Origin: Arthrobacter sp. ES3-54
Lineage (GTDB): Bacteria > Actinomycetota > Actinomycetes > Actinomycetales > Micrococcaceae
Length of the DNA stretch: 64,000 bases
Direction: 5' to 3'
Assembly (NCBI RefSeq): GCF_029504395.1
Contig: NZ_JAQFIF010000001.1
Coordinates: forward strand, 62,001 to 126,000
Part shown: positions 1-64,000 of the stretch, one piece after another
Layout of the letters: every line of letters begins with the position of its first letter
Position numbering within the stretch: the first letter of the stretch is position 1
The notes under the pieces: generated by a model
Seen by the model: the letters and a program-made list of their open reading frames with translations, nothing else
Database searches by the model: none
Told to the model about the DNA's origin: nothing
Program-made: the position numbers and the translations under genes

Positions 1-16
1 CGGGGCTGGAGTGTAC

Positions 17-193
17 GTGACCCGGGATGACCTCAGGGTTATCCTCGAAGCCGCTGCCCCGCATCTGGCTTCGGTAGGCGATGAAGCGTTCGGCTATGCG
101 GTCAGCGCCCTCCGCGGTCACGCTGAAATGACAACGGCTGAAGCAGAGGCCGCGGTCGGCGACATTCTTGATGCACTCGGGCTCGCAAAGTGA
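17..193 (+). CDS. small phage protein, function unknown (58 aa)
   Basis: A short acidic, alpha-helical-looking protein rich in Ala, Glu and Asp, with no family I recognise. GTG at 17 is chosen over GTG at 11 because the GGAG at 8-11 is correctly spaced only for 17. Its stop overlaps the next start (GTGA), so the two are translationally coupled. It is on the plus strand, convergent with the minus-strand head operon, and is probably the end of a plus-strand cassette (tail, lysis or lysogeny genes) lying left of the window. Confidence 0.6.
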   Translation: MTRDDLRVILEAAAPHLASVGDEAFGYAVSALRGHAEMTTAEAEAAVGDILDALGLAK

Positions 194-264
194 TCCACAT
201 TCTGCCGTGGTTCCTGATAGTTGCCGCGATCATTTTGTACATCGCGTGGGCGTTCGACCTATAG
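190..264 (+). CDS. micro-protein with one transmembrane segment (24 aa)
   Basis: GTG at 190 overlaps the TGA of the preceding gene. The product is almost entirely one hydrophobic helix (PWFLIVAAIILYIAWAF) with a short charged tail. Overlap, size and hydrophobicity suggest a small inner-membrane phage protein; a lysis-related role is only a guess. Transcription would run into the terminator at 270-308. Confidence 0.5.
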   Translation: MIHILPWFLIVAAIILYIAWAFDL

Positions 265-308
265 CCCACAAAAAAGCGCCTCCACTCTTCCAGCGAGTGG
301 GGGCGCTT
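265..308 (-). terminator. intrinsic terminator ending the prophage head operon
   Basis: A 14-bp stem (274-287 with 295-308, one G-T pair) and a 7-nt loop. Read on the minus strand it is followed by a six-T run and GTGGGC. It lies 30 bp past the stop of the last minus-strand head gene and between convergent genes, so it may work both ways. Its stem, T-run and downstream GTGGGC are nearly identical to the plus-strand terminator at 26295-26339. Confidence 0.85.
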
Positions 309-337
309 CTGCGTGCGTACCTGGATGCGTCCGCGAC

Positions 338-733
338 TCACGCGACCACCTCAGAAACCCGCGTCCGCTGCGCAGTCGCAAACGACTTGTGGAACAGTTC
401 AACGACGCGCATCTCACGCCCCACCATCTGCGGATCCAGCACCGAAGCCGTGATCGTCACAACGTCATCCACCAGCAACGGGCCAGCCGCCACCGGGAAA
501 TCAACCCGCGAATCCTGCACCGTAAACGAATGCCCACCAGCGTTCGGGTTCGACGCCTGGGAAATGGTTTGCTGCACCTTGCACGGGCCGCTATAGACCA
601 GCGTCGAACCGGGGGTCACGTTGCCCGTCTCAGGATCCGTCACCGGATCACCCGGACGAGTCACCGTGCACGCGTCCACCATCAACGCCTCAGCAGCTTC
701 CCGACCTCGCAAGGTCGCGGCAACCGCACTCAC
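338..733 (-). CDS. head-tail connector / stopper (DUF6093-like)
   Basis: 131 aa. Size, position after the Gp19/15/42-type connector, and a beta-rich sequence with a central CTVTRPGDPVTDPETG segment match the DUF6093 group of actinophage head-tail proteins, which cap or extend the connector after packaging. The start is GTG at 733, overlapping the upstream stop (GTGA). It is the last minus-strand structural gene before the terminator, so tail genes must lie elsewhere. Confidence 0.7.
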   Translation of the reverse strand: MSAVAATLRGREAAEALMVDACTVTRPGDPVTDPETGNVTPGSTLVYSGPCKVQQTISQASNPNAGGHSFTVQDSRVDFPVAAGPLLVDDVVTITASVLDPQMVGREMRVVELFHKSFATAQRTRVSEVVA

Positions 734-1089
734 GAGCGGGGCCGAATCTCAAAGGCGCGCGGACCAGCAGCCCGCACACCCAGCCAGCCCAACTCATCCG
801 TGGACGCATACAACTCGCCAGTGGACAGCGCCGAATCGACGGTGCCGCCCTCCGTGTAGTCATCAATCGACTCGTTGCGGATCCGGTAGCCGTCCGGGTT
901 TTTCATCACCCGGCGAACCATCCGCGACACAACCAGCCGGGCCACGCCCACGTCCTTGGAATCGAAGCCAGGAACCGTAACCGTCAGCAAGGTAACCGCC
1001 TCAGCGATCAACCCCGCCGCAGCCAGTGCCTCAGCATCAGAAAGGGGACGCCACCCCGCAGCAACATCATTAGGAGTCACAACAACCAT
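730..1089 (-). CDS. head-tail adaptor, Gp19/Gp15/Gp42 family
   Basis: 119 aa. The central segment RRVMKNPDGYRIRNESIDDY is characteristic of the Gp19/Gp15/Gp42 head-tail connectors of actinophages, which join the portal to the tail. ATG at 1089 has a purine-rich GGAGGGGG ribosome site. It overlaps the downstream stopper gene by 4 bp. Confidence 0.8.
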   Translation of the reverse strand: MVVVTPNDVAAGWRPLSDAEALAAAGLIAEAVTLLTVTVPGFDSKDVGVARLVVSRMVRRVMKNPDGYRIRNESIDDYTEGGTVDSALSTGELYASTDELGWLGVRAAGPRAFEIRPRS

Positions 1090-1105
1090 GACGCCCCCTC
1101 CCTAA

Positions 1106-1294
1106 CTACTTAGACGAACGTGCGACAGCAGGCTTAGCCTCGGGCTCAGCCTTTTCGAGCATGCCGGCTTCAACCAGGCGATCAACGTCGCCCTTGTCGA
1201 AACCATCGGGCACAGTAGCGCCCTCATAGAAATACGTGTTCTTGCCTGCGGGGTCCTTGATGGACACCAGCGGCGAGATGACCTTGTGGGTCAT
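1106..1294 (-). CDS. small head-module protein (62 aa), function unknown
   Basis: 62 aa, between major capsid and head-tail adaptor. The N-terminal part (about residues 1-45) contains FYEGATVPDGFDKGDVDRLV, resembling the short helix-extension-helix-like proteins often found at this place in siphovirus head operons. The tail is Ala/Lys/Glu rich. The role is inferred from position only. Confidence 0.65.
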   Translation of the reverse strand: MTHKVISPLVSIKDPAGKNTYFYEGATVPDGFDKGDVDRLVEAGMLEKAEPEAKPAVARSSK

Positions 1295-1306
1295 TTGGGC
1301 CTCCTA

Positions 1307-2221
1307 CTAAACGCCGGTGATCTTGATGGCAGCGCCGGGCTCGGTCACGTACGGGACGCAGACGCGACGGGCGCGCAGGCGCCACTTGTCGTTCAGGTCC
1401 TCGCGGATAACCTTCGTCTCAACAGCGCCAGCCTGGGTGTAGCCGCCACCAAGGGCCTCGTCAGCGATGCCACCAAGGGCGGTCGTGTCGATCAGCCATG
1501 CGCCAGAGCCGCCCGGGATGTTCGGGGTAGGCAGAACGGTCAGGCCCGCAATCGTCGGGAAGTTGCCCGAGTAGATCGCGTTCGCGGAATCTTCGCGGCC
1601 GCGAGCGTTCATGACAGCAGCATCAGAGGCAAGGTAAGCCCAAGTGATGTCATCGACAACCAGGACGTTCGGGTCGTAACCCTTATTCAGGGCGGTGACC
1701 TTGGCCTTGGCGAGCATGATGTCGCGCAGGATCGCGGCAGTGCCGGAGACCGACCATGCGCCCGAGGTGACAGCCTGAGTCTGGGTGACCGTCGCGGCGA
1801 TCAGGGAAAGGCTGATCGAGTCAACCTTCTTGATGATCGAGTTGGACAGCTTGCCCAAGCCCTTCTCAACGGCGCCAAAGTTCTGACGCTTGATAGCCTC
1901 GTCAGTAACCTCGGTGTCCTGGCCCCACTTGGTGACCTTGGCGACCTGCGGGGTGCCATTGGCAATCGTGGTCAGGTCGTACTCGCCGCCGGGGGACACT
2001 GCGCCGACCGGACGAACCGTGTACAGGTCCTCGTCAACGTCGTACGTGATAGCGCCGCCGGAAACGTCCGTGCGGCCACTCAGCAGCACGTCCGCAATGA
2101 AGCGGTTAGCGGTGATGTCCTGCACGCGCCGCGCCACAACGGACGGGGAGTTCAGGAAGCGGGAAATGGTTTCGTTGTCGCCCGAAAAAGTAGGGGCAAC
2201 CGGGGGGTATGAATAAGCCAA
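1307..2221 (-). CDS. major capsid protein (HK97-fold)
   Basis: 304 aa, preceded by scaffold and decoration genes and followed by connectors. The sequence has the HK97-type pattern: an N-terminal arm; VTKWGQDTEVTDEAIKRQ (spine-helix region, about residues 95-112); a middle domain with YDPNVLVVDDITWAYL; and a C-terminal strand segment ending IKITGV. The likely start is TTG at 2221 with a GGAG nine bases upstream. There is no fused protease domain, so scaffolding is presumably by the separate coiled-coil gene at 2607. Confidence 0.85.
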   Translation of the reverse strand: MAYSYPPVAPTFSGDNETISRFLNSPSVVARRVQDITANRFIADVLLSGRTDVSGGAITYDVDEDLYTVRPVGAVSPGGEYDLTTIANGTPQVAKVTKWGQDTEVTDEAIKRQNFGAVEKGLGKLSNSIIKKVDSISLSLIAATVTQTQAVTSGAWSVSGTAAILRDIMLAKAKVTALNKGYDPNVLVVDDITWAYLASDAAVMNARGREDSANAIYSGNFPTIAGLTVLPTPNIPGGSGAWLIDTTALGGIADEALGGGYTQAGAVETKVIREDLNDKWRLRARRVCVPYVTEPGAAIKITGV

Positions 2222-2237
2222 AGTAGTTGTCTCCTAG

Positions 2238-2603
2238 TTATCGTGCGAGCTTGACGCGGACTTTTGCGCCATCAGCAGCCGTGGTCAGAGCCACGCCAAC
2301 CTGAGTTGCAGCAGCCGGGGTGGCGGACGATGCGACGGTGCCGGCAGCGCCGGACACAACAGCCGCACCAGCGGTGATAGCGCCAGAAGCGACAAACTCC
2401 TGCACGCCGCCCGCGTAAACGGTCACGAGGTCGCCGGAAGCAACGTCAAACGCCGCCACACCAACCCAAGCCTGAGTAGCAGCGCCAGCGGGGGCGACAG
2501 TGCCGGAACCGGAAACAGCTAGGAGCTGCCCGCCGGAGATAGAAGCGGACGCGGTCGAAACCAGCGCCTGACCCGGAGTGTTTACCGGAAGATATTCAGC
2601 CAT
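2238..2603 (-). CDS. capsid decoration protein (DUF2190-like)
   Basis: 121 aa. A small Ala/Gly/Val/Ser-rich all-beta protein between scaffold and capsid, matching the size and composition of head-decoration proteins (DUF2190-type) that bind the outside of the expanded capsid. There are almost no charged residues until the C-terminal VRVKLAR. Confidence 0.7.
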   Translation of the reverse strand: MAEYLPVNTPGQALVSTASASISGGQLLAVSGSGTVAPAGAATQAWVGVAAFDVASGDLVTVYAGGVQEFVASGAITAGAAVVSGAAGTVASSATPAAATQVGVALTTAADGAKVRVKLAR

Positions 2604-2606
2604 TGT

Positions 2607-3104
2607 TTAGGCCTTCCTTGATCCATAGATGGATTCGTAGAGTTTTTCGTCATCCGAAAGCGCGTTAACCCTCGGGCCCTGTGAGGCGTCGGGGGCCGGC
2701 GTCCGTGTCTTGTTCAGATCAGCGAGGATTTCCAAGGCATCCGCCCGGAGTGATTCCTCATCATCGCCGTGAAGGCGAGCCACCCACTTGGCCGGCAACC
2801 CAGCATCAAGCGCGACTTTCTGACGGAGGCTGTCGCGGCGAAGGTTGGCCAGTTCCTGAGCGGCTTCGGCAGCATCACGCTGCGCCTTCTCAATCTCCGA
2901 CAGTTTCGCGTCGTCAACTTCCTTCAAACGAAGCCGGTTCTTCTCGGCTTCCTTGTTGGCTTTCGCCAGCGCGGCCCGCAGGCGGTCGAGCTCGCCCGCG
3001 TCGGGCTGCACTTCCGCCTCAGTTGCCGCGGTTTCGTCAGCCACTACATCGGCAGCCGCGGGGGCTTCCTCAGCAATAGCCTCGGTGGTTAGTTCGTCAG
3101 CCAT
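2607..3104 (-). CDS. capsid scaffold protein
   Basis: 165 aa. Acidic N-terminus (about residues 1-45, Glu/Ala/Asp), then a long charged heptad-like coiled coil (LRAALAKANKEAEKNRLRLK onward), then a short C-terminal region: the usual architecture of a phage scaffold. ATG at 3104 is favoured over the adjacent GTG because the AGGAGG is five bases upstream of the ATG. It is followed directly by decoration and capsid genes. Confidence 0.8.
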   Translation of the reverse strand: MADELTTEAIAEEAPAAADVVADETAATEAEVQPDAGELDRLRAALAKANKEAEKNRLRLKEVDDAKLSEIEKAQRDAAEAAQELANLRRDSLRQKVALDAGLPAKWVARLHGDDEESLRADALEILADLNKTRTPAPDASQGPRVNALSDDEKLYESIYGSRKA

Positions 3105-3223
3105 CACGGCCTCCTGATCTGATCGTTGTTACTTCCTCATCCATCCCGGAATAGGAAACTTGCGCCGCTGCGGAATGATCACGCAGGGAAAAGTGGCAGT
3201 GATGAGGGATGCCAGCCCGCGGC

Positions 3224-4435
3224 CTAATAGCCGAGTATGTGCTTGCGGTATTCGCGTTCAACACGCGCCGCAACTTCCGGAGTGACCTTCGCGTTCTTCG
3301 CGTTCGTGAACGGGTTACGCCCAGATCTGACGGCATCCCAGTTAGCTTGAGCGTCGAACACGCGACGTTCAGCCGCCGTCATTGTCACCCGCGCGTTCGG
3401 GTCGCGCACGCCGGTCTCACGCGCCCTCAGGACAGCCTCACGGGCGCCAACACGAGTGCCGCCGCGCCCCAACTGCCCGAAGCCCTCAGCCTGCCCACGA
3501 AGGACCCCCGAGGGATTCTGACCGCCCGGCAAGATGTAGCCGAAACGCTCAAGTTCAGCGAGAGTGGCCTCGCGGCTAAGCCCCTTGCCATATATGGCCT
3601 CAGGGGTGAGTCGCGGGCCGTTCCGCCCGAAGTTGCCGCGCTTAGACGTACCCTCGGAAGTGGTCAGGCCGCCCGGCTTCAAGCCGCGCCTACTGTTGAC
3701 CACCTGGAAGATGTCGCCGCCATCGCGGATCGCCTGAGCGCCCGCCTTCGTGTAGTTCCGGTCCTGATCCTCGGGGGACAGCGACTTGAAATACTCGTAA
3801 GGATCGTGGACTAGGCCCTCAGTCTCAGCAGCTTTCGTCTGCGTCGTCTGAACATGCACGCAATCGCACTTCGGGTGCCGCTGAAAACCAGCGTTCCAGC
3901 GATAAACACGCCCCGCCAAGATCGAACAGCGCGAGCATGACGGCGGATTGAGCATGCGAACATAGGAAACCCGGTTGCGCGTCGCCGTATCAACACCAGC
4001 AGCGCCGCGCCCAGCATCCGCAACCTGAGTCCGGGTAAGCGTAGTCAGGAACTTGCCGCCCTGCCCCAACGCCTGCCTAGGATCCATGCCGCCAGCAATC
4101 AGCGTCTTTACGTGCGGAACAGCGCCGTAGAGCAAGCCCTCGAGGGTCCGCCCATCAGACGCGAGCCCACCAAACGCGGACGGATTCACAAAGTGCTGCG
4201 GGGGCTCATACAAGCCCTGATCAGCGAGGGTCTGCGCGCCATACGACGCGCCGGCAGCCGCAGCCTTCACCTGAACCCCAGACAACACAGGAACCAGCAA
4301 AGGAACCTGCGTCGCCCACGAACCACTAAGGTCCGACAGGCTAACCTCGGACCACAACTGCGAACCAGCTAGGACGACAAGTGCCTGTAGGCGCTGCATC
4401 TGCTTATAGTGGGCAACCGCCGCGTCCGGGATCAT
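3224..4435 (-). CDS. MuF-like minor head protein
   Basis: 403 aa, directly after the portal gene. It contains CSRCSILAGRVYRWNAG and HPKCDCVHV (about residues 172-210), the Cys/His signature of MuF-type minor head proteins in actinophages; these sit inside the capsid next to the portal and can be ejected. The C-terminal region is basic and carries no toxin or protease motif I recognise. The 120 bp to the scaffold gene show no further gene. Confidence 0.75.
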   Translation of the reverse strand: MIPDAAVAHYKQMQRLQALVVLAGSQLWSEVSLSDLSGSWATQVPLLVPVLSGVQVKAAAAGASYGAQTLADQGLYEPPQHFVNPSAFGGLASDGRTLEGLLYGAVPHVKTLIAGGMDPRQALGQGGKFLTTLTRTQVADAGRGAAGVDTATRNRVSYVRMLNPPSCSRCSILAGRVYRWNAGFQRHPKCDCVHVQTTQTKAAETEGLVHDPYEYFKSLSPEDQDRNYTKAGAQAIRDGGDIFQVVNSRRGLKPGGLTTSEGTSKRGNFGRNGPRLTPEAIYGKGLSREATLAELERFGYILPGGQNPSGVLRGQAEGFGQLGRGGTRVGAREAVLRARETGVRDPNARVTMTAAERRVFDAQANWDAVRSGRNPFTNAKNAKVTPEVAARVEREYRKHILGY

Positions 4436-4437
4436 CG

Positions 4438-5769
4438 CTAACCCCCGTTAATAGACCTAGCCAAATTCGCAATATCAGGGTTGGACTTCGCGCGTGCATC
4501 CATCTCAACCATGTTGTCCCGCTCCTGCTGCGTGTAACCCAGGTCAATCCGGGCCTGCTCAACAGGAATGATGTTCGTCTGGACCTTTTTCACGGTCGCA
4601 TCAGCCTTCTGCGCTTCGGTCGGCGTGGAAGGATCGCGCCAGACCGTTTCGAGCGTCTTAGCGTCCTCGTCCCACTTGCCGTTTTTAATCCGCAGCACAA
4701 GGCGTTGCACATCCTCCCAAGACCCGCCAAAGTACGTGTGCTTACGCTCCACACGCTTCACGAGCTGAGTCTCAGAAGACCGGATAGCATCAGCCGACGC
4801 CGGGTTGTCTCCAACAAAGCTGAGGTAGTGAGGGGGCAAGGCCAGCATCTGAGACGCCAACTGCGCCAGCAACTTGATCGAGTTATGGAAGACGCTCAAG
4901 TCAGCCTCGTTGAATTGACCGAACTTCGCCTGATCATTCTCAGAGCCCCACAAAGTGCCAGTATCACGCGACCAAACACTGATCGGGTTATTGTCCTTGT
5001 CCACAAAATCGTCAGCCTTCAAGCCGACAGCCCAGCGCCGCGGCATCGCATGAAACTCGCCGCTGACCATCATGTCCGTAGCCATCTTGTTAGCCGCATC
5101 AGCCACCGGAATGACATCCTGGAACTCAGACAAGCCATCAGGCTTCAAAATGCGCGGACGGTTCACCAGCGGCACAACAGGAACGCGGCCTAGGCCATGC
5201 TCATCCGCCGGCCCCGTAGACAGCCACTCCTTACCGAACGCGAAAGACTCCGTCGAATCAGGCAGATACAACGTCGCCCGCTGGACAATATCCTTGCCCT
5301 CGCCCTCCTGCCACCGCTTAATCGCGGCAGAAACACGGCGCGTCCGAGGATCCCGCTCAGCAAACACCTGAAACGGGCTCTCGACAGTCACAATCGGGTC
5401 GGAACTGTCCTCATCGCCGCTACCAACAATCACATACGAGCGACCAAGGACAAGTGCATCCAAATGCGCCTGCTGCGACTGCTCATCAAGCCCATTAGCC
5501 TGCCAAATGCGCCACAACTCATCATCAGACGACGAAGAACCCCGATACCGGAACCCCTCAATGTCAAGCCGATTCTCATACGCCTCAGCACCAAACCGCA
5601 ACCAATTCAGAACCAACTGGCTAACCCGGTCGCCAATCTCCGACTGCATCGCCTGCGCCATGTACTTCAACGGCTGCTCGCCCTCAAAATACTTATCAAC
5701 ACGGTCCAAGCCAGGGATTAGCCCGGCGAGCTTCGTATCCAACCGTGCAAGGGCATCAGAAACAGCCAT
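4438..5769 (-). CDS. portal protein (SPP1 gp6-like)
   Basis: 443 aa. Forms the dodecameric DNA gate of the capsid. The gp6-like pattern is clear: an N-terminal helical part, FRYRGSSSSDDELWRIWQAN, a central LGRVPVVPLVNRPR segment, and MLALPPHYLSFVGDNPASAD before the long C-terminal helices. ATG at 5769 is preferred to ATG at 5781 because the GGAGGGC lies five bases upstream of it. The gene follows TerL by 15 bp. Confidence 0.9.
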   Translation of the reverse strand: MAVSDALARLDTKLAGLIPGLDRVDKYFEGEQPLKYMAQAMQSEIGDRVSQLVLNWLRFGAEAYENRLDIEGFRYRGSSSSDDELWRIWQANGLDEQSQQAHLDALVLGRSYVIVGSGDEDSSDPIVTVESPFQVFAERDPRTRRVSAAIKRWQEGEGKDIVQRATLYLPDSTESFAFGKEWLSTGPADEHGLGRVPVVPLVNRPRILKPDGLSEFQDVIPVADAANKMATDMMVSGEFHAMPRRWAVGLKADDFVDKDNNPISVWSRDTGTLWGSENDQAKFGQFNEADLSVFHNSIKLLAQLASQMLALPPHYLSFVGDNPASADAIRSSETQLVKRVERKHTYFGGSWEDVQRLVLRIKNGKWDEDAKTLETVWRDPSTPTEAQKADATVKKVQTNIIPVEQARIDLGYTQQERDNMVEMDARAKSNPDIANLARSINGG

Positions 5770-5784
5770 CAGGCCCTCCATCGT

Positions 5785-6417
5785 CTAAGAAACAACAACC
5801 CGGCGCCGCTTCGGCGTGGGATCCCAGCCGCTTTCCCTAGCGTCGCTGGCAGCCGTGTGTGCGAGGATCCGCGCCATCACGGCATCAATCTTTTGGTGGT
5901 CGGCAGGCTTGATGAGCACGTACTGTTGAGCCGCCTTAGCGGCCTTACGTGCGTTCGCCATATGAATGGCAGTGATCGGGCAACCGTCATGCGTGATTCG
6001 CCGCGTGGACAGGTCAATCTCGAACCGCTTTATCTCGGCGTACATCGCCTTGATGCGGTTCGTCGGCCACTCGAAAACGTGGTTATCGCCGTATAGCAAT
6101 GACCAGTCGCCAATCTCGGAGAACCAGTCATTTGGGTCCGCGTAGAACCGCTCAACGCGATAGCGCGTGAACAGCTCGTCAACCGCGGCGTGAACCTCCG
6201 AGCGCGGGATCTGACCATTCCACTCGGCAGGATTCCAAATCGTCGGACGATCATCCGGGCCGTAGCGCGGCGTAAACGTGAACCCGTCGTAAGTCTCAGC
6301 CTGAATCGCAGTCCAGTCATTGCTTTCGCTGCCGTCGAAGCCCAGCGAAATCGCGGTACCGTCAGGCGGGTTCGGCATCCACTTCTGAACCCGCATACGC
6401 CGCCTCCCACATGCCAT
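5785..6417 (-). CDS. terL: terminase large subunit, C-terminal nuclease half (out of frame with the ATPase half)
   Basis: Up to 210 aa. Encodes the RNase H-like headful or cos nuclease domain: ISLGFDGSESNDWTAI carries the first catalytic Asp and FYADPNDW a later acidic residue. It lies +1 relative to the ATPase half at 6362-7438 and overlaps it. In-frame ATGs at 6417, 6396 and 6378 could start a separate nuclease protein; otherwise a +1 shift near 6364-6370 would fuse the two into a normal TerL of about 555 aa. Mutation, programmed shift and split gene all remain possible. Confidence 0.8.
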   Translation of the reverse strand: MACGRRRMRVQKWMPNPPDGTAISLGFDGSESNDWTAIQAETYDGFTFTPRYGPDDRPTIWNPAEWNGQIPRSEVHAAVDELFTRYRVERFYADPNDWFSEIGDWSLLYGDNHVFEWPTNRIKAMYAEIKRFEIDLSTRRITHDGCPITAIHMANARKAAKAAQQYVLIKPADHQKIDAVMARILAHTAASDARESGWDPTPKRRRVVVS

Positions 6418-7438
6418 CACGCAACCAAGCGCCCGAACCAGACACCAGCCGATTACCAAAGAACCGCTCAGCCTGCGCGCGGTCAGTCTCCATAAGCTCC
6501 GAAGCCTCAGCCTCAATCGACGCAAGATCAACCCAAGGCGAGCCCTCATAAACGAACTTGTGAATCTGCGCCCGGTCACGCTTATTGCCATACGACAAAT
6601 GCGCCGGCGGCTGACGGAAGAACTTGAAAATATCCTGCGACTGAGACTCAAACGTCCGCTGCGCCGTACTATTCTCCGAAGGGTCCCAAGCATTAGACGT
6701 CTCAATGGTCCGGCCGCCCATACCAGCAGCACCGCGGCGCTGCGTCTCGGCAACCTTCACCATCTTGTTCGTCTTCGTATACAGGCCAGACTCATCCTGG
6801 AACGCAAACGAAATCGGGTTACCAAGCTTCGACTGAGCATTGGAAGTCACAGCATCAATGCGGTCCATGTCCTCATTGCCAGCCTCGCCAACAATGCGGA
6901 TAAAGTCCTCGCGGATCAGCAGCAAGTCAGCCAGCGGACCCAGGCGAATCATCGCCTTCAGCGGGCGCAGGATGTTATCAACCTGATCCTCAGACGTAGC
7001 CGTCAACTGAATCAGCGGCGACGGGTGACGAATGCCCTTAGCCTCGCCCGGCAGGTAGTCATACGACCAACCGCAGCCGCAGCCATTAGCCGAGCACTCA
7101 TAAACGTCCCCATCAACAGCCCAGCCATTGAAGATCGTCGGCCCAACAGCCTCGCCAGTAGACACGGCAGCCGCCCAAGGGCCCTTGCCAGTCTTCTGAG
7201 GCGCCACAACCTGCGAACGCCGGTAAACGAACGCCTGGTTTAGAAGCGGCTTCTCAGCGTTCCATACAGCATCAGGACGGATGCGGTAATGGTTCGCCGT
7301 GCACCAAAACTGCCAATCAGACTGACGAAACGCCGCTCCACGAGTAAACCCGTCCGGAACCCGGCAATGCTGCTCATACCAGGCATCCAGCAAGTCGCCA
7401 AGCGTCGGAAAATCAACAAGAAACCCGTTAGCTTCCAC
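6362..7438 (-). CDS. terL: terminase large subunit, N-terminal ATPase half
   Basis: 358 aa. The packaging motor ATPase: a Walker-A-like VVAPQKTGKGPWAAA (about residues 77-91), a Walker-B-like SFAFQDESGLY and the downstream coupling region. The frame closes with TGA at 6362 just before the nuclease domain, which continues in the +1 frame. It overlaps the TerS gene by 11 bp. Full-length TerL is normally one chain, so the split is unusual. Confidence 0.85.
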   Translation of the reverse strand: MEANGFLVDFPTLGDLLDAWYEQHCRVPDGFTRGAAFRQSDWQFWCTANHYRIRPDAVWNAEKPLLNQAFVYRRSQVVAPQKTGKGPWAAAVSTGEAVGPTIFNGWAVDGDVYECSANGCGCGWSYDYLPGEAKGIRHPSPLIQLTATSEDQVDNILRPLKAMIRLGPLADLLLIREDFIRIVGEAGNEDMDRIDAVTSNAQSKLGNPISFAFQDESGLYTKTNKMVKVAETQRRGAAGMGGRTIETSNAWDPSENSTAQRTFESQSQDIFKFFRQPPAHLSYGNKRDRAQIHKFVYEGSPWVDLASIEAEASELMETDRAQAERFFGNRLVSGSGAWLRDGMWEAAYAGSEVDAEPA

Positions 7439-7892
7439 CAGGAACGGCCCTCAGACGGCGCTTAGGCACATCCTGAGACGTAGCGGCAGGCTTGTCATCC
7501 CTCTTAGCCTGAACCTCATCAGCAGCAAGCGCCCATCCATTCTCTTTCATCCCGGCAGGAGTCAACCCGATCTGATCAGCAAGGCGGATCACCTGGCCCA
7601 TGACAGTAGCCGGGCACTCGGGATCCTCCGTGCGAACAGACCAGCGAACATACTGCGCAACCGCGCGCCACCGCCACGGCTCAGCAAACCAAGCCGCAGC
7701 CTGCGGAGTGCGCCACAGCGAATCCCAAACCTCAGCCTCACGCTCAGCCAAAGCCGGCAATGGGAAGTCCGGCACGTCGCCATCGAACCCCTCGCGGGGG
7801 AGGGCCTGAAAACTTAGGCCCCGAGAATCAGAACGCGCAGACCTCGGATCAACCGAAGGCCCAGACCTATTACGAGCGCCACCACGAGCCAT
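7428..7892 (-). CDS. terS: terminase small subunit
   Basis: 154 aa, directly upstream of TerL. The N-terminus is basic and Ser/Arg rich; the central segment (AEREAEVWDSLWRTPQAAAWF... VMGQVIRLADQIGLTPAG) is typical of actinophage TerS proteins, which recognise the packaging site and stimulate TerL. AGGAGGT precedes ATG at 7892. Confidence 0.8.
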   Translation of the reverse strand: MARGGARNRSGPSVDPRSARSDSRGLSFQALPREGFDGDVPDFPLPALAEREAEVWDSLWRTPQAAAWFAEPWRWRAVAQYVRWSVRTEDPECPATVMGQVIRLADQIGLTPAGMKENGWALAADEVQAKRDDKPAATSQDVPKRRLRAVPGGS

Positions 7893-7901
7893 TCTGACCT
7901 C

Positions 7902-8675
7902 CTAAGCCGCTATCCGATTACCCTTCGACACATTGCACGTCAAATGGGCAAGTTGAACATTTTCATACGTATGCGTACCGCCCCTAGAGAGCGGCAAAAT
8001 GTGATCCAAGCTAGGGCTCATAGGATCAGGCCATGCCGAAGTCGGATCAACCGGAGTCACGCACAAGCCACAGATCCAAATATCGCGCTCGTAAATATCA
8101 ACCGGGCGCAGATCCTCAACCTGAGTGCCACGCTTCTGCGCGCGACGCTTATGGTAATGCGCCCGCCGGTTGTCATCCCATGCAGGATTAGCCTCACGAC
8201 CAGTCGCCCTTGCCCAGCGGCGCCAGCAGACGATACACATCCCTCGAGCCTCCGCTGTCCGGTGGCAGGACTCTCCCGAGCATGTCCCATCATGATTGCC
8301 GCGGCGGAACTTCGTGGCGCAGCGGCTGGAACAAAACATGGTGGTCGACTTACGAGCCTCAGTGGAATCTCCGCAATGCTTGCAAGTAATTACAGGCTTA
8401 GGTCTAGCCGCGGTCTCAGCGCGTCGGCGGTTCCCAATCTCATCCCTGCGCCGAAAATATGACGCTTTGGATGAGCAGTTGCCCGAGCAATACCTTGGGT
8501 GCGGGCCGCTATCACCCTTCCGTTCGGTTGGACCGCCGCAATGACCGCATACCGCATGCTCTATAGGGTCTGCGACGGAGCCAGTGCTGTACCACCGTTG
8601 GTAGTGCTTAATGCACCAGCCGCGGGCACTCTTTGGCCTATCGCATCCGTCGACAGAACATGAGACAATTGACAT
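7902..8675 (-). CDS. HNH endonuclease with zinc-finger array
   Basis: 257 aa. The N-terminal two thirds carry repeated Cys/His clusters (CSVDGCDRPKSARGWCIKHY; CGHCGG...CSGNC; CKHCGD...CSSRC; CSGESCHRTAEARGMCIVC). The C-terminal domain is a classical HNH: CGLCVTPVDP, SLDHILPLSRGGTH, LAHLTCNVSKGN. It lies immediately before terS, where HNH proteins commonly assist cos cleavage by terminase; a homing endonuclease is the alternative. Confidence 0.8.
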   Translation of the reverse strand: MSIVSCSVDGCDRPKSARGWCIKHYQRWYSTGSVADPIEHAVCGHCGGPTERKGDSGPHPRYCSGNCSSKASYFRRRDEIGNRRRAETAARPKPVITCKHCGDSTEARKSTTMFCSSRCATKFRRGNHDGTCSGESCHRTAEARGMCIVCWRRWARATGREANPAWDDNRRAHYHKRRAQKRGTQVEDLRPVDIYERDIWICGLCVTPVDPTSAWPDPMSPSLDHILPLSRGGTHTYENVQLAHLTCNVSKGNRIAA

Positions 8676-8886
8676 ATCGAACCTCTAGCTAGGTTGATCG
8701 TGGCCCCGGCTGTTAGCGCAGCGCGGGGCTTTTGCTTGCCTGCCTATTGACAGGTCTTGCGAACTCTGAACCATGTGCGGACATCGAAGGGATCACCGGC
8801 GGTGGTCTGCATGGGCGCTTTTTGGGTCACCCCCCACCCCGTCAGGCCGTCGGCGGCACCCCTTTGAGGGTCGCTTCAGAGTCGCC
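8676..8886. other. intergenic region between two HNH genes; hairpin and candidate cos region
   Basis: No gene seen. At 8703-8729 there is a GC hairpin (GCCCCGGCTG paired with CAGC-G-CGGGGC) followed by TTTT on the plus strand, although no plus-strand gene lies upstream. At 8790-8880 the sequence is C/G-tract rich with short inverted repeats. Position between HNH, terS and terL is where cos sites are usually found, so this is the best cos candidate in the window; no overhang can be assigned by eye. Confidence 0.35.
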
Positions 8887-9213
8887 TTAGGCGTTCCTGT
8901 GTGACCTCTTGCCGGCGTCGCTGAGGTTGCAGTATGGATGCTCTGGCCCTGTCCATGTGGCGCGGTCTGCGGTGTGACCTAGGTGCCACACGCTGCCTGC
9001 CTTGATGGGCTGGCTACACTTAGCGCAGAGCACGTCACCGGTCGCAACCATCGGCGCCCATCGCTTGCGCAACGCACGATGCTCGGGACCGTAGCCTCTT
9101 GACTCTCGGCTGCCACGTTCACGCTCAGCCTCGGCGGCATGAGCTGGGCAGCGTGTACCTGCTGTGACCTGAGGGCATCCAGGCTTCGCGCATATCTTCT
9201 TCGCGCGTGCCAT
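8887..9213 (-). CDS. HNH endonuclease
   Basis: 108 aa, the typical small phage HNH. Cysteine pairs at CAKPGCPQVTAGTRCPAH and CAKCSQPI, with the HNH core WHLGHTADRATWTGPEHPYCN. A zinc-bound nicking or cleaving nuclease, likely working with terminase at the packaging site given the neighbourhood. Confidence 0.8.
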   Translation of the reverse strand: MARAKKICAKPGCPQVTAGTRCPAHAAEAERERGSRESRGYGPEHRALRKRWAPMVATGDVLCAKCSQPIKAGSVWHLGHTADRATWTGPEHPYCNLSDAGKRSHRNA

Positions 9214-9222
9214 GCCCGCCCC

Positions 9223-9480
9223 TTACGTGATGATGATGGTGCCGCAGTTAATGACCACAGCTTCTGGCGTGCTCGCTACCTTGGCCCATACGGCATGGAG
9301 CCCGGGCGTTAGCCCTTGCACCATGACGCCTGTCTTGCCTGCCACCGTGGTTGGTGCGATGTAGGTTACTGGCCTGTCACTGTGCGGTGTGATTGCGAAC
9401 GTAACTCCGGTCGTAACCACGGCCCCATCCACTGTGACTGTGACGGGTTGGAACTCTATGGATTCGCGTTCGTATCTCAT
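9223..9480 (-). CDS. small Ig-like tail-fibre-associated protein (85 aa)
   Basis: 85 aa, beta-rich, with VTVTVDGAVVTTGVTFAI and GLTPGLHAVWAKVAS resembling one bacterial Ig-like or phage adhesion domain. ATG at 9480 is chosen because it overlaps the fibre gene stop (ATGA) and has GGGCAGGGA upstream; the longer start at 9495 lacks this. Probably an accessory of the fibre encoded just upstream. Confidence 0.6.
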   Translation of the reverse strand: MRYERESIEFQPVTVTVDGAVVTTGVTFAITPHSDRPVTYIAPTTVAGKTGVMVQGLTPGLHAVWAKVASTPEAVVINCGTIIIT

Positions 9481-11192
9481 AGTGTCCCTGCCCATCTGCG
9501 CGGTTCTAGTGTGGCTGTCACGGTGATGTCGATGGCTGGTGCGACGTACATTGTGCCTGCCGCTGTCAGTGTTCCTGACCCTGCGAGCCCTGCGATTGCC
9601 GGTGTTTGCGGTACGACTTCTTGTACCCCGGATGCCATGTAACCTGCCGGGCTATAGGACGCTGCTAGGGTCTTGTGTGGCGCGGTGTCTACAATGTGGG
9701 CGAGTACGGGCTTGCCGTAGGACTTGACCGCAGCCCATGACGCCGCAGATGCTGCATAGTCTTCACCGAGCAGGTCCCAGCGTGACTGTGTGGCCGCGAT
9801 GGTGGGTGTGTCTGCGTCGAAGTAGTAGCCCCACGTCTTGTACCCGCGGTTGCGGGCTTCAGCGTTGACGGTGATGTTGTTGGCTGGCTGCTTCGCCACG
9901 ATCCTGGCTGGTCCGCCGTTAGCGTCGAGGAGGTTGAAGAACGCGGTGATGCCGCTTGATCCCTTGTTTTCCACGAACCATGCACGGTCTGGGAATGCGG
10001 GGAGCAGGTTGTCGAGGCGGGCGATGGGGTAGCCGCCGACTTTGGTGGTGAGTGTGGAGAGTGTCGCCCACGGTGTGACGTTGATGTCGTAGCTGGTGCC
10101 GTTGAAGATCCGGCCTGTGGTTTGGTCGTGGGAGGCGACGAACACGCCATCCGAGGACATCCACACGGAGCATTCGAGGGCGAGCGTTGCGGCGTTGGCC
10201 CATGCTGCTGCCTGCGTGTACGCATAGAGCGTTTCTTCGGGCCAGTCCGCTGACCCGCCACGGTGTGCGACGTAGAGTGTGGGCTGTTGGAGCCAGGTGT
10301 CGAGCGGCCCGGGCTTAAGTGCGGTGAGGGAACCTGAGCCGGTGAGTGTGGCAGTACCGTTTGCGCTGGGGGTTGCGCTGGTGGTGAGCGACCCGGATCC
10401 TGTCAGGTTTGCCGTGCTGTTGTAGGACAGGCCGGCGGTGACGCTGAGGGAGCCGGCGCCGGTGAGTGCTACGGACCCGGACGTGTTCGCCTTGCCCGTT
10501 ACGGTCAGGGTGCCGGAGCCGGTGAAGTTGGCGACTGGTTGCGGGGCGAGGGTGAACATGACGCCCGCGCTGGTAGCCGCTGCCGGGTTGAAGGTGAATA
10601 GCCGTGTACCCGTGGCGCCTGCGGTGTTGAGTTGCTGGTAGGCAACATCAATGCCGGACGTGGAGCCGGTCGTGGGGGACGCGACCTGTTCGCCGTCCGT
10701 CATACCCGCACCTGGGGTCACAACCGATACGGTCGTGTTCGAGTTGTTCCAGTACGCCACACCAACGAGCAGTGCGTTAGCGGCGACGGCGGTAACGGAC
10801 GGGATGGTGGTGTTCCCGACGCCCTGAACCGCCATCGTTCCCACGGCATCAACCGGGTTCGACTGGGACGCCCCGGTAACACGGAACACATCGAGCGCGA
10901 TCCTGCCGGACCCTGAGAACGTCCACGAATAGTTCGTCGCAGCCTCGGCCGCAGCGGACGGGATGGCCTTGTAGTACACGCCGCCGGACTTGGCGGTGAA
11001 CGTGGTCCCAGGGATCAGGGTCCAGCCAGCAGGGGCAGAGGTGACTGTCCCTGTGGCGAACTGTGAGAACGCAACCGCTACGAGCAGGTCACCGTCAGCA
11101 ACGTTCGCGGGCTTCGCGACACTGAGGGTGGAAGCGGCGGCGGCGGATGCCGTAGTGGAGTTGCCCGGACCGAACAGTGCTGTAACGGCCAC
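9477..11192 (-). CDS. tail fibre / receptor-binding protein with glycerophosphodiester phosphodiesterase domain
   Basis: 571 aa. Residues 1-220 look like a beta-sandwich adhesion domain. Residues about 222-292 hold four short TG(S/A)G(T/S)L repeats, with one more near the C-terminus. Residues about 305-530 form a GDPD barrel: YVAHRGGSADWPEET (the HRG and PEE motifs), ECSVWMSSDGVFVASHD (canonical E.D..T.DG..V..HD, with the metal-binding Asp replaced), and WFVENKG. The likely role is binding and trimming glycerol-phosphate wall polymers (teichoic acid) during adsorption. It lies upstream of terminase, away from any tail operon. Confidence 0.75.
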   Translation of the reverse strand: MAVTALFGPGNSTTASAAAASTLSVAKPANVADGDLLVAVAFSQFATGTVTSAPAGWTLIPGTTFTAKSGGVYYKAIPSAAAEAATNYSWTFSGSGRIALDVFRVTGASQSNPVDAVGTMAVQGVGNTTIPSVTAVAANALLVGVAYWNNSNTTVSVVTPGAGMTDGEQVASPTTGSTSGIDVAYQQLNTAGATGTRLFTFNPAAATSAGVMFTLAPQPVANFTGSGTLTVTGKANTSGSVALTGAGSLSVTAGLSYNSTANLTGSGSLTTSATPSANGTATLTGSGSLTALKPGPLDTWLQQPTLYVAHRGGSADWPEETLYAYTQAAAWANAATLALECSVWMSSDGVFVASHDQTTGRIFNGTSYDINVTPWATLSTLTTKVGGYPIARLDNLLPAFPDRAWFVENKGSSGITAFFNLLDANGGPARIVAKQPANNITVNAEARNRGYKTWGYYFDADTPTIAATQSRWDLLGEDYAASAASWAAVKSYGKPVLAHIVDTAPHKTLAASYSPAGYMASGVQEVVPQTPAIAGLAGSGTLTAAGTMYVAPAIDITVTATLEPRRWAGTL

Positions 11193-11203
11193 GGACTACC
11201 CCC

Positions 11204-11548
11204 TTATGACTGTGTGTATGTGAAGGTGATCGTGTACGTGCCCTGGGAGGCGAATGCCTGCGAGGTCACGGCCTGCCCGTCGATGTATGTTCCGGCGGTT
11301 GCTGCACTGTGAAGGCCTGCGCCTACGATGGTCACGCCTGCCGGCACGTCAAAGGTTGCGGTCGCTGTGATGGCGCCGTTGGAAGCAGCACCCCAGGTGA
11401 CGGCTTTGCGGGCGTAGGCGGGCGTGCCGCCTGTCACCTCAGTGCCGGCGGTCGCGCCGGGTGCGGTCGTGTAGAGCGCGGCGTATGGGGCGTCGGTACC
11501 GTACTTCGTGGCGAGGCTGTTCCTCTCGCCCACTGTCTGAACAGCCAT
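11204..11548 (-). CDS. tail-fibre-like structural protein (114 aa)
   Basis: 114 aa, beta-rich, Ala/Thr rich, ending TYTITFTYTQS. The pattern (ALYTTAPGATAGTEVTGG, ATFDVPAGVTIVGAGLHSAA) is shared by small phage fibre or base-of-fibre proteins encoded just ahead of receptor-binding proteins. AAGGAGAACGC precedes ATG at 11548. It is the first gene of the three-gene fibre module. Confidence 0.65.
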   Translation of the reverse strand: MAVQTVGERNSLATKYGTDAPYAALYTTAPGATAGTEVTGGTPAYARKAVTWGAASNGAITATATFDVPAGVTIVGAGLHSAATAGTYIDGQAVTSQAFASQGTYTITFTYTQS

Positions 11549-11687
11549 GCGTTCTCCTTAGTAAGTTAGGTGCCGGCGTCATCGCGACGAGCGGCGTGCG
11601 CTTGACCCTGCGCGGGAGATGACGCCTCCTACGAGTCGTTCCTATTCTTTGTTCCAACCATCCAGGCGGTAGCGGCGCCTATTCGGT

Positions 11688-11703
11688 CAGTCATTAGTGA
11701 CTG
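11688..11703. promoter_or_regulatory. inverted repeat before the fibre module
   Basis: CAGTCA, TTAG, TGACTG: a perfect 6-bp inverted repeat in the 166-bp gap between the 55-aa gene and the fibre module. It partly resembles the CAGTGA half-sites seen elsewhere but is arranged head-to-head. Operator or weak hairpin; the role is unknown. Confidence 0.3.
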
Positions 11704-11714
11704 ATGTTGTTTAA

Positions 11715-11882
11715 TCAGTCTTCTTCGGTTTCGTCTATGTAGACAATCTCGAAGTCGTTGGAGTCCTGAAGCGCGTCCTTATACCCTTCGGCGTATTTAC
11801 CTAGGGCTACGGTGGCGGTGACTTCGCGGATATGTTCGGCGCGGGCCTCGATCATTTCAACGAGCGCGTTGTATAGGCGCAT
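11715..11882 (-). CDS. small acidic phage protein (55 aa)
   Basis: 55 aa, one predicted amphipathic helix (ALVEMIEARAEHIREVTATV) and a Glu/Asp-rich tail (IDETEED). ATG at 11882 has AAGGAGTGAGC upstream. A longer frame reaching 12185 only overlaps the phosphoesterase gene in another frame and is not used. Function unknown. Confidence 0.6.
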   Translation of the reverse strand: MRLYNALVEMIEARAEHIREVTATVALGKYAEGYKDALQDSNDFEIVYIDETEED

Positions 11883-11940
11883 GCTCACTCCTTGAGGCAG
11901 CCTAGGCAAAACAGGATCCAACAGAGTAGAAGCAGGCATG

Positions 11941-13182
11941 TCATGCCGTGAGAATCGTGAGTGACGAAAGGTCGAACCCGTTGTCGGTAACGTCGAAGAC
12001 CATGAGCCCAGGATCGGAGTCGCGGCCTTGTACTTGCCGGAACCAGTCGGAGCCGTTGTCGAGCGTGGGCGCGCCGAGGCAGTAGCGTTGACGCCCACTG
12101 ACCGGGTTACGACCAGCAACCGAGGCGCTGAACGAGTGGTAGTGGCCGTGCACGAGGACATCAGCGGATGCGACAGCCTGAGCACCGAAGGCTTGCTTCT
12201 GCCACCAGGTAACGCCTTGTCCGGGCCCGAACTGGTTGCCGTGTACCATGCCGATCTTCGTGCCGCAGAAGTCCACGGACACGCTCTCGTCGTATTCGGC
12301 AGGCTTGACCCATGAGACGTTCATGCCGGCGGCGTCGGTGACCTTCTGGACCTGCTTGTGCATGAACAGTCCGAGGTCGTCGCTGGGGCGTCCGAGGTTC
12401 TGCTTGCCACACCGCCAGGCTGCGTGGTTGCTCGGAATCCCCGCAACGGTAACCGGCGCGTAAGCGTGCGCCAGGTTGATGTACTCGAACAACTCAGTGC
12501 CGTACGTGTCGAGCTGGCCCGAGAGGGAAAGATCGTTGGTAAACATGGGATTGCCGCCGGACTCAAACCCTTCGATGCCGTCACCAGCATCAGCGATGAG
12601 GATCTGCGAGGGGTTGCGTTCGCCGAGGAGCGCGGCCAGCTTCTTACGGATGACCGTTGAGCGTTCGATCAGTTCAGCAGTGCCGCCGCGTGAGCCGGTC
12701 TTGCCGATCTGCGGATCCGCCCACACGATGACCGTTGCGCGCTCCTGATAGGGCGGCGTTGGCGTCGGCGTGGCGTACTTAGCAGCGGCGTAGAGCGCCG
12801 GGAGGTCCACTTGTTCAGATTTGTCATCAGAACCAGCAATAGGCCGGACGTTATTTAGCTTATTCCAGAAGCCGCCGCCAGGGTTCGAGGTCCAGCCCCA
12901 AGTGAACGTGACCTTGTCCGGGTCCTGACCCTTCGACGCGATGAAGGCCCGGTAGTCGTCATGACCCCACGGCGTTTCGCTGAACCGTGAGTATGAGCTG
13001 GAACCGTCCGGGTTATGCGTCTCGGACTCGCCAGCAGGAATAGCCTTAGCTTTGTCGCAAACACATTTCCCGGCCCGGTGATCATTAATAACCGACTTTG
13101 AGATACCCGTGAACTTCGCGGCCTGCCTCGAGGTCATTGCCTCAGTGTTCGGCGTCCATGCGGATCCGTATTTGCACAGCAT
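11941..13182 (-). CDS. HTH domain fused to calcineurin-like metallophosphoesterase
   Basis: 413 aa. The N-terminus (about 15-45: MTSRQAAKFTGISKSVINDH) is a helix-turn-helix. From about residue 150 a metallophosphoesterase carries its metal motifs in order: VWADPQIG, DAGDGIEG, GIPSNHA, GMVHGNQ, VLVHGHYHS. This HTH-phosphoesterase fusion is common in actinophages; the substrate is unknown, though relatives act on nucleic acid ends or nucleotides. AAGGAG precedes ATG at 13182. Confidence 0.8.
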   Translation of the reverse strand: MLCKYGSAWTPNTEAMTSRQAAKFTGISKSVINDHRAGKCVCDKAKAIPAGESETHNPDGSSSYSRFSETPWGHDDYRAFIASKGQDPDKVTFTWGWTSNPGGGFWNKLNNVRPIAGSDDKSEQVDLPALYAAAKYATPTPTPPYQERATVIVWADPQIGKTGSRGGTAELIERSTVIRKKLAALLGERNPSQILIADAGDGIEGFESGGNPMFTNDLSLSGQLDTYGTELFEYINLAHAYAPVTVAGIPSNHAAWRCGKQNLGRPSDDLGLFMHKQVQKVTDAAGMNVSWVKPAEYDESVSVDFCGTKIGMVHGNQFGPGQGVTWWQKQAFGAQAVASADVLVHGHYHSFSASVAGRNPVSGRQRYCLGAPTLDNGSDWFRQVQGRDSDPGLMVFDVTDNGFDLSSLTILTA

Positions 13183-13408
13183 TGGGACTCCTTGCTCAGG
13201 GGATGAAGTGTTGCCGTCAGGTTTGTACTTCCTGCGTGACGGCTAGGCAGGTGGGGCAACCGGGCTTGCATGTTTGCGTGACATTTCCCGGAAGTGAATC
13301 CCCGACGACGCGGGCAGCTCGGAGGGATGAGCAGTCCCTGGCTTCAGTGCGCGGAATACCCTTACGGTCGCATCGCGTCTGACCTGTTGACCAGCGTCGT
13401 CGGGAAAC

Positions 13409-13594
13409 TTAGATGGTTGCCTTGATGGTCCCGATGAGGATGGCCCGGGCGTGCATGGCACCTGATCGGCAGCCGGCGGTGGACATTTCGTCCAGCTTGT
13501 CGTCAATGGCGGCAACAAGGCCGCGCAAGGCGTTCGCGTCGTTCAGCTCAGCGACGGCGACAGGGTGACGGGGGCGTTGTGATGGGTTGTACAT
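13409..13594 (-). CDS. small phage protein (61 aa), unknown
   Basis: 61 aa: a Pro-rich N-terminus followed by a helical segment (NDANALRGLVAAIDDKLDEM). ATG at 13594 is chosen because GGAGGGAC lies properly upstream, rather than ATG at 13612. The 225 bp between this gene and the phosphoesterase contain no ORF with a convincing start. Confidence 0.5.
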   Translation of the reverse strand: MYNPSQRPRHPVAVAELNDANALRGLVAAIDDKLDEMSTAGCRSGAMHARAILIGTIKATI

Positions 13595-13608
13595 GCCGTC
13601 CCTCCGTT

Positions 13609-13863
13609 TCATTCGAAATGTCCGTCATCCTGGACGTGCTTGGTCAAGGTGTAGCGTTCGTCAATCACTTGCGCCACGAACAACTGTAGGGCTTGCTCAT
13701 GCTTGCGGAAGCAGTGAGCGCAGAACAGCAGCTCCCCGCCATTCCGCAGTGTTGGGCTCCATTTGAGGATGACCGCAACATAGGCGCGGGAGGATGCGCA
13801 CGCATCGCAACGGTGCCCGGCGTTCAAGATTGGGGCTTGGGCTTCTACTACCTGAACGCTCAT
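13609..13863 (-). CDS. DUF7455-like zinc-ribbon protein (84 aa)
   Basis: 84 aa. HRCDACASSRAYVAVIL followed by GGELLFCAHCFRKHEQAL is the hallmark of the small actinobacterial DUF7455 family (CxxC...CxxC/H zinc ribbon). In host genomes relatives lie near sigma factors; the role is unknown. ATG at 13863 has AAGGGG upstream. Its leader contains an intrinsic terminator and an operator-type promoter (see 13885-13977). Confidence 0.75.
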   Translation of the reverse strand: MSVQVVEAQAPILNAGHRCDACASSRAYVAVILKWSPTLRNGGELLFCAHCFRKHEQALQLFVAQVIDERYTLTKHVQDDGHFE

Positions 13864-13884
13864 GGTGACCCCTTGCTCGTGGGC

Positions 13885-13919
13885 AAAAGAAATGGCCCCC
13901 GTCTCCGGAAGCCATTTCT
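13885..13919 (-). terminator. intrinsic terminator / possible attenuator upstream of the DUF7455 gene
   Basis: AGAAATGGC pairs with GCCATTTCT across a 14-nt loop and is followed on the minus strand by CTTTTG. It sits 65 bp after the stop of the gene at 13984 and 22 bp before the DUF7455 start, but downstream of a good promoter at 13931-13959, so transcripts starting there must cross it. Confidence 0.65.
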
Positions 13920-13930
13920 CTACTATCTTT

Positions 13931-13977
13931 AGAATACAGGACAAATCACTGCCACGCAACAGTGAAACGCAGTGAGT
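13931..13977 (-). promoter_or_regulatory. promoter with tandem CAGTGA half-sites (site 1)
   Basis: On the plus strand CAGTGA occurs at 13960 and 13970. On the minus strand this gives TCACTG, 4 bp, TCACTG, then immediately TTGCGT (-35, 13954-13959), 17 bp, TATTCT (-10, 13931-13936). The repeat touches the -35, the placement of an operator. It is one of seven such sites in the prophage. Confidence 0.6.
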
Positions 13978-13983
13978 TGGCGG

Positions 13984-14283
13984 TTACGCGGAAAGGGTAT
14001 CGCACCTTGCCAGCCATTCATCATGCGTCTCCAGGTATTCAAAGGTGACCGTCGGCTCCGGTTCGGGAACTTCGGTCCCATAGTCGGGGCCACCCCATTC
14101 AGTGCCCTCGTAAGCCTCTAGCGCCGCGAGCCCTGCCTTGGCGGCTCGGTAGCGCTCCCACGCTTCTGAAGTCGGCGGCGCCTCGGTGCGGATGGCCTTG
14201 CGGGCATACCTCCCATCAGTCCATGCCTTCTCCGTGTAGATCATTTCGCTAGAAAAGACCATCGTTGCGTAGACCTTTTTCAT
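13984..14283 (-). CDS. phage protein of unknown function (99 aa)
   Basis: 99 aa, acidic, Tyr/Trp-rich, with a helical centre (SEAWERYRAAKAGLAALEAY). No family recognised. It overlaps the upstream zinc-ribbon gene by ATGA. Confidence 0.6.
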   Translation of the reverse strand: MKKVYATMVFSSEMIYTEKAWTDGRYARKAIRTEAPPTSEAWERYRAAKAGLAALEAYEGTEWGGPDYGTEVPEPEPTVTFEYLETHDEWLARCDTLSA

Positions 14284-15101
14284 GCCGCTCCATTGATTGG
14301 GAATTGTTTGTACCTGTTGATCCTGAGCCCGAGCACGTCCCCGAGCCTGTATGCGGGCGGGATGGGTTTGCCGTTCTCGTCTGTGTCAGGGTTGGCGCGG
14401 TCTAGTTTGCCCCGTGTCGCCCATTTGCGTATCTGGTCGGCGGTGATCGTGTACCCGTACTGGGGTGCAGACAGTTTGCGTGAGAGGTCGGCGGCGGTCC
14501 CGATGTAGTAGTCTTTGGCGGTTTGCGCGTACGCCGTCCACCTGGCCACCTCGTAACTGAGCCCGCACGTCTTGCACCGGGCCGAATCGGAACCCTTCAC
14601 CGCGTACAAGTCCGTTTCGCATTCCCCGCATGTCCCGGCGAACACTTTTTGCTCGTGCACGCGGGTGACGTCCTCACACTCCCGCAGCAGCTTGCCCAGC
14701 TCGCCCTCAACATCGCCGGCCCAATCCTGCGTGCGCAACTTCCCCATGTGGGTCAGCAGGTAGGACGCGAGCCCTGACGAGTCGCGCCGGGTCGTGTGAA
14801 TACCTGTGAATCTTGTGAGTCTTGTGCATATCTCCCGCAGGTACTTGTCCAACGCCATGTGCGCATCCAACGCGGTGTCGTTGATCGGCAACGGCGCGTG
14901 CAAGGATCCGCTCGAGCTGACACGCTCACCGTACGAGGCTGTCAGGCTGGCCCGCGGAATCGCCGACACCAGATCCTGCACGACGCTGTCCAGCTCGCAC
15001 AACAGTTGCTCCAGGCGGGCACAGCACGCGTGGCAGAGGTAGATGCCATCGGACGTCTCGGCGCCGCACTTGCACGATGGGCCTGTCGCTTCCGGGATCA
15101 C
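14280..15101 (-). CDS. zinc-ribbon / HTH phage protein (273 aa)
   Basis: 273 aa. Two Cys clusters (CKCGAETSDGIYLCHACC near the N-terminus; CGECETDLYAVKGSDSARCKTCG around 180-200) bracket a helical middle. The C-terminus contains a helix-turn-helix-like segment (YTITADQIRKWATRGKLDRA). This layout is common in actinophage early regions, probably DNA binding. GTG at 15101 is used because it overlaps the stop of the preceding membrane protein (GTGA); longer upstream starts run through that gene. Confidence 0.7.
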   Translation of the reverse strand: MIPEATGPSCKCGAETSDGIYLCHACCARLEQLLCELDSVVQDLVSAIPRASLTASYGERVSSSGSLHAPLPINDTALDAHMALDKYLREICTRLTRFTGIHTTRRDSSGLASYLLTHMGKLRTQDWAGDVEGELGKLLRECEDVTRVHEQKVFAGTCGECETDLYAVKGSDSARCKTCGLSYEVARWTAYAQTAKDYYIGTAADLSRKLSAPQYGYTITADQIRKWATRGKLDRANPDTDENGKPIPPAYRLGDVLGLRINRYKQFPINGAA

Positions 15102-15226
15102 TGGCCGTCCTTCCGGCCCGCGTCTGACCATCGCATAACTGCCAGCACCAGCAGGCAGGCAATCAGCACCGTCATGGCCCAAGCCCATAGCGCCTCCGCT
15201 AGCGCGTGATCTATAACTTCGCTCAT
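15098..15226 (-). CDS. small membrane protein (42 aa)
   Basis: 42 aa: an acidic N-terminus, one transmembrane helix (WAWAMTVLIACLLVLAVM), then a basic C-terminal tail (RWSDAGRKDGQ). AGGAGTCAGGA precedes ATG at 15226, and both ends overlap neighbouring genes (ATGA, GTGA). Likely a bitopic inner-membrane protein; function unknown. Confidence 0.6.
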   Translation of the reverse strand: MSEVIDHALAEALWAWAMTVLIACLLVLAVMRWSDAGRKDGQ

Positions 15227-15288
15227 TCCTGACTCCTACAGGGGTTGGTGTTACCGTACACAGCCTTTACCGCTTCGTCTGAAATCAT
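15223..15288 (-). CDS. possible coupled micro-ORF (21 aa)
   Basis: A 21-codon frame beginning MISDEAVKAVYG whose ATG overlaps the stop of the adenine methyltransferase gene and whose TGA overlaps the start of the 42-aa membrane protein. The exact coupling at both ends is the only support; it may be a leader that carries ribosomes to the next gene. Confidence 0.35.
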   Translation of the reverse strand: MISDEAVKAVYGNTNPCRSQE

Positions 15289-15800
15289 AGCGATTCTCCG
15301 TTTCTTGCGATGGCTGTCATAAGTGGGAAGCCTGAACTTGCGCCCTTGAATACGATCACGGCGGATGGGAAAGGGGCATTGTGTGCGGTCGCGGCACCGC
15401 TGGCCTTACGCTCCTGGTGGGAAGGGTTGTCGAAGTGGAGACGGCTACGGATAAAGCGAACCTCGGATGCTTTCATAACATAGTCGTGCCAATACTTCGT
15501 ATCCGTGCGGGACGGGATGAGGCAGACAACGGTAGCGCCGGACTCCGCTGCCTCATATGCCTTCGCAACCCACTTCCCGATTTCCCTGCCGTAGGGCGGG
15601 TTCATGAATACGGAGCCGACCCACTCTTGGGCCAGCCCGTCATCGTCCTGCGTGTAGAAGTTCGGGCACTTGGCATTAGCTGCGGACGCGCACGGGTCAA
15701 GTGTGAAGTTGAACTCTTCGTCGAGCGTATCGAACAGGTCGAGCGGCGTGGGCCAATCATCCGTGGTCGATGTGAACAAGCCTGCGTTGACAGTTCCCAT
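15285..15800 (-). CDS. phage DNA N-6-adenine methyltransferase (Dam family)
   Basis: 171 aa. It has the short phage DNA N-6-adenine methyltransferase layout: DDWPTPLDLFDTLDEEF at the N-terminus, LDPCASAANAKCPNF, and the catalytic NPPYG in SVFMNPPYGREIGKW. It transfers a methyl group from SAM to adenine, likely protecting phage DNA from restriction. One of three methyltransferases in the prophage. Confidence 0.85.
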   Translation of the reverse strand: MGTVNAGLFTSTTDDWPTPLDLFDTLDEEFNFTLDPCASAANAKCPNFYTQDDDGLAQEWVGSVFMNPPYGREIGKWVAKAYEAAESGATVVCLIPSRTDTKYWHDYVMKASEVRFIRSRLHFDNPSHQERKASGAATAHNAPFPSAVIVFKGASSGFPLMTAIARNGESL

Positions 15801-15953
15801 TCAGTTTCCTTCCAAGATGTGCTTGATGTTGCTGGGGCAGTGGATGCCGTTGCCGCGTTGCAGTTCGATCTCGTACAAAGCTTTGGCGATCCGTTCGCGG
15901 GATTCTGACTCACGGGCCAGGAGCGCGTCGTAGTCTGGCATTCGTTGGCTCAC
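15801..15953 (-). CDS. small phage protein (50 aa)
   Basis: 50 aa, mostly charged helix (DYDALLARESESRERIAKAL) with a short tail containing one Cys. GTG at 15953 follows GGGAGGTGCGG and overlaps the previous stop; an internal ATG at 15941 is the alternative. It ends directly before the adenine methyltransferase start. Confidence 0.5.
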   Translation of the reverse strand: MSQRMPDYDALLARESESRERIAKALYEIELQRGNGIHCPSNIKHILEGN

Positions 15954-16093
15954 AGCCCGCACCTCCCGCATGTCCCGTCAATGTGGCACCCTTCCGCGAT
16001 GCACTTCCTGCGCCGGCGGGTCTTGATCGCCGCTGACAGTGCCGCGCCGTCACGCTGGATACTGGCCTGATACGCGCGGATGTCCTCGCTCAT
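15950..16093 (-). CDS. small zinc-ribbon-like protein (47 aa)
   Basis: 47 aa. A basic stretch (IKTRRRRK) is followed by CIAEGCHIDGTCGRCGL, a compact four-cysteine cluster likely to bind zinc. It overlaps genes on both sides (ATGA at the start, GTGA at the end). Probably a small DNA- or RNA-binding protein; function unknown. Confidence 0.55.
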   Translation of the reverse strand: MSEDIRAYQASIQRDGAALSAAIKTRRRRKCIAEGCHIDGTCGRCGL

Positions 16094-16488
16094 GACTTCT
16101 CCAGCGCGGCGCGGAGGTGAGTGGCTGCCCGGCGATACCCCTGTATCGCTTCGAGCTTGTCCGCCAGCTTCTCCACCCGTTCAATCGCGGCCCGCTGTTC
16201 CCGCACCATGGCGAGGAGGGCGGGGATGTCCGTGCGGGCGTGAGCGATGAACTCCGCGTCGGCAATGCAGTCGTCTACTGGGATGCCACGCCCGTCCTTG
16301 TGGGCGGCGTGGGCCTCGAACAGCCAGTACGCATCACCCGAGTTCGGGATAGGGGCAATGATCGTGGCTTCCTTCGTGACTTCCCACGGCCCTGTGGTGG
16401 CGGCTTGTGCTCGCGATTCGATGGCATCGAGGTCAGCCTCCCCGTCCCCGCCGGCCATGCTGATCAGGTGCTCGCTGTAGTCGCTCAT
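16090..16488 (-). CDS. phage protein of unknown function (132 aa)
   Basis: 132 aa. Features include LDAIESRAQAATTGPWEVTK, a short motif seen in many phage and host accessory proteins of unknown role, followed by a segment ending EFIAHARTDIPALLAMVREQ and C-terminal helices. ATG at 16488 overlaps the upstream stop (ATGA), so the longer frame to 16530 is not used. Confidence 0.65.
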   Translation of the reverse strand: MSDYSEHLISMAGGDGEADLDAIESRAQAATTGPWEVTKEATIIAPIPNSGDAYWLFEAHAAHKDGRGIPVDDCIADAEFIAHARTDIPALLAMVREQRAAIERVEKLADKLEAIQGYRRAATHLRAALEKS

Positions 16489-16580
16489 TTGAGTCCGTCC
16501 ATCCGGTCGAGGCGTGAATACTGCGGGCAAGGGTCGTCGGCGATGATGTGGCGCTCAAACCAGGTACGGAGGCGGCTCAT
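16485..16580 (-). CDS. micro-protein (31 aa)
   Basis: 31 aa, basic and aromatic (MSRLRTWFERHIIADDP). ATG overlaps the upstream stop and the TGA overlaps the downstream start, so it is part of a chain of coupled tiny genes. Unknown function. Confidence 0.45.
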   Translation of the reverse strand: MSRLRTWFERHIIADDPCPQYSRLDRMDGLK

Positions 16581-16714
16581 TTTGCGGGCTCCATGTTCTC
16601 GGCGATCTTCTGCAAATTTTGGGCCATGCGCTTGATAGCACGCACATCGCGGTAATCGTGGGTGTCTTCGTCCAACGACTCGACTAGGGTTATCAGCTCT
16701 TGAAGGATTGTCAT
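16577..16714 (-). CDS. small helical protein (45 aa)
   Basis: 45 aa, amphipathic helices (ILQELITLVESLDEDTHDY; IKRMAQNLQKIAENM). ATG at 16714 is preferred to ATG at 16723 because the GGAG abuts the latter. It is the first gene after operator site 2 (16782-16797). Confidence 0.5.
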   Translation of the reverse strand: MTILQELITLVESLDEDTHDYRDVRAIKRMAQNLQKIAENMEPAK

Positions 16715-16769
16715 GGTGCTCATCTCCATTTCGTGCCCACCGCGCAAGGGTGGGGCGTGTGACTAGTCT

Positions 16770-16799
16770 ACTGCATATGTGCAGTGATTCACAGTGACT
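16770..16799 (-). promoter_or_regulatory. tandem CAGTGA half-sites (site 2) with adjacent palindrome
   Basis: CAGTGA at 16782 and 16792, ten bases apart, overlapping the stop of the RusA gene. Next to it ACTGCA-TATG-TGCAGT (16770-16785) forms an inverted repeat sharing the first half-site. TAGACT on the minus strand could be a -10. It precedes the 16714-15285 gene run. Confidence 0.55.
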
Positions 16800-17145
16800 T
16801 GGTGAACATAAAAATAATGCCGGGTTCACCTTTGCCACCGTGACGGTGATCGGGGCCGGTGACATGCTTCCAGTCGTCGTCCACGAGTAGGCCGGCATCA
16901 ACGAACCCGTCAACGCATGCTTTCGTGGTGGTGTTGAGGTTGTTCGGGTCGTACCTGCCGGCGCGATCCTTCCAGACGTGCGCCACGATCCGAACTGGGT
17001 GATCGAACGCCCATCCTGGTGGGACCGCATCGGCCGCTGCTGCCCGCCACGCCTTCACGCGATTCGCTTTCACCATCCGGTGGAGGCGCTGGTTGCTGTT
17101 GATCCACTCATCAGGCTTCGGGACGAAGATTTGCAGGTCGGTCAT
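16789..17145 (-). CDS. RusA-like Holliday junction resolvase
   Basis: 118 aa. The core GRYDPNNLNTTTKACVDGFVDAGLLVDDD is the RusA signature (Asp and Asn in the first part, paired Asp residues in the last). It cuts four-way DNA junctions during phage replication and recombination. ATG at 17145 overlaps the preceding stop and has a GGTGG site. Confidence 0.8.
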   Translation of the reverse strand: MTDLQIFVPKPDEWINSNQRLHRMVKANRVKAWRAAAADAVPPGWAFDHPVRIVAHVWKDRAGRYDPNNLNTTTKACVDGFVDAGLLVDDDWKHVTGPDHRHGGKGEPGIIFMFTKSL

Positions 17146-17558
17146 GCTGCCATCCACCCATCGTGGTTGCCCTCGGCGTCACCCTTGCGAGCCTCGGTGG
17201 CCCTGCGGCGCTCATCGTTGCCCTCACGGCGCCCCTGCTCGAACAGTCGGTCCCATTCCTCCGGGTTGCGCTTCCGCCAGCTCAGGGGATGCTTCACGGG
17301 CTGCGCAGGGCCCTCGATGGCGCGCTGCCCGGCTTCGCGGGACGCCCGGATAGCCAACGCCCGCTTGCGGATCGTCCCAGGATTCGGGAGGTCCTGATCG
17401 TTCGCCCGGTAATGCTCAAGAACCGCCTGCTGAGCCTCGTTGTAAGTCACCGGGGCCAGCGAGTGAGCCCAGATGTCGCGGGCACCCTTCGTGACCTGCA
17501 CCCGAGGGTCGTGCTGGTTGATCCAAGTGATCAGGGCTACTGTCTCGTCAAGCCGCAT
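17142..17558 (-). CDS. conserved actinophage replication-region protein
   Basis: 138 aa. The N-terminal half (LDETVALITWINQHDPRVQV... AWAPVTYNEAQQAV-like helices) matches a small protein usually encoded straight after the phage replication initiator in actinophages; the C-terminal half is very basic and Glu/Arg rich. A helicase-loader role is possible but inferred from position alone. It lies 1 bp after the initiator gene. Confidence 0.6.
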   Translation of the reverse strand: MRLDETVALITWINQHDPRVQVTKGARDIWAHSLAPVTYNEAQQAVLEHYRANDQDLPNPGTIRKRALAIRASREAGQRAIEGPAQPVKHPLSWRKRNPEEWDRLFEQGRREGNDERRRATEARKGDAEGNHDGWMAA

Positions 17559-17559
17559 A

Positions 17560-18426
17560 TCATGCTCCTAGTTCTAGTTGTCCAGCCATTTCGGCCCTTG
17601 TTTCCTGGAGGAGGTCAAAGCCTGCCTGAAGCCTGACCTGCGACCCTGTCTTGGGTTTATTTCCCTGCGCTTTGATCTTTAGAGCCTCGAACTTCTCCCG
17701 CAGCTTCGGCAGGGAAAGAATGTTAGACATCCAGAACTCATCCGTTGTCGCGAACCTGGCGACGAACAGAACCTGCTCCGGGGTGTACCCGTCCTTGTCG
17801 ATCAGGAGCCTCGCCGCTGTCCGCCATGACTCTCCGGGCTTGTGCTTTACGTCGTTGGCTGTGAGTAGTTCGGAGAAGCCTTGAATGACCTGATCAATGT
17901 CGGGCCGCGGGATCTTCGGGGAAGAAGCTTTAGCTTCTTCTTCTCTCTCTCTTTCTCTCTCTCTAGCCATTGCGATTTCGGAAGAATCGCATTGCGGATC
18001 GCTATGCGATTCGTATGCGGTTCGCATGCGATCCGCATTGGGTACCGCATTTTTGTTCCATCTGGCGGCGGCCCCCTTCTTGCCGGCCTCCACGCTGCGC
18101 TTCACGCCCTCGGATGTGCGGTTGTGTTCGGTGTAGTCGTGGACGTAGACCTTGCCTTCTTCGACCTCGGGGCAGAACTGGCATTCGTGGCCTGGGATGT
18201 GCCACAGCCCCTTGTCGATGAGGAGCCTTGTATCAGCCGCTGAGCCGCCTACTTTGCGCTGCATGGGGCCTGATGCGATAACCCCGTCCGTGAGGTGCTG
18301 GGCGCAGTACAGGACCGACGCTGCGTGCATCAGGACCGCAGTAGGGGACTCGTCAAGAACATCCATGATCTTCGGGTTGTCTAGGTAGCCGACGTCAAAC
18401 TGGGCGAATGCTCTCTTGTCAGCCAT
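17560..18426 (-). CDS. phage replication initiator / replisome organiser
   Basis: 288 aa. The N-terminal winged-helix-like part (FAQFDVGYLDNPKIMDVLDE... YVHDYTEHNRTSEGVKR) is typical of DnaD/gp-O-like initiators of Gram-positive phages. A low-complexity Arg-Glu linker (RERERERE, about residue 155) joins a C-terminal helical domain. The DNA encoding residues about 125-165 carries iteron-like repeats and a polypurine tract, so the origin probably lies inside the gene. The gene follows operator site 3. Confidence 0.7.
   Translation of the reverse strand: MADKRAFAQFDVGYLDNPKIMDVLDESPTAVLMHAASVLYCAQHLTDGVIASGPMQRKVGGSAADTRLLIDKGLWHIPGHECQFCPEVEEGKVYVHDYTEHNRTSEGVKRSVEAGKKGAAARWNKNAVPNADRMRTAYESHSDPQCDSSEIAMAREREREREEEAKASSPKIPRPDIDQVIQGFSELLTANDVKHKPGESWRTAARLLIDKDGYTPEQVLFVARFATTDEFWMSNILSLPKLREKFEALKIKAQGNKPKTGSQVRLQAGFDLLQETRAEMAGQLELGA
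17930..18047. other. candidate replication origin with iterons
   Basis: Head-to-tail repeats of about 11 bp: TATGCGATTCG at 18003, TATGCGGTTCG at 18014 and CATGCGATCCG at 18025 are directly abutting. Looser copies start at 17968, 17990 and 18036. They are flanked by a polypyrimidine (CT-rich) tract at 17930-17967. An initiator gene containing its own iterons plus a strand-biased tract is the lambda-O arrangement. Also explained in part by coding for Arg-Glu repeats, but codon choice in the iterons is not. Confidence 0.55.
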
Positions 18427-18441
18427 TCGCTGTAGTCCCCT

Positions 18442-18459
18442 CAGTGATTTGCAGTGACT
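18442..18459 (-). promoter_or_regulatory. tandem CAGTGA half-sites (site 3)
   Basis: CAGTGA at 18442 and 18452, sixteen bases upstream of the replication initiator start and just after the stop of the cytosine methyltransferase. On the minus strand the upstream TCACTG lies 17 bp from TACAGC, a possible -10. Confidence 0.6.
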
Positions 18460-18465
18460 CAGTAC

Positions 18466-19530
18466 TCATGCCGCAGCCCTTCCCTGATGTTCGAATGCGG
18501 CGAGCATGTCTGTCAGCGCCGCGATGGCCTGCTGGGGTACGACTCCGTTTCCGCAGGCTTTGATCTGTTCCTGCCAGGAGATACCAATTGCCGGATCAGT
18601 AACCCATCCATCAGGCAGGCCCATCATCCACTCGGTGAAGCGGGGGCTTAGGCGGTGTCCACCGTTGCGTCCTGTGGGTTCGGTAGGGGCAGGGGCACGT
18701 CTTCCCATAACTGCTTCGTGGCGGGCGATGGCTTCGGCGTAGACGTCCCAGTTGGTAGAAGTGAGATCACTGTCCGCAGGTTGTCCCCGCCAGTCTTGTT
18801 CGGCCCGTTCCCCGGCCCCGTAGTTTCCGATGTCGTTACGGTCGGCAGTAGTCGCGGCTGATTCAGGTCGTATAGGTCGCGTATCTGATTCGTTAGGAAT
18901 GGCTGCCCGGTTTGCGCCCGCTTCGCGGATCCCTGCTGGAAGGTCGCCTTTGCGCCTTCGGAGGCGACGGGGGTGAGCAGCCAGGACGAAGACGCGGTAT
19001 CGAGGGTGGCAGGCTCCCACGTCGGCAGCTCGTAGGCCACGCCATTCCGCATCGAACCCGAGGTCGGCCAGACTTCCAAGTAGACGCCCAAGTGCTCGCA
19101 GAACAACCCTTCCGTCTCCGGTGTCTCCCATACATCCCGGGCACTGTTCCAGATCGCTGTCGGCCGTGGCACTATATGCCCCCCTTACGTTTTCCCAGAC
19201 GACGTAGTCCGGTTGGATGATTTCGACGGCGCGGAGGAATTCCACGGCGAGGTTGGAGCGGCTGCCTTCGGTCATGCCGCGGCGCCGCCCCGATGTGGAG
19301 AGGTCCTGGCATGGGGTGCCTCCTGCGAGGATCTCGACTGGCTCGACCGCTGCCCAGTCGATTTTTGTCATGTCGCCGTGGTTGGGGATGCCCGGGTAGT
19401 TGTGGGCGAGGATCCTAGATGGGGCTTCTTCGAACTCTGAGAACCAAGCAGTACGAGAGCCGAAGACTTGCTCCACCGCTTTGCCGAGCCCGTTGTATCC
19501 GGCGCAGACTTCTGCGCTCCGGATCCTCAC
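18466..19530 (-). CDS. DNA cytosine-5 methyltransferase
   Basis: 354 aa. C5-methyltransferase motifs in order: SAEVCAGYNGLGKAVEQVFG (motif I), EILAGGTPCQDLSTSGRRRG (motif IV with the catalytic Cys), VVWENVRGAY (motif VI), ACHPRYRVF (motif VIII-like), ACGNGVVPQQA (motif X). A target-recognition region lies between about 200 and 310. GTG at 19530 overlaps the previous stop. Likely protects phage DNA; no cognate restriction gene is nearby. Confidence 0.85.
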   Translation of the reverse strand: MRIRSAEVCAGYNGLGKAVEQVFGSRTAWFSEFEEAPSRILAHNYPGIPNHGDMTKIDWAAVEPVEILAGGTPCQDLSTSGRRRGMTEGSRSNLAVEFLRAVEIIQPDYVVWENVRGAYSATADSDLEQCPGCMGDTGDGRVVLRALGRLLGSLADLGFDAEWRGLRAADVGACHPRYRVFVLAAHPRRLRRRKGDLPAGIREAGANRAAIPNESDTRPIRPESAATTADRNDIGNYGAGERAEQDWRGQPADSDLTSTNWDVYAEAIARHEAVMGRRAPAPTEPTGRNGGHRLSPRFTEWMMGLPDGWVTDPAIGISWQEQIKACGNGVVPQQAIAALTDMLAAFEHQGRAAA

Positions 19531-19859
19531 GCCGCCGCCCAGTATTCTTCGCCGATGAGGCGGTGGTACACGTCGAGGCGTCCCCACTTTTGCAGGCGTG
19601 TGCGGAGGGAGCCTTCGCGGCCTGCGTAGCCAATGGCTTTGAGGATGTAGCCTGTGCCCTGGTTGAGACTGAGCATCCATTCAATCTCGGCGATGACCTC
19701 GGCGGCTGTGGGCAGCGTGGGGGCTGTCTTGGTGTATTTGCGGCAGCGGGCTGTCCAGGCTTCTTTGCAGGGCTGGCACCGTTCCTCTACACGTTTGGTG
19801 TGGGCCCGGTAGCCGTTCTCGGTGCCGCAGATGTCGCGGTAAACGGTGGGGTTCTTCAT
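19527..19859 (-). CDS. phage protein with CxxC and HTH-like helices (110 aa)
   Basis: 110 aa. The N-terminus has CGTENGYRAHTKRVEERCQPC (three Cys, probable zinc site). The C-terminal helices (EVIAEIEWMLSLNQGTGYIL; REGSLRTRLQKWGR) look like a small helix-turn-helix. Such proteins are frequent in actinophage early operons; function unknown. Overlaps neighbours by ATGA and GTGA. Confidence 0.6.
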   Translation of the reverse strand: MKNPTVYRDICGTENGYRAHTKRVEERCQPCKEAWTARCRKYTKTAPTLPTAAEVIAEIEWMLSLNQGTGYILKAIGYAGREGSLRTRLQKWGRLDVYHRLIGEEYWAAA

Positions 19860-19948
19860 TTGGTGGTCCTTTGGATCTTGTGCGCTTCTTTGCGGGCCTT
19901 GTCTGCTTGCCGGCGCTGGGCTTTGCGTTCCTCCGTGGCCGCGCTCAT
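19856..19948 (-). CDS. very basic micro-protein (30 aa)
   Basis: 30 aa, almost wholly charged helix (EERKAQRRQADKARKEAHK), start and stop overlapping neighbours by ATGA. Possible nucleic-acid binding peptide; unknown function. Confidence 0.4.
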   Translation of the reverse strand: MSAATEERKAQRRQADKARKEAHKIQRTTK

Positions 19949-20190
19949 GCGTCGAAGTGGGGGAAGGTTGCGAAGCGGAGAATGGTGGCCCGGCGGCTAA
20001 ACAGGAGCGTTGGGTTGCCGGTCATGGTCTGGTTTGCTTCGCCATGCGATGCCCACCATTCCGCCGCCAGCTCAGCATCCGTGAACCGCTTGTCTACGGC
20101 GACGATGGCGTAAGGGGTAAACGATCCACCAACGCGGTAGACGGGCTGACCGTTGCCGGGGTGCTTCTCGAAGATTTGCAGGGGCATCAT
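19945..20190 (-). CDS. phage protein of unknown function (81 aa)
   Basis: 81 aa, mixed alpha/beta (YRVGGSFTPYAIVAVDKRFT; AELAAEWWASHGEANQ). No family recognised. Start ATG ATG overlaps the previous stop. Confidence 0.6.
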   Translation of the reverse strand: MMPLQIFEKHPGNGQPVYRVGGSFTPYAIVAVDKRFTDAELAAEWWASHGEANQTMTGNPTLLFSRRATILRFATFPHFDA

Positions 20191-20498
20191 GCGGCCTTCT
20201 TCCCGGCGTCGTAGGCGGCGGCTTCTGCTGCGGCCTTGCGGAGTCCTGCGGGTCCGCCGTGGATGGGTCGAGGCATCTTGGCGATGCGGACCGCGTTAGC
20301 TTCCCAGTACTCCCACGCCTCGTCGGTCGGCTCGTAGGTGGCTTTCATCTTCAGCTTGTTCTTCGCGTAGGAGATCCGGGCCAGCTCGCGGTGCTTCTCC
20401 TGGATCGCCTCGTCAATCTGCCGCTCGATCTCGCGGTATTCCTTCAGCTTCTTGTTCAGGTCTTTGATGTTCGACACGCCCGGCAGGTAGTTGCTCAT
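20187..20498 (-). CDS. coiled-coil phage protein (103 aa)
   Basis: 103 aa. A long N-terminal coiled coil (IKDLNKKLKEYREIERQID onwards) with an Ala/Lys-rich C-terminus. ATG at 20498 overlaps the stop of the small upstream gene (ATGA); the longer frame to 20591 runs through that gene. Function unknown. Confidence 0.6.
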   Translation of the reverse strand: MSNYLPGVSNIKDLNKKLKEYREIERQIDEAIQEKHRELARISYAKNKLKMKATYEPTDEAWEYWEANAVRIAKMPRPIHGGPAGLRKAAAEAAAYDAGKKAA

Positions 20499-20641
20499 TT
20501 CCAGCACCGCCGGAACTCGGTGTCCATGTGGTCGCACGGGGAGTGGGGGCAGGCGGCCCATGACGTTAGCGGGTGTTCGACGGTATGCCATTTTGCGAGT
20601 GCGGCCATGTTGTCCGCCACGGTGAGATGAAACTTGCTCAA
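20495..20641 (-). CDS. small Cys/His/Trp-rich protein (48 aa), TTG start
   Basis: 48 aa. TTG at 20641 is supported by a perfect AGGAGG five bases upstream. WAACPHSPCDHMDTEFRRCW holds three Cys and two His, so it may bind zinc. It is the first gene after operator site 4 and a strong hairpin. Function unknown. Confidence 0.5.
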   Translation of the reverse strand: MSKFHLTVADNMAALAKWHTVEHPLTSWAACPHSPCDHMDTEFRRCWK

Positions 20642-20661
20642 AGCGTCCTCCTTGGGGGTCC

Positions 20662-20685
20662 AGGCGCCCCCTTTCGGGGGCGCCT
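20662..20685. other. perfect 10-bp GC hairpin in a 5' leader
   Basis: AGGCGCCCCC, TTTC loop, GGGGGCGCCT. No T-run follows on either strand, so it is not a standard terminator. It lies between operator site 4 and the ribosome site of the TTG-start gene and would form in the leader RNA, about 10 nt before the Shine-Dalgarno. Confidence 0.5.
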
Positions 20686-20697
20686 ACTGGGTTGATG

Positions 20698-20716
20698 CAG
20701 TGAAATGCAGTGACTT
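20698..20716 (-). promoter_or_regulatory. tandem CAGTGA half-sites (site 4)
   Basis: CAGTGA at 20698 and 20708 in the gap between the ssb stop and the TTG-start gene. Same orientation and 10-bp spacing as the other prophage sites. Confidence 0.6.
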
Positions 20717-20736
20717 GGTGCTGATGCTAAAAGGGC

Positions 20737-21180
20737 CTAGAACGGCGGTTCCTTGTCGGGGCCGTTGCCCCACGCCGGCTGCTGGGGTGCCGCTGCCCAC
20801 TGGTTCTGCTGTGCGGGCTGCTGAGCCTGCTGGCCCTGTCCCTGCTGCGGGTTGCGGGGGACGAGCCCGACCGAGTCGGCGACCACGTCGAGGGATTCGC
20901 GCTTCTCGCCGTTGTGCTCGTATTCGCGGGTGGACATGCGGCCAGTGACGATGACCTTGCCCTTGCCTCCCTGCGCTGCGATCTGCGCGTCCAATGCTTC
21001 GGCAGTGTAGCCGAACAGGGTCACGTTGAACCAGGTGGTCCCGCCGTCCACGTACTGCCCGGACTGATCCTTGACGCGGGCGGTTTCGGCCGCGGAGAAC
21101 GACAGGCGGGGCTTGCCGTCATTGCTGAACTTCAGGCCCTGAGACTTGCCAATGTTGCCGGTAAAAGTGATGGTGCTCAT
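20737..21180 (-). CDS. ssb: single-stranded DNA-binding protein
   Basis: 147 aa. OB-fold N-terminal domain (ITFTGNIGKSQGLKFSNDGK; TTWFNVTLFGYTAEAL; KGKVIVTGRMSTREYEHNGE), a Gln/Pro-rich linker, and the acidic-hydrophobic tip DKEPPF that recruits partners. ATG at 21180 marks the conserved N-terminus; the longer frame to 21387 overlaps the glutaredoxin gene. Supports phage replication and the adjacent recombination genes. Confidence 0.9.
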   Translation of the reverse strand: MSTITFTGNIGKSQGLKFSNDGKPRLSFSAAETARVKDQSGQYVDGGTTWFNVTLFGYTAEALDAQIAAQGGKGKVIVTGRMSTREYEHNGEKRESLDVVADSVGLVPRNPQQGQGQQAQQPAQQNQWAAAPQQPAWGNGPDKEPPF

Positions 21181-21182
21181 TT

Positions 21183-21449
21183 TTATGCTGCTTCTTTCGT
21201 GGAGTGGGTGTATTTCTTGAGGTTGTCGGGGTGGAATCCTTGCCAGTGGATTTCGGTTTCGGGATCCCCGGTGGAGACGATTACGACGGGTGCTGCGATG
21301 TAGCCGAGTTCCTTGACCGCGGCGAGGTCCGCCGGGTCCTCGGTTACGTCCTTGACGGTGTAGGTCACGTCGTTCTTGTCGAGCCACCGCTTAGTGGCGC
21401 GGCACGGCTGGCAGCCTGGGGATGTGTAGAGGGTGACGATGCGGGGCAC
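21183..21449 (-). CDS. glutaredoxin-like (NrdH-type) thiol protein
   Basis: 88 aa. Thioredoxin fold with TSPGCQPCRATKRWLD (CxxC active site) and the cis-Pro strand IAAPVVIV. Phage NrdH-like proteins reduce ribonucleotide reductase; no RNR gene is in the window, so it probably feeds the host enzyme. It lies between ssb and the recombination genes. Confidence 0.8.
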   Translation of the reverse strand: MPRIVTLYTSPGCQPCRATKRWLDKNDVTYTVKDVTEDPADLAAVKELGYIAAPVVIVSTGDPETEIHWQGFHPDNLKKYTHSTKEAA

Positions 21450-21989
21450 TTACTGTCCTTCGGTTGGTGTGGCGAGGGCTTTGATGGCGTTGAGGGTGTC
21501 GGCGGGTTCGCCGGCTTGCTGTGCTGCGGTGTAGAGCGCCCGGAGTAGTGCAATGTCATCGCCTGCCGCGTTCGCTTCGGCCAGGAAGTCGCGGGCAGTG
21601 GGGGCGGGCAGTGGTGCGACGGTGAAGTTCTTGCGCTTGCCACGGGTTGCGGTGAGTGCGATGGTTAGCGGCTTGTCGATGTGGGAGAGGTGGCTGATTT
21701 CGATGCCGCCGACCTTGTCACGCCCGAACGTGATTTCGGGGTTGCGGACCAGGGTGAGACGGTGCCCGGCGTATGTGCTGGCTTCGGCACCCCACGCGCT
21801 GACCATGACCCGACGCATGCTCTTGGACGGTCGGTAGGCGCGTCCGGGGAACTCCACGAGGTGGACATCGACGGGCTGCTCGGGTGTGCCCTTAGCGACC
21901 TCGGCAATGGTCACAGTCACAGGGCCTGCCATCAGATCATCGGCGTTGAGTTGGTCAGATTTCGGGGCGATGCTTTCGGTCAAGTCCAT
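21450..21989 (-). CDS. conserved phage protein next to YqaJ exonuclease
   Basis: 179 aa. Beta-rich N-terminal two thirds (PVTVTIAEVAKGTPEQPVDV; AGHRLTLVRNPEITFGRDKV) and a helical C-terminus. In actinophages this type of protein is encoded beside a YqaJ-family exonuclease; it may be the partner (single-strand binding or annealing), which I infer from context only. Confidence 0.6.
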   Translation of the reverse strand: MDLTESIAPKSDQLNADDLMAGPVTVTIAEVAKGTPEQPVDVHLVEFPGRAYRPSKSMRRVMVSAWGAEASTYAGHRLTLVRNPEITFGRDKVGGIEISHLSHIDKPLTIALTATRGKRKNFTVAPLPAPTARDFLAEANAAGDDIALLRALYTAAQQAGEPADTLNAIKALATPTEGQ

Positions 21990-21990
21990 C

Positions 21991-22668
21991 TCAGAACCTC
22001 ATCTCTTCGTAGTGGTTGATGCGCTCGGTGGTGGGTAGCCCGGCGACGGAATCCTGGTAGTTGGCGACCATGAGTGCGGCGGCGTCTTCGAAGGCTTCGA
22101 CGGCTTCCTTGATCGCAAGGTGCCAGCGAATGTCCGGGTACACGCGCTTGACGTAGAGGGGCATTCCGCCGCAGTAGCTCACGTAGTCGATCCATTCGCG
22201 GCCCGACACCATGAGCCCCGCCTGACACTGCGCCATGTTCGCAAGCGGTACTTCGTCGGCGAGGATTGTGGAGAGTTGGATCTTCTGGTTGCGGGACTTG
22301 ATTTCAATCAAACCGTCATCGCCCACGAGTCCGTCGGGGGAGTAGCCCAGCTTGAATCCCCAGTCGTCGCGGACCATGAAACCAACCTCGGTGGCGGGCG
22401 CGAAGTTCTCGCTGTAGATTTCTCGGGCGTAGGGCTCATCCAGGGTCCCGCGTTCCATGGCTGCATTCGCCTGGATGGGTTCGACGTGGCCGGTGATGCG
22501 TTCGGCGGCGAGTGTTGCGGTCAGGCTGCGTGACGTGTCATTCACTGCCGGCTTGATCGTTTTGGGGGTGATGAGCTGCCCAACCACGGACGCGGTAACA
22601 ATGCCGCACCTCGCAGCAAGCCACTCGTCCGTGCCCTGCTCAAGGTCGTTGAATACTTGCAGGCTCAT
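21991..22668 (-). CDS. YqaJ / lambda-exonuclease-family recombinase nuclease
   Basis: 225 aa. PD-(D/E)xK nuclease: QGTDEWLAARCGIVTAS near the N-terminus, GYSPDGLVGDDGLIEIKSR (Asp and E-x-K catalytic residues, about 108-126), then QCQAGLMVSGREWIDYV. It resects double-stranded ends for single-strand annealing. First gene of the recombination block, with GAAGG before ATG at 22668 and operator site 5 upstream. Confidence 0.85.
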   Translation of the reverse strand: MSLQVFNDLEQGTDEWLAARCGIVTASVVGQLITPKTIKPAVNDTSRSLTATLAAERITGHVEPIQANAAMERGTLDEPYAREIYSENFAPATEVGFMVRDDWGFKLGYSPDGLVGDDGLIEIKSRNQKIQLSTILADEVPLANMAQCQAGLMVSGREWIDYVSYCGGMPLYVKRVYPDIRWHLAIKEAVEAFEDAAALMVANYQDSVAGLPTTERINHYEEMRF

Positions 22669-22689
22669 AATGCCTTCTTTCGTAGGTTC

Positions 22690-22736
22690 TGATTCTATCC
22701 TGTTTCACTGACTTTTTGCAGTGATTCACAGTGAGT
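22690..22736 (-). promoter_or_regulatory. tandem CAGTGA half-sites (site 5) and promoter
   Basis: CAGTGA at 22719 and 22729. On the minus strand the second TCACTG is 21 bp from TAGAAT (22690-22695), a good -10; the same 21-bp spacing to a -10 is seen at site 7. It drives the recombination/SSB block. Confidence 0.6.
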
Positions 22737-22748
22737 CGCCGGGCAAAG

Positions 22749-22886
22749 TTATTCGATGTCGTTCAGGTCGAGGGGGGTGGTCATGGCGTCGTCTGTGCGG
22801 CGCGGGCAGTTGTCGGGGCATCGGCGTAGCTGGTCAAGTTCCCGGAACGCTGCCTGCTCGGTGGGGTCGTTAGGGTCCGGGGTCAT
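22749..22886 (-). CDS. small phage protein (45 aa)
   Basis: 45 aa, acidic, with CPDNC in the middle (LRRCPDNCPRRTDDAM). ATG at 22886 overlaps the upstream stop. Last gene before operator site 5. Function unknown. Confidence 0.45.
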   Translation of the reverse strand: MTPDPNDPTEQAAFRELDQLRRCPDNCPRRTDDAMTTPLDLNDIE

Positions 22887-23002
22887 GTGCGGGCCTCCAT
22901 CAGCTTGTTTACCTGACGGACCACGTCAGCATTTGCCGCAGTTCCCTCGTGCCATTCGTTCAGAATTTTTTGGATTCCAGACAGCACCTCAATGTTGTTC
23001 AC
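22883..23002 (-). CDS. small helical phage protein (39 aa)
   Basis: 39 aa (IEVLSGIQKILNEWHEGT). GTG at 23002 overlaps the upstream stop and the TGA overlaps the next ATG. Unknown function. Confidence 0.45.
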   Translation of the reverse strand: MNNIEVLSGIQKILNEWHEGTAANADVVRQVNKLMEART

Positions 23003-23169
23003 AGAACACCACCCATGATGACGCCTACGAGATCCGGCGCGAACTTGTCGAGGTACCGCAACGCCAGCCGTTCCTCCTCCAGGTTCCGCGGGACGTGATT
23101 GAGTACGGCCTGCTTGCTGAAGGTGCGGACCTGCTGGACGTTGCTGTTCTGGGGGTGCTGGGCGTTCAT
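22999..23169 (-). CDS. small phage protein (56 aa)
   Basis: 56 aa; basic N-terminal half and a helical, hydrophobic C-terminal half (RYLDKFAPDLVGVIMGGVL). ATG at 23169 overlaps the previous stop. Unknown function. Confidence 0.5.
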   Translation of the reverse strand: MNAQHPQNSNVQQVRTFSKQAVLNHVPRNLEEERLALRYLDKFAPDLVGVIMGGVL

Positions 23170-23294
23170 TTTGTCTCCTCGGTGTATGCGTCGTGGTGGC
23201 TGCGGTCGTTGCATGCCGGGTCGGGGTCTGAGTAGTAGGTCCAGATGTTGCCGGTCAGTTCGCGGCGGATTCGGCAACTCTCGAGGTGCGCCAT
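23166..23294 (-). CDS. small phage protein (42 aa)
   Basis: 42 aa, Cys/His-containing (MAHLESCRIRRELTG; DPACNDRSHHD). ATG at 23294 overlaps the TAA of the small membrane protein by one base; the TGA overlaps the next start. Unknown function. Confidence 0.5.
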   Translation of the reverse strand: MAHLESCRIRRELTGNIWTYYSDPDPACNDRSHHDAYTEETK

Positions 23295-23380
23295 TACTTC
23301 CTCCTGGCCGGTTGGGTGATGAGGCGGGCCGACTCGATGCCGAAGTAGATGGCCCCTAGGAGGAGGATCAGGGCACTCAT
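23294..23380 (-). CDS. micro membrane protein (28 aa)
   Basis: 28 aa with one hydrophobic helix (MSALILLLGAIYFGIESA) and a basic tail (PARRK). ATG at 23380 overlaps the previous stop. Likely a single-span inner-membrane peptide. Confidence 0.5.
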   Translation of the reverse strand: MSALILLLGAIYFGIESARLITQPARRK

Positions 23381-23748
23381 GCGCTGACCTTTTCTTCTGC
23401 TCGGGCGAACGGTTCGGCGCAGGCCAACAGTTCGGTGATGCTGTCGTTGATCTGCTTGGTGACGCGTTCGGTGAGTTCGAGGGTGTTGTCGATGGTGCCG
23501 GCGTTGTTGACGACAAGGTCGGGGTGGGTTCCGCACTCGACAGACTCGAGCTCCTCAAAGTCGGTGATGAGCTGGTTCAGGTCGGCGCCGTTCACCCTTG
23601 CCCCGATAGCCGCGTTCATTGCGGCCTGCGTACGGCGTGCCCGTGCGATCCAGGAATAAGACGACTCGTCCCATTCGGTTTCCGTGACGTGCTGCTTTGC
23701 GTAATGCCGCACCAGCCAGCGGGCGTGCATGTTCGATGCGGGGATCAT
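23377..23748 (-). CDS. phage protein of unknown function (123 aa)
   Basis: 123 aa, largely helical, with a Trp/Tyr-containing segment (WDESSYSWIARARRTQAAMN) and a long C-terminal amphipathic helix. ATG at 23748 overlaps the preceding stop (ATGA). No family recognised. Confidence 0.6.
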   Translation of the reverse strand: MIPASNMHARWLVRHYAKQHVTETEWDESSYSWIARARRTQAAMNAAIGARVNGADLNQLITDFEELESVECGTHPDLVVNNAGTIDNTLELTERVTKQINDSITELLACAEPFARAEEKVSA

Positions 23749-24107
23749 GATTCCTCCGGGATGTAGAGGGCGGTGGCGGGGAGGGTGATGTCGATGCTGG
23801 GGAAGTCGAACTGCTCGTTTGTGGTGACCCACCACGAGGTCGGGCCGACCCTGATCTCGTCTTTGACGTAGAGCGAATAGCTCTCGGTGCGGACGATAGA
23901 GCCTTCGGGCAGCGCGTCCAGTTCTTCTACCGTGGTGATGGTGTGGGGCTTCGAGTAGCCCGCGGCGAGGATGGCGTCGGCCATTGCATAGACGTATTCG
24001 GTTAGCCGAGGTTCTTTCTTCGAGTGCTCCCATTCGGACCACGGCGCTACTGCCTTGCTGTTGTCGGTTGTGAACAGCAGCGCGGCGATATCCTCCCGGG
24101 CGCTCAT
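23745..24107 (-). CDS. phage protein of unknown function (120 aa)
   Basis: 120 aa. Contains a helical N-terminus (REDIAALLFTTDNS... YVYAMADAILAAGY) and a beta-rich C-terminus with TTVEELDALPEGSIVRT, a short segment found in many phage-encoded proteins of unknown role. Overlaps neighbours by ATGA at both ends. Confidence 0.65.
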   Translation of the reverse strand: MSAREDIAALLFTTDNSKAVAPWSEWEHSKKEPRLTEYVYAMADAILAAGYSKPHTITTVEELDALPEGSIVRTESYSLYVKDEIRVGPTSWWVTTNEQFDFPSIDITLPATALYIPEES

Positions 24108-24223
24108 TTGCGGTATCCCTTGGTGAGGTCTACGCGCTTGCCGGTTGCGACGGCTCCGAGCTGGCGGATGTCGGCGCTGAACCGTTCGGCGGTCCAGGTG
24201 TCGCGGTGCTTAGCGGTGCTCAT
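24104..24223 (-). CDS. small phage protein (39 aa)
   Basis: 39 aa, basic (WTAERFSADIRQLGAVATGK). ATG at 24223 overlaps the upstream stop. Unknown function. Confidence 0.45.
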   Translation of the reverse strand: MSTAKHRDTWTAERFSADIRQLGAVATGKRVDLTKGYRK

Positions 24224-24372
24224 TTCGTTTCTCCTTCGATTGCTGCTCGGATTTCGGTTACCCAGTACTCTTGTGCCGCGCCGTCTTCGGTTTGGATGAA
24301 TACTTTGTCTGGGCTGATTCGGGTGATGATGATCGGGGCTGTACCTGTCGTGGATCTGACCGTGGTACTCAT
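24220..24372 (-). CDS. small beta-rich phage protein (50 aa)
   Basis: 50 aa (PIIITRISPDKVFIQTEDG). The ATG at 24372 lies directly after a short gap from the DNA-binding gene; its TGA overlaps the next start. Unknown function. Confidence 0.45.
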   Translation of the reverse strand: MSTTVRSTTGTAPIIITRISPDKVFIQTEDGAAQEYWVTEIRAAIEGETK

Positions 24373-24394
24373 CCCCATCACGCGGCTTCTGCGT

Positions 24395-24631
24395 TCATCT
24401 GTTTCTCCTGGCCCGGGTCCCGACGTTGGGCCGGGTCACTGGTGGTGCGGGTCGTTTTGTCATGAGTTCGAGGATTTGTTCGACGTGTGTTTCGCGGAAG
24501 CGGATGATGCCGTTCGCAGTGGTCCTCATGTGCGGCCATTCGTAGAGGCGGTTGTAGATGACCGTTGGCGTGGTCTGGAGCATCCCGGCAAGTTCCTGCA
24601 CTGTGATGAACCGCTCATCAAAAACACTCAT
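24395..24631 (-). CDS. MerR/excisionase-like DNA-binding protein
   Basis: 78 aa. ERFITVQELAGMLQTTPTVIYNRLYEWPHM is a winged-helix motif of the MerR/excisionase type, with a basic C-terminal tail (TRPNVGTRARRNR). Position right after the Cro-like gene suits an excisionase or early regulator. Overlaps the upstream gene by ATGA. Confidence 0.7.
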   Translation of the reverse strand: MSVFDERFITVQELAGMLQTTPTVIYNRLYEWPHMRTTANGIIRFRETHVEQILELMTKRPAPPVTRPNVGTRARRNR

Positions 24632-24894
24632 GCTGCTTGAAGCAGCTCTTCGTGGTCGAAGCGCTTGATTGCGAGCGGGGTGATTTCGAGGAGGTCGGCA
24701 ACCTTGGAGAGGAGGCGATCCTGAAGCGGCTTGAAGCCGGCCTCAATAAGGCTGATGTACTGGCGGGATACGTCTAGCTCTTTGGCTAGACCTTCCTGCG
24801 TGTATCCGTAGCGTTCGCGGAGGGTGAAGAGAGTCCGACCAACTCGGACCATCTCGGGGTCTTTGGGAGCCTTGCTGGCTTTCACTGTTTGCAT
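24628..24894 (-). CDS. Cro-like XRE-family regulator
   Basis: 88 aa. One HTH_3 domain: VGRTLFTLRERYGYTQEGLA, then KELDVSRQYISLIEAGFKP. ATG at 24894 is used; the longer frame reaches into the operator region. As the first gene of the minus-strand early operon, divergent from the plus-strand repressor, it fits a Cro-type switch protein. Confidence 0.8.
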   Translation of the reverse strand: MQTVKASKAPKDPEMVRVGRTLFTLRERYGYTQEGLAKELDVSRQYISLIEAGFKPLQDRLLSKVADLLEITPLAIKRFDHEELLQAA

Positions 24895-24906
24895 GCCCCC
24901 ATCATG

Positions 24907-24957
24907 CAGTAGCACGCAGTTACCTGTCAACTATTTAGGCAGTAGCATCCAGTGACT
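24907..24957 (-). promoter_or_regulatory. early operator region: two tandem half-site pairs (site 6)
   Basis: Two pairs of half-sites each 10 bp apart: CAGTAG at 24907 with CAGTTA at 24917, and CAGTAG at 24940 with CAGTGA at 24950. They lie 13-63 bp upstream of the Cro-like start. The orientation matches the other sites; the CAGTAG variants are seen only here and in the neighbouring palindrome. Confidence 0.6.
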
Positions 24958-25031
24958 CCACGTAATTCCGCGTGATTCCGCGGAAAAATAGCCCGCTTTC
25001 GAACATAAATTCGACTGCGAAAAACCCTGTG

Positions 25032-25052
25032 CTACTGGATTTAGTCCAGTAG
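25032..25052. promoter_or_regulatory. palindromic operator candidate in the lysogeny switch
   Basis: CTACTGGA, five bases, TCCAGTAG: a perfect 8-bp inverted repeat in the AT-rich gap between the divergent Cro-like and repressor genes. The arms contain CAGTAG, so it is an inverted version of the site-6 half-site. A further CTACTGG follows at 25076. Confidence 0.55.
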
Positions 25053-25199
25053 TATCAATTAAAAATCTTTTGCTGCTACTGGGGGCGGCGTGTTTGAGTT
25101 TCGACATGAGCAGGGTCTCGGCAGGCATCTAAGTCCAGAGCCAGTCCCACCAGCAGTAACAAGAGTCGCCATTGAGCCGGCGGCGGAACAGAGGTTTTG

Positions 25200-25673
25200 A
25201 TGAGTGCAGTACAGAGCGAACGTGATTACGGCCAGGATGCGATGATGCGGCGGCTTGGTCTTCTGGCCAAGCAGCGGCGCGAGGAGCTTGGCTTGGGCCG
25301 GGTCGCCTTCGCAGAGCTGGCGGGCCTTGGGTCTGACAGCACTGTTCAGCAGTTTGAGTTTGCCCAGCGGTGGCCGCGCCCTCAGACTCTCCGCAAGCTC
25401 GAGGTGGCCCTTGGGTGGCGCAATCAGGTCATTGATGCGTTGACGGAGGATCCGAACCGGGCCGCGTCGTCTGTCACGTTCGCGGACTTGGACAAGCCCG
25501 CTGAGCAGCCTGCCCCGCGCCCGCTGTCGGCGTTCTCCACGGCTGAATTGATGCGTGAGGTCGCTACCCGCATGGAGGCGTTGCAGGCCGGCCTGGGGGC
25601 ATCCACGGAGCAGCACCACTACGACCTTGCCGCCTCGGATGATCACGTTGAGGGCGAAGACGACCGGGACTAG
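25200..25673 (+). CDS. XRE-family repressor candidate (CI-like)
   Basis: 157 aa. N-terminal HTH (about residues 14-75: GLLAKQRREELGLGRVAFAE ... ALGWRNQVIDAL), then a Pro/Ala linker and an acidic C-terminus, with no peptidase domain. ATG at 25200 has an AGAGG site. Encoded divergently from the Cro-like gene and upstream of an ImmA/IrrE-type protease, it fits the immunity repressor. Confidence 0.7.
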   Translation: MSAVQSERDYGQDAMMRRLGLLAKQRREELGLGRVAFAELAGLGSDSTVQQFEFAQRWPRPQTLRKLEVALGWRNQVIDALTEDPNRAASSVTFADLDKPAEQPAPRPLSAFSTAELMREVATRMEALQAGLGASTEQHHYDLAASDDHVEGEDDRD

Positions 25674-25746
25674 GTGACGCGAAACACGGCAACAAAAGTT
25701 GACCTACTAGGGTCTTTCGGCCCTGACCTGCATCGTTACAGCCGTG

Positions 25747-25771
25747 TTACCGAAACCTCACATTTCGGTAA
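25747..25771. promoter_or_regulatory. inverted repeat between repressor and ImmA-type genes
   Basis: TTACCGAAA, seven bases, TTTCGGTAA: a perfect 9-bp inverted repeat in the 210-bp gap upstream of the metallopeptidase. No T-run follows. Operator or RNA hairpin. Confidence 0.45.
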
Positions 25772-25883
25772 TGAATTTGTGACACCTGTTATCAGGTTTT
25801 TGGTAATTACTGTCGGACAGCAACCTTACAGTTGACCCATCAAGTGCCGTTGGGGCCTTGGGTATAACAAGTGTGGGGTTGTT

Positions 25884-26291
25884 GTGGTTGAAGTTGTGTT
25901 TGGTCGTTTGCCTGAAGGTGTTCACGGGTACACGGACGGGTCCAGGATCTTTGTTGATGATCGTCTGACGGCGGCGCAGTTGTTGTGCACGCTCGTTCAT
26001 GAGGGCATCCATATTGAGCGGGGGCATGGGACTAGGCAGCTCGAGGCTGTTGAGATGGGTGTCCGCTATGAGACTGCCCGGCGCCTGTTGCCTGTGGATC
26101 GGATCGCGGGGGCTTGCAAGTCTGGGAAGCTGTCCGAGATAGCTAAGGGGCTCGGGGTGACTAAGCGGGTACTCATGGACCGGGCCGCCACGTTGACCGA
26201 CCAGGAAGCGTCCGACGCCGGCTGCTGGGACTGCCAACTCTGCCCCGCGATCCAGATGCGGGCCGGGCGGATGGTCGCCGCCCAGAACTAA
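25884..26291 (+). CDS. ImmA/IrrE-type metallopeptidase
   Basis: 135 aa. The zinc-protease motif HEGIH in LCTLVHEGIHIERGHGTR (about residues 34-51) and a downstream Glu (QLEAVEMGVRYETARRL) match ImmA/IrrE proteases, which cleave partner XRE repressors to induce mobile elements (as in ICEBs1 ImmR/ImmA). A C-terminal CWDCQLCP cluster is extra. GTG start. It pairs with the plus-strand repressor at 25200. Confidence 0.75.
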   Translation: MVEVVFGRLPEGVHGYTDGSRIFVDDRLTAAQLLCTLVHEGIHIERGHGTRQLEAVEMGVRYETARRLLPVDRIAGACKSGKLSEIAKGLGVTKRVLMDRAATLTDQEASDAGCWDCQLCPAIQMRAGRMVAAQN

Positions 26292-26294
26292 CAA

Positions 26295-26339
26295 AAGCGC
26301 CCCCACTCAATGGAGAGTGGAGGCGCTTTTTTTGTGGGC
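26295..26339 (+). terminator. intrinsic terminator after the ImmA-type gene
   Basis: AAGCGCCCCCACTC pairs with GAGTGGAGGCGCTT (14 bp, one G-T) around AATGGA, followed by seven Ts and GTGGGC. It starts 4 bp past the stop. Stem and tail are the same as the terminator at 265-308 read on the opposite strand. Confidence 0.9.
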
Positions 26340-26426
26340 GCATTATCTAAATGTCGTTTAAGTCTCTATGCAAACGGCGCAACCTGTTCTAGACCAGACG
26401 CCGGACCCCACTGGCAAGTTTAAGGG

Positions 26427-26651
26427 CTAATGCTTTGCTTGGCTAGCAATAAGGTACGGGGCTGCGGCTTCGAGGGCCTGTTTTGCTCTTTTCAACTCAT
26501 GCACTTTATGCGCTTGGCCAAGTACGGAGTCGCCCAGATGCTCCCAAGGAACAGGTTCATCGTCCCCAAATAACTCCACGGGCTTCACTCCATATGCTGC
26601 CTTCGCCGCCGCCTCAACCGCAGCTTCCGGGATCACTTGGTTCTCGCTCAT
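26427..26651 (-). CDS. small phage protein (74 aa)
   Basis: 74 aa, helical, Ala/Glu rich (EAAVEAAAKAAYGVKPVELF), resembling short proteins of many actinophages in early operons. ATG at 26651 overlaps the methyltransferase stop. Function unknown. Confidence 0.55.
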   Translation of the reverse strand: MSENQVIPEAAVEAAAKAAYGVKPVELFGDDEPVPWEHLGDSVLGQAHKVHELKRAKQALEAAAPYLIASQAKH

Positions 26652-27634
26652 GCTGCGTCCTGTCTGTCGATTCTTGCTTGAATGAGTGGCAAATACTCGG
26701 CTTCGCGTTCGATGGCGATGCAGTGGAACCCTTCGAGGATGCACGCCTCAACCGTAGCGCCCGAACCGGCGAAAGGCTCCAGGACCGTCCCGCCCTCGGG
26801 GGTGACGAGGCGGACCAGCCAGCGCATCAGTGCTAGGGGCTTCACGGTTGGATGCGCGACGCCGTCAACGACCGGGCGTTCCTTCTTCGGGGCCTTCGCC
26901 ACGTAGAAGAACCGAGACGCGCCGCCTGAATCCATGCGCTGCTGTGTCAAGTCTTGCTGACCGGCGAACTTGCCGTATGCGGTTCGGTCATCGTCGGCGT
27001 TGCGAACCCGGGGCCGGTTGCCCGCGGCGAGCACCCCACTCTGCCCGTCGAGCACCCCGGCCATGTGCTCATCGAGGACCACGTTAGCCGGCCAACGACC
27101 GCCATTGTCCGTCACCTCGCCAGTCGGAACGTTTCCCGCCCATTGGCCCCGGTCATCGCCGAAACTTCGGGTGTGGACAGTTCGCCCGCCGCTAGTCCCG
27201 ATCCTGCACGCGTCGATGTTGAGCGCCCCGGTGCCGTGGATGGCTTCGTTGGCGGTCAGTGATCCCTTGAACGGCTTGCGGGCCATGACGACGGGCTCAA
27301 AGGCGGGCTTGAGAGCGGCCCGGTGTTTAGGGAACCCGCTGCCGTACATCCAGGCGATGCTGTCCCGAATCTCGAACCCGGCATCTTCGACAGCGACAGC
27401 GAGCCGGTGCCATGTGCGTGACCCGCCGAACGCGAGTAGGTGCCCGCCCGGCTTCAGCACCCGCAGGCATTCCTCGGCCCAGTCCTGACCCGGCGGCAGC
27501 GCATCCCACGCCTTCCCCATGAAACCCAGCCCATACGGCGGATCCGTCACGATGCTGTCCACGGAGTTGTCGGGGAGCATCTTCATTATTTCGAGGCAGT
27601 CGCCATGCACTATACGGGGAGCGCCCGGAGTCAT
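26648..27634 (-). CDS. DNA methyltransferase (N4-cytosine / N6-adenine type)
   Basis: 328 aa. VDSIVTDPPYGLGFMGKAWD (catalytic DPPY) lies before the SAM motif TVLEPFAGSGATVEACILEG near the C-terminus, i.e. the beta-class order. PHTVKP-like AHPTVKPLALM precedes it. ATG at 27634 with GAGGAG upstream; the longer frame to 27784 overlaps another gene. Likely an anti-restriction enzyme. Confidence 0.85.
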   Translation of the reverse strand: MTPGAPRIVHGDCLEIMKMLPDNSVDSIVTDPPYGLGFMGKAWDALPPGQDWAEECLRVLKPGGHLLAFGGSRTWHRLAVAVEDAGFEIRDSIAWMYGSGFPKHRAALKPAFEPVVMARKPFKGSLTANEAIHGTGALNIDACRIGTSGGRTVHTRSFGDDRGQWAGNVPTGEVTDNGGRWPANVVLDEHMAGVLDGQSGVLAAGNRPRVRNADDDRTAYGKFAGQQDLTQQRMDSGGASRFFYVAKAPKKERPVVDGVAHPTVKPLALMRWLVRLVTPEGGTVLEPFAGSGATVEACILEGFHCIAIEREAEYLPLIQARIDRQDAA

Positions 27635-27777
27635 CCTTGCTCCTCGTCCAGTTCCTTGTTCATGGCTTCGGGATTCGCGTAGGCCCGAAGGATTGCGTCG
27701 GCCCAATGCGCGTCGCCGAGGTGCCAGCGTGCATATCGTCTTGCGGCTGCGAGGCCGTCCGGGTTCTGTTCGCTCAT
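27631..27777 (-). CDS. small phage protein (48 aa), apparently leaderless
   Basis: 48 aa, helical (LAAARRYARWHLGDAHWADA). ATG at 27777 is six bases after TACAAT (27783-27788 on the minus strand), so transcript and translation probably start together. Its stop overlaps the methyltransferase start. Unknown function. Confidence 0.55.
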   Translation of the reverse strand: MSEQNPDGLAAARRYARWHLGDAHWADAILRAYANPEAMNKELDEEQG

Positions 27778-27782
27778 AAGTC

Positions 27783-27828
27783 AATTGTACCGTGAATCAC
27801 GACGCGTCGACAGTGATTCGCAGTGACT
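27783..27828 (-). promoter_or_regulatory. tandem CAGTGA half-sites (site 7) and promoter
   Basis: CAGTGA at 27811 and 27821; on the minus strand the second TCACTG is 21 bp upstream of TACAAT (27783-27788), as at site 5. First promoter of the rightmost prophage operon. Confidence 0.65.
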
Positions 27829-27835
27829 ATTTCGC

Positions 27836-27982
27836 ATTGACATGGTGTTGCCAAGGGCAACAACAGGATGGAATAGATGAGACAAAACGCTACAAACGGA
27901 GACAAAAACCCCTATGTTCTAGGGGAAAACCCGCTACAATTCAGGGTATTCACAGGAGTTCGAATCTCCTTAGCTCCACGCT
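27836..27982. other. right prophage attachment region with tRNA/tmRNA 3' remnant
   Basis: At 27954-27978: a T-arm (AGGAG, loop TTCGAAT, CTCCT) followed by TAGCTCC and A, i.e. the 3' end of a tRNA or tmRNA. No matching 5' half is upstream, so this is a remnant left by integration into such a gene. Upstream are GTTGCC-aag-GGCAAC (27847-27861) and CCCCTA-tgttc-TAGGGG (27909-27925) inverted repeats and GCTACAA twice, possible integrase arm or core sites. The phage/host boundary is placed here. Confidence 0.65.
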
Positions 27983-28196
27983 TTTGCAGGTTTTCGGGAC
28001 CATCGGCCTGCGGCTGCAGGCCGTCCGTCGGCGCACCCTTCCATAGGCATGCTGAGATTCAGGTGCCGGCCCCAGACCGAATACGGCATCAAAATATTCT
28101 CCAGGAAGCCGCCCCGGGGTCGATTTCACGTGTTAGGTTTGCGGGCAAAGCCGCGCCCATTGCCAGCAGCTTCCGTACTCTTGGGGGAGAGTGACG

Positions 28197-28481
28197 ATGA
28201 TCCCGAACCACAGCCAGCTCATCAATCTCACGCTCGGCGCAGACCCGGGTTTTCTTGCGGGCCGTTTCGCTACCGTCACCGGCGACCAGGACTCGTGGGT
28301 GGTGCCGCTGAAGAGCCTGGAAGCGCCTGGGCTCAATGGAATCCTGACTGTGAACGCAGCAACGTACGTCATCACGCGGGCCGAACTGGGACACGTGAGG
28401 CAGGCGCTCATCATCGACCGGGCCGAACCCACGGACCAGGACCTGGCGGACCTGGAAGCTTTGAAATCAGGAGCAACATGA
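28197..28481 (+). CDS. hypothetical host protein (94 aa)
   Basis: 94 aa, beta-rich (FATVTGDQDSWVVPLKSLEA; ILTVNAATYVITRAELG). ATG at 28197 has GGGGGAGAG upstream and is preferred to GTG at 28191. The stop overlaps the acetyltransferase start, so the two form an operon. Not recognised. Confidence 0.6.
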   Translation: MIPNHSQLINLTLGADPGFLAGRFATVTGDQDSWVVPLKSLEAPGLNGILTVNAATYVITRAELGHVRQALIIDRAEPTDQDLADLEALKSGAT

Positions 28482-29167
28482 CAGCCGCAGGGATCAGGTC
28501 CCGGACGGCGTCGGACGTCAGTCTGCACGTCGGCGCGCCGGGACCCGCCGTGGCCACCCAAGCGGCAGCGCTCCTCAACGAATCCCTCGGCTCTGGTTTC
28601 ATCCGCCCATCGGCTCTGGCTGAACTCACGGTTGAGGGCGGGGGAGTCCTCATCCGGGCCCGCAGCCGGGACGGCGATCTCCTTGGCGCAACGACCGCGC
28701 GCGTCCTGGACCAGACGTCCCACACGGCGCTGCAAGACCGCCTGCGTCTCGCCACCGCCGACGCCGGTTTGGGCGGGCGCCGGGTCGGCGAAATTAAGTC
28801 CATTGTCGTCGCCCCTTCAGCCCGGGGGATGGGCCTCGGCACGATCATGCTGGCGGCCTGCCTGGACTTTCTGAAGGCTGGCGGCTGCCGCTACGTCGTC
28901 TGCGCGTCGTGGGTCTCGGCCGATCCACAGCACTCGTCCCTGGGGATGTTTGAGCGAGCCGGCTTTGCGCAGCTGGCTACCATCCCCAGCTACTGGGCGG
29001 ACGACCAGAGAGTGGCCGGTTACCTCTGCCCCATGTGCGGCCCCGAGTGCGTCTGCGCGGCCATCATCCTGAGGCTCCCACTCGAGGACGGACCCGCTAG
29101 GGCTCTTCCTTGGCAAGGGTCTTTGTCTGGTCCGGTGTCGGCCGTCCCAGGCGCCGGTCGAGTGTGA
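28478..29167 (+). CDS. GNAT-family N-acetyltransferase
   Basis: 229 aa. The acetyl-CoA loop appears in IKSIVVAPSARGMGLGTIML (motif A, R-G-x-G), followed by the FERAGF segment late in the domain. The N-terminal half is less conserved. Substrate unknown. ATG at 28478 overlaps the preceding stop; longer frames start in the attachment region and are rejected. The 3' end overlaps the convergent gene by 70 bp. Confidence 0.7.
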   Translation: MTAAGIRSRTASDVSLHVGAPGPAVATQAAALLNESLGSGFIRPSALAELTVEGGGVLIRARSRDGDLLGATTARVLDQTSHTALQDRLRLATADAGLGGRRVGEIKSIVVAPSARGMGLGTIMLAACLDFLKAGGCRYVVCASWVSADPQHSSLGMFERAGFAQLATIPSYWADDQRVAGYLCPMCGPECVCAAIILRLPLEDGPARALPWQGSLSGPVSAVPGAGRV

Positions 29168-29609
29168 CGCGCAGCCTGGCGGCCGCAACCTGAACCCGGT
29201 GCTGCGAGGCGGTCGCAGGGCTGGAAGCCTTCACGGGGATGTGCTGGGGAGCCAGAGGTTCCTCGTACCCGTTCACGGACTTCCACGCGATGTCCAGGAG
29301 TTCGAGTTCCTCATTCCGGGCCAACTCACTGCTGGCGAGCACCTCCAGCGCCGCCAGCCCCAGGGCTCTGGTGTCCTCGTCCTGGTCCAGGGCACTGTCC
29401 AGCGCCCATTGTGTCCGTTTCCACCACTCGGCGCGGTCATCGGCGATGGCCTTCTGGCGCAATGTCTGCCAGGCCATGAACGCTCCCACAGCTGCCGCTA
29501 CGAGCACCGCAACAGGGGCAAGCGCGGCAACGATCTGCCACCACTCGGCCGGACTTGAATGGAGGAAGACTTCAACCGGAACTGGAGTCGGGGCAGGCGT
29601 TGGCGGCAT
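29097..29609 (-). CDS. membrane-anchored hypothetical protein
   Basis: 170 aa. A Pro-rich N-terminus, one transmembrane helix (QIVAALAPVAVLVAAAVGAF), then a cytoplasmic helical domain (WWKRTQWALDSALDQDEDTR). The layout resembles small single-span actinobacterial proteins of unknown role. Confidence 0.65.
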   Translation of the reverse strand: MPPTPAPTPVPVEVFLHSSPAEWWQIVAALAPVAVLVAAAVGAFMAWQTLRQKAIADDRAEWWKRTQWALDSALDQDEDTRALGLAALEVLASSELARNEELELLDIAWKSVNGYEEPLAPQHIPVKASSPATASQHRVQVAAARLRVTLDRRLGRPTPDQTKTLAKEEP

Positions 29610-29637
29610 GCGATCAGCCTAAGCCGCGGCCCGGACA

Positions 29638-29856
29638 GTGTCAGGCCACCAAGCGGGTGCGGCGTGGTCCCGGGACTCGCGCGACCGGGCAGTCGACAAA
29701 GCCCGCAGCCCCTGCGGCCGCCTCCGGGGGCAGGCGCCGGCAGACCAGCTCATCTCCGCCGCAAAAGCGGAGTTCAGCGGCGGCGTCCCGGCCGTCTCGG
29801 ACCAGGACGCGCAGCGGATACTCTCGGCGATCGGGACCAACGGGTTCTGCCGCTAG
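29638..29856 (+). CDS. possible small protein (72 aa)
   Basis: A GTG-start frame in the 272-bp gap before yqeY, ending QDAQRILSAIGTNGFCR. No clear ribosome site and no family recognised; composition is compatible with coding. It could be spurious. Confidence 0.3.
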   Translation: MSGHQAGAAWSRDSRDRAVDKARSPCGRLRGQAPADQLISAAKAEFSGGVPAVSDQDAQRILSAIGTNGFCR

Positions 29857-29881
29857 CCTTGTCAGTAAAACGAGGAGAATT

Positions 29882-30352
29882 ATGACCACCCTGAAAGAAC
29901 GCCTGCACGCCGACGTCGTGACCCACATGAAGGACCGCAACAAGGTTGCCCTCACCACTGTGCGCAACGTCCTCGGCGAGATCGAAACCCGGGAAAAATC
30001 GGGCAAGACGCCAATCGTGCTGGACGACGCACAGGTGACTGCCCTCCTGCAGAAGGAAGCCGCCAAGCGCCGCGACACAGCCCGCATCTACACCGAAGCC
30101 GGCGAAGCCGAGCGTGCGGCCGCCGAGATCGCCGAAGCCGAGGTGATCGAGGCCTACCTGCCCAAGCCACTCACCGCAGCCGAAGTCGAGACGATCGTGG
30201 ACGAGGCCATCGCCGCGCTCAAGGCCGACGGCGTCGAGCTGTCCCTGCGCCAACTGGGGGCAGTGATGAAGCCCGTCACCGCCACGGTGGCCGGACGTTT
30301 TGACGGCAAGGCCGTCAGCGAAATCGTCCGCAACCGTCTCGCGCAGCAATGA
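29882..30352 (+). CDS. yqeY: YqeY / GatB-tail-domain protein
   Basis: 156 aa, the full length of the family. LKERLHADVVTHMKDRNKVA, TLRNVLGEIE-like TTVRNVLGEIETREKSGK, and AYLPKPLTAAEVETIVDEAI are typical. The domain resembles the tRNA-binding tail of GatB; its cellular role is not settled. GGAG lies before ATG at 29882, and the stop overlaps the ABC-F start. Confidence 0.9.
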   Translation: MTTLKERLHADVVTHMKDRNKVALTTVRNVLGEIETREKSGKTPIVLDDAQVTALLQKEAAKRRDTARIYTEAGEAERAAAEIAEAEVIEAYLPKPLTAAEVETIVDEAIAALKADGVELSLRQLGAVMKPVTATVAGRFDGKAVSEIVRNRLAQQ

Positions 30353-31941
30353 GCCTGATCCGGCTGCACGACGTCGGCGTCCGCTTCGATAACACACAGA
30401 TCCTCCGCGAGGCGTTCTTCCGCCTCGAGCCCGGGGACCGGGTGGGCCTGATCGGCAAGAACGGCTCCGGGAAGACCTCCGTCCTCAAGCTCATCCTGGA
30501 CCAAGTCTCCCCGGACGCCGGAACAGTCACCGTGGAGCAGGGAACCAGAGTGGGCTACTTCTCCCAGTTTTCCGAGCTGGACGGCGAGGCGACCATCCTT
30601 GAGGTCCTTGACGGACTGTTCGTCCAGATCAAGGCCGCCGAGGCCGAGCTGGCAGCCATCGACGCCACCATTGCGGCAGACCCCGCCGAAGCAGAGCTGG
30701 ACCGGCTGATCGGGCGCCAGGCCGAGCTGTTCGAGGACATGGACCGTCTGGACGGATGGGACTACACGCGGCGCATCGCCACCGTCCTGACCACGCTGGG
30801 GTTCAGCGAGGCTCACCGCACATGCGCGATTGACGAACTCTCCGGCGGGTGGCGCAACCGCGCTGCCCTGGCCAAGATCCTGTTGGAGGGTCCGGACGTA
30901 TTGCTCCTGGACGAGCCCACCAACTACCTCGACGTGGCCGGCGTCGAATGGCTGGAAAACTGGTTCCGCGACTACCGCGGCGCCGCGATCATCGTCTCGC
31001 ACGACCGGAAGTTCCTCGATGCTGTGGTCACCCGGATTATCGAGGTGGAGAACTTCCATCTGCACGAATACCCGGGAAACTTCGCCGAGTACGTTGTCCA
31101 GAAGCAGTTCCGGCTCAAAACGCTCGAGGCGCAGTTCGTCCATGAGTCCGAGCTCCTCGCGTTTGAAGCGGAGGGCATTGCCGACCGCCGCGAGGCCGCC
31201 AAAGCCGCCAGCCGCGGGTTGGGGAACCAGCTGGCCAAGATCAAGAAAGCTCGCACGCCCCGCCCCGTAGACCAGATCGTCACGGAGATCTACGGCGGGC
31301 TGCACGTGAAGGATGTCCTCTGCCGGGTCGAAGGACTGGGCAAGTCCTATGGCGAGAAAGTGTTGTTCGAGGACCTCAGCCTTGAGATCCGCCGTGGCAA
31401 CAGGATTGTGGTCCTGGGCTCCAACGGCAGTGGCAAGTCCACGCTGCTGAAAGTGCTGACCGGGGAGGAGCCGGCCGATTCCGGTGAGGTGGTCTGGGCC
31501 AAGGGGCCCGGTTTTGTTTCGTACAACAAAATGCTGGAAGAACTCGACGACGCCGACACCGTTTCGCACGCGGTCAACGCACTGCCGGACAGCCTCGCCT
31601 TCAGCGCCACGAAGAAGTCCGTCAACAGGTTCCTCGCGATGTTCCAGTTCTCCGAGGCCGACCTCAAACAGAAAATCGGGAACCTCTCCGGCGGACAGAA
31701 AGCCCGCGTCGCCATGGCCCAGTGCCTGCTCTCCGGCGCCTCGGTGCTGCTCCTGGACGAGCCCACCAACCACCTGGACATGTCCAGCACCCAGGTGATG
31801 GAGCGGGCACTGCTCCACTTCCCCGGGGCAGTCGTCGTAGTCAGCCACGACCGCTTCTTCACCGAGAAAATCGCCACCCGTCGGCTGGTCTTCGGCAGCG
31901 ACGGCGCGGAACCGGGCGAGGTCGACGTACGCGCGGCCTAA
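30349..31941 (+). CDS. ABC-F family ATPase
   Basis: 530 aa, two ABC domains and no membrane segments. Walker A GLIGKNGSGKTS and VLGSNGSGKSTL; signatures DELSGGWRNRAALAKILLEG and NLSGGQKARVAMAQCL; Walker B LLLDEPTNYLD and LLLDEPTNHLD. ABC-F proteins act on the ribosome E site (EttA-like translation factors or antibiotic protection). No resistance context is visible, so a housekeeping role is more likely. Confidence 0.9.
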   Translation: MSLIRLHDVGVRFDNTQILREAFFRLEPGDRVGLIGKNGSGKTSVLKLILDQVSPDAGTVTVEQGTRVGYFSQFSELDGEATILEVLDGLFVQIKAAEAELAAIDATIAADPAEAELDRLIGRQAELFEDMDRLDGWDYTRRIATVLTTLGFSEAHRTCAIDELSGGWRNRAALAKILLEGPDVLLLDEPTNYLDVAGVEWLENWFRDYRGAAIIVSHDRKFLDAVVTRIIEVENFHLHEYPGNFAEYVVQKQFRLKTLEAQFVHESELLAFEAEGIADRREAAKAASRGLGNQLAKIKKARTPRPVDQIVTEIYGGLHVKDVLCRVEGLGKSYGEKVLFEDLSLEIRRGNRIVVLGSNGSGKSTLLKVLTGEEPADSGEVVWAKGPGFVSYNKMLEELDDADTVSHAVNALPDSLAFSATKKSVNRFLAMFQFSEADLKQKIGNLSGGQKARVAMAQCLLSGASVLLLDEPTNHLDMSSTQVMERALLHFPGAVVVVSHDRFFTEKIATRRLVFGSDGAEPGEVDVRAA

Positions 31942-32013
31942 CGGAACGCCGGGACGACCGGGGCGGGACGATTGACCCAGGCGCGGCAATCCGGTCAGCG
32001 AGATAATAAGAAC

Positions 32014-32337
32014 ATGACCAACCAGGAGCACGACCGCGACCCGTGGGAGGAGTTCGACCAGCTCAAGCCCGCTGGCCCGGACCGGGTTGCCGGCTACCCC
32101 GGCGGAGAGCCGCTGGGATTCGGCTTCCGCACGGGCGTCCGCAGCGCCCGGGTCGCCCTCGGATTTGCCGTCTACTCGCTGGCGCTTGGAAGCAGTCTGG
32201 TCCTCATCGGGGCCATCGTTTTCATTGCAAGCGGGAAGTGGCTGCTGCTCGGGCTCATGGTGCTGGTCGAGGTCGTCTTTATCCTGGCGTTCCGGCGGCT
32301 CATGGTCCAGGTCCGGGACCGCCGCGCTTCCGGCTAG
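32014..32337 (+). CDS. small membrane protein (107 aa)
   Basis: 107 aa. A charged N-terminus (NQEHDRDPWEEFDQLKPAG) then two transmembrane helices (ALGFAVYSLALGSSLVLIGA; WLLLGLMVLVEVVFILAF) and a basic tail. ATG at 32014 is chosen; the longer start at 31972 has no ribosome site. Convergent with corA. Confidence 0.6.
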   Translation: MTNQEHDRDPWEEFDQLKPAGPDRVAGYPGGEPLGFGFRTGVRSARVALGFAVYSLALGSSLVLIGAIVFIASGKWLLLGLMVLVEVVFILAFRRLMVQVRDRRASG

Positions 32338-33329
32338 AGCCAGCCCTTCTTCTTGAAGATGGCGTACATCAGCGCCGCCGTGCCGGCCATGAGTGCGATC
32401 GCCATCGGGTAGCCCAGCGTCCAGTGCAGTTCCGGCATGTGGTCGAAGTTCATGCCGTACAGTCCGGCCACAAAGGTCGGCGCGAAGAAGATCGCGGCCC
32501 ACGAGGAGATCTTCTTGACCTGTTCGTTTTGTTCCGCGCTGGCCTCGTTCTGGCGGTTGGCGGTCAGGGTTCCGTCCAGGGTGAGCGCGTTCTGCAGCAG
32601 GTCACGGAACGAGTCGGCGCGGGAAATCAGCCGCTCAACGTGGTCCTCGACGTCGCGCAGGCTGTGCTGCAGTTCCGTGTCCACCCGGTACTTCTGGAAG
32701 CCGCGCCGGAGCTGTTGCATCATTGCCGGGAGCGGGTGGATGGCGCGCTGGAAATGGATGACTTCCCGGGCGAGTTCGTAGATCCGTCGGGACACCAGGG
32801 GGTCGCCGCTGAAGAGCTGGTCCTCGATCTCGTCGATGTCGTTTTCCAGCCCGGCCACCACAGGACCGTAGTCATCCACCACCTGGTCCATGAGTGCGTA
32901 CAGGACGGCCTCGGGGCCGTGGCGCAGCAGGTCGGGCCGGCTCTCCATCCGGTGCCGGACCTGGCCCACGACTTTCGTCTCGGCGTGCCGGACGGTGACC
33001 ACGAAGTTCCGGCCCGTGAAAATGTGGAGTTCGCCGAACTCCACAGTCTCGGTCTCGTCCAGGTACCGGGCAGGCCGGAGCACAGCGAACAGGTTGTCAT
33101 CGTAGCGTTCGAGTTTGGGGCGCTGATGGGCAGAGATGGCGTCCTCCACCGCCAGCCCGTGCAGGCCGAATTCCGCCGCCACGGCCGCCATTTCCTCGGG
33201 CGTGGGCCGGTAGAGACCGATCCAGGCCATGCCCCCGCGCTCGGTCAGGGTCTCGAAAGTCTGCTCGAGGTTCCGCGGCTCGGCGCTGCGGATGCCGTCA
33301 ACGTAGACGGCGTTGTCGATGATAGTCAC
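32334..33329 (-). CDS. corA: CorA-family magnesium/cobalt transporter
   Basis: 331 aa. Cytoplasmic N-terminal domain, long stalk helix, and two C-terminal membrane helices with the signature YGMNFDHMPE (GMN at the pore mouth), ending in a basic KKKGWL. Pentameric divalent-cation channel. Its 5' end is 8 bp from the AsnC-type regulator stop. Confidence 0.9.
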   Translation of the reverse strand: MTIIDNAVYVDGIRSAEPRNLEQTFETLTERGGMAWIGLYRPTPEEMAAVAAEFGLHGLAVEDAISAHQRPKLERYDDNLFAVLRPARYLDETETVEFGELHIFTGRNFVVTVRHAETKVVGQVRHRMESRPDLLRHGPEAVLYALMDQVVDDYGPVVAGLENDIDEIEDQLFSGDPLVSRRIYELAREVIHFQRAIHPLPAMMQQLRRGFQKYRVDTELQHSLRDVEDHVERLISRADSFRDLLQNALTLDGTLTANRQNEASAEQNEQVKKISSWAAIFFAPTFVAGLYGMNFDHMPELHWTLGYPMAIALMAGTAALMYAIFKKKGWL

Positions 33330-33336
33330 CGGGACA

Positions 33337-33876
33337 TTATCCTTTGTTCACCTGGAGTTCGGCGGAACCGGCCCGCCGCGACGCGGACCGGCCGGGAGCC
33401 ATCGCGTTGCCTTGGGCGAGCCGGCTGATCAGGGGTTCGGTTCGGTAGGGGATATGGGTGTGCAGCGCCAGTACGGTCTCGGTGCGGATGACTCCCTTGA
33501 TCCGAAGGATCGACCGGAGGGCCGCCTGGAGGTTGTGCGTGTCCGTCGCCACCACCCGGCACCAGACGTCGCCGCGCCCGGAGATCTCATGGACTTCCAG
33601 GACCTGGGCGATCAGCCGCAGGGCCCCGACGACGCCGTCGAGCTCCCGGTGGTTGACCTCAATCGTGACGAAGGCGACGACGTCGTAGCCCACCGCCTCC
33701 AGATCGATTTCGCGGCCGCCGTCGTGCAGTACGCCCGAGCGCAGCATGCGCCGCACGCGCGACTGGGCGGTGTTCCGGGCGATCCCCAGGGCATCACTGA
33801 GGTCGCCGATCTGGATCCGCGGATCCCGGATCAGCTCCAGCAGGATCTTGAGGTCGGTAGGGTCCAGACTGTTCAA
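33337..33876 (-). CDS. AsnC/Lrp-family transcriptional regulator
   Basis: 179 aa. HTH (DPTDLKILLELIRDPRIQIG; LGIARNTAQSRVRRMLRSG) and the effector-binding RAM domain (FVTIEVNHRELDGVVGALRL; HEISGRGDVWCRVVATDT). The proposed start is TTG at 33876 with GGAG seven bases away; no ATG lies at the conserved N-terminus. It is divergent from the MFS gene at 34054, its probable target. Confidence 0.8.
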   Translation of the reverse strand: MNSLDPTDLKILLELIRDPRIQIGDLSDALGIARNTAQSRVRRMLRSGVLHDGGREIDLEAVGYDVVAFVTIEVNHRELDGVVGALRLIAQVLEVHEISGRGDVWCRVVATDTHNLQAALRSILRIKGVIRTETVLALHTHIPYRTEPLISRLAQGNAMAPGRSASRRAGSAELQVNKG

Positions 33877-34053
33877 ATCATCACTCCGGTTCACTTCAAC
33901 AGTCCGGGAATGACTGTTTTGCTCAATTTTGGCACAGAATTTAGCCATGAAGATCATTGGTATTGCACTCTGTAGGTACCAATCTTTCGACCGGGCCGGG
34001 CGGTTCCCCCACAACAGGGAAAGCCCGGCCCTGCACTTTGCAAGGGCACGGCC

Positions 34054-35295
34054 ATGACTGTCTTCAGCGAACTCCGCATGCGCCCGGCCACAGCTGACCG
34101 CTGGGGCTGGGACGCTTCCACCACCGCACGGCTCGTGATGGCAGGCGTCGTGATCTTTACGCTGCTCGTCGGCGCGAACCTGGCGACTCCGCTGTACCCG
34201 TTGCTGCAGGCAAAACTGGGGATTACGGCGCTCGACGTTACGGTGGCGTTCTCGGCCTATGTCCTGGCGCTCGTGGCCACCCTGGTCCTGGCCGGTCATT
34301 GGTCCGACCACATCGGACGCCGTGCCGCCCTCGTGCTCGCGGTCCTGGTGGGCCTGGCCGGTGGCTTTGTCTTCGCCACTGCAGACAGCCTCGTGGCGCT
34401 CTGCGTCGGGCGCGCGCTGCAGGGCGTGGCCGTAGCGCTCGCCACCGGCGCCAGCTCGGCCGCCCTGCGCGAACTCCTGCCCAGCCGGCCGGAGTGGGCC
34501 TCCCGGTTCACGCTCCTGGCCTCGGCCGGTGGCGTCGCGGCCGGCCCGGCGATCGGCGGACTGATGTCACTTTTGCCGGGCCCGACGTCGACGCCGTACT
34601 ACCTGCACTCCTTCGTCCTCGCTGCCGTCCTGGTGCCCCTCTACCTGCTCAAGGCGCGGCCCGCCATCAGCCTGCATGCCGGTCCCCAGCCGCTGCGTGT
34701 CCTGGCACCGCGGCGGCCGTCGGTCTCGAGCGACGCGCGCGGCGCCTTCTGGCTGGCCTCTTCCGTGGGCTTCCTGAGCTTCACGGTCTTCGGCTTCTGC
34801 CTCTCGCTCGCGCCCGGCTATTTCGCCCAGATTGTCCACGCCGATTCGCGGCCGCTGATCGGCCTGCTGGCCGGGCTGACGCTGGGCTCCTCGGCCCTGA
34901 GCCAGCTGCTGGCCATCCGGGGCCGGTTTGCCGTGTCCGCCGGACTGGCCGTCCTCGGCGTTTCCGTGCTGCTGATCGCCGCGGCCGCCGCCTGGAGCAG
35001 CCCGTGGCTGCTGATCTTGGCCAGCATCACTGCCGGCGTGGGGCAGGGCGTAGCCTTCCGGACGGTCTTCAACGACGTTGCAGGCAAGGTGGAGCCCGCC
35101 CGACATGCCCAGATCATCAGCACGGTCTATGTCATCACGTACCTTGGCAGCGCCATCCCGGTTATCGGGCTGGGGCTCGCGGCCGGGATGGTCGGGCTGC
35201 AGGCCGCCGTCGCCGGTTTCGTCACGGTGTGTGCCGCGGCCGCGCTGACGCTGGCGGCCGTGACCCTGCGGGACGCCCTGCGCCAGCAGGTCTAG
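34054..35295 (+). CDS. MFS transporter
   Basis: 413 aa, 12 predicted membrane helices. The loop 2-3 motif appears as GHWSDHIGRRAALVLAV. Sequence type resembles small-molecule or amino-acid exporters; the divergent AsnC/Lrp gene supports an amino acid or related substrate, which is an inference. Confidence 0.8.
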   Translation: MTVFSELRMRPATADRWGWDASTTARLVMAGVVIFTLLVGANLATPLYPLLQAKLGITALDVTVAFSAYVLALVATLVLAGHWSDHIGRRAALVLAVLVGLAGGFVFATADSLVALCVGRALQGVAVALATGASSAALRELLPSRPEWASRFTLLASAGGVAAGPAIGGLMSLLPGPTSTPYYLHSFVLAAVLVPLYLLKARPAISLHAGPQPLRVLAPRRPSVSSDARGAFWLASSVGFLSFTVFGFCLSLAPGYFAQIVHADSRPLIGLLAGLTLGSSALSQLLAIRGRFAVSAGLAVLGVSVLLIAAAAAWSSPWLLILASITAGVGQGVAFRTVFNDVAGKVEPARHAQIISTVYVITYLGSAIPVIGLGLAAGMVGLQAAVAGFVTVCAAAALTLAAVTLRDALRQQV

Positions 35296-35311
35296 CCAGC
35301 CGTCGCCGCCA

Positions 35312-35383
35312 GTGCGCCGTGGGAAATAAGTGCGCCGTGGGCAATAAAAGCGCCGGCGGCAATAAAAGCGCTCGGGGGTCTGG
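35312..35383. repeat. 18-bp tandem repeat, four units
   Basis: Units GTGCGCCGTGGGAAATAA (35312), GTGCGCCGTGGGCAATAA (35330), AAGCGCCGGCGGCAATAA (35348) and a diverged fourth (35366). It lies between convergent genes. No coding role. Confidence 0.8.
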
Positions 35384-35400
35384 CGCTCCGGCGGCCGCTG

Positions 35401-35898
35401 TTACGGCAGCGGGCCGTGGTTGCCCTGGATGTGGTCGAAGACCAGCGTGGTTTCGGTGTGGCCCACCACGGGGTCGGTGGCCAGGTTGTCCAGTACCCAG
35501 TCCCGGAGGTCCTCGGTGGTGGCGACGGCGATGTGCAGCAGATAGTCCACTGAACCGGACGTGTGGAAGGTTGAGAGCACCGCCGGGAGCTTGGGCACCC
35601 GGGCCGTGAAACGGTCGATCTGCTCGCGGTCGTGGGCCCGGAGCCGGACCGCAATGAGGGCCTGGACCGAGCGTCCGATCGCGGACAGGCTCAGGTTGGC
35701 CTCGAAGCCCTCGATGATGCCGCGCTCGGACAGGGCGCGGGTGCGCATCAGCGCGGTCGACGGCGCGATCCCCACGAGCTCTGCCAGCTGCTTGTTGGAG
35801 ATGCGGGCATCCGCGACGAGGGCAGCGAGCAGGCGCTCGTCGATCGCGTCCAGCGGTTCGCCGGCCCCCGGCCGAACATTCTTCGCACTGCTGCTCAC
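35401..35898 (-). CDS. AsnC/Lrp-family transcriptional regulator
   Basis: 165 aa. HTH (IDERLLAALVADARISNKQL; VGIAPSTALMRTRALSERG) and RAM domain (ALIAVRLRAHDREQID; HTSGSVDYLLHIAVATTED). Divergent from the PLP lyase gene at 36032, its likely target; an AT-rich 133-bp gap lies between. Confidence 0.85.
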   Translation of the reverse strand: MSSSAKNVRPGAGEPLDAIDERLLAALVADARISNKQLAELVGIAPSTALMRTRALSERGIIEGFEANLSLSAIGRSVQALIAVRLRAHDREQIDRFTARVPKLPAVLSTFHTSGSVDYLLHIAVATTEDLRDWVLDNLATDPVVGHTETTLVFDHIQGNHGPLP

Positions 35899-36031
35899 GG
35901 ATCCTCCTCATAGTGTTGTCTATTCATCATAAACGGCACTATCCGACAGTTCCATTCAGAACCCCTACAAATGCTCGAATTATTGCCAGATACTTGCGGA
36001 ATTCAATGGCGAATATTCGTAAGGAGTTAGG

Positions 36032-37195
36032 GTGCTCTCTCAAGATTCATTGGCGGTCCACGCGGGCCGGAACGGGCTCACGGAACTGGGCGTGCATGCG
36101 GTGCCCATCGATCTGTCCACCACGGCACCGCTGCCGTCCGTGCACGACGGCGGCCTGGCCTACGAGCACATGGCCACCGGCGGGGCACACGTGGAGGGGC
36201 AAAGCACTGTGTACCAGCGGCTGTGGAACCCCACGGTGGCGCGGTTCGAAGAGGGCGTCGCGGTTCTGGAAGGCGCGCCCGAGTCTGTCGCCTTTGCCAC
36301 CGGCATGGCGGCGCTGAGCGCAGTGCTCCTCGCCGTTGTGGCGGCGGGCAAGAAGCATGTTGTCGCCGTGCGGCCCCTTTACGGCGGTAGCGACTACCTG
36401 CTCGCCTCCGGCGTCCTCGGCAACGAGGTCACCTTCACGACGCCGGAGGGCGTCCGCGGCGCGCTGCGGCCGGACACCGGCCTGGTGATCCTGGAGACGC
36501 CGGCCAACCCGACCCTTGAGCTGGTGGACATCGCACAGGTGGCTGCCGCTGCCGACGGCGTGCCGCTTCTGGTGGATAACACTTTCGCCAGTCCGGTGCT
36601 GCAGCAGCCCTTCAAGCACGGTGCCGCCATGGTGTTGCACAGCGCTACAAAGTTCCTGGGCGGCCACGGTGACGCTATGGGCGGTGTGGTGGCCGCAGGC
36701 TCTGAGTGGGCGGTGCGCCTGCGCCAGATTCGGGCAGTGACGGGCGGAATCCTGACCCCGTGGCCGGCCTACCTGCTGCACCGCGGGCTGGCGACGCTCC
36801 CTGTGCGGGTCCGCGCCCAGCAGGCCAGCGCCGAAAAGGTCGCGGTTGCCCTGGCCGGGCACGGGCTTGTGAAGCGGGTCTACTACCCGGGACTCGCTGA
36901 ATGCGACCCGCGAGGCCTCGTCGGGACCCAGATGTCCGGCCCTGGATCGCTCATGGCCTTCGAGCTCGCCAGCGCCGAGCACGCCGAACGGATCCCGGCC
37001 GCCGTCGGCATGATCACGCACGCCGTCTCCCTCGGTGGGATCGACACCCTCATCCAGCACCCCGCAGGCCTGACCCACCGGCCGGTCGAGGCCGCGGCCA
37101 AGCCGCACGCGAGCCTGTTGCGGATCTCGGTGGGACTGGAGGACCCGGCCGACATCGTCGCCGACCTCGTGCAGGCGATCGAGGCCACGCGTTAG
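36032..37195 (+). CDS. Cys/Met-metabolism PLP enzyme (cystathionine/methionine gamma-lyase-like)
   Basis: 387 aa, the full family length. STVYQRLWNPTVARFEEGVA, the FATGMAALSAVLL loop, LVDNTFASPVLQQPF, and the PLP lysine in VLHSATKFLGGHGDAMGG. It cleaves or forms C-S bonds in sulfur amino acids; which substrate cannot be told. GTG at 36032 follows AAGGAGTTAGG. The AsnC/Lrp regulator is divergent. Confidence 0.85.
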   Translation: MLSQDSLAVHAGRNGLTELGVHAVPIDLSTTAPLPSVHDGGLAYEHMATGGAHVEGQSTVYQRLWNPTVARFEEGVAVLEGAPESVAFATGMAALSAVLLAVVAAGKKHVVAVRPLYGGSDYLLASGVLGNEVTFTTPEGVRGALRPDTGLVILETPANPTLELVDIAQVAAAADGVPLLVDNTFASPVLQQPFKHGAAMVLHSATKFLGGHGDAMGGVVAAGSEWAVRLRQIRAVTGGILTPWPAYLLHRGLATLPVRVRAQQASAEKVAVALAGHGLVKRVYYPGLAECDPRGLVGTQMSGPGSLMAFELASAEHAERIPAAVGMITHAVSLGGIDTLIQHPAGLTHRPVEAAAKPHASLLRISVGLEDPADIVADLVQAIEATR

Positions 37196-37308
37196 CCCCG
37201 CGGACCTCGACACCTGGCCGGGCCCGAGGCCTAGCGGGGATCGGCGCCACGCGGTAGCCCGCGGACCTCGACACCCGGCCGGACCCGAGGCCTAGCGGGG
37301 ATCGGCGC
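37186..37308. repeat. 61-bp direct duplication spanning the end of the gamma-lyase gene
   Basis: The stretch CCACGCG(T/G)TAGCCC...GATCGGCG occurs twice, 61 bp apart. The first copy includes the last codons and stop of the gamma-lyase gene; the second is entirely intergenic and ends at the stop of the convergent MFS gene. The copies differ at a handful of positions. Confidence 0.85.
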
Positions 37309-38646
37309 CTATCCGGACACCGTGGCCCCGCCGCCGGCGGCCTTGCTCCCGCCGCCGCCGGCCCTGCCGGCGGCTGCGTGAACCGACGCGGGATGCGCGA
37401 CGGCGGTGATTGCCGCCGTCGCGCCGGCCAGTCCCGTGACTGTCAGGGCAAGGGCCGTCCAGCCAAGCCGCTGGAAGATCAGGCCGCCGGCCCAGCCAAG
37501 CACGCTGGAGCCGAGGTAGTAGGCGAGGTTGTACAGCGAGGCGGCCTGCGCCCGGCCCGTCGTGGCGATCAGCCCGGTCCAGCCCGAACCGATGCTGTGT
37601 GCGGCGAAGAAGCCGCCCGTGAACAGCAGCAATCCCACCAGGATCGGGACCAGCAGTTCCGTGAGTGTCAGGGCCAAGCCGCCCGCCATCAGCGCCGTGC
37701 CGGCGATCAGGACCGTGCGCCGGCCGAACCGGGACGTCAGCCCCGCTGCCCAGCGCGCCGAGACAGTTCCGGAGAGGTAGGCCAGGAAGATCAGGCTGAT
37801 CGCGGTGGCCGGCAGGCTGAACGGTTCCCCGGACAGCCGGAATCCGAGATAGTTGTAGACGGCCACGAATCCGCCCATGAGCAGGAACGCCTGGACGTAC
37901 AGGGCCAGCAGCCGGGGATTGCGGGCATGGCCGGCCAGCGTACCCATGGCGCCGCGGAGGCCGCCCGCGGCCGCAACGGTGAACCCCTGGGCCCGCGGCA
38001 CGAGAACGAGGAACAGGACAGCTGCCCCGGTGGCCAGGACGGAGACGGCCAGGGCAGCGGCCCGCCATCCCCACAGTTCGCCGGCCGGTCCGGCGACCAG
38101 CCGCCCGGCAAGGCCGCCCAGGGTGGTCCCGGCGACATAGCTACCGGCGGCGAGGGCGGCATGGGCCTTGTTGACCTCTTCGTTGAGGTATGCGATCGCG
38201 ATGGCGGGGATGCCGCCTAGCGCCATTCCCTCCAGCATCCGCAGACCCAGCAGCACGGGGAAGCTGGGGGCCAGGGGGACCAGCAGGCCCAGGATGGTGG
38301 CAGCGGAGATGCCCCACATCATTGCCCGGACGCGGCCGATCCGGTCGGCCAGGAAGGACCACGGCAGCACCGTCAGGGCCAGCCCCACCGTTGCCAGGGA
38401 GATGGTCAGCGCGGCCTCGGCGGCGGAGATGCGGAGGTCCGCCGCCAGGAGGGGGAGCACCGCCTGGGTGGAGTAGAGCTGGGCGAAGGTCGCGACGCCG
38501 GCAAAGGCAAGCCCGGCGAGGATCCGCCGGTAGGCTGCGGAACCCTTCGGATGGCCCGCCCACGCTGCAGCGTTAGCTGCAGGATCAGCTGCAGGATTGG
38601 GGACGGGACGGGGACCTGCGCCGAAGGGCGCCGAAAAGCGTGGCAT
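37309..38646 (-). CDS. MFS transporter
   Basis: 445 aa, 12 predicted helices after a disordered Pro/Ala N-terminus. WSFLADRIGRVRAMMWG is the loop 2-3 motif, and SRFGRRTVLIAG its C-terminal counterpart. Similar carriers are often multidrug or YnfM/arabinose-efflux types. It is divergent from a LysR regulator. The C-terminal tail is Gly/Ala rich. Confidence 0.85.
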   Translation of the reverse strand: MPRFSAPFGAGPRPVPNPAADPAANAAAWAGHPKGSAAYRRILAGLAFAGVATFAQLYSTQAVLPLLAADLRISAAEAALTISLATVGLALTVLPWSFLADRIGRVRAMMWGISAATILGLLVPLAPSFPVLLGLRMLEGMALGGIPAIAIAYLNEEVNKAHAALAAGSYVAGTTLGGLAGRLVAGPAGELWGWRAAALAVSVLATGAAVLFLVLVPRAQGFTVAAAGGLRGAMGTLAGHARNPRLLALYVQAFLLMGGFVAVYNYLGFRLSGEPFSLPATAISLIFLAYLSGTVSARWAAGLTSRFGRRTVLIAGTALMAGGLALTLTELLVPILVGLLLFTGGFFAAHSIGSGWTGLIATTGRAQAASLYNLAYYLGSSVLGWAGGLIFQRLGWTALALTVTGLAGATAAITAVAHPASVHAAAGRAGGGGSKAAGGGATVSG

Positions 38647-38739
38647 GCACTCAGGCTAAAGCCTGACCGAGAGATGCTTACAATGCATGATTTCCATAGA
38701 ATAGATAGCAAAAATGCAACAGTGCACGGAGAGTGGAAC

Positions 38740-39738
38740 ATGGACGTCGAACACAGGCAGCTGGTTCAGCTGCTGCCTCTCCTGCCGCTGCTGGCAGAAC
38801 TGGGGCGGACGGAGCACATTACTGAGACGGCCGAGCTTCTGGGCCTGCCGCAGTCGACGGTGAGCCGCGCAATTGCGCGGGCCAGCGCCATTGTGGGGAC
38901 GGAGCTGTTGATCCGGGACGGCCGCGGCGTGCGGCTGACGCCGGCGGCGAAGGCGCTCCTGCCCCACATCGAGGTCGCCCTGGACGGATTCCAGACGGGG
39001 CTGGATCTCGTCCGGCACGAATCGGAAGTGGTCCGCGGCCGGATCGCGGTCTCGTTCCAGCACACCTTCGGCGAGGCGATGCTGCCGCTGCTCATCAGTG
39101 CGTTCCGGAGCCGGCACCCGCAGACTGCCTTTGACCTCAGCCAGGGCGCACGGGACGGCTGCCTCGCGGAACTGGCCGCGGGCTCCGCGGACCTGGCGCT
39201 CACGGCCCCCGTCGCCACGCCAGGCAAGAGAATCGGTTCGGCCGCGCTGTACCGGGAACCGCTGCGCCTGGTGGTGCACCACCGGCATCCCCTGGCCGGC
39301 CGCCGTCGGGTCCGCGTCGCCGAAATCCGGCAGGAGCCGTTCGTGGCGATGGGGTCCGGCTACGGCATGCGCTCGCTGACCGATGCGTTGTTCCGGGAGG
39401 CGGGGTTCCGCCCGCGAATTGCCTTCGAGAGCCAAGACTCGCACACCGTCCGCGGGCTCGTCTCGGCCGGGCTCGGCGTCAGCATCCTGCCGCCCGGCGG
39501 CTCCGCACCGGGCCGGCACCACCATCCGGCGGGCCCGGGAGCCGACGACGGCGGGCCCGGGTGGGTGGAGATTCCCCTGGATTCGGCCTTGGCTTTCCGC
39601 GAGATCGGCCTCGCGTGGCGGGAACGCCGCGGCGGTGCCGATGCCGAGTCCGATCCCGTGCGCTTGTTTCGCGAACTCGTGCTGCGCGACGGGCCGGCAC
39701 TCCTGGCAGGCTTCGTGCGCGAACGCTCGGGAGGCTGA
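38740..39738 (+). CDS. LysR-family transcriptional regulator
   Basis: 332 aa. HTH at about residues 14-60 (ITETAELLGLPQSTVSRAIA), followed by a periplasmic-binding-like effector domain (GRIAVSFQHTFGEAMLPLLI onward). ATG at 38740 has GGAGAG upstream; the longer frame is rejected. Divergent from the MFS gene at 38646, which it probably controls; the gap between them is AT-rich. Confidence 0.85.
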   Translation: MDVEHRQLVQLLPLLPLLAELGRTEHITETAELLGLPQSTVSRAIARASAIVGTELLIRDGRGVRLTPAAKALLPHIEVALDGFQTGLDLVRHESEVVRGRIAVSFQHTFGEAMLPLLISAFRSRHPQTAFDLSQGARDGCLAELAAGSADLALTAPVATPGKRIGSAALYREPLRLVVHHRHPLAGRRRVRVAEIRQEPFVAMGSGYGMRSLTDALFREAGFRPRIAFESQDSHTVRGLVSAGLGVSILPPGGSAPGRHHHPAGPGADDGGPGWVEIPLDSALAFREIGLAWRERRGGADAESDPVRLFRELVLRDGPALLAGFVRERSGG

Positions 39739-39748
39739 GCCGGGCCGC

Positions 39749-39834
39749 CAAGTCGCCGGAAGGGTGCGCCAAGGTCGTCGAAGTCGCCGGAAGCGTGCGA
39801 CGTCGCCGAAAGGAAACGGCGGTTTCGCACGTTT
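39749..39834. repeat. imperfect direct and inverted repeats after the LysR gene
   Basis: AAGTCGCCGGAAGGGTGCG and AAGTCGCCGGAAGCGTGCG occur about 30 bp apart, and a part-inverted copy (CGCACGTTTCCGGCGAACTC) follows at about 39826. The inverted parts could form a hairpin between the convergent LysR and nitronate monooxygenase genes. Confidence 0.6.
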
Positions 39835-39911
39835 CCGGCGAACTCGGGATCCTGCAGCGGGCAGCCCTCAGCGGCCTGTGCAGCGGGCTGCGCCGCGGCA
39901 GGCAGCGCCGG

Positions 39912-40943
39912 TCAACGGCCGGCGAGCAGCCCGTGCACGACGGCGGCGACGGGTCCGGCCTGCGCCTGCCGCCAAGCCGAGCCTGCCCACAGGTTCAGGC
40001 GCTCCGGGTCGCCGGCTGCGGCGGCCGCGGCGCGGAGGGGAGCCGTCAGGTGGTGGATCGCCGGGTAGGCCTCCGGCGCCTCGGGGTGGTCGCGGACGAA
40101 TTCGTTCTCCAGGGCCCGGGCCTGCCGGCCGGTGAAGGCGCGTGTCAGCCGGGTCTGGGTGAAATGCGGATCCGCCAGGGCATCCTTGTGCAGCTGCCTG
40201 GCACCGCTTTCGTCCGTGCGGAGGAAGGCGGTGCCGAGCTGGGCTGCTGCAGCCCCGGCGCGCAGCACCGCGTCGAGCCCGGCCGCGTCCATGATGCCGC
40301 CCGCGGCCACCAGCGGCAGGTCGACGGCGGACCGCACCTCCGCGAGCAGCTCCGCCGTCGTCCCGCCCGGCTGTGCCCCCGACGCCGGAAGGAACGCCGC
40401 ACTGTGTGCTCCGGCGCTCGTGTGCTGCACCACCAGGGCGTCCACGCCCTGCTCTGCCGCCCGTACGGCCTCGGCCGTGCTGGTAACAGTGGCAAGCACC
40501 GCCGAGCCCACCCGCTGCAGAGCGCGGGCGACGTCGGCGCCGGGCAGCCCGAAGGCGAAACTGACCAGCTCCACGGGCTCCGCCAACAGGGCATCGATCT
40601 TTCCCTGCCACTCGTCGTCGTCATCGACCCGCAACGGCGGGAGCTCCACACCGTACCGCCGGGCATCGGCCAGCAGCTGCAGCCGGTAGTCCTCGAGCTC
40701 GGCCAACAGCGCCGCGGACGGCCGCAGCTGGGCCGGATCCGGGACGAACACATTCATCCCGAAGCGGGCGCCGGACTCCCGGACGGTGCGGATTTCCGCC
40801 TGCATGGCCGCCACGCTCTTGTAGCCGGCCGCCAGGAAGCCGAGGCCGCCGGCGCGGTGTACGGCCTCGACAAAGGCCGGCGTCGAGGTTCCTCCGGCCA
40901 TGGGTGCCGCGATGACGGGTGTGCCGAAAAGATCGTGGGACAT
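39912..40943 (-). CDS. nitronate monooxygenase-like flavoprotein
   Basis: 343 aa. TIM-barrel FMN enzyme: PVIAAPMAGGTSTPAFVEAV at the start, FGMNVFVPDP, VVQHTSAGAHSA, PLVAAGGIMDAAGLDAVLRAG and GTAFLRTDESGA, typical of the 2-nitropropane dioxygenase / nitronate monooxygenase family. AAGGAG precedes ATG at 40943. Divergent from the kinase gene with only 36 bp between. Confidence 0.8.
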   Translation of the reverse strand: MSHDLFGTPVIAAPMAGGTSTPAFVEAVHRAGGLGFLAAGYKSVAAMQAEIRTVRESGARFGMNVFVPDPAQLRPSAALLAELEDYRLQLLADARRYGVELPPLRVDDDDEWQGKIDALLAEPVELVSFAFGLPGADVARALQRVGSAVLATVTSTAEAVRAAEQGVDALVVQHTSAGAHSAAFLPASGAQPGGTTAELLAEVRSAVDLPLVAAGGIMDAAGLDAVLRAGAAAAQLGTAFLRTDESGARQLHKDALADPHFTQTRLTRAFTGRQARALENEFVRDHPEAPEAYPAIHHLTAPLRAAAAAAGDPERLNLWAGSAWRQAQAGPVAAVVHGLLAGR

Positions 40944-40979
40944 TGCGGGCTCCTTGCAGCCATTCAGTAACCTGTTCCA

Positions 40980-41933
40980 GTGACTAACACTGACTTCCCG
41001 CCGGGGGCGGACTCCGTTCCATCTTCCACCACGCCATCCGCCCCGGCGACGACGGGTGCTGTGATCGGCCTGGACATCGGCGGCACCAAGACCCGGGGCG
41101 TCCGATTCGAGGACGGCGCCCCGGTGGCCGACGAATCGGTGGGCAGCTCCAATGTCCAGAACGTCAGCCCTGAGGAGGCCGCCCGCAACCTGGCGGAACT
41201 CTTCGCCCGTATCGGTGGGGGAGACGTCGCCCAGGTTTACGCCGGAGCCGGTGGCATCGACACCGACGACGACGCCGCGGCGCTCGCGGCCCTGATTGCC
41301 CCCCACGTGCCCGGCGCCCGGATCACGGTGGTCCACGACTCCCGGCTGCTGCTCGCCGCTGGCGGCGCCAGCACCGGCGTCGCAGTCATCGCCGGCACTG
41401 GCTCGGCCGCGTGGGGCAGGAACGGCCGTGGCGAGGAAGCCCGGGCCGGGGGCTGGGGCTACCTGCTCGGCGACGAGGGCAGCGGCTATTGGCTGGGCCG
41501 GGAGGCCGTCCGCCACAGCCTGCGGCGGATGAACCAGGGGCTGGAACCGGACGAACTCACCACCGCCCTGCTGGCATCCTGCGGCGTGGACCACCCGAAC
41601 AAGCTAATCGCGCTTTTCCACTCGCCCGCGACCGGACGCCGTTTCTGGGCCCAGCAAGCCCGCCTCGTGGTGGAGGCCGCAGACGCCGGCCATGCGACGA
41701 GCCAGGCCCTCGTGGACCAGGCCGGGCGCGACCTCGCCGACCTGGCCGCGCAGACCGTCAGGCAGCTCGACATCGAGGGTCCGGTCATCCTGGGCAGCGG
41801 GCTCGGCATGAACGTGCCGCGGCTGCAGGAATCGTTCCGCGCGGCACTGGCCGCCGCGGGGATCACCGATGTCCGGGTCCTGGAGCAGGAGCCCATCTTC
41901 GGCGTGCTCCAGCTGGTGGCGGACCAGGAGTAG
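40980..41933 (+). CDS. N-acetylglucosamine kinase-like protein (BadF/BadG/BcrA ATPase fold)
   Basis: 317 aa. VIGLDIGGTKTRGVRFEDG (phosphate 1), VAVIAGTGSAAWGRNG (phosphate 2), and GWGYLLGDEGSGYWLGREAV are typical of GlcNAc or glucosamine kinases of the ASKHA superfamily. GTG at 40980. No sugar-transport genes are adjacent, so the true substrate is uncertain. Confidence 0.75.
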   Translation: MTNTDFPPGADSVPSSTTPSAPATTGAVIGLDIGGTKTRGVRFEDGAPVADESVGSSNVQNVSPEEAARNLAELFARIGGGDVAQVYAGAGGIDTDDDAAALAALIAPHVPGARITVVHDSRLLLAAGGASTGVAVIAGTGSAAWGRNGRGEEARAGGWGYLLGDEGSGYWLGREAVRHSLRRMNQGLEPDELTTALLASCGVDHPNKLIALFHSPATGRRFWAQQARLVVEAADAGHATSQALVDQAGRDLADLAAQTVRQLDIEGPVILGSGLGMNVPRLQESFRAALAAAGITDVRVLEQEPIFGVLQLVADQE

Positions 41934-41973
41934 CCGGAGGGATTCCGCCGGCTACTACGCTGGAGGGATGAGC

Positions 41974-42423
41974 ATGCAATTCGACACCCGGCCCGCCGCC
42001 TACGCCGTCATCATCCGTGACGCCGAGATCCTCCTGGCGTACTGGAAGCAGGACGGCCGCGAGGGCTGGACGCTGCCGGGCGGCGGGCTCGACCTGGCCG
42101 AACACCCGGTTGACGGCTGTCGCCGCGAGATCCACGAGGAAACCGGCTACGACGCCGAGGTTGGCGCCTTGCTGGGGATCGACGTCGGGCACTGGCCATC
42201 CGAAGTCCGGCTCGACGGCGGCGAGCGGGACTTCCAGTCGCTCCGGCTGGTCTACGAAGCGACGATCACGGGCGGGGAACTGCGCCACGAGGTGAACGGC
42301 AGCACCACCCACGCGGCCTGGATTCCGCTGGAGGCGGTGGCCGAGCTGAACCGCGTCTCGCTGGTGGAAGCCGGGCTGCGCCTGTACCGCGAGAGGCCGC
42401 TGAACGGAAAACTTTCCGGCTAA
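41974..42423 (+). CDS. Nudix hydrolase
   Basis: 149 aa. The Nudix box is GGGLDLAEHPVDGCRREIHE followed by ETGYDAEVG, matching GX5EX7REUXEEXGU. Hydrolyses a nucleoside diphosphate-type substrate, not identifiable here. ATG at 41974 is preferred because GGAGG lies seven bases upstream; ATG at 41968 directly abuts it. Confidence 0.8.
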   Translation: MQFDTRPAAYAVIIRDAEILLAYWKQDGREGWTLPGGGLDLAEHPVDGCRREIHEETGYDAEVGALLGIDVGHWPSEVRLDGGERDFQSLRLVYEATITGGELRHEVNGSTTHAAWIPLEAVAELNRVSLVEAGLRLYRERPLNGKLSG

Positions 42424-42780
42424 ACCGCTAGCCAGGCGCGGGCGCCATGGCTATTCTGTAGAAACCGCCGGGAAGAAGCGCAGCAGCGTACTAAACGCTG
42501 TAGCCCAACAAACGCAGTAGCCCAATAGAAGCACTGCAGTCCGTCGGCGGGACCAGGCGGGATCAGACAGGGCCGGCCGCAGCAAGCCGGCCAACGACGG
42601 GGGGGTGGAAGCAATGAATGCGATATTTCTGAGCGCGCAGCGCACCGATACAAACCATGTCATTACTCCTGCCCCGTCCCACGGCGCAGCCTAGCCATCC
42701 AGCGCTAGTCTCCACGCACGCGGCATCTCTTGCCGCAGCGCACCTGCGCCGCTTCACGGGGCCCCATCAAAGGGTTTTCG
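42424..42780. other. intergenic region with short repeats
   Basis: A 357-bp gap without a convincing gene. AAACGC(T/A)GTAGCCCAA is repeated with a 17-bp period at 42493 and 42510. The last 60 bp carry the leader of rsgA. Reading frames crossing it are long but lack ribosome sites. Confidence 0.5.
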
Positions 42781-43998
42781 TTGACTACACATGCTGCATC
42801 GCCGGGCGCCCGCCGCGCCCTCTTCACCGATTCATCTGTTCCCAATTCATCCCTGTCCGCAGACGGCGGCCCCGAGGGGCCAGTCCACTACGGTTACACG
42901 GCCGGCGTCGCCGAGCGGTTCGCCGCCAATCCCGTACCGGGAGGCCGCTACCCGGGCCGCGTCATCCGGGTGGACCGCAACCTCGTCCTGGTGGCCGACG
43001 GCGGCGGAACCACACACCTGCCCTATCCGCGCGGCGGGGAGCTTCCCGCCACCGGGGACTGGGTCTGGCTGGGCTCGAACGCGGCGGGGGAGCCCGCCAT
43101 CGTGGGCGTAGTGCCGCGCCACTCGGAGCTGAGCCGCAAGCGTGCCTTCGAGGCTTCCTCCGAGGCGCAGGTCCTTGGCGCCAACATGGACGTAGTGGGG
43201 ATCGTCGTTCCGGTGGACCGTCCGTTGACGCACAACCGGCTCGAACGGACGCTGGTCGCGGCCTGGGACTCTGGTGCCACGCCGCTCGTGATCATCACGA
43301 AGGCGGACATCGCTGACCTCGCGGACGACGTCGTGGGGACGGTCGTGCGCCAGTCGGCGGGCGTCGACGTCGTCACCACCTCTGCTGAGAACGGCGACGG
43401 CCTCGACGAACTGCTGGGCCATCTGCCGCCCGGCGGCACGCTGGTGCTGCTGGGGCCCTCCGGCGCCGGCAAATCCACGCTCATCAATGCCCTCGCCGGC
43501 GCCGCGACCCAAGAGATCGGGGCAGTCCGCGCCGGCGACGGCAAGGGCAGGCACACCACCACGTCCCGCGCGCTCGTTCCCCTGCCCGGCGGCGCCGTCC
43601 TGATGGACACACCCGGGGTGCGCGGCTTCGGGATTTTCGACGCCGAGGACGGAATGGAGGAGATGTTCGGCGACCTCGAAGAGCTCTTCGAGCAATGCCG
43701 CTTCTCGGATTGCGCGCACGGCCGGGAGCCCGGCTGCGCCATCCAGGCTGCGCTCGCCGACGGCGTCCTAGCCGAACGCCGCTGGGCCAGCTACCTGAAG
43801 CTGCAGCGCGAACTCGCCGCCCTGGCCCGCCGCCACGACGCGGCCGCCCGGCGGGCCTACCAGCGCGAATGGCACCAAAAGATTGCGGTGGCGGGCAAGA
43901 GCCAGCGGTCGGCCGAGCGGGACAGCCAGGAAAATGCGCGCGACCGCGGCGGCAAGGGCAGTCAGGGCGGCAAGGGCGGCCGGCGGCGGCCCCGCTGA
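42781..43998 (+). CDS. rsgA: ribosome small subunit-dependent GTPase A
   Basis: 405 aa. An N-terminal OB-like domain, then circularly permuted GTPase motifs (IITKADIADL = G4; LLGPSGAGKSTLINALAG = G1; DTPGVRGFGI = G3) and the zinc site CRFSDCAHGREPGC. It matures the 30S subunit. TTG at 42781 with AAAGGG upstream is proposed. The C-terminus is a long basic Gly/Lys/Arg tail. Confidence 0.85.
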   Translation: MTTHAASPGARRALFTDSSVPNSSLSADGGPEGPVHYGYTAGVAERFAANPVPGGRYPGRVIRVDRNLVLVADGGGTTHLPYPRGGELPATGDWVWLGSNAAGEPAIVGVVPRHSELSRKRAFEASSEAQVLGANMDVVGIVVPVDRPLTHNRLERTLVAAWDSGATPLVIITKADIADLADDVVGTVVRQSAGVDVVTTSAENGDGLDELLGHLPPGGTLVLLGPSGAGKSTLINALAGAATQEIGAVRAGDGKGRHTTTSRALVPLPGGAVLMDTPGVRGFGIFDAEDGMEEMFGDLEELFEQCRFSDCAHGREPGCAIQAALADGVLAERRWASYLKLQRELAALARRHDAAARRAYQREWHQKIAVAGKSQRSAERDSQENARDRGGKGSQGGKGGRRRPR

Positions 43999-44225
43999 GG
44001 CACACTCCGCGGTGACACAAACGGTCCTGGTGGCGCAGCGGAAGCATTTCCGGTGCGCCACCCATCCGAAATCGTTGTGCTTCCGAAGCCTTACGGGAGC
44101 CGCGGCGCCGCTGACATTGTCCGGGGCGCTGGTTAGTCTAAGTGCTAACTGCTTTATGGCCAGCACACTGACGAAGTTGGCTGGTCCCTGTCGATGTTGC
44201 CGCCAACAGTTAGGTAAGCCCGGAA

Positions 44226-45329
44226 ATGGCCGAAGCCATGATCGAGTTCCAGAACGTCACGAAGCAGTACCAGGGTGGCCAGCCCGCCGTTGACGGGCTG
44301 ACCATGTCTATCGACAAGGGCGCCATCACGGTGTTCGTGGGACCTTCCGGTTGTGGGAAGACCACCTCCCTGCGGATGATCAACCGCATGGTGGAGCCCA
44401 CTTCGGGCGTCATCACCGTCGACGGGGCTGATGTCACTTCAGTGCCGGCCGCGCAGCTGCGCCGGTCCATGGGCTACGTCATGCAATCTTCCGGGCTGAT
44501 GCCGCACCGCTCCGTGCTGGACAACATCGCCACCGTTCCACGGCTTAACGGCGTGTCCAAAGCCGAGGCCCGCAAGCGCGCCCAGGAACTGCTCGACGTC
44601 GTCGGGCTGGCCTCCTCCCTCGGCAAGCGGTACCCGTCCCAGCTCTCCGGCGGCCAGCAGCAGCGCGTGGGCGTGGCCCGGGCGCTCGCGGCCGATCCTC
44701 CGGTGCTGCTGATGGACGAGCCCTTCAGTGCCGTGGACCCGGTGGTCCGCGATGAACTGCAGAAGGAGCTGCTCCGGCTCCAGCATGACCTGGCCAAGAC
44801 GATCGTCTTCGTCACCCACGACATCGACGAGGCCACCGTCCTGGGCGACAAGGTGGCCGTATTCGCTGTCGGCGGCAAGCTGGCGCAATACGCCGCCCCG
44901 CAGGAGATCCTGCGGGCTCCGGCAAACGAATTCGTGGCCGCATTCGTGGGCCGCGACCGCGGGTTCCGGCACCTTGCCTTCAGCCCCTCCGACGGCGTCA
45001 CCATCCACCCGGTCAGCACTATCACGGCCGAACAGCTCCGGGAGGAGGGCAGCTCCGACGGCTGGCAGCTGGTGGTTGACGACGCGCTCCGTCCCCTTGG
45101 CTGGGCCGGGCCCGGCAGTGCCACCGGAACCGGTCCGGCGATGGTTCCCGGCGGCTCCTTGTTCCGCAAGGGGGACACGCTCCGCCGAGCCCTGGACGCG
45201 GCCCTGTCCTCGCCGTCGGGCCTCGGCGTCGCCGTGGACGACGACGGCCGCGTGGCCGGGGTTATCGCGGCCACGGAAGTGCTCGCTGTGATCGAGTCAG
45301 ACCGCAGCATCCGGCACGGAGGGCTCTGA
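44226..45329 (+). CDS. osmoprotectant ABC transporter, ATPase (OpuCA/ProV-like)
   Basis: 367 aa. Walker A GPSGCGKTTSLRMINRM, signature LSGGQQQRVGVARALAADPP, Walker B LLMDEPFSAVDPVVRDEL with VTHDIDEA, followed by a C-terminal CBS-like regulatory part. Glycine betaine / choline / carnitine uptake type. First gene of a four-gene operon whose members overlap. An internal ATG at 44238 is a possible alternative start. Confidence 0.9.
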   Translation: MAEAMIEFQNVTKQYQGGQPAVDGLTMSIDKGAITVFVGPSGCGKTTSLRMINRMVEPTSGVITVDGADVTSVPAAQLRRSMGYVMQSSGLMPHRSVLDNIATVPRLNGVSKAEARKRAQELLDVVGLASSLGKRYPSQLSGGQQQRVGVARALAADPPVLLMDEPFSAVDPVVRDELQKELLRLQHDLAKTIVFVTHDIDEATVLGDKVAVFAVGGKLAQYAAPQEILRAPANEFVAAFVGRDRGFRHLAFSPSDGVTIHPVSTITAEQLREEGSSDGWQLVVDDALRPLGWAGPGSATGTGPAMVPGGSLFRKGDTLRRALDAALSSPSGLGVAVDDDGRVAGVIAATEVLAVIESDRSIRHGGL

Positions 45330-46069
45330 TGGAGTGGTTCCTGGCCAACAGGGCGGAGGTCTTCAGCCTCGCCGGCCAGCACCTCGTCCTGGCCATCCTG
45401 CCGATGATGTTCGGGGTCCTCATTGCCATCCCGCTGGCCCAGCTCGCCCGGCAGAACCGGGGCCTCCGGTCCACGGTGCTCACGGGGTCCTCGCTGCTCT
45501 ACACGATCCCGTCCCTGGCGCTCTTCATCATCCTGCCGACCATCCTCGGAACGCGGATCCTGGATCCTGTCAACGTGGTCGTGGCCCTGACCATCTACGC
45601 CGTTGCCCTGCTGGTGCGCGCCGCGCTGGATGCCTTCGACTCGGTGGACGAGGACCTCCGGCAGGCGGCCGTCGCGATGGGTTTCAAACCCTTCGCCGGT
45701 TTCATGCAGATCGATCTGCCGCTGTCTTTGCCGGTAATGTTCGCAGGGCTTCGCGTGGTCTCGGTCAGTAACATCTCACTGGTCAGCGTCGCGGCACTGC
45801 TGGGCATCGGCAACCTCGGAATGCTCTTCACTTCCGGCCTGCAACGTGATTTCGTCACCGAGGTGGTGGTGGGCATCATCGCCATCCTGATCCTCGCGCT
45901 GCTGATGGACTCCATCCTCGTCCTGCTCGAACGGCTGCTGACCCCGTGGACCCGGGCCGCGGCGGCCACGGGCGCTGGCGCCGGTCCAGGCGCCGCCCAG
46001 GACACGACTGGCGCCGCTGACGGGGCCTTGCTGCTTTCACGCCCCAAGACCGGAGGGGGAAACGCATGA
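45329..46069 (+). CDS. osmoprotectant ABC transporter, permease 1
   Basis: 246 aa, six predicted helices. AAVAMGFKPFAGFMQIDLPL is the EAA-type loop that docks on the ATPase. Overlaps the ATPase stop by one base and permease 2 by four. Confidence 0.9.
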   Translation: MEWFLANRAEVFSLAGQHLVLAILPMMFGVLIAIPLAQLARQNRGLRSTVLTGSSLLYTIPSLALFIILPTILGTRILDPVNVVVALTIYAVALLVRAALDAFDSVDEDLRQAAVAMGFKPFAGFMQIDLPLSLPVMFAGLRVVSVSNISLVSVAALLGIGNLGMLFTSGLQRDFVTEVVVGIIAILILALLMDSILVLLERLLTPWTRAAAATGAGAGPGAAQDTTGAADGALLLSRPKTGGGNA

Positions 46070-46812
46070 GCAATGTTGTCACGGACACCTTCGCCTGGCT
46101 CGCCAACCCGGAGAACTGGTCCGGCAGCGCCGGAATCCCGACGCGGCTGGCCGAGCACCTGCTCTACACGGGCCTGGTGATGCTGATCGCCACCGCCATC
46201 GCCGTGCCCATCGGCCTCTACGTCGGACACACCGGCCGCGGGCGGGTTGCCATCGTGGCACTCGCCGGCGCGCTGCGCGCCCTGCCCACCCTCGGCTTGC
46301 TGACCCTCTTCGTCCTGCTCGCCGGGATCGGTCTGATGCCGCCGATCTGGGCCCTCGTGATCCTGACCGTGCCGCCCCTGTTGGCCGGCACCTACGCCGG
46401 GATCTCCAGTGTTGACCGCAATGTAGTGGACGCCGCCCGCGCCATGGGCATGACCGAATGGCAGGTCCTCTTCCGGGCGGAATTCCCCAACGCGCTGCCC
46501 GTGATGTACGGAGGCTTCCGGACCGGGGTGCTCCAGGTGATCGCGACCGTCTCCGTAGTCGCCTACATCAACCTGGGCGGCCTGGGCCGCTACCTGTTCG
46601 ACGGACTCGTGCTCTCCGACTTCCCGCAAATGCTGGGCGGCTCCTTGTTGATTGCCGCCCTCGCCATCGCGGTCGACCTTGTCCTCGCCCTGATCCAGAG
46701 GCTGTTCCTGTCGCGGGGCGCCTCGTCCCAGCCAAACCGCAGCCAGCAGGCTGCGGTTGATCTCACAGACCCCGTACTCGCGGGGACTGTTCTTCAAGGA
46801 GGTACGTCATGA
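46066..46812 (+). CDS. osmoprotectant ABC transporter, permease 2
   Basis: 248 aa, similar permease with its EAA loop at DAARAMGMTEWQVLFRAEFP. It pairs with permease 1 to form the channel. Four-base overlaps join it to both neighbours. Confidence 0.9.
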   Translation: MSNVVTDTFAWLANPENWSGSAGIPTRLAEHLLYTGLVMLIATAIAVPIGLYVGHTGRGRVAIVALAGALRALPTLGLLTLFVLLAGIGLMPPIWALVILTVPPLLAGTYAGISSVDRNVVDAARAMGMTEWQVLFRAEFPNALPVMYGGFRTGVLQVIATVSVVAYINLGGLGRYLFDGLVLSDFPQMLGGSLLIAALAIAVDLVLALIQRLFLSRGASSQPNRSQQAAVDLTDPVLAGTVLQGGTS

Positions 46813-47774
46813 AGGAATCCCGCCAACGAGCCCTCGGCAGGCGCACATTCGGCGCGGTGGCCGCCGGCGTCGGCCTGGCCATGGCCCTGTCCGCATGCGG
46901 AGGATCATCCAACCCGCTCAGCTCGGCCCCGGCCAGCAGCGGTGCCGCCTCCGGTTCAGGCGGCGCCCTGGTGATCGGCTCCGCCGATTTCCCGGAGAGC
47001 CAGATCCTGGCGGAGGTCTACGCCGGCGCCCTGAACGCCGCGGGTGTCACGGCCAGCACCAAGCCGAACATCGGCTCGCGCGAGGTCTACCTGAAAGCAG
47101 TCCAGGACGGGTCGGTGGATGTTGTTCCCGACTACAGCGGCAACCTACTGCTGTACGTAAACAAGGACGCCACCGAGGTTTCGGCCGAGGACATTGCGAA
47201 GGCCCTCCCGGCCAAGCTCCCGCAGGGCCTGGCCGTGCTGGATGCCTCCAAAGCGGAGGACAAGGACGCCATGGTGGTTACCAAGGCCACTGCCGAGAAA
47301 CACCAGCTGAAGTCCATCGAAGACATGGCGAAGGTTTGCAGCGACCTCGTGATTGGCGCCCCGGCGACCTTCGCCGAGCGCGCTTACGGGCTGCCCGGCC
47401 TGAAGAAGAACTACAACTGTGTCCCGAAGAAGCTTGAACCGTTCAGCGACGGCGGCGGCGCAGTCACGCTGAAGGCTCTGCTCTCGGACCAGGTCCAGGT
47501 GGCGGACATCTACACCACCACCCCGTCCATCCCGGACAACGACCTCGTGGTGCTGGAGGATCCGAAGAACAACTTCATCGCCCAGCAGGTGCTGCCGCTG
47601 TACAACACCGCCAAGATGACGGACAAGGCGAAGGAAGCCCTCAACTCCGTGTCCAAGGTCCTCACCACGGAAGACCTCATCAACCTCAACCGTGCCGTGA
47701 GCGGCAGCCAGAAGCAGAATCCGAAGGACGCCGCGGACGCGTGGCTGAAGGAGAAGGGCATCGTTAAGCAGTAG
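46809..47774 (+). CDS. osmoprotectant-binding lipoprotein (OpuAC/OpuCC-like)
   Basis: 321 aa. An N-terminal signal with lipobox LSACGG (Cys about residue 31), then a Ser/Ala/Gly linker and a type-II substrate-binding domain starting VIGSADFPESQILAEVYAGA. Typical OpuAC domain for quaternary amines. Last gene of the operon; a strong terminator follows at 47851. Confidence 0.9.
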   Translation: MKESRQRALGRRTFGAVAAGVGLAMALSACGGSSNPLSSAPASSGAASGSGGALVIGSADFPESQILAEVYAGALNAAGVTASTKPNIGSREVYLKAVQDGSVDVVPDYSGNLLLYVNKDATEVSAEDIAKALPAKLPQGLAVLDASKAEDKDAMVVTKATAEKHQLKSIEDMAKVCSDLVIGAPATFAERAYGLPGLKKNYNCVPKKLEPFSDGGGAVTLKALLSDQVQVADIYTTTPSIPDNDLVVLEDPKNNFIAQQVLPLYNTAKMTDKAKEALNSVSKVLTTEDLINLNRAVSGSQKQNPKDAADAWLKEKGIVKQ

Positions 47775-47850
47775 CCAGCGCTGGGGGCCCGCCGTGGCAA
47801 CATGCTGCGGCGGACCCTGCCGGGCCGCTGGCCACGACTGACCTGCCGGT

Positions 47851-47898
47851 GACGCCGGTGTCCGGGCTTGCAGCCCGGGCACCGGCGTCGTTGTTGTT
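47851..47898 (+). terminator. intrinsic terminator of the osmoprotectant operon
   Basis: GACGCCGGTG and TCCGGGC pair with GCCCGGG and CACCGGCGTC (17 bp, loop TTGCA), followed by GTTGTTGTT. Confidence 0.85.
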
Positions 47899-47964
47899 AC
47901 TGCCGGGTCCGCGTGTGAGTCATGTCTCAGCGGAAGTACATCCTCCATATGGCATATTTGATGG

Positions 47965-49185
47965 ATGGCAGAATTCAAGCAGTCCACCAAGCTTCATAAT
48001 GTCCTTTACGACATCCGTGGACCGATTCTTCAGGCCGCCCAGCAGATGGAGGCGGAGGGTCACCGGATCCTCAAACTGAACATCGGAAACCCGGCCCCGT
48101 TTGGGTTTGAAGCGCCGGACGCGATCCTGGTGGACATGATCCGCCACCTGCCGCATGCCCAGGGCTACAGCGACTCGCGCGGCATTTTCTCCGCCCGCAC
48201 CGCCGTCTCGCAGTACTACCAGACCCGCGGGATCCAGAACATCCACGTCGATGACATCTATCTCGGCAACGGCGTCAGCGAACTGATCACGATGTCGCTC
48301 ATGGCCCTGCTCGACGACGGCGACGAGGTCCTCATCCCCACCCCGGACTACCCGCTGTGGACTGCCTCGGTTGCCCTGGCCGGCGGGAAGCCCGTGCACT
48401 ACCTCTGCGACGAGGAAACCGGCTGGCAGCCGGATCTTGAGGACATGGAAGCGAAGATCACCCCTCGCACCAAGGGCATCGTGATCATTAACCCGAACAA
48501 CCCCACGGGTGCGGTGTATCCGAAAGCGACGCTGAAAAAGATCGTCGCCCTCGCCGAGAAACACGGCCTGGTGCTCTTCGCCGACGAGATCTACGAGAAG
48601 ATCCTCTACGAAGACGCGGTGCACGTAAACCTCGCCTCGCTCACCGGCGACGATGTCCTGTGCCTGACCTTCAGCGGTCTCTCCAAGGCGTACCGGGTCT
48701 GCGGGTTCCGGGCCGGCTGGATGGCCATCTCCGGGCCGAAAAAGGACGCCGCGGACTACCTCGAGGGCATCAACCTGCTCGCCAACATGCGCCTCTGCGC
48801 CAATGTTCCGGCCCAGCACGCCATCCAGACCGCGCTTGGCGGCTACCAGAGCATCAACGACCTGATCCTGCCCGGCGGACGCCTCCTGGAGCAGCGGAAC
48901 AAGGCCTACGACATGCTCAACGCCATCCCCGGCGTCAGCACGCAGCAGGCCCGCGGGGCCATGTATCTGTTCCCGAAGCTGGACCCTGAGGTTTATCACA
49001 TCCGCGACGACGAGAAATTTGTCCTGGACCTGCTCCGCGAGCAGAAGATCCTCCTGTCCCACGGCAGGGCGTTCAACTGGGTCCGGCCGGACCACTTCCG
49101 GATGGTGACGCTGCCTAACGTCAAGGACCTCGAAGAAGCGATCAACCGCATGGCGGACTTCCTGAGCCGGTACAAGGGGAACTAG
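47965..49185 (+). CDS. alaA: aminotransferase (AlaA-like)
   Basis: 406 aa, class I fold type I. KLNIGNPAPFGFEAPDAILV, PTPDYPLWTA, IINPNNPTGAVYP, and the PLP lysine in TFSGLSKAYRVCGFRAGW. Closest in layout to the alanine-synthesising transaminase AlaA (YfbQ). An AT-rich promoter sits just upstream; the ATG may be nearly leaderless. Confidence 0.85.
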   Translation: MAEFKQSTKLHNVLYDIRGPILQAAQQMEAEGHRILKLNIGNPAPFGFEAPDAILVDMIRHLPHAQGYSDSRGIFSARTAVSQYYQTRGIQNIHVDDIYLGNGVSELITMSLMALLDDGDEVLIPTPDYPLWTASVALAGGKPVHYLCDEETGWQPDLEDMEAKITPRTKGIVIINPNNPTGAVYPKATLKKIVALAEKHGLVLFADEIYEKILYEDAVHVNLASLTGDDVLCLTFSGLSKAYRVCGFRAGWMAISGPKKDAADYLEGINLLANMRLCANVPAQHAIQTALGGYQSINDLILPGGRLLEQRNKAYDMLNAIPGVSTQQARGAMYLFPKLDPEVYHIRDDEKFVLDLLREQKILLSHGRAFNWVRPDHFRMVTLPNVKDLEEAINRMADFLSRYKGN

Positions 49186-49255
49186 GCTTCGGTCAGCAGC
49201 GCAACGGGGCTCCTGCCCCGACTACCGCGGCTGCGCCAACCGGAAAGAGGTATTG

Positions 49256-50110
49256 ATGGCAGGCTCCGCGACATTCGATGACCACCCCTCGAAACTCCTG
49301 AAGGTCGGGAAGGGTTTTAGCCTGGAGTCGCTGGACCCCGGCTCGACGCCCGGCTACGACGGCGACAAGGCCGACGGAGAGCAGCTGCTGGAGGAACTGG
49401 ACGGCAAACTCGCCCAGCTCCAGGAACAGCTCTTTGCCGAGTCCCTGTTCGGCGGAACCAAACGGCTGCTGCTGATCCTGCAGGCCATGGACACTGCCGG
49501 CAAGGGCGGAATCGTCACCCACGTCATGGGCACCATGAACCCCCACGGTGTCCAGCTGAAGTCCTTCAAAGCACCCACTCCGGAGGAGAAGTCATACGAC
49601 TTCTTGTGGCGGATTGAGAAGGAAGTGCCGGCGGCCGGGATGGTGGGCGTCTTCGACCGTTCCCACTACGAGGACGTCCTGATTCACCGCGTCCACCGCT
49701 GGGCCAGCCCCGAGGAGCTGGAGCGCCGCTACGGCGCCATCAACGAATTTGAGGCAAGGCAGGCAGGGGCGGGGACGAAGATCGTCAAGGTCATGCTGCA
49801 CATCAGCAGCGACGAGCAGAAGGACCGCCTCCTGGCCCGGCTGGATGACCCCGCCAAACAGTGGAAGTACAGCAGTGGGGACCTGAAGGAACGGGCCTTC
49901 TGGGCTGACTACATGGATGCTTACCAGAAGGCTATCGACAAGACCAATACCGATCTGGTCCCGTGGCATGTGGTGCCGGCCAACAAGAAGTGGTACGCCC
50001 GCATCGCCGTGCAGCAACTCCTACTGGAGGCCCTCGACGGCATGAACCTCCAATGGCCGGTTCCGGACCTGGACCTGGACATGGAGCGCGAACTGGTAAA
50101 GCGGTCCTGA
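49256..50110 (+). CDS. ppk2: polyphosphate kinase 2 family protein
   Basis: 284 aa, one PPK2 domain. Walker A LQAMDTAGKGGIVTHVMG, Walker B VFDRSHYEDVLIHRV, lid region RRYGAINEFEARQAG and the C-terminal PANKKWYARIAVQQLL. Transfers phosphate between polyphosphate and nucleotides. ATG at 49256 follows AGAGG; TTG at 49253 is not used. Confidence 0.9.
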   Translation: MAGSATFDDHPSKLLKVGKGFSLESLDPGSTPGYDGDKADGEQLLEELDGKLAQLQEQLFAESLFGGTKRLLLILQAMDTAGKGGIVTHVMGTMNPHGVQLKSFKAPTPEEKSYDFLWRIEKEVPAAGMVGVFDRSHYEDVLIHRVHRWASPEELERRYGAINEFEARQAGAGTKIVKVMLHISSDEQKDRLLARLDDPAKQWKYSSGDLKERAFWADYMDAYQKAIDKTNTDLVPWHVVPANKKWYARIAVQQLLLEALDGMNLQWPVPDLDLDMERELVKRS

Positions 50111-50135
50111 ACCGCGGGCCTTGAAGGGCGGGCGC

Positions 50136-50366
50136 CTAGCCCTTGTCCGCGGCGTGGTCCCGGGCTGCCGCGAGACGCTTGCGGGCGCCTTCGAGCCACT
50201 GTTCGCAGCGCTTGGCCAGTGCCTCACCGCGTTCCCACAGCGCGAGCGATTCCTCCAGGCTGGCGCCGCCGGTCTCCAGCTTGCCCACCACTGCGACAAG
50301 CTGCTCGCGGGCGTCCTCGTAGCTGAGGGCCTCGATGTCGGCGTTCGGACTGGTTTCTTCTGCCAT
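50136..50366 (-). CDS. xseB: exonuclease VII small subunit
   Basis: 76 aa. [20 protein letters not shown], then [18 protein letters not shown] and [15 protein letters not shown]: the standard XseB. ATG at 50366; the longer frame is not used. Downstream of xseA in the same operon, 156 bp apart. Confidence 0.9.
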
Positions 50367-50429
50367 GTGGATGCTCCTTGGTTGTCGCGGTTTCTGCTTC
50401 CGCAGTGTCTGGTCGATGGTCCTGTGCAG

Positions 50430-50456
50430 TGGTGCAGTGGTGCAGTGGGCCTGCCG
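50430..50456. repeat. 9-bp triplet repeat between xseA and xseB
   Basis: GTGCAGTGG repeated about three times, a simple short tandem. No functional clue. Confidence 0.5.
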
Positions 50457-50522
50457 GGCTGTCGGCTGGTTCCCGGAGTGACGCCGGATCAAGCGCTGCG
50501 TGCCCGGTTTTGGTCAGCTGGG

Positions 50523-51809
50523 TTAGTCCTCGGCCGGCTCCTGGCCGCCGGTTGATTGGGCGGTGAACCGGCCGCCGGCCACCCGCACCGTAAGGTCCGT
50601 GCCGGCGGGCGCCTGCGAGGGGTTCCGCACAACGTCCCGGTGGGTCGCGGAGGCCGTTCCGGAGCCGGCGAGCTGGACCACCGCGTAGCCGCGATCCAGC
50701 GTCTTTTGCGGCGAGAGCGCGCGCACCTGCGCCTTGAGGTGGACCAGCTGGTCCGCTGCCCGCACGACGGCGGCGCTGATGGACGAGAGCGAGCGGACCT
50801 TGAGCCGTCCGACGTCGTCGTGGCGCTGGGTGATCATGACGTCGGGGGAGAGCAGCACGGGGCGGGAGCGCAGGGACGCTAACCGGTCGCCCTCGCGTTC
50901 AACGAGCCGGGTGACTCCACGACGGAGCTGATCCCGGGCCTGCCGGACCCGGACAAGCTCCTCTGCGACATCCGGAACGATCCTCTTCGCAGCGTCGGTG
51001 GGCGTTGAGGCCCTGAGGTCTGCGACGTCGTCGAGGATGGGCCGGTCCGCTTCGTGCCCGATCGCACTCACAACGGGCGTGGACGCGTCCGAGACGGCCC
51101 GGATGAGCTCCTCGCTGCTGAACGGCAACAGGTCCTCGAGGGCGCCCCCGCCGCGGGCGATGACGATGACGTCAACCACGGGGTGGGCGTCGAGCTCCCG
51201 CAATGCCGCGATCATCTGGGCTACGGCTGTGTTGCCTTGGACCGCTACTTCGCGGATCTCGAATTCGACGGCCGGCCACCGCAGGGCAGCATTGCGGAGC
51301 ACATCCTTCTTGGCGTCAGAGTCCCGGCCGGTGATCAGGCCGATCCGGTGCGGGAGCAGGGGGAGTCGCTTTTTCCGGGCATCGGCAAAGAGCCCTTCAG
51401 CGGCGAGGGCCTGGCGCAGCCGCTCGATCCTGGCGAGGAGGTCGCCGAGACCCACAGGCCGGATGTCCTTCACGGACATGTTCAGCCGGCCCGTCTTGAG
51501 CCAAAATTCGGCCTTGATCAGGGCCACAACCCGGGAACCGCGTTCCAGCGGAGCGGCCTGGCGGTCCAGCACGGTGGTCCAGACCGACGCCGGCAGCGAG
51601 ATTTCGGCGTCGATGTCCCGGAGCGTCAGGTACGCGTTGCTGCCGCGACGGTTGAGCTCGATCACCTGCCCCTCAACCCATGCCGAGGGCGCACGGTCGA
51701 TGTGCATCTTGAGCTTCTGGGACAGCAACTGCAGCGGCCAGGGGTTGTCCGGGCTGGTTTCAGCCGCCGTGGCCGGTAGCGTGGTGGCCGCCGCCACGTC
51801 CTCAGACAC
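50523..51809 (-). CDS. xseA: exonuclease VII large subunit
   Basis: 428 aa. OB domain (WVEGQVIELNRRGSNAYLTL), catalytic part (GLITGRDSDAKKDVL; VDVIVIARGGGALEDLLPFS; SAIGHEADRPILDDVADLRA), then the C-terminal coiled coil (LSPQKTLDRGYAVV). With XseB degrades single-stranded DNA. Adjacent to ispH as in many actinobacteria. Confidence 0.9.
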   Translation of the reverse strand: MSEDVAAATTLPATAAETSPDNPWPLQLLSQKLKMHIDRAPSAWVEGQVIELNRRGSNAYLTLRDIDAEISLPASVWTTVLDRQAAPLERGSRVVALIKAEFWLKTGRLNMSVKDIRPVGLGDLLARIERLRQALAAEGLFADARKKRLPLLPHRIGLITGRDSDAKKDVLRNAALRWPAVEFEIREVAVQGNTAVAQMIAALRELDAHPVVDVIVIARGGGALEDLLPFSSEELIRAVSDASTPVVSAIGHEADRPILDDVADLRASTPTDAAKRIVPDVAEELVRVRQARDQLRRGVTRLVEREGDRLASLRSRPVLLSPDVMITQRHDDVGRLKVRSLSSISAAVVRAADQLVHLKAQVRALSPQKTLDRGYAVVQLAGSGTASATHRDVVRNPSQAPAGTDLTVRVAGGRFTAQSTGGQEPAED

Positions 51810-52040
51810 GCGTGGGCTCCATGGCCGAGGGTGCCCTGTGGAGTGCCTTGTGCATATGCGTGCGTGTCCTTTGCCCGAGGGGGACTGCCGGCGGCCCGCT
51901 CCCCCGCGGGAGGGCCGGCCGGCAGCCGGAAGTTGTCTCTTTCAACTCTATCCATAGCTCTACCACCGGGGCCCGACTTTATGGCCGCGCCCTGCCCCGC
52001 CCTAGGATGGGAGGGATGCCATCGACCTCCTAGGAATCCC

Positions 52041-52892
52041 TTGCGCACTTTTGTCTCTGCCGCCGCCGTCCTTGTCGGGCTACTGATGGCAGCCGTCGCC
52101 GTTCCAGCCATGTGGGTGGACCGCAACATCGTCCAGGAAGAGGGCTTTGTCGCCCTAACCGCACCGCTGGGCAAGAACCCGGCGTTCCAGCAGCGGCTGG
52201 CCACGGCCGCCGTCGATGGCCTGGCCTCCAGCGCCGGCATCCCTGAGGCGCTCACCGAGCTTGCCCGGCCGGTCCTGGACAACGCGGCACAATCTCTCAC
52301 GGGACTGCCCGGCTACTCCGAGGCCTGGGCGGAAACCCTGCGCAAGAGCCACCGCCTCACGTTCGCCGACCCCAGCACGTTGCCGCCGGAGGTTGACGGC
52401 ACCTCGTCGCTCACCCTGGATGTCGCACCGCTTGTCGGGCTGGTGGCCAAGCAGGTAACCGAAGCGACCACGCTTCCGCTGGAGGCCCCCGCCCAAGTGC
52501 TGATCCATATCGGGCAGTCCAACCAGCGCCAGCTGATCGAACGCGTCACCGTCTTCGCCCCGATGGGCTATGCCGTTGCCGTCGGCGCCGGCATCGCCTT
52601 CGTGCTGGCGTTCGTTGCGGCCCGACGCCGGTGGACCGTCCTGGTCGGCATGGGCGTCGGAGCCCTGGTGCTCGCCGGGGCATGGAAGCTGGCCAGCGAT
52701 GCCGCCAGCGCCGCCGTCGCCGGGACCTCGAGCGGGAACGATGTGGCGGAGCTCTTCAAAAACGAGTTTGTCGCGGCGAGCTCTGCCAGTTTCGGCCAGT
52801 GGATCGTCGCCGCCGCAGTGGCGGGAGCAGCCCTGCTGGCCGCAGGTGTGGCTGTCCGCGTAGCCGGGGGCCGCAAACGGGGGCAAGAGTGA
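52041..52892 (+). CDS. integral membrane protein with extracytoplasmic domain
   Basis: 283 aa. An N-terminal membrane helix (FVSAAAVLVGLLMAAVAVPA), an external domain of about 130 aa, then three more helices near 185, 215 and 260 and a basic tail. A common actinobacterial protein of unknown role. TTG at 52041 with TAGGAA upstream is the start proposed; the longer ATG/GTG frames begin in the xseA leader. The 231-bp gap before it has no other gene. Confidence 0.6.
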   Translation: MRTFVSAAAVLVGLLMAAVAVPAMWVDRNIVQEEGFVALTAPLGKNPAFQQRLATAAVDGLASSAGIPEALTELARPVLDNAAQSLTGLPGYSEAWAETLRKSHRLTFADPSTLPPEVDGTSSLTLDVAPLVGLVAKQVTEATTLPLEAPAQVLIHIGQSNQRQLIERVTVFAPMGYAVAVGAGIAFVLAFVAARRRWTVLVGMGVGALVLAGAWKLASDAASAAVAGTSSGNDVAELFKNEFVAASSASFGQWIVAAAVAGAALLAAGVAVRVAGGRKRGQE

Positions 52893-52911
52893 ACACCGGT
52901 AGCATGGGGGC

Positions 52912-54000
52912 ATGACCTCCACCGCTGTTTCCGTTCCGATGCCATCCGTTCCGCGCCGGCGGCGTTCACCGGAAGACGTTCTGGCGGCGGCCCCTGTCGC
53001 CGGTCCCAAAAAGGTCCTGCTGGCAGCCCCGCGCGGCTACTGCGCCGGTGTTGACCGTGCGGTCATCGCGGTGGAGAAAGCCTTGGAGCACTACGGCCCG
53101 CCGGTCTACGTCCGCAAGCAGATCGTGCACAACGTCCACGTGGTCAGCTCCCTCGAGGAGAAGGGCGCCATCTTCGTCGATGAAACCGACGAGGTCCCGG
53201 AAGGTGCCCTCGTGATCTTTTCCGCGCACGGTGTCTCGCCCGCCGTCGTCCAGTCCGCCGAGGACCGCGGCCTGCGTACCATTGACGCGACCTGCCCGCT
53301 GGTCACCAAGGTGCACCGCGAAGCCGTCCGGTTCGCCAAAGATGACTTCGACATCCTGCTGATCGGCCACGACGGCCATGAGGAAGTGGAAGGCACCGCC
53401 GGCGAGGCTCCTGAGCACATCCAGATCATCAACGGCCCGCACGAGGTTGACAAGGTCACGGTCCGCGACCCGGAAAAGGTCATCTGGCTCTCGCAGACCA
53501 CCCTCAGCGTGGACGAAACCATGGAGACCGTGCGCCTGCTCAAGGAACGGTTCCCCACCCTGCAGGATCCGCCCAGCGACGACATCTGCTACGCCACCAC
53601 CAACCGGCAGGTGGCGATCAAGAAGATCTCGCCCCAGGCGGAACTCGTGATCGTGGTGGGCTCCGCCAACTCATCGAACTCCGTCCGCCTCGTGGAGGTG
53701 GCACTGGAATACGGTGCCAAGGCCTCCTACCGGGTCGACTTCGCCAACGAGGTCGACGAGACCTGGTTCGAGGGCGTCGCCACGGTGGGCGTGACATCTG
53801 GGGCCTCTGTCCCGGAAGTCCTCGTCAAGGACGTGCTCCGGCTCCTGGCCGACTACGGCTACGGATCGGTCGAGGAAGTCGTCACGGCCGAAGAAGACCT
53901 CCTGTTCTCCCTGCCGAAGGAGCTCCGGGCCACCCTGAAGCAGGCCGGCGACGTCACCCGCGCCCTCGGCGGCCGCGGCACCCGCCCCGAACAGTCCTAG
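52912..54000 (+). CDS. ispH: 4-hydroxy-3-methylbut-2-enyl diphosphate reductase
   Basis: 362 aa. Iron-sulfur enzyme of the MEP isoprenoid pathway. Conserved Cys appear in [30 protein letters not shown] and [14 protein letters not shown], with FSAHGVSP and [11 protein letters not shown] also diagnostic. The extra N-terminal 30 residues are usual in Arthrobacter-type homologs. Confidence 0.95.
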
Positions 54001-54112
54001 GTACTGATCAGTCCCAGGCACCGAACCCTAGGCGCCCCCAGGCCGCGGGCTCTTGGCGCTGATCAGTCCTAAGCGCCGAATTCTTGGCGCCGAACAGTCC
54101 TAGGCCGCGGAC
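53988..54112. repeat. scrambled copies of the ispH 3' end
   Basis: The final codons and stop of ispH (CCGAACAGTCCTAGG) recur in whole or part: CTGATCAGTCC at 54003 and 54060, CGCCGAA at 54075 and 54087, and CCGAACAGTCCTAGGCCGCGG at about 54088, which enters the end of rmuC. The units are imperfect and spaced about 12-60 bp. Confidence 0.65.
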
Positions 54113-55338
54113 TCTTCGGACTGGTCCCGGGGCTGCAGCTCCGGGGCCGCGACTGCCCGCGGCGTGACCTCGACTGCGGGCGGAGTGACCAGACCGACGG
54201 ATTCGAGGGCGTTCAGCTTCCTGGCGGTGGGCAGGACCCGGGCCTCAAGGGTCCCGACCATGGAGTTGTACCGCTCCACCGAGGTCTTCAGCGATGACCC
54301 CAGCTTGGTGACGTTCTCGCCAAGCGTTCCCATCCGGTCATAGAGCTGCCGCGCCAGTTCGAAGAGCTCCCGGGCGCTGTCCGTCAACACGTCCTGCCGC
54401 CACGTGAACGCCACCGACTTCAGCACCGCCAGCAGGGTCCCGGGGGAAGCCAAAACCACGTTCTTGGACAGGGCATAGTCCAGCAAGGCCGGGTCCGCCG
54501 AGAGGGCGGCGGCCAGTATGGATTCCGCCGGCAGGAAACACACCACCAGCTCCGGAGAGTTGCCGGGGATGTCCCAGTACTTCTTGTTGCCCAGCGCGTC
54601 CACGTGGGCCTTGAGGGCCTTGGCATGCGCCGCGAGGTGAGCCTGCTGGCTGCCCGGCAGCTGCGAGGACTGCTGGCCTGACTGGGAGGCGCCGAGGTCC
54701 TGGGCGGCGAGATACGCCGCCAGCGGAACCTTTGCGTCGACAACGAGCTGCTTGTCCCCGGGCAGCTGCACCACGAGATCGGGCCGGAGGCTGCCGTCCG
54801 GCCCGGAGCTGTGGGCCTGCCCGCTGTGAACCTGTTCATGGAAATCCACATGCCGCAGCATGCCTGCCGCCTCAACCACCCGGCGCAGCTGGACCTCGCC
54901 CCACTGGCCGCGGGCGCTGTTGGAGCGCAGGGCAGACTCCAGCGCATGCGTAGAGCGCAGCAGCTGCTCATCGGACAGCCGGGCCTCCTGCAGTTGCTGG
55001 GCCAGCTGGCCGTACTGCTCCAGCCGGTCGCGTTCGAGAAGGGACACCTGCTGCTGCACGGCCGTGAGCTTCTCCGCCACTGGCGCCAGCGCTCGGAGCA
55101 CACTGCCGTCCTGGTTCCGGGACTCGCCCAGTTCCCGGTTCTGTGCCGCGAGAAGGCGCCTCTCGGCGTCGGCGGCGGCGAACTGAGCGCTGACATCGGA
55201 GAGCCGGGCCGATACGCCGTCGAAGTCCTGTTCCACGGCCAGATAGCGCCGGCGGAGCAGGACAAAGACGACGGCGGCGCCCGCAACGGCGCCCGTGAGC
55301 AGCATGAGCAGGGCAAGAATCAGTGCAAAAGCATCCAT
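54100..55338 (-). CDS. rmuC: RmuC-family protein
   Basis: 412 aa. One N-terminal membrane helix (ALILALLMLLTGAVAGAAVV), a long coiled coil, then the RmuC domain: ARGQWGEVQLRRVVEAAGML, DKQLVVDAKVPLAAYL, NSPELVVCFLPAESILAAAL, VLASPGTLLAVLKSVAFTWR. It has a nuclease-like fold linked to limiting DNA inversion and recombination. ATG at 55338; the longer frame is unused. Confidence 0.9.
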   Translation of the reverse strand: MDAFALILALLMLLTGAVAGAAVVFVLLRRRYLAVEQDFDGVSARLSDVSAQFAAADAERRLLAAQNRELGESRNQDGSVLRALAPVAEKLTAVQQQVSLLERDRLEQYGQLAQQLQEARLSDEQLLRSTHALESALRSNSARGQWGEVQLRRVVEAAGMLRHVDFHEQVHSGQAHSSGPDGSLRPDLVVQLPGDKQLVVDAKVPLAAYLAAQDLGASQSGQQSSQLPGSQQAHLAAHAKALKAHVDALGNKKYWDIPGNSPELVVCFLPAESILAAALSADPALLDYALSKNVVLASPGTLLAVLKSVAFTWRQDVLTDSARELFELARQLYDRMGTLGENVTKLGSSLKTSVERYNSMVGTLEARVLPTARKLNALESVGLVTPPAVEVTPRAVAAPELQPRDQSEESAA

Positions 55339-55513
55339 GACTTCACTGTGGCATGCCCCTGTGACAGTTTTGGCTGCGACTCCCGGAACGCCCCGACTTA
55401 CGCCGATACTGACACCCGGGAATCTGCGCACGGGCCCGCCGCGGAGGCTGCGGCGGCGGCCTTCCCGCCGCCGCCGCAACGATCACCGGCCTGTGCGGGT
55501 AGAATATATGCTC

Positions 55514-56599
<1,086 letters not shown>

Positions 56600-56627
56600 G
56601 TCCTGACCTCCCTGAAACCTTTTTGCG

Positions 56628-56670
56628 ATGGCCGCTAAGAACACGTGTTCTTGGCGGCCATGCGCTTTTT
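56628..56670 (+). terminator. intrinsic terminator after ychF
   Basis: ATGGCCGC-t-AAGAAC pairs with GTTCTT-g-GCGGCCAT around ACGT, followed after GCGC by five Ts. It lies 29 bp past the ychF stop. Confidence 0.85.
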
Positions 56671-56869
56671 GCCACCGGTTGCAAAGTCGAAATGATGCCG
56701 CCCGCATTTTGCTGCATAACGAACGAGTGACCAAACTCGTGGCCGCAATCAAGGTCGGTCAAAAGACTTAAGGCACCGTTCTTGCCTGGCGTTGGATCCG
56801 CTCTGCGGGCGCGCCCGCAGAGAACGACTCAACGTGACACAGCCTGCGAAGCCCGTAGCCGTAATTCCC
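56671..56869. other. intergenic region with a 22-bp perfect palindrome
   Basis: No gene. At 56801-56822 CTCTGCGGGCG is followed directly by its reverse complement. It sits 48 bp past the end of the minus-strand SCO1664-family gene and lacks a T-run; protein-binding site or weak terminator. Confidence 0.6.
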
Positions 56870-57637
56870 TTAGAACAGCGGCCAGGGCACCGCTGACATC
56901 TCACCGCTCGGAGCCGGAAATCGCCCTGCCACGCGCAACCGGGCGCAGCGCGCGGCTAGCGATCCGATTTCTTCGGCGCTGAGCAAGTCCGCCAGGTTTC
57001 GGCCCAGCCCACTGTGCAGTCCTTCGCTGACACGATCGATGCCGTCGCGTTCCTCGGCGGTCAGAGCGTCTCCCAGCCATCCCCACAGCACCGTGCGCAG
57101 CTTGTGGTCACGGTGAAAGGTGAGCCCATGGTCCACGCCGTGCCGGTGTCCGTCCGTCATGGCAAGAATATGGTCGCCTTTGCGGTCGGCGTTGTTGACG
57201 ACCATGTCGAACACCGCCATGCGTCTGAGCGCTGGCGAGTCTTCGTGAACGAGGGCGACCATCCGTCCGTTCTCATCTCGTCCCTCGAGAACGTGTTTCC
57301 AGCCCGTCTCCGGCATGTGGTCCGTCGCGACCAGGTTCACGGCGCTTTGGGCGGGGTCTTGCTCCTGCCAGAGCTGCACCATTCCTTCGCCCATCGGACC
57401 ATCGCGCAGCCAGGTGTGCGGCACGACGTCCCAGCCGAAGACCTGCGAGACCAGGTAGGCGGCCACCTCCCGGTGAGCCAGGGTGCCGTGGGGAAAATCC
57501 CACAGCGGACTTTCGCCTGCTATCGGCTTATAGACGACCACCACGTCGCCGATGCTGCCCAGAAATGTAGCGTTTGAAGCCGTCGTGATGCGGCCGGTGA
57601 GCGTCAGCTCGGCGGTCACTAGGTCCGGCGCTGGCAT
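56870..57637 (-). CDS. SCO1664-family protein (PI3/4-kinase-like fold)
   Basis: 255 aa. VVVYKPIAGESPLWDFPHGT, FGWDVVPHTWLRDGPMGEGM, VFDMVVNNADRKGDHILAM (catalytic-like N-N-x-D-R-K) and HGVDHGLTFHRDHKLRTVLW, the pattern of the actinobacterial SCO1664 group. ATG at 57637 overlaps the DUF3090 stop. Last of a conserved trio whose exact role is unknown, often near mycothiol genes. Confidence 0.85.
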   Translation of the reverse strand: MPAPDLVTAELTLTGRITTASNATFLGSIGDVVVVYKPIAGESPLWDFPHGTLAHREVAAYLVSQVFGWDVVPHTWLRDGPMGEGMVQLWQEQDPAQSAVNLVATDHMPETGWKHVLEGRDENGRMVALVHEDSPALRRMAVFDMVVNNADRKGDHILAMTDGHRHGVDHGLTFHRDHKLRTVLWGWLGDALTAEERDGIDRVSEGLHSGLGRNLADLLSAEEIGSLAARCARLRVAGRFPAPSGEMSAVPWPLF

Positions 57638-58191
57638 CAGACCTCGGGAAGGGTGCAGATGTGCCCGTCGGCGTCTATGGGGTAACCGCAGAGCGGGCAC
57701 GTCGGACGCCCGGCGCCCACGATCTCACGGGTGCGCTTGGCGAATGCGCGGGCGGTGCCGACCGGCATTCGCACCAGCAGCATTTCGGGCTCGTTAGCGC
57801 CGTCCTCATCAAGCGATTCGTCGTTGTCATCAGCATCGACATCGGTGATGGGGTAGGCCTCTATTACGACCTGGGCCGTGGTTGGGTCCCAACCTAAGCT
57901 CATGGCGCCGGTGCGAAACTGCTCCTGAACGGCCTCGAGCTGGTCATTGTCGACAAGTTCAATGGGAGTACTCGTGGGAACGCTGAAGGGGTTGCCCTCG
58001 ACTGTGATGAGCTGGTCGAGAATTTCGTCGATCTTCTCCGCGAGCAGAGCCGACTGCTGCTTCTCCAGGGCAATGCTCACGATCTGCGTCCCTGCGCGCA
58101 CCTGCAGGTAGAACGTGCGCGCCCCCGGAAGGCCAATGGTGCCAACGACGACCCGATCAGGCCAGGCAAACTCGTGAACACGTGTAGGCAT
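57637..58191 (-). CDS. DUF3090-family protein
   Basis: 184 aa. EFAWPDRVVVGTIGLPGART, FYLQVRAGTQIVSIALEKQQ and the C-terminal zinc site CPLCGYPIDADGHIC are diagnostic. Always linked to the phosphatase and SCO1664 genes in actinobacteria; function unknown. Confidence 0.9.
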   Translation of the reverse strand: MPTRVHEFAWPDRVVVGTIGLPGARTFYLQVRAGTQIVSIALEKQQSALLAEKIDEILDQLITVEGNPFSVPTSTPIELVDNDQLEAVQEQFRTGAMSLGWDPTTAQVVIEAYPITDVDADDNDESLDEDGANEPEMLLVRMPVGTARAFAKRTREIVGAGRPTCPLCGYPIDADGHICTLPEV

Positions 58192-58215
58192 GTCAGTATT
58201 TTAGGCACATGAGGT

Positions 58216-58908
58216 TCATGGCGCCTTTTGCCCTGCACCGCCGCCCACCGGCGCATCGCCAGAGTGGATGCCGTTCGACAGCCACGACAGATCACCCGCG
58301 TCGGTGTTGGTCGCGTAGACGCTCGGCCGACTAGCGCCGTAGTGCACGATCGATACGGAGGCGGGGCCCACGTTAATACGCTGGAACAGGTCAAGGTGCA
58401 TGCCGAGCGCGTCGGCGAGGATTGACTTGATGATGTCACCGTGACTCACCGCCACCCACACGGCCCCTGGCCCGTACTCGGCTTCGAAGGCTGCATCGTG
58501 GCGTCGAATCGCTGCCACCGACCGAGCCTGCATCGCGGCCATGGATTCACCGCCGGGAAAGACGACGGCGGACGGTTGCGACTGCACAACCGGCCACAAA
58601 TCCTCGGTCGCGAGATCACTGAGCGTGCGGCCCTGCCACTGGCCGTAATCGCACTCGGTGAGATCGAGATCGACCGGCGCGTACGGCGTGCCAGCCTGGC
58701 GATCGAGGATGAGCTGGGCGGTCTGCTGACAACGCTCAAGAGGGCTCGACACCACCCCGACTACGGGCACGGCCGCGAGCCGGTCTCCGGTCAGAGCCGC
58801 CTGGTCGCGCCCGATCTGGTCCAGGCTGACGCCGACGGCCCGACCGGCCAGCAGTCCAGTGGCATTGGCTGTGGTGCGGCCGTGCCGCACGAGAATAACT
58901 GTCGCCAT
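58216..58908 (-). CDS. histidine phosphatase family protein (MSMEG_4193-type)
   Basis: 230 aa. VILVRHGRTTANATG (catalytic RHG), SPLERCQQTAQLIL, ECDYGQWQGRTLSDLA and VAVSHGDIIKSIL. First gene of the conserved trio. Phosphomutase or phosphatase with unknown substrate. Confidence 0.9.
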   Translation of the reverse strand: MATVILVRHGRTTANATGLLAGRAVGVSLDQIGRDQAALTGDRLAAVPVVGVVSSPLERCQQTAQLILDRQAGTPYAPVDLDLTECDYGQWQGRTLSDLATEDLWPVVQSQPSAVVFPGGESMAAMQARSVAAIRRHDAAFEAEYGPGAVWVAVSHGDIIKSILADALGMHLDLFQRINVGPASVSIVHYGASRPSVYATNTDAGDLSWLSNGIHSGDAPVGGGAGQKAP

Positions 58909-58940
58909 CCACCCAGCCTAGCCACGCGCTCGATGGCGGT

Positions 58941-59348
58941 GTGAACCATACCGGGTCGCGCGTCGAACAGGCAGATAAAGCACTGGCGGAACCCTTCAAG
59001 CACGCGGGGCGCTCAAAGCCGCCCAGACGGACTCGGCAGGCATTGACCAGCTCATGGCCGACACAGCAAAACCGGAAGAACCGGCACAGCCAGCACCCCC
59101 GGCCGAAGTCGACCCCCGCATGGAGGACGTCCCGTGCCCGCTCCGCGTCGGATCCAGTAGTTCCCGCCCTCGAGCTCGAGCGGGAGCTCAGCAAGGGACC
59201 GAAATGGTGGGAGGTCCTGCGCGGTGAAGCGAAGGCCGGACATGCCGGGCCAAAGTCGGCTTCCAGCGTGGCCGAAGATCTCCACGCAGTCGCAATGGAA
59301 GTGACGCGTCGCATCGCCATCGCGGAAACCCAGGAGGTCAACGCGTGA
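58941..59348 (+). pseudogene. degenerate plasmid partition-gene remnant (ParA C-terminal end)
   Basis: One open frame (135 codons) whose second half reads as a plausible acidic helical protein (PKWWEVLRGEAKAGHAGPKS; HAVAMEVTRRIAIAETQEVN) but whose first half is Arg/Pro-rich nonsense. The neighbouring frame at about 59014-59130 instead reads LKAAQTDSAGIDQLM and AKPEEPAQPAPPAEVDPRME, like the end of a ParA-type ATPase and its linker. A frameshift near 59130 would join the two. It overlaps the ParB-like gene by ATGA/GTGA-type coupling. Confidence 0.5.
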
Positions 59349-59713
59349 GCGCTGAACCTACACCCGGACGGCCCGCCCTCGGGTTGCCCCTGCGACGCAC
59401 CGCAGCACCGGCCGGCGAGGCACCGCTGGCCCGGATGCTCCCCGGACACCGGCCGGAAACGCCAAAGAAGGCAGAACCCACAGAAACCGAAACAGCGAAT
59501 ATGACGGTGAGTATCCCCGCCGCGCTCCAGAACCGGGCGCGGGCCGCGTACCGGGCGACCAGCTACGCCGAAGGGGATAACACCTGGAGTCACTTCGTAG
59601 CGAAAGCCATCGAAGCAGAGACAGCCCGCCGCGAAGCCGAACACAATGCCGGTGCGATGTACCCGTCCTGGGGTGAAAATCTTCCCGGCGGCAGGCGACT
59701 CAAAGACAGCTGA
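59345..59713 (+). CDS. ParB-like plasmid partition protein
   Basis: 122 aa. A Pro-rich N-terminal linker, then a helical DNA-binding-like C-terminal domain (MTVSIPAALQNRARAAYRAT; NTWSHFVAKAIEAETARREA) with the ribbon-helix-helix look of the small ParB-type proteins encoded after parA on Arthrobacter plasmids. Unexpected next to core chromosomal genes; points to integrated plasmid DNA. Confidence 0.65.
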   Translation: MSAEPTPGRPALGLPLRRTAAPAGEAPLARMLPGHRPETPKKAEPTETETANMTVSIPAALQNRARAAYRATSYAEGDNTWSHFVAKAIEAETARREAEHNAGAMYPSWGENLPGGRRLKDS

Positions 59714-59863
59714 AGCAACACGGCCTGACCCTCTCCTGCGGGGTGCGGTCTGGCTCGATCGGCGCCGTTCCCGGTAGATCGCCGACGCCCACTGATTGGT
59801 TCGGCGCCGATGAAGCCGAAGTTGCTTGAACCCGTCGGCGCCGGTGGGCCAGGCGTCGAACGT

Positions 59864-60208
59864 CTAGCCAATTACAAAGAACTTGAGGAAGTTCGACTTG
59901 GTTCTCCAGGTGGCCGTAAACCCGTCCGGGAAGGAGTAGATGCCGCCGGCGACGAGCTCGATCCTGTCCCCGTCGGGGGTTTCCAGTTCGGCTTCGCCCT
60001 CGATGACGTGGAAGGTGTCGGAGCCGGTGACGCGGTAGGGGAGTTCTGCGCCCTCCTCGGGGCCAACCCTCCACAGTCCGGCCATCGGGGCTCCCTCTCC
60101 CTCCTGGCGGAGCCAGTGGACCTCTCCGGCCTTCAGGCCGTCCTCGAGGTGTTGTTCCCATGACCCTGCGGTCAGGGAGGAGCTTCGGTATTCAGTGGTA
60201 TTTTCCAT
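59864..60208 (-). CDS. cupin-domain protein (DUF861-like)
   Basis: 114 aa, one cupin barrel: GLWRVGPEEGAELPYRVTGS, DTFHVIEGEAELETPDGDRI and IYSFPDGFTATWRT. Such proteins often accompany amine oxidation or ureidoglycolate-type pathways. GGAGGG precedes ATG at 60208; downstream of the amine oxidase on the same strand. Confidence 0.75.
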   Translation of the reverse strand: MENTTEYRSSSLTAGSWEQHLEDGLKAGEVHWLRQEGEGAPMAGLWRVGPEEGAELPYRVTGSDTFHVIEGEAELETPDGDRIELVAGGIYSFPDGFTATWRTKSNFLKFFVIG

Positions 60209-60245
60209 GGTTCCCTCCAGGAAGGCGTGGCCGGCGGTTGCGCGG

Positions 60246-61603
60246 TCAAAGGTGGTTGACGATGTCCCCGGCGACTCGCTCGCCGGATTGAATCGCGCCG
60301 TCGAGATAGCCGATGTTGGCGTCGGCCGTTTCGGTGCCGGCCCAGTGGATCCGGCCGACCGGCTCGCGCAGGGCGGGCCCAAAGGCGGTCAGGGCGCCCG
60401 GGGTGGGCATGGCCCAGTACGCTCCCCGCTGCCAGGGCGCGGCCGGCCAGGACCGTTCCACATACTCGGTCGGCTTGTTCGCCTCGGGTCCCAGATAGGT
60501 GGCGAGATCTTCAAGGACGCGGGCGCGTCGCTCTTCGGGTGAACGCTCGGCCCAGGCTTGGGCGTGGCCGCCCCCGAAGAAGCCCACCATGCCGCCGGTT
60601 TCGACGCCCGGGATCGAATGGTCCATCCACAAGCCCGTGGCCGTTCGATCGGAGAGGATTGATCCGCTGAGACCCTTGGCGCGCCAGAACGGCGTCTCAT
60701 AGGCGACGTGTACCTTGATGATGCTGCCCATCGGCATCCGCTGGGTGAATGCGTCCCGACGCGGGGGCATCGGGGGAGTGTAGGAGATCCGAGCGGCCAT
60801 CGGCGGGGCAGTAGCCACCACGGCCCACGCTGCGGTCCAGACGCCGGCGTCAGATGTGACCGTCACCCCGTCGTTGGTCTGCGCGATCGACCGTACCGGC
60901 GCGTTCACGATGACCGCGTCGCCGAGCCCTCGGCCATCTTCGCGGCCAGCTGCCAGGCGCCGCCCACAAAGAGGGTCTCTTGGGCGCCGCCAACGGTGCC
61001 GATCATGTGGCCGATCCCTTCGTCCGCAGCGGCGTAGTACATGACGGCAAACGGTGACAGCTGGCCGGGCTGGACGCAATATACTGTCTGCGCGATCAGC
61101 CGGAAGACGGCCCGCGCCGGCTCCGAGGTGGTGGCACCCAGCAGCCAGCTCTCGAACGTCTGGGCGTCAAGGCCGTCCGCGCCCTCCATGGCCCACGGTG
61201 CGCCGACGTCGATCTTGCCGGCCACGGCCTCCAGCTCGCCCATCAGCTTGTTGAACTCTTCGAGATCTGTGGGCTCAAGGGGAAGGTCTTCGCCTTCCTT
61301 GTAGCGGGCCTCGAGCCCCGTGATGTCCATGATGTGCTCGCCCCCGACGTACTGCGGATAGGTCTTGACCCCTAATTCCTCGGCCAGGGCCAGCAGGTGG
61401 GTCTGGGAACTCGCCGCCCACTGCCCGCCAAGGTCCACGACATACCCCGCGAGACTTCCAGGCATGGATCGACCGCCGACGCGGTCGTCGGCCTCAAGCA
61501 CGACAACCGAAACACCGGCCTTTCTGAGGTTCCGGGCGGCGGTAAGGCCCGCGAAGCCGGCCCCTACCACGACAACATCGACATGAGAGGACTGATTATT
61601 CAT
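60246..61603 (-). pseudogene. flavin monoamine oxidase, disrupted by a frameshift
   Basis: The N-terminal half (60905-61603) has the FAD fold VDVVVVGAGFAGLTAARNL and VGGRSMPGSLAGYVVDLGGQ. The C-terminal half (60246-about 60930, +1 relative) continues GDAVIVNAPVRSIAQTNDGV and ends in GRIHWAGTETADANIGYLDG. At about 60926-60932 the frame would be restored by one extra C (KMAEG-LGDAV). Intact length would be about 450 aa, the family size. Possible putrescine or other amine oxidase. Confidence 0.8.
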
Positions 61604-62073
61604 GGTGAGTCTCCTTTTTGCTGCAGAGTCTGGGTCGTCAGCGTCGACCGCAACGTCCCTGGCGGCGGGCCGCCCACAGCCAAAGCGGCGCGACGTCGAC
61701 CTTCCTTGTTCTTGTGGCAGTCCAGGTGATTTCGGAGACCACGGTGTCCAGCTGCTCGCCGAACATCTCGATGGGCTTGTCGAGGTGACGGGTCGCTGTG
61801 GTGACCTTCCACCCGGGCACTGGTGCGGTCTGGACCGATTTGATCGGCTGGTCCTTTGGCAGGGTGACCCGCAGCTGCGTGGTGCTGGCGTCGTCGCGCT
61901 CGTTCGGCCCGGAAGGCGACCACCGAGAAACCGCCGCCTATGGTGGTTCCGGGCTGGACAGTTACGTGTGCCTGGGCGATGCCCGGCAGGGCCAGGATCG
62001 CCGCGACGCTGGCGCCTATGCCGACCCCAACACCAGCAAGGGTGCGACGCCGAAAAGAGCTGCTCTGGAACAT
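61600..62073 (-). pseudogene. YcnI/DUF1775-like exported protein, broken
   Basis: Signal peptide (AGVGVGIGASVAAILALPGI) ending at the conserved AQAHVTVQPG, the first residues of the DUF1775 copper-linked domain. After VVAFR the frame is lost; another frame continues NERDDASTTQLRVTLPKDQ and PGWKVTTATRHLDKPIEMF, then DTVVSEITWTA. It ends in unrelated sequence. A small deletion near 61905 plus a truncated C-terminus are inferred. Confidence 0.75.
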
Positions 62074-62124
62074 GATGAGATCTCGATCGTTGACGGCTTC
62101 TTCACGCCAAGGAGCATGATCCAG

Positions 62125-62839
62125 TCATGCCGTCGCCGCCTGCCCTACCGTCCTGTCCGGCTCCCGCATCTGCCGCACACCGATGGTCCCCACGCTGGCG
62201 CACACGCAGAGGCCCGAGGCGATCAGCAGCGGCGGGTACTCGAGGAAGGTCAAGATGCCGACGATGCCGATCGGCATCAACAGCGCGAGCCCGAAGTGGA
62301 GGATACCCGCGCGGTGCAGTCCGACGCAGGTCACGACGAGTCCGATGACGAGGACCAGGAAGACCATGCCTGTCGGGATCGTGACTTCGGTGTTCGCCAG
62401 CGCGTCGTCGATGTAGGTCTGCATCGTGTTCGTGTCCAGGTTCTTCTCCGAGCCGGCGATGTAGGTCATGAAGTCCTGGCCGTCGAACGCACCCCAGCCC
62501 ACGAAGCCCATGGCCGAGAGCACGAGCCCCCAGAATGCCGCCTTGGGATGGCTGCGCCGCACCAGGCGGTTCAGCCCGATGACTGCCGGGATCAAGGTGA
62601 CCCCTGCGAAAAAGAACAGCGTGTGCGCAACATAGAACTGCGTCATGTGGTCGTGCGCGGCGTCGTAGTACTCCGACCCGCTCGTGACCCGGATGCCATG
62701 CGGAGGATGGATAAATCGTCGCGGCAAGAAGGACGAGCGGGCCGAGGATCATGAAGATGGCAAAGCCGACCCGCTAGGCGTGGGCATAACTAGCAACCGC
62801 GGTGGCTGCGGGCTGAACTGCCGGGGGTGGGTCACTCAC
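62125..62839 (-). pseudogene. integral membrane protein, broken by a stop and a frameshift
   Basis: From GTG 62839 the frame reads SDPPPAVQPAATAVASYAHA, then TAG, then RVGFAIFMILGPLVLLAATI, after which the product continues in another frame from about 62715 as IHPPHGIRVTSGSEYYDAAH through four or five membrane helices to about 62125. Joined, it would be a 6-helix protein of about 235 aa. The frame 62125-62727 could still make a shortened product. Confidence 0.65.
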
Positions 62840-63103
62840 GAGAATCACCTACTTGTCAGGATGGGGATACCACGACCATATGCACCCCGGAACGCCGCGC
62901 ACATCATCCCGCAAAAATGAAACCGACACGGGCTCGCGATGTAGTGTTCCCACAGTCACACCTTCCATCGTGCCGATGGAAGGTGTGAAGGCGAGAGCGA
63001 ACTGGGGAACGGCGGTGGTCAGTCGGACAAACTCACTGAAAATGGAACCCATGCGTTAGATGCGAACGTGGGCGGCGAAAAGCATGCGGGCAGGCAGCGA
63101 ACG
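62840..63103. promoter_or_regulatory. intergenic region with a 13-bp inverted repeat
   Basis: No gene. At 62957-62987 CACACCTTCCATC, GTGCC, GATGGAAGGTGTG forms a perfect 13-bp inverted repeat without a T-run. It lies between the end of the MFS gene and the broken membrane-protein gene; operator or hairpin. Confidence 0.55.
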
Positions 63104-64000
63104 CTATCGGGGCTCGCCGGGTTCGGCGGGCTGCGCAACGCGCGGGGACGGGTCCGGTGCGCCGACGGCCTTATCGGGGAGGCGTCCGGTGATGAACAGT
63201 GCAGCGATCGCAAGCAGCGCGGTCAGGGCCAGTGCGGCCCGGAGGGCTTCCAGTCGGGAGTCCGAGTTGACGGACATGATGGCATCGGCCGTCGCCTGGT
63301 CGACTCCGGCGTCGTCCAGCGCGCCTTGGAGCTGGGTGTCGGAAATGAAAGGGACCCCGCTGGCGAGCTGGACCGAGGCCTGCTGCTGCACGGAGCTTGG
63401 CACGGCGGGATTGTCCTGGATGCCGGCCATAAACGACGTGCTCAAGGTGGCGATGAGGACCGATCCGATCAGGGCGGTCCCCAGGGAGGCCCCTAGGTTG
63501 GTGGCCGTGTTCTGCAGCCCGCCGACCTCCGCGCTCTGAGAGTCCGGCACCGCGGAGACCGTGATGGCGCCCAGCTGCGAGGACAGCGCCCCGAGTCCGA
63601 AGCCCATCAACAGCATCGGAATGGCGACAATGCCTGCGTTCGCCCCGGGGTCCATTCCCGCGACCAGGATGAGGATACCGACGATCATCACCATAAGCCC
63701 CAGCCGGACGACACGGCGGGGGTTGGCACGCGGCCAGGCCTTGGGGACTCCGACAGCGGCCAGTATCAGCGACACGGACAGCGGAAAGATCCGGATCCCG
63801 GTCTCCAGCGCGCTCAGCTCCAACACCACCGACAGGAACAGCGGGATGGTAAAGAACACGCCGGCCTGCACGAGGAATTGAGCGAAGAATACGCTGAGCC
63901 CGCCGGTGAGACGCTGGTTCCGGAACAGCGCGGGATCGATGAGCGGTTCGCCGCCCACTGAGGCGAGGTGTGAGGTCCGCCGCATGAACAGATAGAGGAC
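63104..64000 (-). CDS. MFS transporter (EmrB/DHA2-like), C-terminal part, cut by window edge
   Basis: The visible 298 residues are the C-terminal half of a 14-helix drug:H+ antiporter: PLFLSVVLELSALETGIRIF, LLMGFGLGALSSQLGAITVS, and VGGLQNTATNLGASLGTALI (a typical DHA2 motif), followed by an extracytoplasmic loop and a last helix. The open frame continues past 64000, so the start is outside. Confidence 0.85.
   Translation of the reverse strand, partial: VLYLFMRRTSHLASVGGEPLIDPALFRNQRLTGGLSVFFAQFLVQAGVFFTIPLFLSVVLELSALETGIRIFPLSVSLILAAVGVPKAWPRANPRRVVRLGLMVMIVGILILVAGMDPGANAGIVAIPMLLMGFGLGALSSQLGAITVSAVPDSQSAEVGGLQNTATNLGASLGTALIGSVLIATLSTSFMAGIQDNPAVPSSVQQQASVQLASGVPFISDTQLQGALDDAGVDQATADAIMSVNSDSRLEALRAALALTALLAIAALFITGRLPDKAVGAPDPSPRVAQPAEPGEPR

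Follow-up and report, generated by a model that had tools for sequence, protein, structure and literature searches.

Replication origins that lie inside the gene for their own initiator are an already known arrangement, found in phage lambda and in some plasmids. As described in PMC5043065, ori-lambda maps within O, and a neighbouring A+T-rich region is almost purely purine on one strand; the lambda origin contains four 19-bp repeats, with six being present in Stx phages (PMC5043065, PMC7466680). The account of the initiator pSK41 Rep in PMC5703833 places the Rep boxes centrally within rep, between the coding sequences of an N-domain with a winged-helix fold and a C-domain that resembles DnaD in structure, describes the linker of Rep as dispensable, and includes a chimera, pPR9, in which N-domain and origin region were replaced together. 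For the Bacillus phage SPP1, the description in PMC5615212 names G38P as origin binder, G39P as helicase loader and G40P as helicase. DnaD of Bacillus subtilis is described as preferring one strand of the origin, and the DRE as a TnnT ssDNA motif in oriC (PMC10201434). For mycobacterial prophages, an origin just upstream of or within repA is suggested in PMC7157519. Among the papers listed by our literature search we found no description of the origin type considered here in actinobacterial phages, a weak negative as most subscription journals lay outside the search.

We analyzed a 64,000-nt stretch of DNA (the window) from the actinobacterium Arthrobacter sp. ES3-54, which contains a prophage with a 288-residue initiator ORF (Table 1). 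We consider it likely that positions 17921-18049, embedded in the initiator gene, constitute the replication origin of this prophage. The first-pass annotation of this DNA had proposed a layout of the lambda O type, a proposal that appears well supported by comparison with relatives and with known in-gene origins. The initiator gene is accompanied by genes for SSB-like, YqaJ-type exonuclease, RusA-like and DNA methyltransferase proteins. An initiator gene identical to that of the window is found in a 48-kb viral contig, IMGVR_UViG_2932078316, which is probably the same prophage, and which was for this reason left out of the counts; the coordinates of this contig would place the end of the prophage at about 30352 in the window. 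Two methyltransferase genes lie close to the initiator gene on the minus strand, a Dam-type gene at 15285-15800 and a C5-cytosine methyltransferase gene at 18466-19680, the latter directly upstream of the initiator gene. No tRNA was found in the window by ARAGORN.

Table 1. Features of the candidate origin and its genes, with position in the window, strand, and basis or remarks.
Initiator gene, 288 aa	17560-18426	minus	N-domain ~10-100, linker ~103-175, C-domain ~175-260
Iteron array, six 11-bp units TGCGAWTCGCA	17981-18049		pattern and shuffles
Purine tract, 31 nt, presumed unwinding element	17934-17964	minus (coding); CT on plus	tract scan, Arg codons, stability
Perfect inverted repeat GAAGAAGCT-TT-AGCTTCTTC	17921-17940		sequence; overlaps far end of tract
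Putative helicase loader gene, 138 aa, directly downstream of initiator	17142-17558	minus	PHROG 2289

The repeat array is located approximately 380-450 bp into the initiator coding sequence, in the DNA that encodes the linker, and comparison of its coordinates with the structure model places the repeats between the two domains of the protein. Units within three mismatches of TGCGAWTCGCA start at 17981, 17993, 18005, 18016, 18027 and 18039 (3, 2, 1, 1, 1 and 3 mismatches, respectively), giving spacings of 12, 12, 11, 11 and 12 bp. Tandem Repeats Finder independently reported a repeat of period 11 with 4.5 copies at 17987-18038. The three abutting 11-mers noticed in the first pass are present on the plus strand at 18003-18013, 18014-18024 and 18025-18035, with looser copies on each side, and their placement inside the initiator coding sequence is correct; the identification of the array as iterons was retained, whereas its description as three direct 11-mers gave way to one of six near-palindromic units. 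Significance was assessed with shuffles that keep the protein and the codon use of the initiator gene. The 7-mer repeat clustering was 15, compared to a maximum of 12 in 200 synonymous-codon shuffles, and the lag-11/12 self-similarity of the array was equalled in 7 of 5000 protein-preserving shuffles. A generic count of palindromic 11-mers was not significant (535/5000 shuffles), and single units with no more than one mismatch occurred in the window at about the expected frequency (47, compared to an expected mean of 42.7). A strict pattern of two tandem units had no match in the 4.77-Mb genome of the strain outside of the array. It is the clustering of the units, not their number, that is unusual. 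That coding does not explain the iterons, as had been claimed, is borne out by the 11-12 bp period, which crosses reading frames, and by the rarity with which shuffles equal the periodicity.

Synonymous change was examined using as partners two loci, L001 and L002, that encode proteins 97% and 96% identical to that of the window. Within codons 126-172, third positions differed from the window at 2 of 47 codons in L001 and at 1 of 47 in L002. In the remaining 241 codons the differences numbered 40 and 45, respectively, so that the Fisher p-values of the contrast were 0.017 for L001 and 0.0015 for L002. When L001 and L002 were compared with each other, the corresponding values were 1/47 and 43/241. 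The L001 contrast gave p=0.064 when made against the N-terminal side alone. These data indicate that synonymous change is depleted in the linker segment, which is under constraint beyond coding.

Just 3' of the iterons, every nucleotide of the tract is a purine on the coding strand; this is the CT tract of the plus strand that had been noted as adjoining the iterons. The inverted repeat that it overlaps has arms of 9 bp and a loop of 2 nt, and is also found in the related loci L152 and L158 but is missing from L153. The least stable 30- and 40-bp segments of the initiator gene are located on the tract, and the least stable 60-bp segment overlaps it. The 40-bp segment ranks 49th of 30311, a rank taken only against segments of positions 1-30352, and such low stability is shared: the 400 least stable 40-bp segments of this region fall into 27 clusters, and the tract segment is only one of these. 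The A+T content of the tract is only moderate (18/31).

The tract had been attributed to the Arg-Glu linker that it encodes. We examined Arg codon choice in 18 genes, L001 and L002 being left out; for each, the 10-residue segment with the highest R/E/K content was selected on the basis of amino acids alone. Arg was encoded by AGA or AGG at 51 of 56 positions in the charged segment, compared to 50 of 303 elsewhere; for Rousseau and Howe the segment selected differs from the tract. On the basis of this skew across 18 genes, the reading of the CT tract as a mere by-product of coding was rejected. The earlier explanation thus fails across the relatives, with the contrast being weak in the window gene considered alone (4/4 in the segment vs 7/15 elsewhere). 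The length of the window tract was reached in 24 of 200 codon shuffles and is not exceptional, because AGA and AGG are common elsewhere in this gene. For 13 of the 16 window-like genes, no more than 7 of 200 shuffles gave a tract as long as the observed one; weaker results were obtained, besides the window, for L155 (16/200) and L158 (13/200), and the tracts of Rousseau (164/200) and Howe (125/200) fail the test. The initiators of LBR48, ClubL and Austintatious, which have other N-domains, contain long purine runs that were reached in 0 of 200 shuffles each. The corresponding stretch reads GAGACAGAGACA followed by TATATA (ETET) in Rousseau and Howe, is GGGGAACAG- or GGGAACAG-like in ClubL and Austintatious, and reads AAGGAAAGGAAAGTAAAGG in LBR48; peptides encoded by the purine-rich stretches of other members are ETETET, EQGNRGTG and KERKVKE. 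The purine-rich stretch persists while the peptide that it encodes varies, and the tract is probably a part of the origin rather than mere coding. Tandem purine-rich linker arrays of GGGGAACAG, GGGAACAG or GGGGAGCAG are also present in L022 (Gordonia phage ClubL, 1865-2854), L021 (Austintatious, 2003-2881) and L010, loci whose N-domain differs from that of the window; none of 200 codon shuffles reached the array in any of the three.

Profile searches place the initiator in families of phage replication initiators. It is matched by PHROG 391 'replication initiation O-like' over residues 103-263 (E=4e-17), PHROG 4880 'replisome organizer' (E=2.9e-15), PHROG 3926, which is counted among phage initiator families (E=7.1e-14), and PHROG 2514 'DnaD-like helicase loader' over residues 145-259 (E=3.1e-13), the DnaD-like character of the C-domain being assigned by profile only; the top match, PHROG 22834 (E=6.5e-27), has no named function. 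No Pfam family matched the 288-residue protein at E<=0.1, NCBIfam gave no match at E<=1 for two window proteins including the initiator, phmmer gave only two irrelevant matches (E 0.46 and 1.3), and a Foldseek search of the PDB with the initiator model was negative at E<=0.001. An AlphaFold2 model built from 17 sequences (mean pLDDT 67, pTM 0.37) predicts a mostly disordered linker between an ordered N-domain (pLDDT mostly 80-93) and a helical C-domain (mostly 73-83), with the linker segments 102-109, 126-154 and 166-173 falling below pLDDT 50. Residues 10-110 of the model gave winged-helix matches, all with Z under 7. Among these were 4pta, 4pt7 and 5kbj (titles 'MDR initiator', 'initiator' and 'Rep-DNA complex'), which we take to be pSK41-type initiators, and whose matches span 82 residues at Z 5.8-6.1, on a par with those of unrelated winged helices.

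The locus resembles lambda O and ori-lambda in having repeats within the initiator gene followed by a strand-asymmetric purine/pyrimidine region, which in lambda is described as opening (PMC5043065, PMC7466680), and the match to PHROG 391 extends this likeness to the protein. It differs in that the repeats described for lambda are 19 bp long, compared to units of 11 bp here, spaced by roughly one helical turn, in that the lambda region is described as A+T-rich, compared to a GA tract here, and in that no homologue of lambda P was found among ten window proteins scanned. With pSK41 Rep, as that protein is described, the initiator shares a winged-helix-like N-domain, putative origin DNA that encodes a linker, and a DnaD-like C-domain. 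Membership in the RepA_N plasmid initiators was considered and rejected on the basis of the Pfam search, because no RepA_N sequence domain was found; the initiator also belongs to a phage rather than a plasmid, and many other winged helices match the fold of its N-domain as well as RepA_N initiators do.

The gene order is similar to that of the SPP1 module, with a presumed origin binder followed by a small putative loader gene and then by a RusA-like resolvase gene, although loader similarity is weak here and no phage helicase gene was found among the proteins scanned. The 138-residue downstream protein matches PHROG 2289 'helicase loader' weakly (E=0.066), and its counterpart in L152 (55% identical) does so at E=2.8e-4; the best PHROG matches of the 138-residue protein are families without known function, and a profile search of the PDB with this protein gave no relative. 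None of ten window proteins scanned with Pfam was a DnaB helicase, and for this reason we presume that the host provides a DnaB-type helicase. The match of the C-domain to PHROG 2514 is a likeness to DnaD of Bacillus subtilis, whose described strand preference allows the speculation, by analogy, that the pyrimidine strand could have a role here, the CT strand being an equivalent of the DRE.

To judge how far the layout extends, relatives were collected by an N-domain alignment search, and 80 of the 115 viral candidates that it gave were retained; linkers were inspected in a part of these 80, and in phage records and genome loci. Window-like relatives, with N-domains 31-79% identical, have ATGC-type half-sites ahead of a purine tract. 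In 15 of 19 genes, the 110 nt before the tract contained more ATGC/GCAT half-sites than shuffles did (p<=0.05), the motif having been picked by eye on earlier sequences and the p-values being optimistic because the relatives share ancestry. By this one half-site motif, then, iterons are kept along with the protein in those 15 genes, the first-pass annotation having named their loss from such relatives as a sign against its proposal. In the genes of L153, L156, L158 and L161 the excess was not significant at p<=0.05, and Howe also fails the half-site test. In an unbiased test, only 7 of the 16 window-like genes had a linker 7-mer peak at or below 1/60 shuffles.

A later set of 20 loci consisted of L229 and 19 of 22 places matched by an N-domain profile, our own gene and two loci already included having been dropped. 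The full layout was found only in L229, the closest of the 20 (N-domain 46% identical; half-sites 0/500, purine tract 0/200, 7-mer peak 0/60). L231 has half-sites (3/500) and repeats but an unexceptional tract (77/200), L248 has borderline half-sites (27/500, and 48/1000 in another run), and in the remaining 17 the half-sites were above p 0.05. A purine tract at no more than 10/200 shuffles was present in L229, L234 and L250, the latter two being without significant half-sites before it. A 7-mer repeat peak at no more than 1/60 shuffles was found in 12 of the 20, indicating that repeats are commoner in the wider family than either the half-site motif or the purine tract. The window half-site motif is absent from most of the more distant relatives, and this narrows the full layout to closer ones. 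In the linker of L241, CAACGGACGTT-type units recur ahead of AGATATAGATATAGATAATATTAATT (7-mer peak 0/60 shuffles), an array that on its sequence reads as an A+T-rich version of the window-type layout.

Relatives are sparse in genomes: those found with the full protein are present in 12 of 295 genomes of the family, and those found with the N-domain profile in 19 of 396 genomes of the order, our own being included in both counts. A first scan of genome contigs, with the full protein as query, gave no relative among 31 stretches that fitted the pattern; a second, with query A4, gave one, L229, among 43 stretches. Scanning viral contigs for two neighbouring units returned at least 120 stretches, the pattern being too loose, and 24 of 129 scored matches had three or more units. 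In the viral contig L080, up to seven TGCGGATCGCA-like units occur in about 200 nt (2753-2907) with a purine-rich stretch nearby, and are located in open frames 194 and 467 codons long. Linkers of the Streptomyces (Raleigh) group have GCGAATCG-type repeats and are without a purine tract. In those read among L023 and L166-L188, the GCGAATCG iterons are followed in several by inverted repeats of the GTCAC...GTGAC type, a GTACCTCCTTCGGAGGTAC-kind hairpin and runs rich in C, all within coding DNA. These linkers possibly represent a different design of in-gene origin.

Iteron type, as classified by eye, follows the type of N-domain, with GCGGATCGCAT-type units in the window, L152 and L153, and TGCATTGCAA-type units in L154-L158. 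The window and L153 are 79% identical in their N-domains and 75% identical in linker DNA, with no C-domain match at E<=0.01. Similarly, L155 and L157 have N-domains that are 81% identical and the same iteron type, with C-domains that lack detectable similarity. The point at which the C-domains switch is just after the purine tract. Between the window and L158, the tract and inverted repeat are 85% identical over 60 nt, compared to 53% for linker/iteron DNA. We also examined the next gene in seven loci with a C-domain unlike that of the window (L153, L156, L160, L165 and L005, and by eye L161 and L163). The next gene matches a DnaB Pfam model in 6 of the 7, with AAA_25 being the sole match among helicase-like models in L165; in the window, L001, L002 and L152 a gene of 125-138 aa follows the initiator instead. 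The less expected part of these results is that the purine tract looks like both a conserved DNA element and the joint of C-domain exchange. We tentatively suggest, as a possibility about which we remain doubtful, that in this actinobacterial phage group the N-domain, iterons and GA-type purine tract form one exchangeable cassette, in which the tract would be the common joint and docking element for three or more types of C-domain that are unrelated to one another. Under this tentative model, the specificity of the origin and the choice of helicase would evolve separately, with their switch point at the tract.

In the mechanism that we propose, the winged-helix N-domain would bind the six 11-bp units, approximately one per helical turn, and the resulting complex would strain the DNA such that the adjacent purine/pyrimidine tract opens. 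The DnaD-like C-domain, probably together with the small downstream protein as loader, would then put a DnaB-type helicase supplied by the host on the exposed strand. A potential concern is whether the repeats are instead operator sites through which the initiator blocks its own transcription for autoregulation or copy control, the origin being elsewhere. Near-palindromic units would suit a dimeric repressor, and iterons in plasmids can act both as origin and as operator. However, the array begins some 380 bp into the coding sequence and extends to about 450 bp, the repeats precede a purine tract in window-like relatives, with the window tract being of low stability, and the architecture is the same as that of known in-gene origins, all of which make an operator improbable.

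It is also conceivable that the segment is low-complexity linker coding, with protein selection and slippage having produced repeats and tract without any function of the DNA. A linker predicted to be mostly disordered, the recurrence of a charged peptide, and the failure of the window tract alone to beat codon shuffles are consistent with this, but we consider it quite improbable given that the period of 11-12 bp crosses reading frames, that third positions are depleted of change, that Arg codons in the charged segment are skewed to AGA/AGG, that peptides vary while the purine-rich stretch persists, and that half-sites exceed protein-keeping shuffles in 15/19 genes. The switch of C-domains after the tract, and the high identity of tract and inverted repeat between the window and L158 (85% over 60 nt, with 53% for linker/iteron DNA), raise the question of whether the segment is mainly a recombination joint for C-domain exchange, its repeats being kept by exchange rather than by origin function. 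This would leave unexplained both the iterons that follow the N-domain type and the purine runs that recur with other N-domains in LBR48, ClubL and Austintatious, and a recombination joint may also arise as a side effect of an origin; we hold it to be very improbable.

An origin within the initiator gene would provide a sequence rule for finding origins in this actinobacterial phage group, in which initiators frequently carry the annotation 'hypothetical': a half-site cluster and then a purine tract are to be sought in the linker part of the initiator gene. What appears to be a coding feature, the Arg/Glu linker, is suggested to be imposed by the DNA. The natural swaps of C-domains offer a way to study how one kind of origin may feed different helicase-loading systems.
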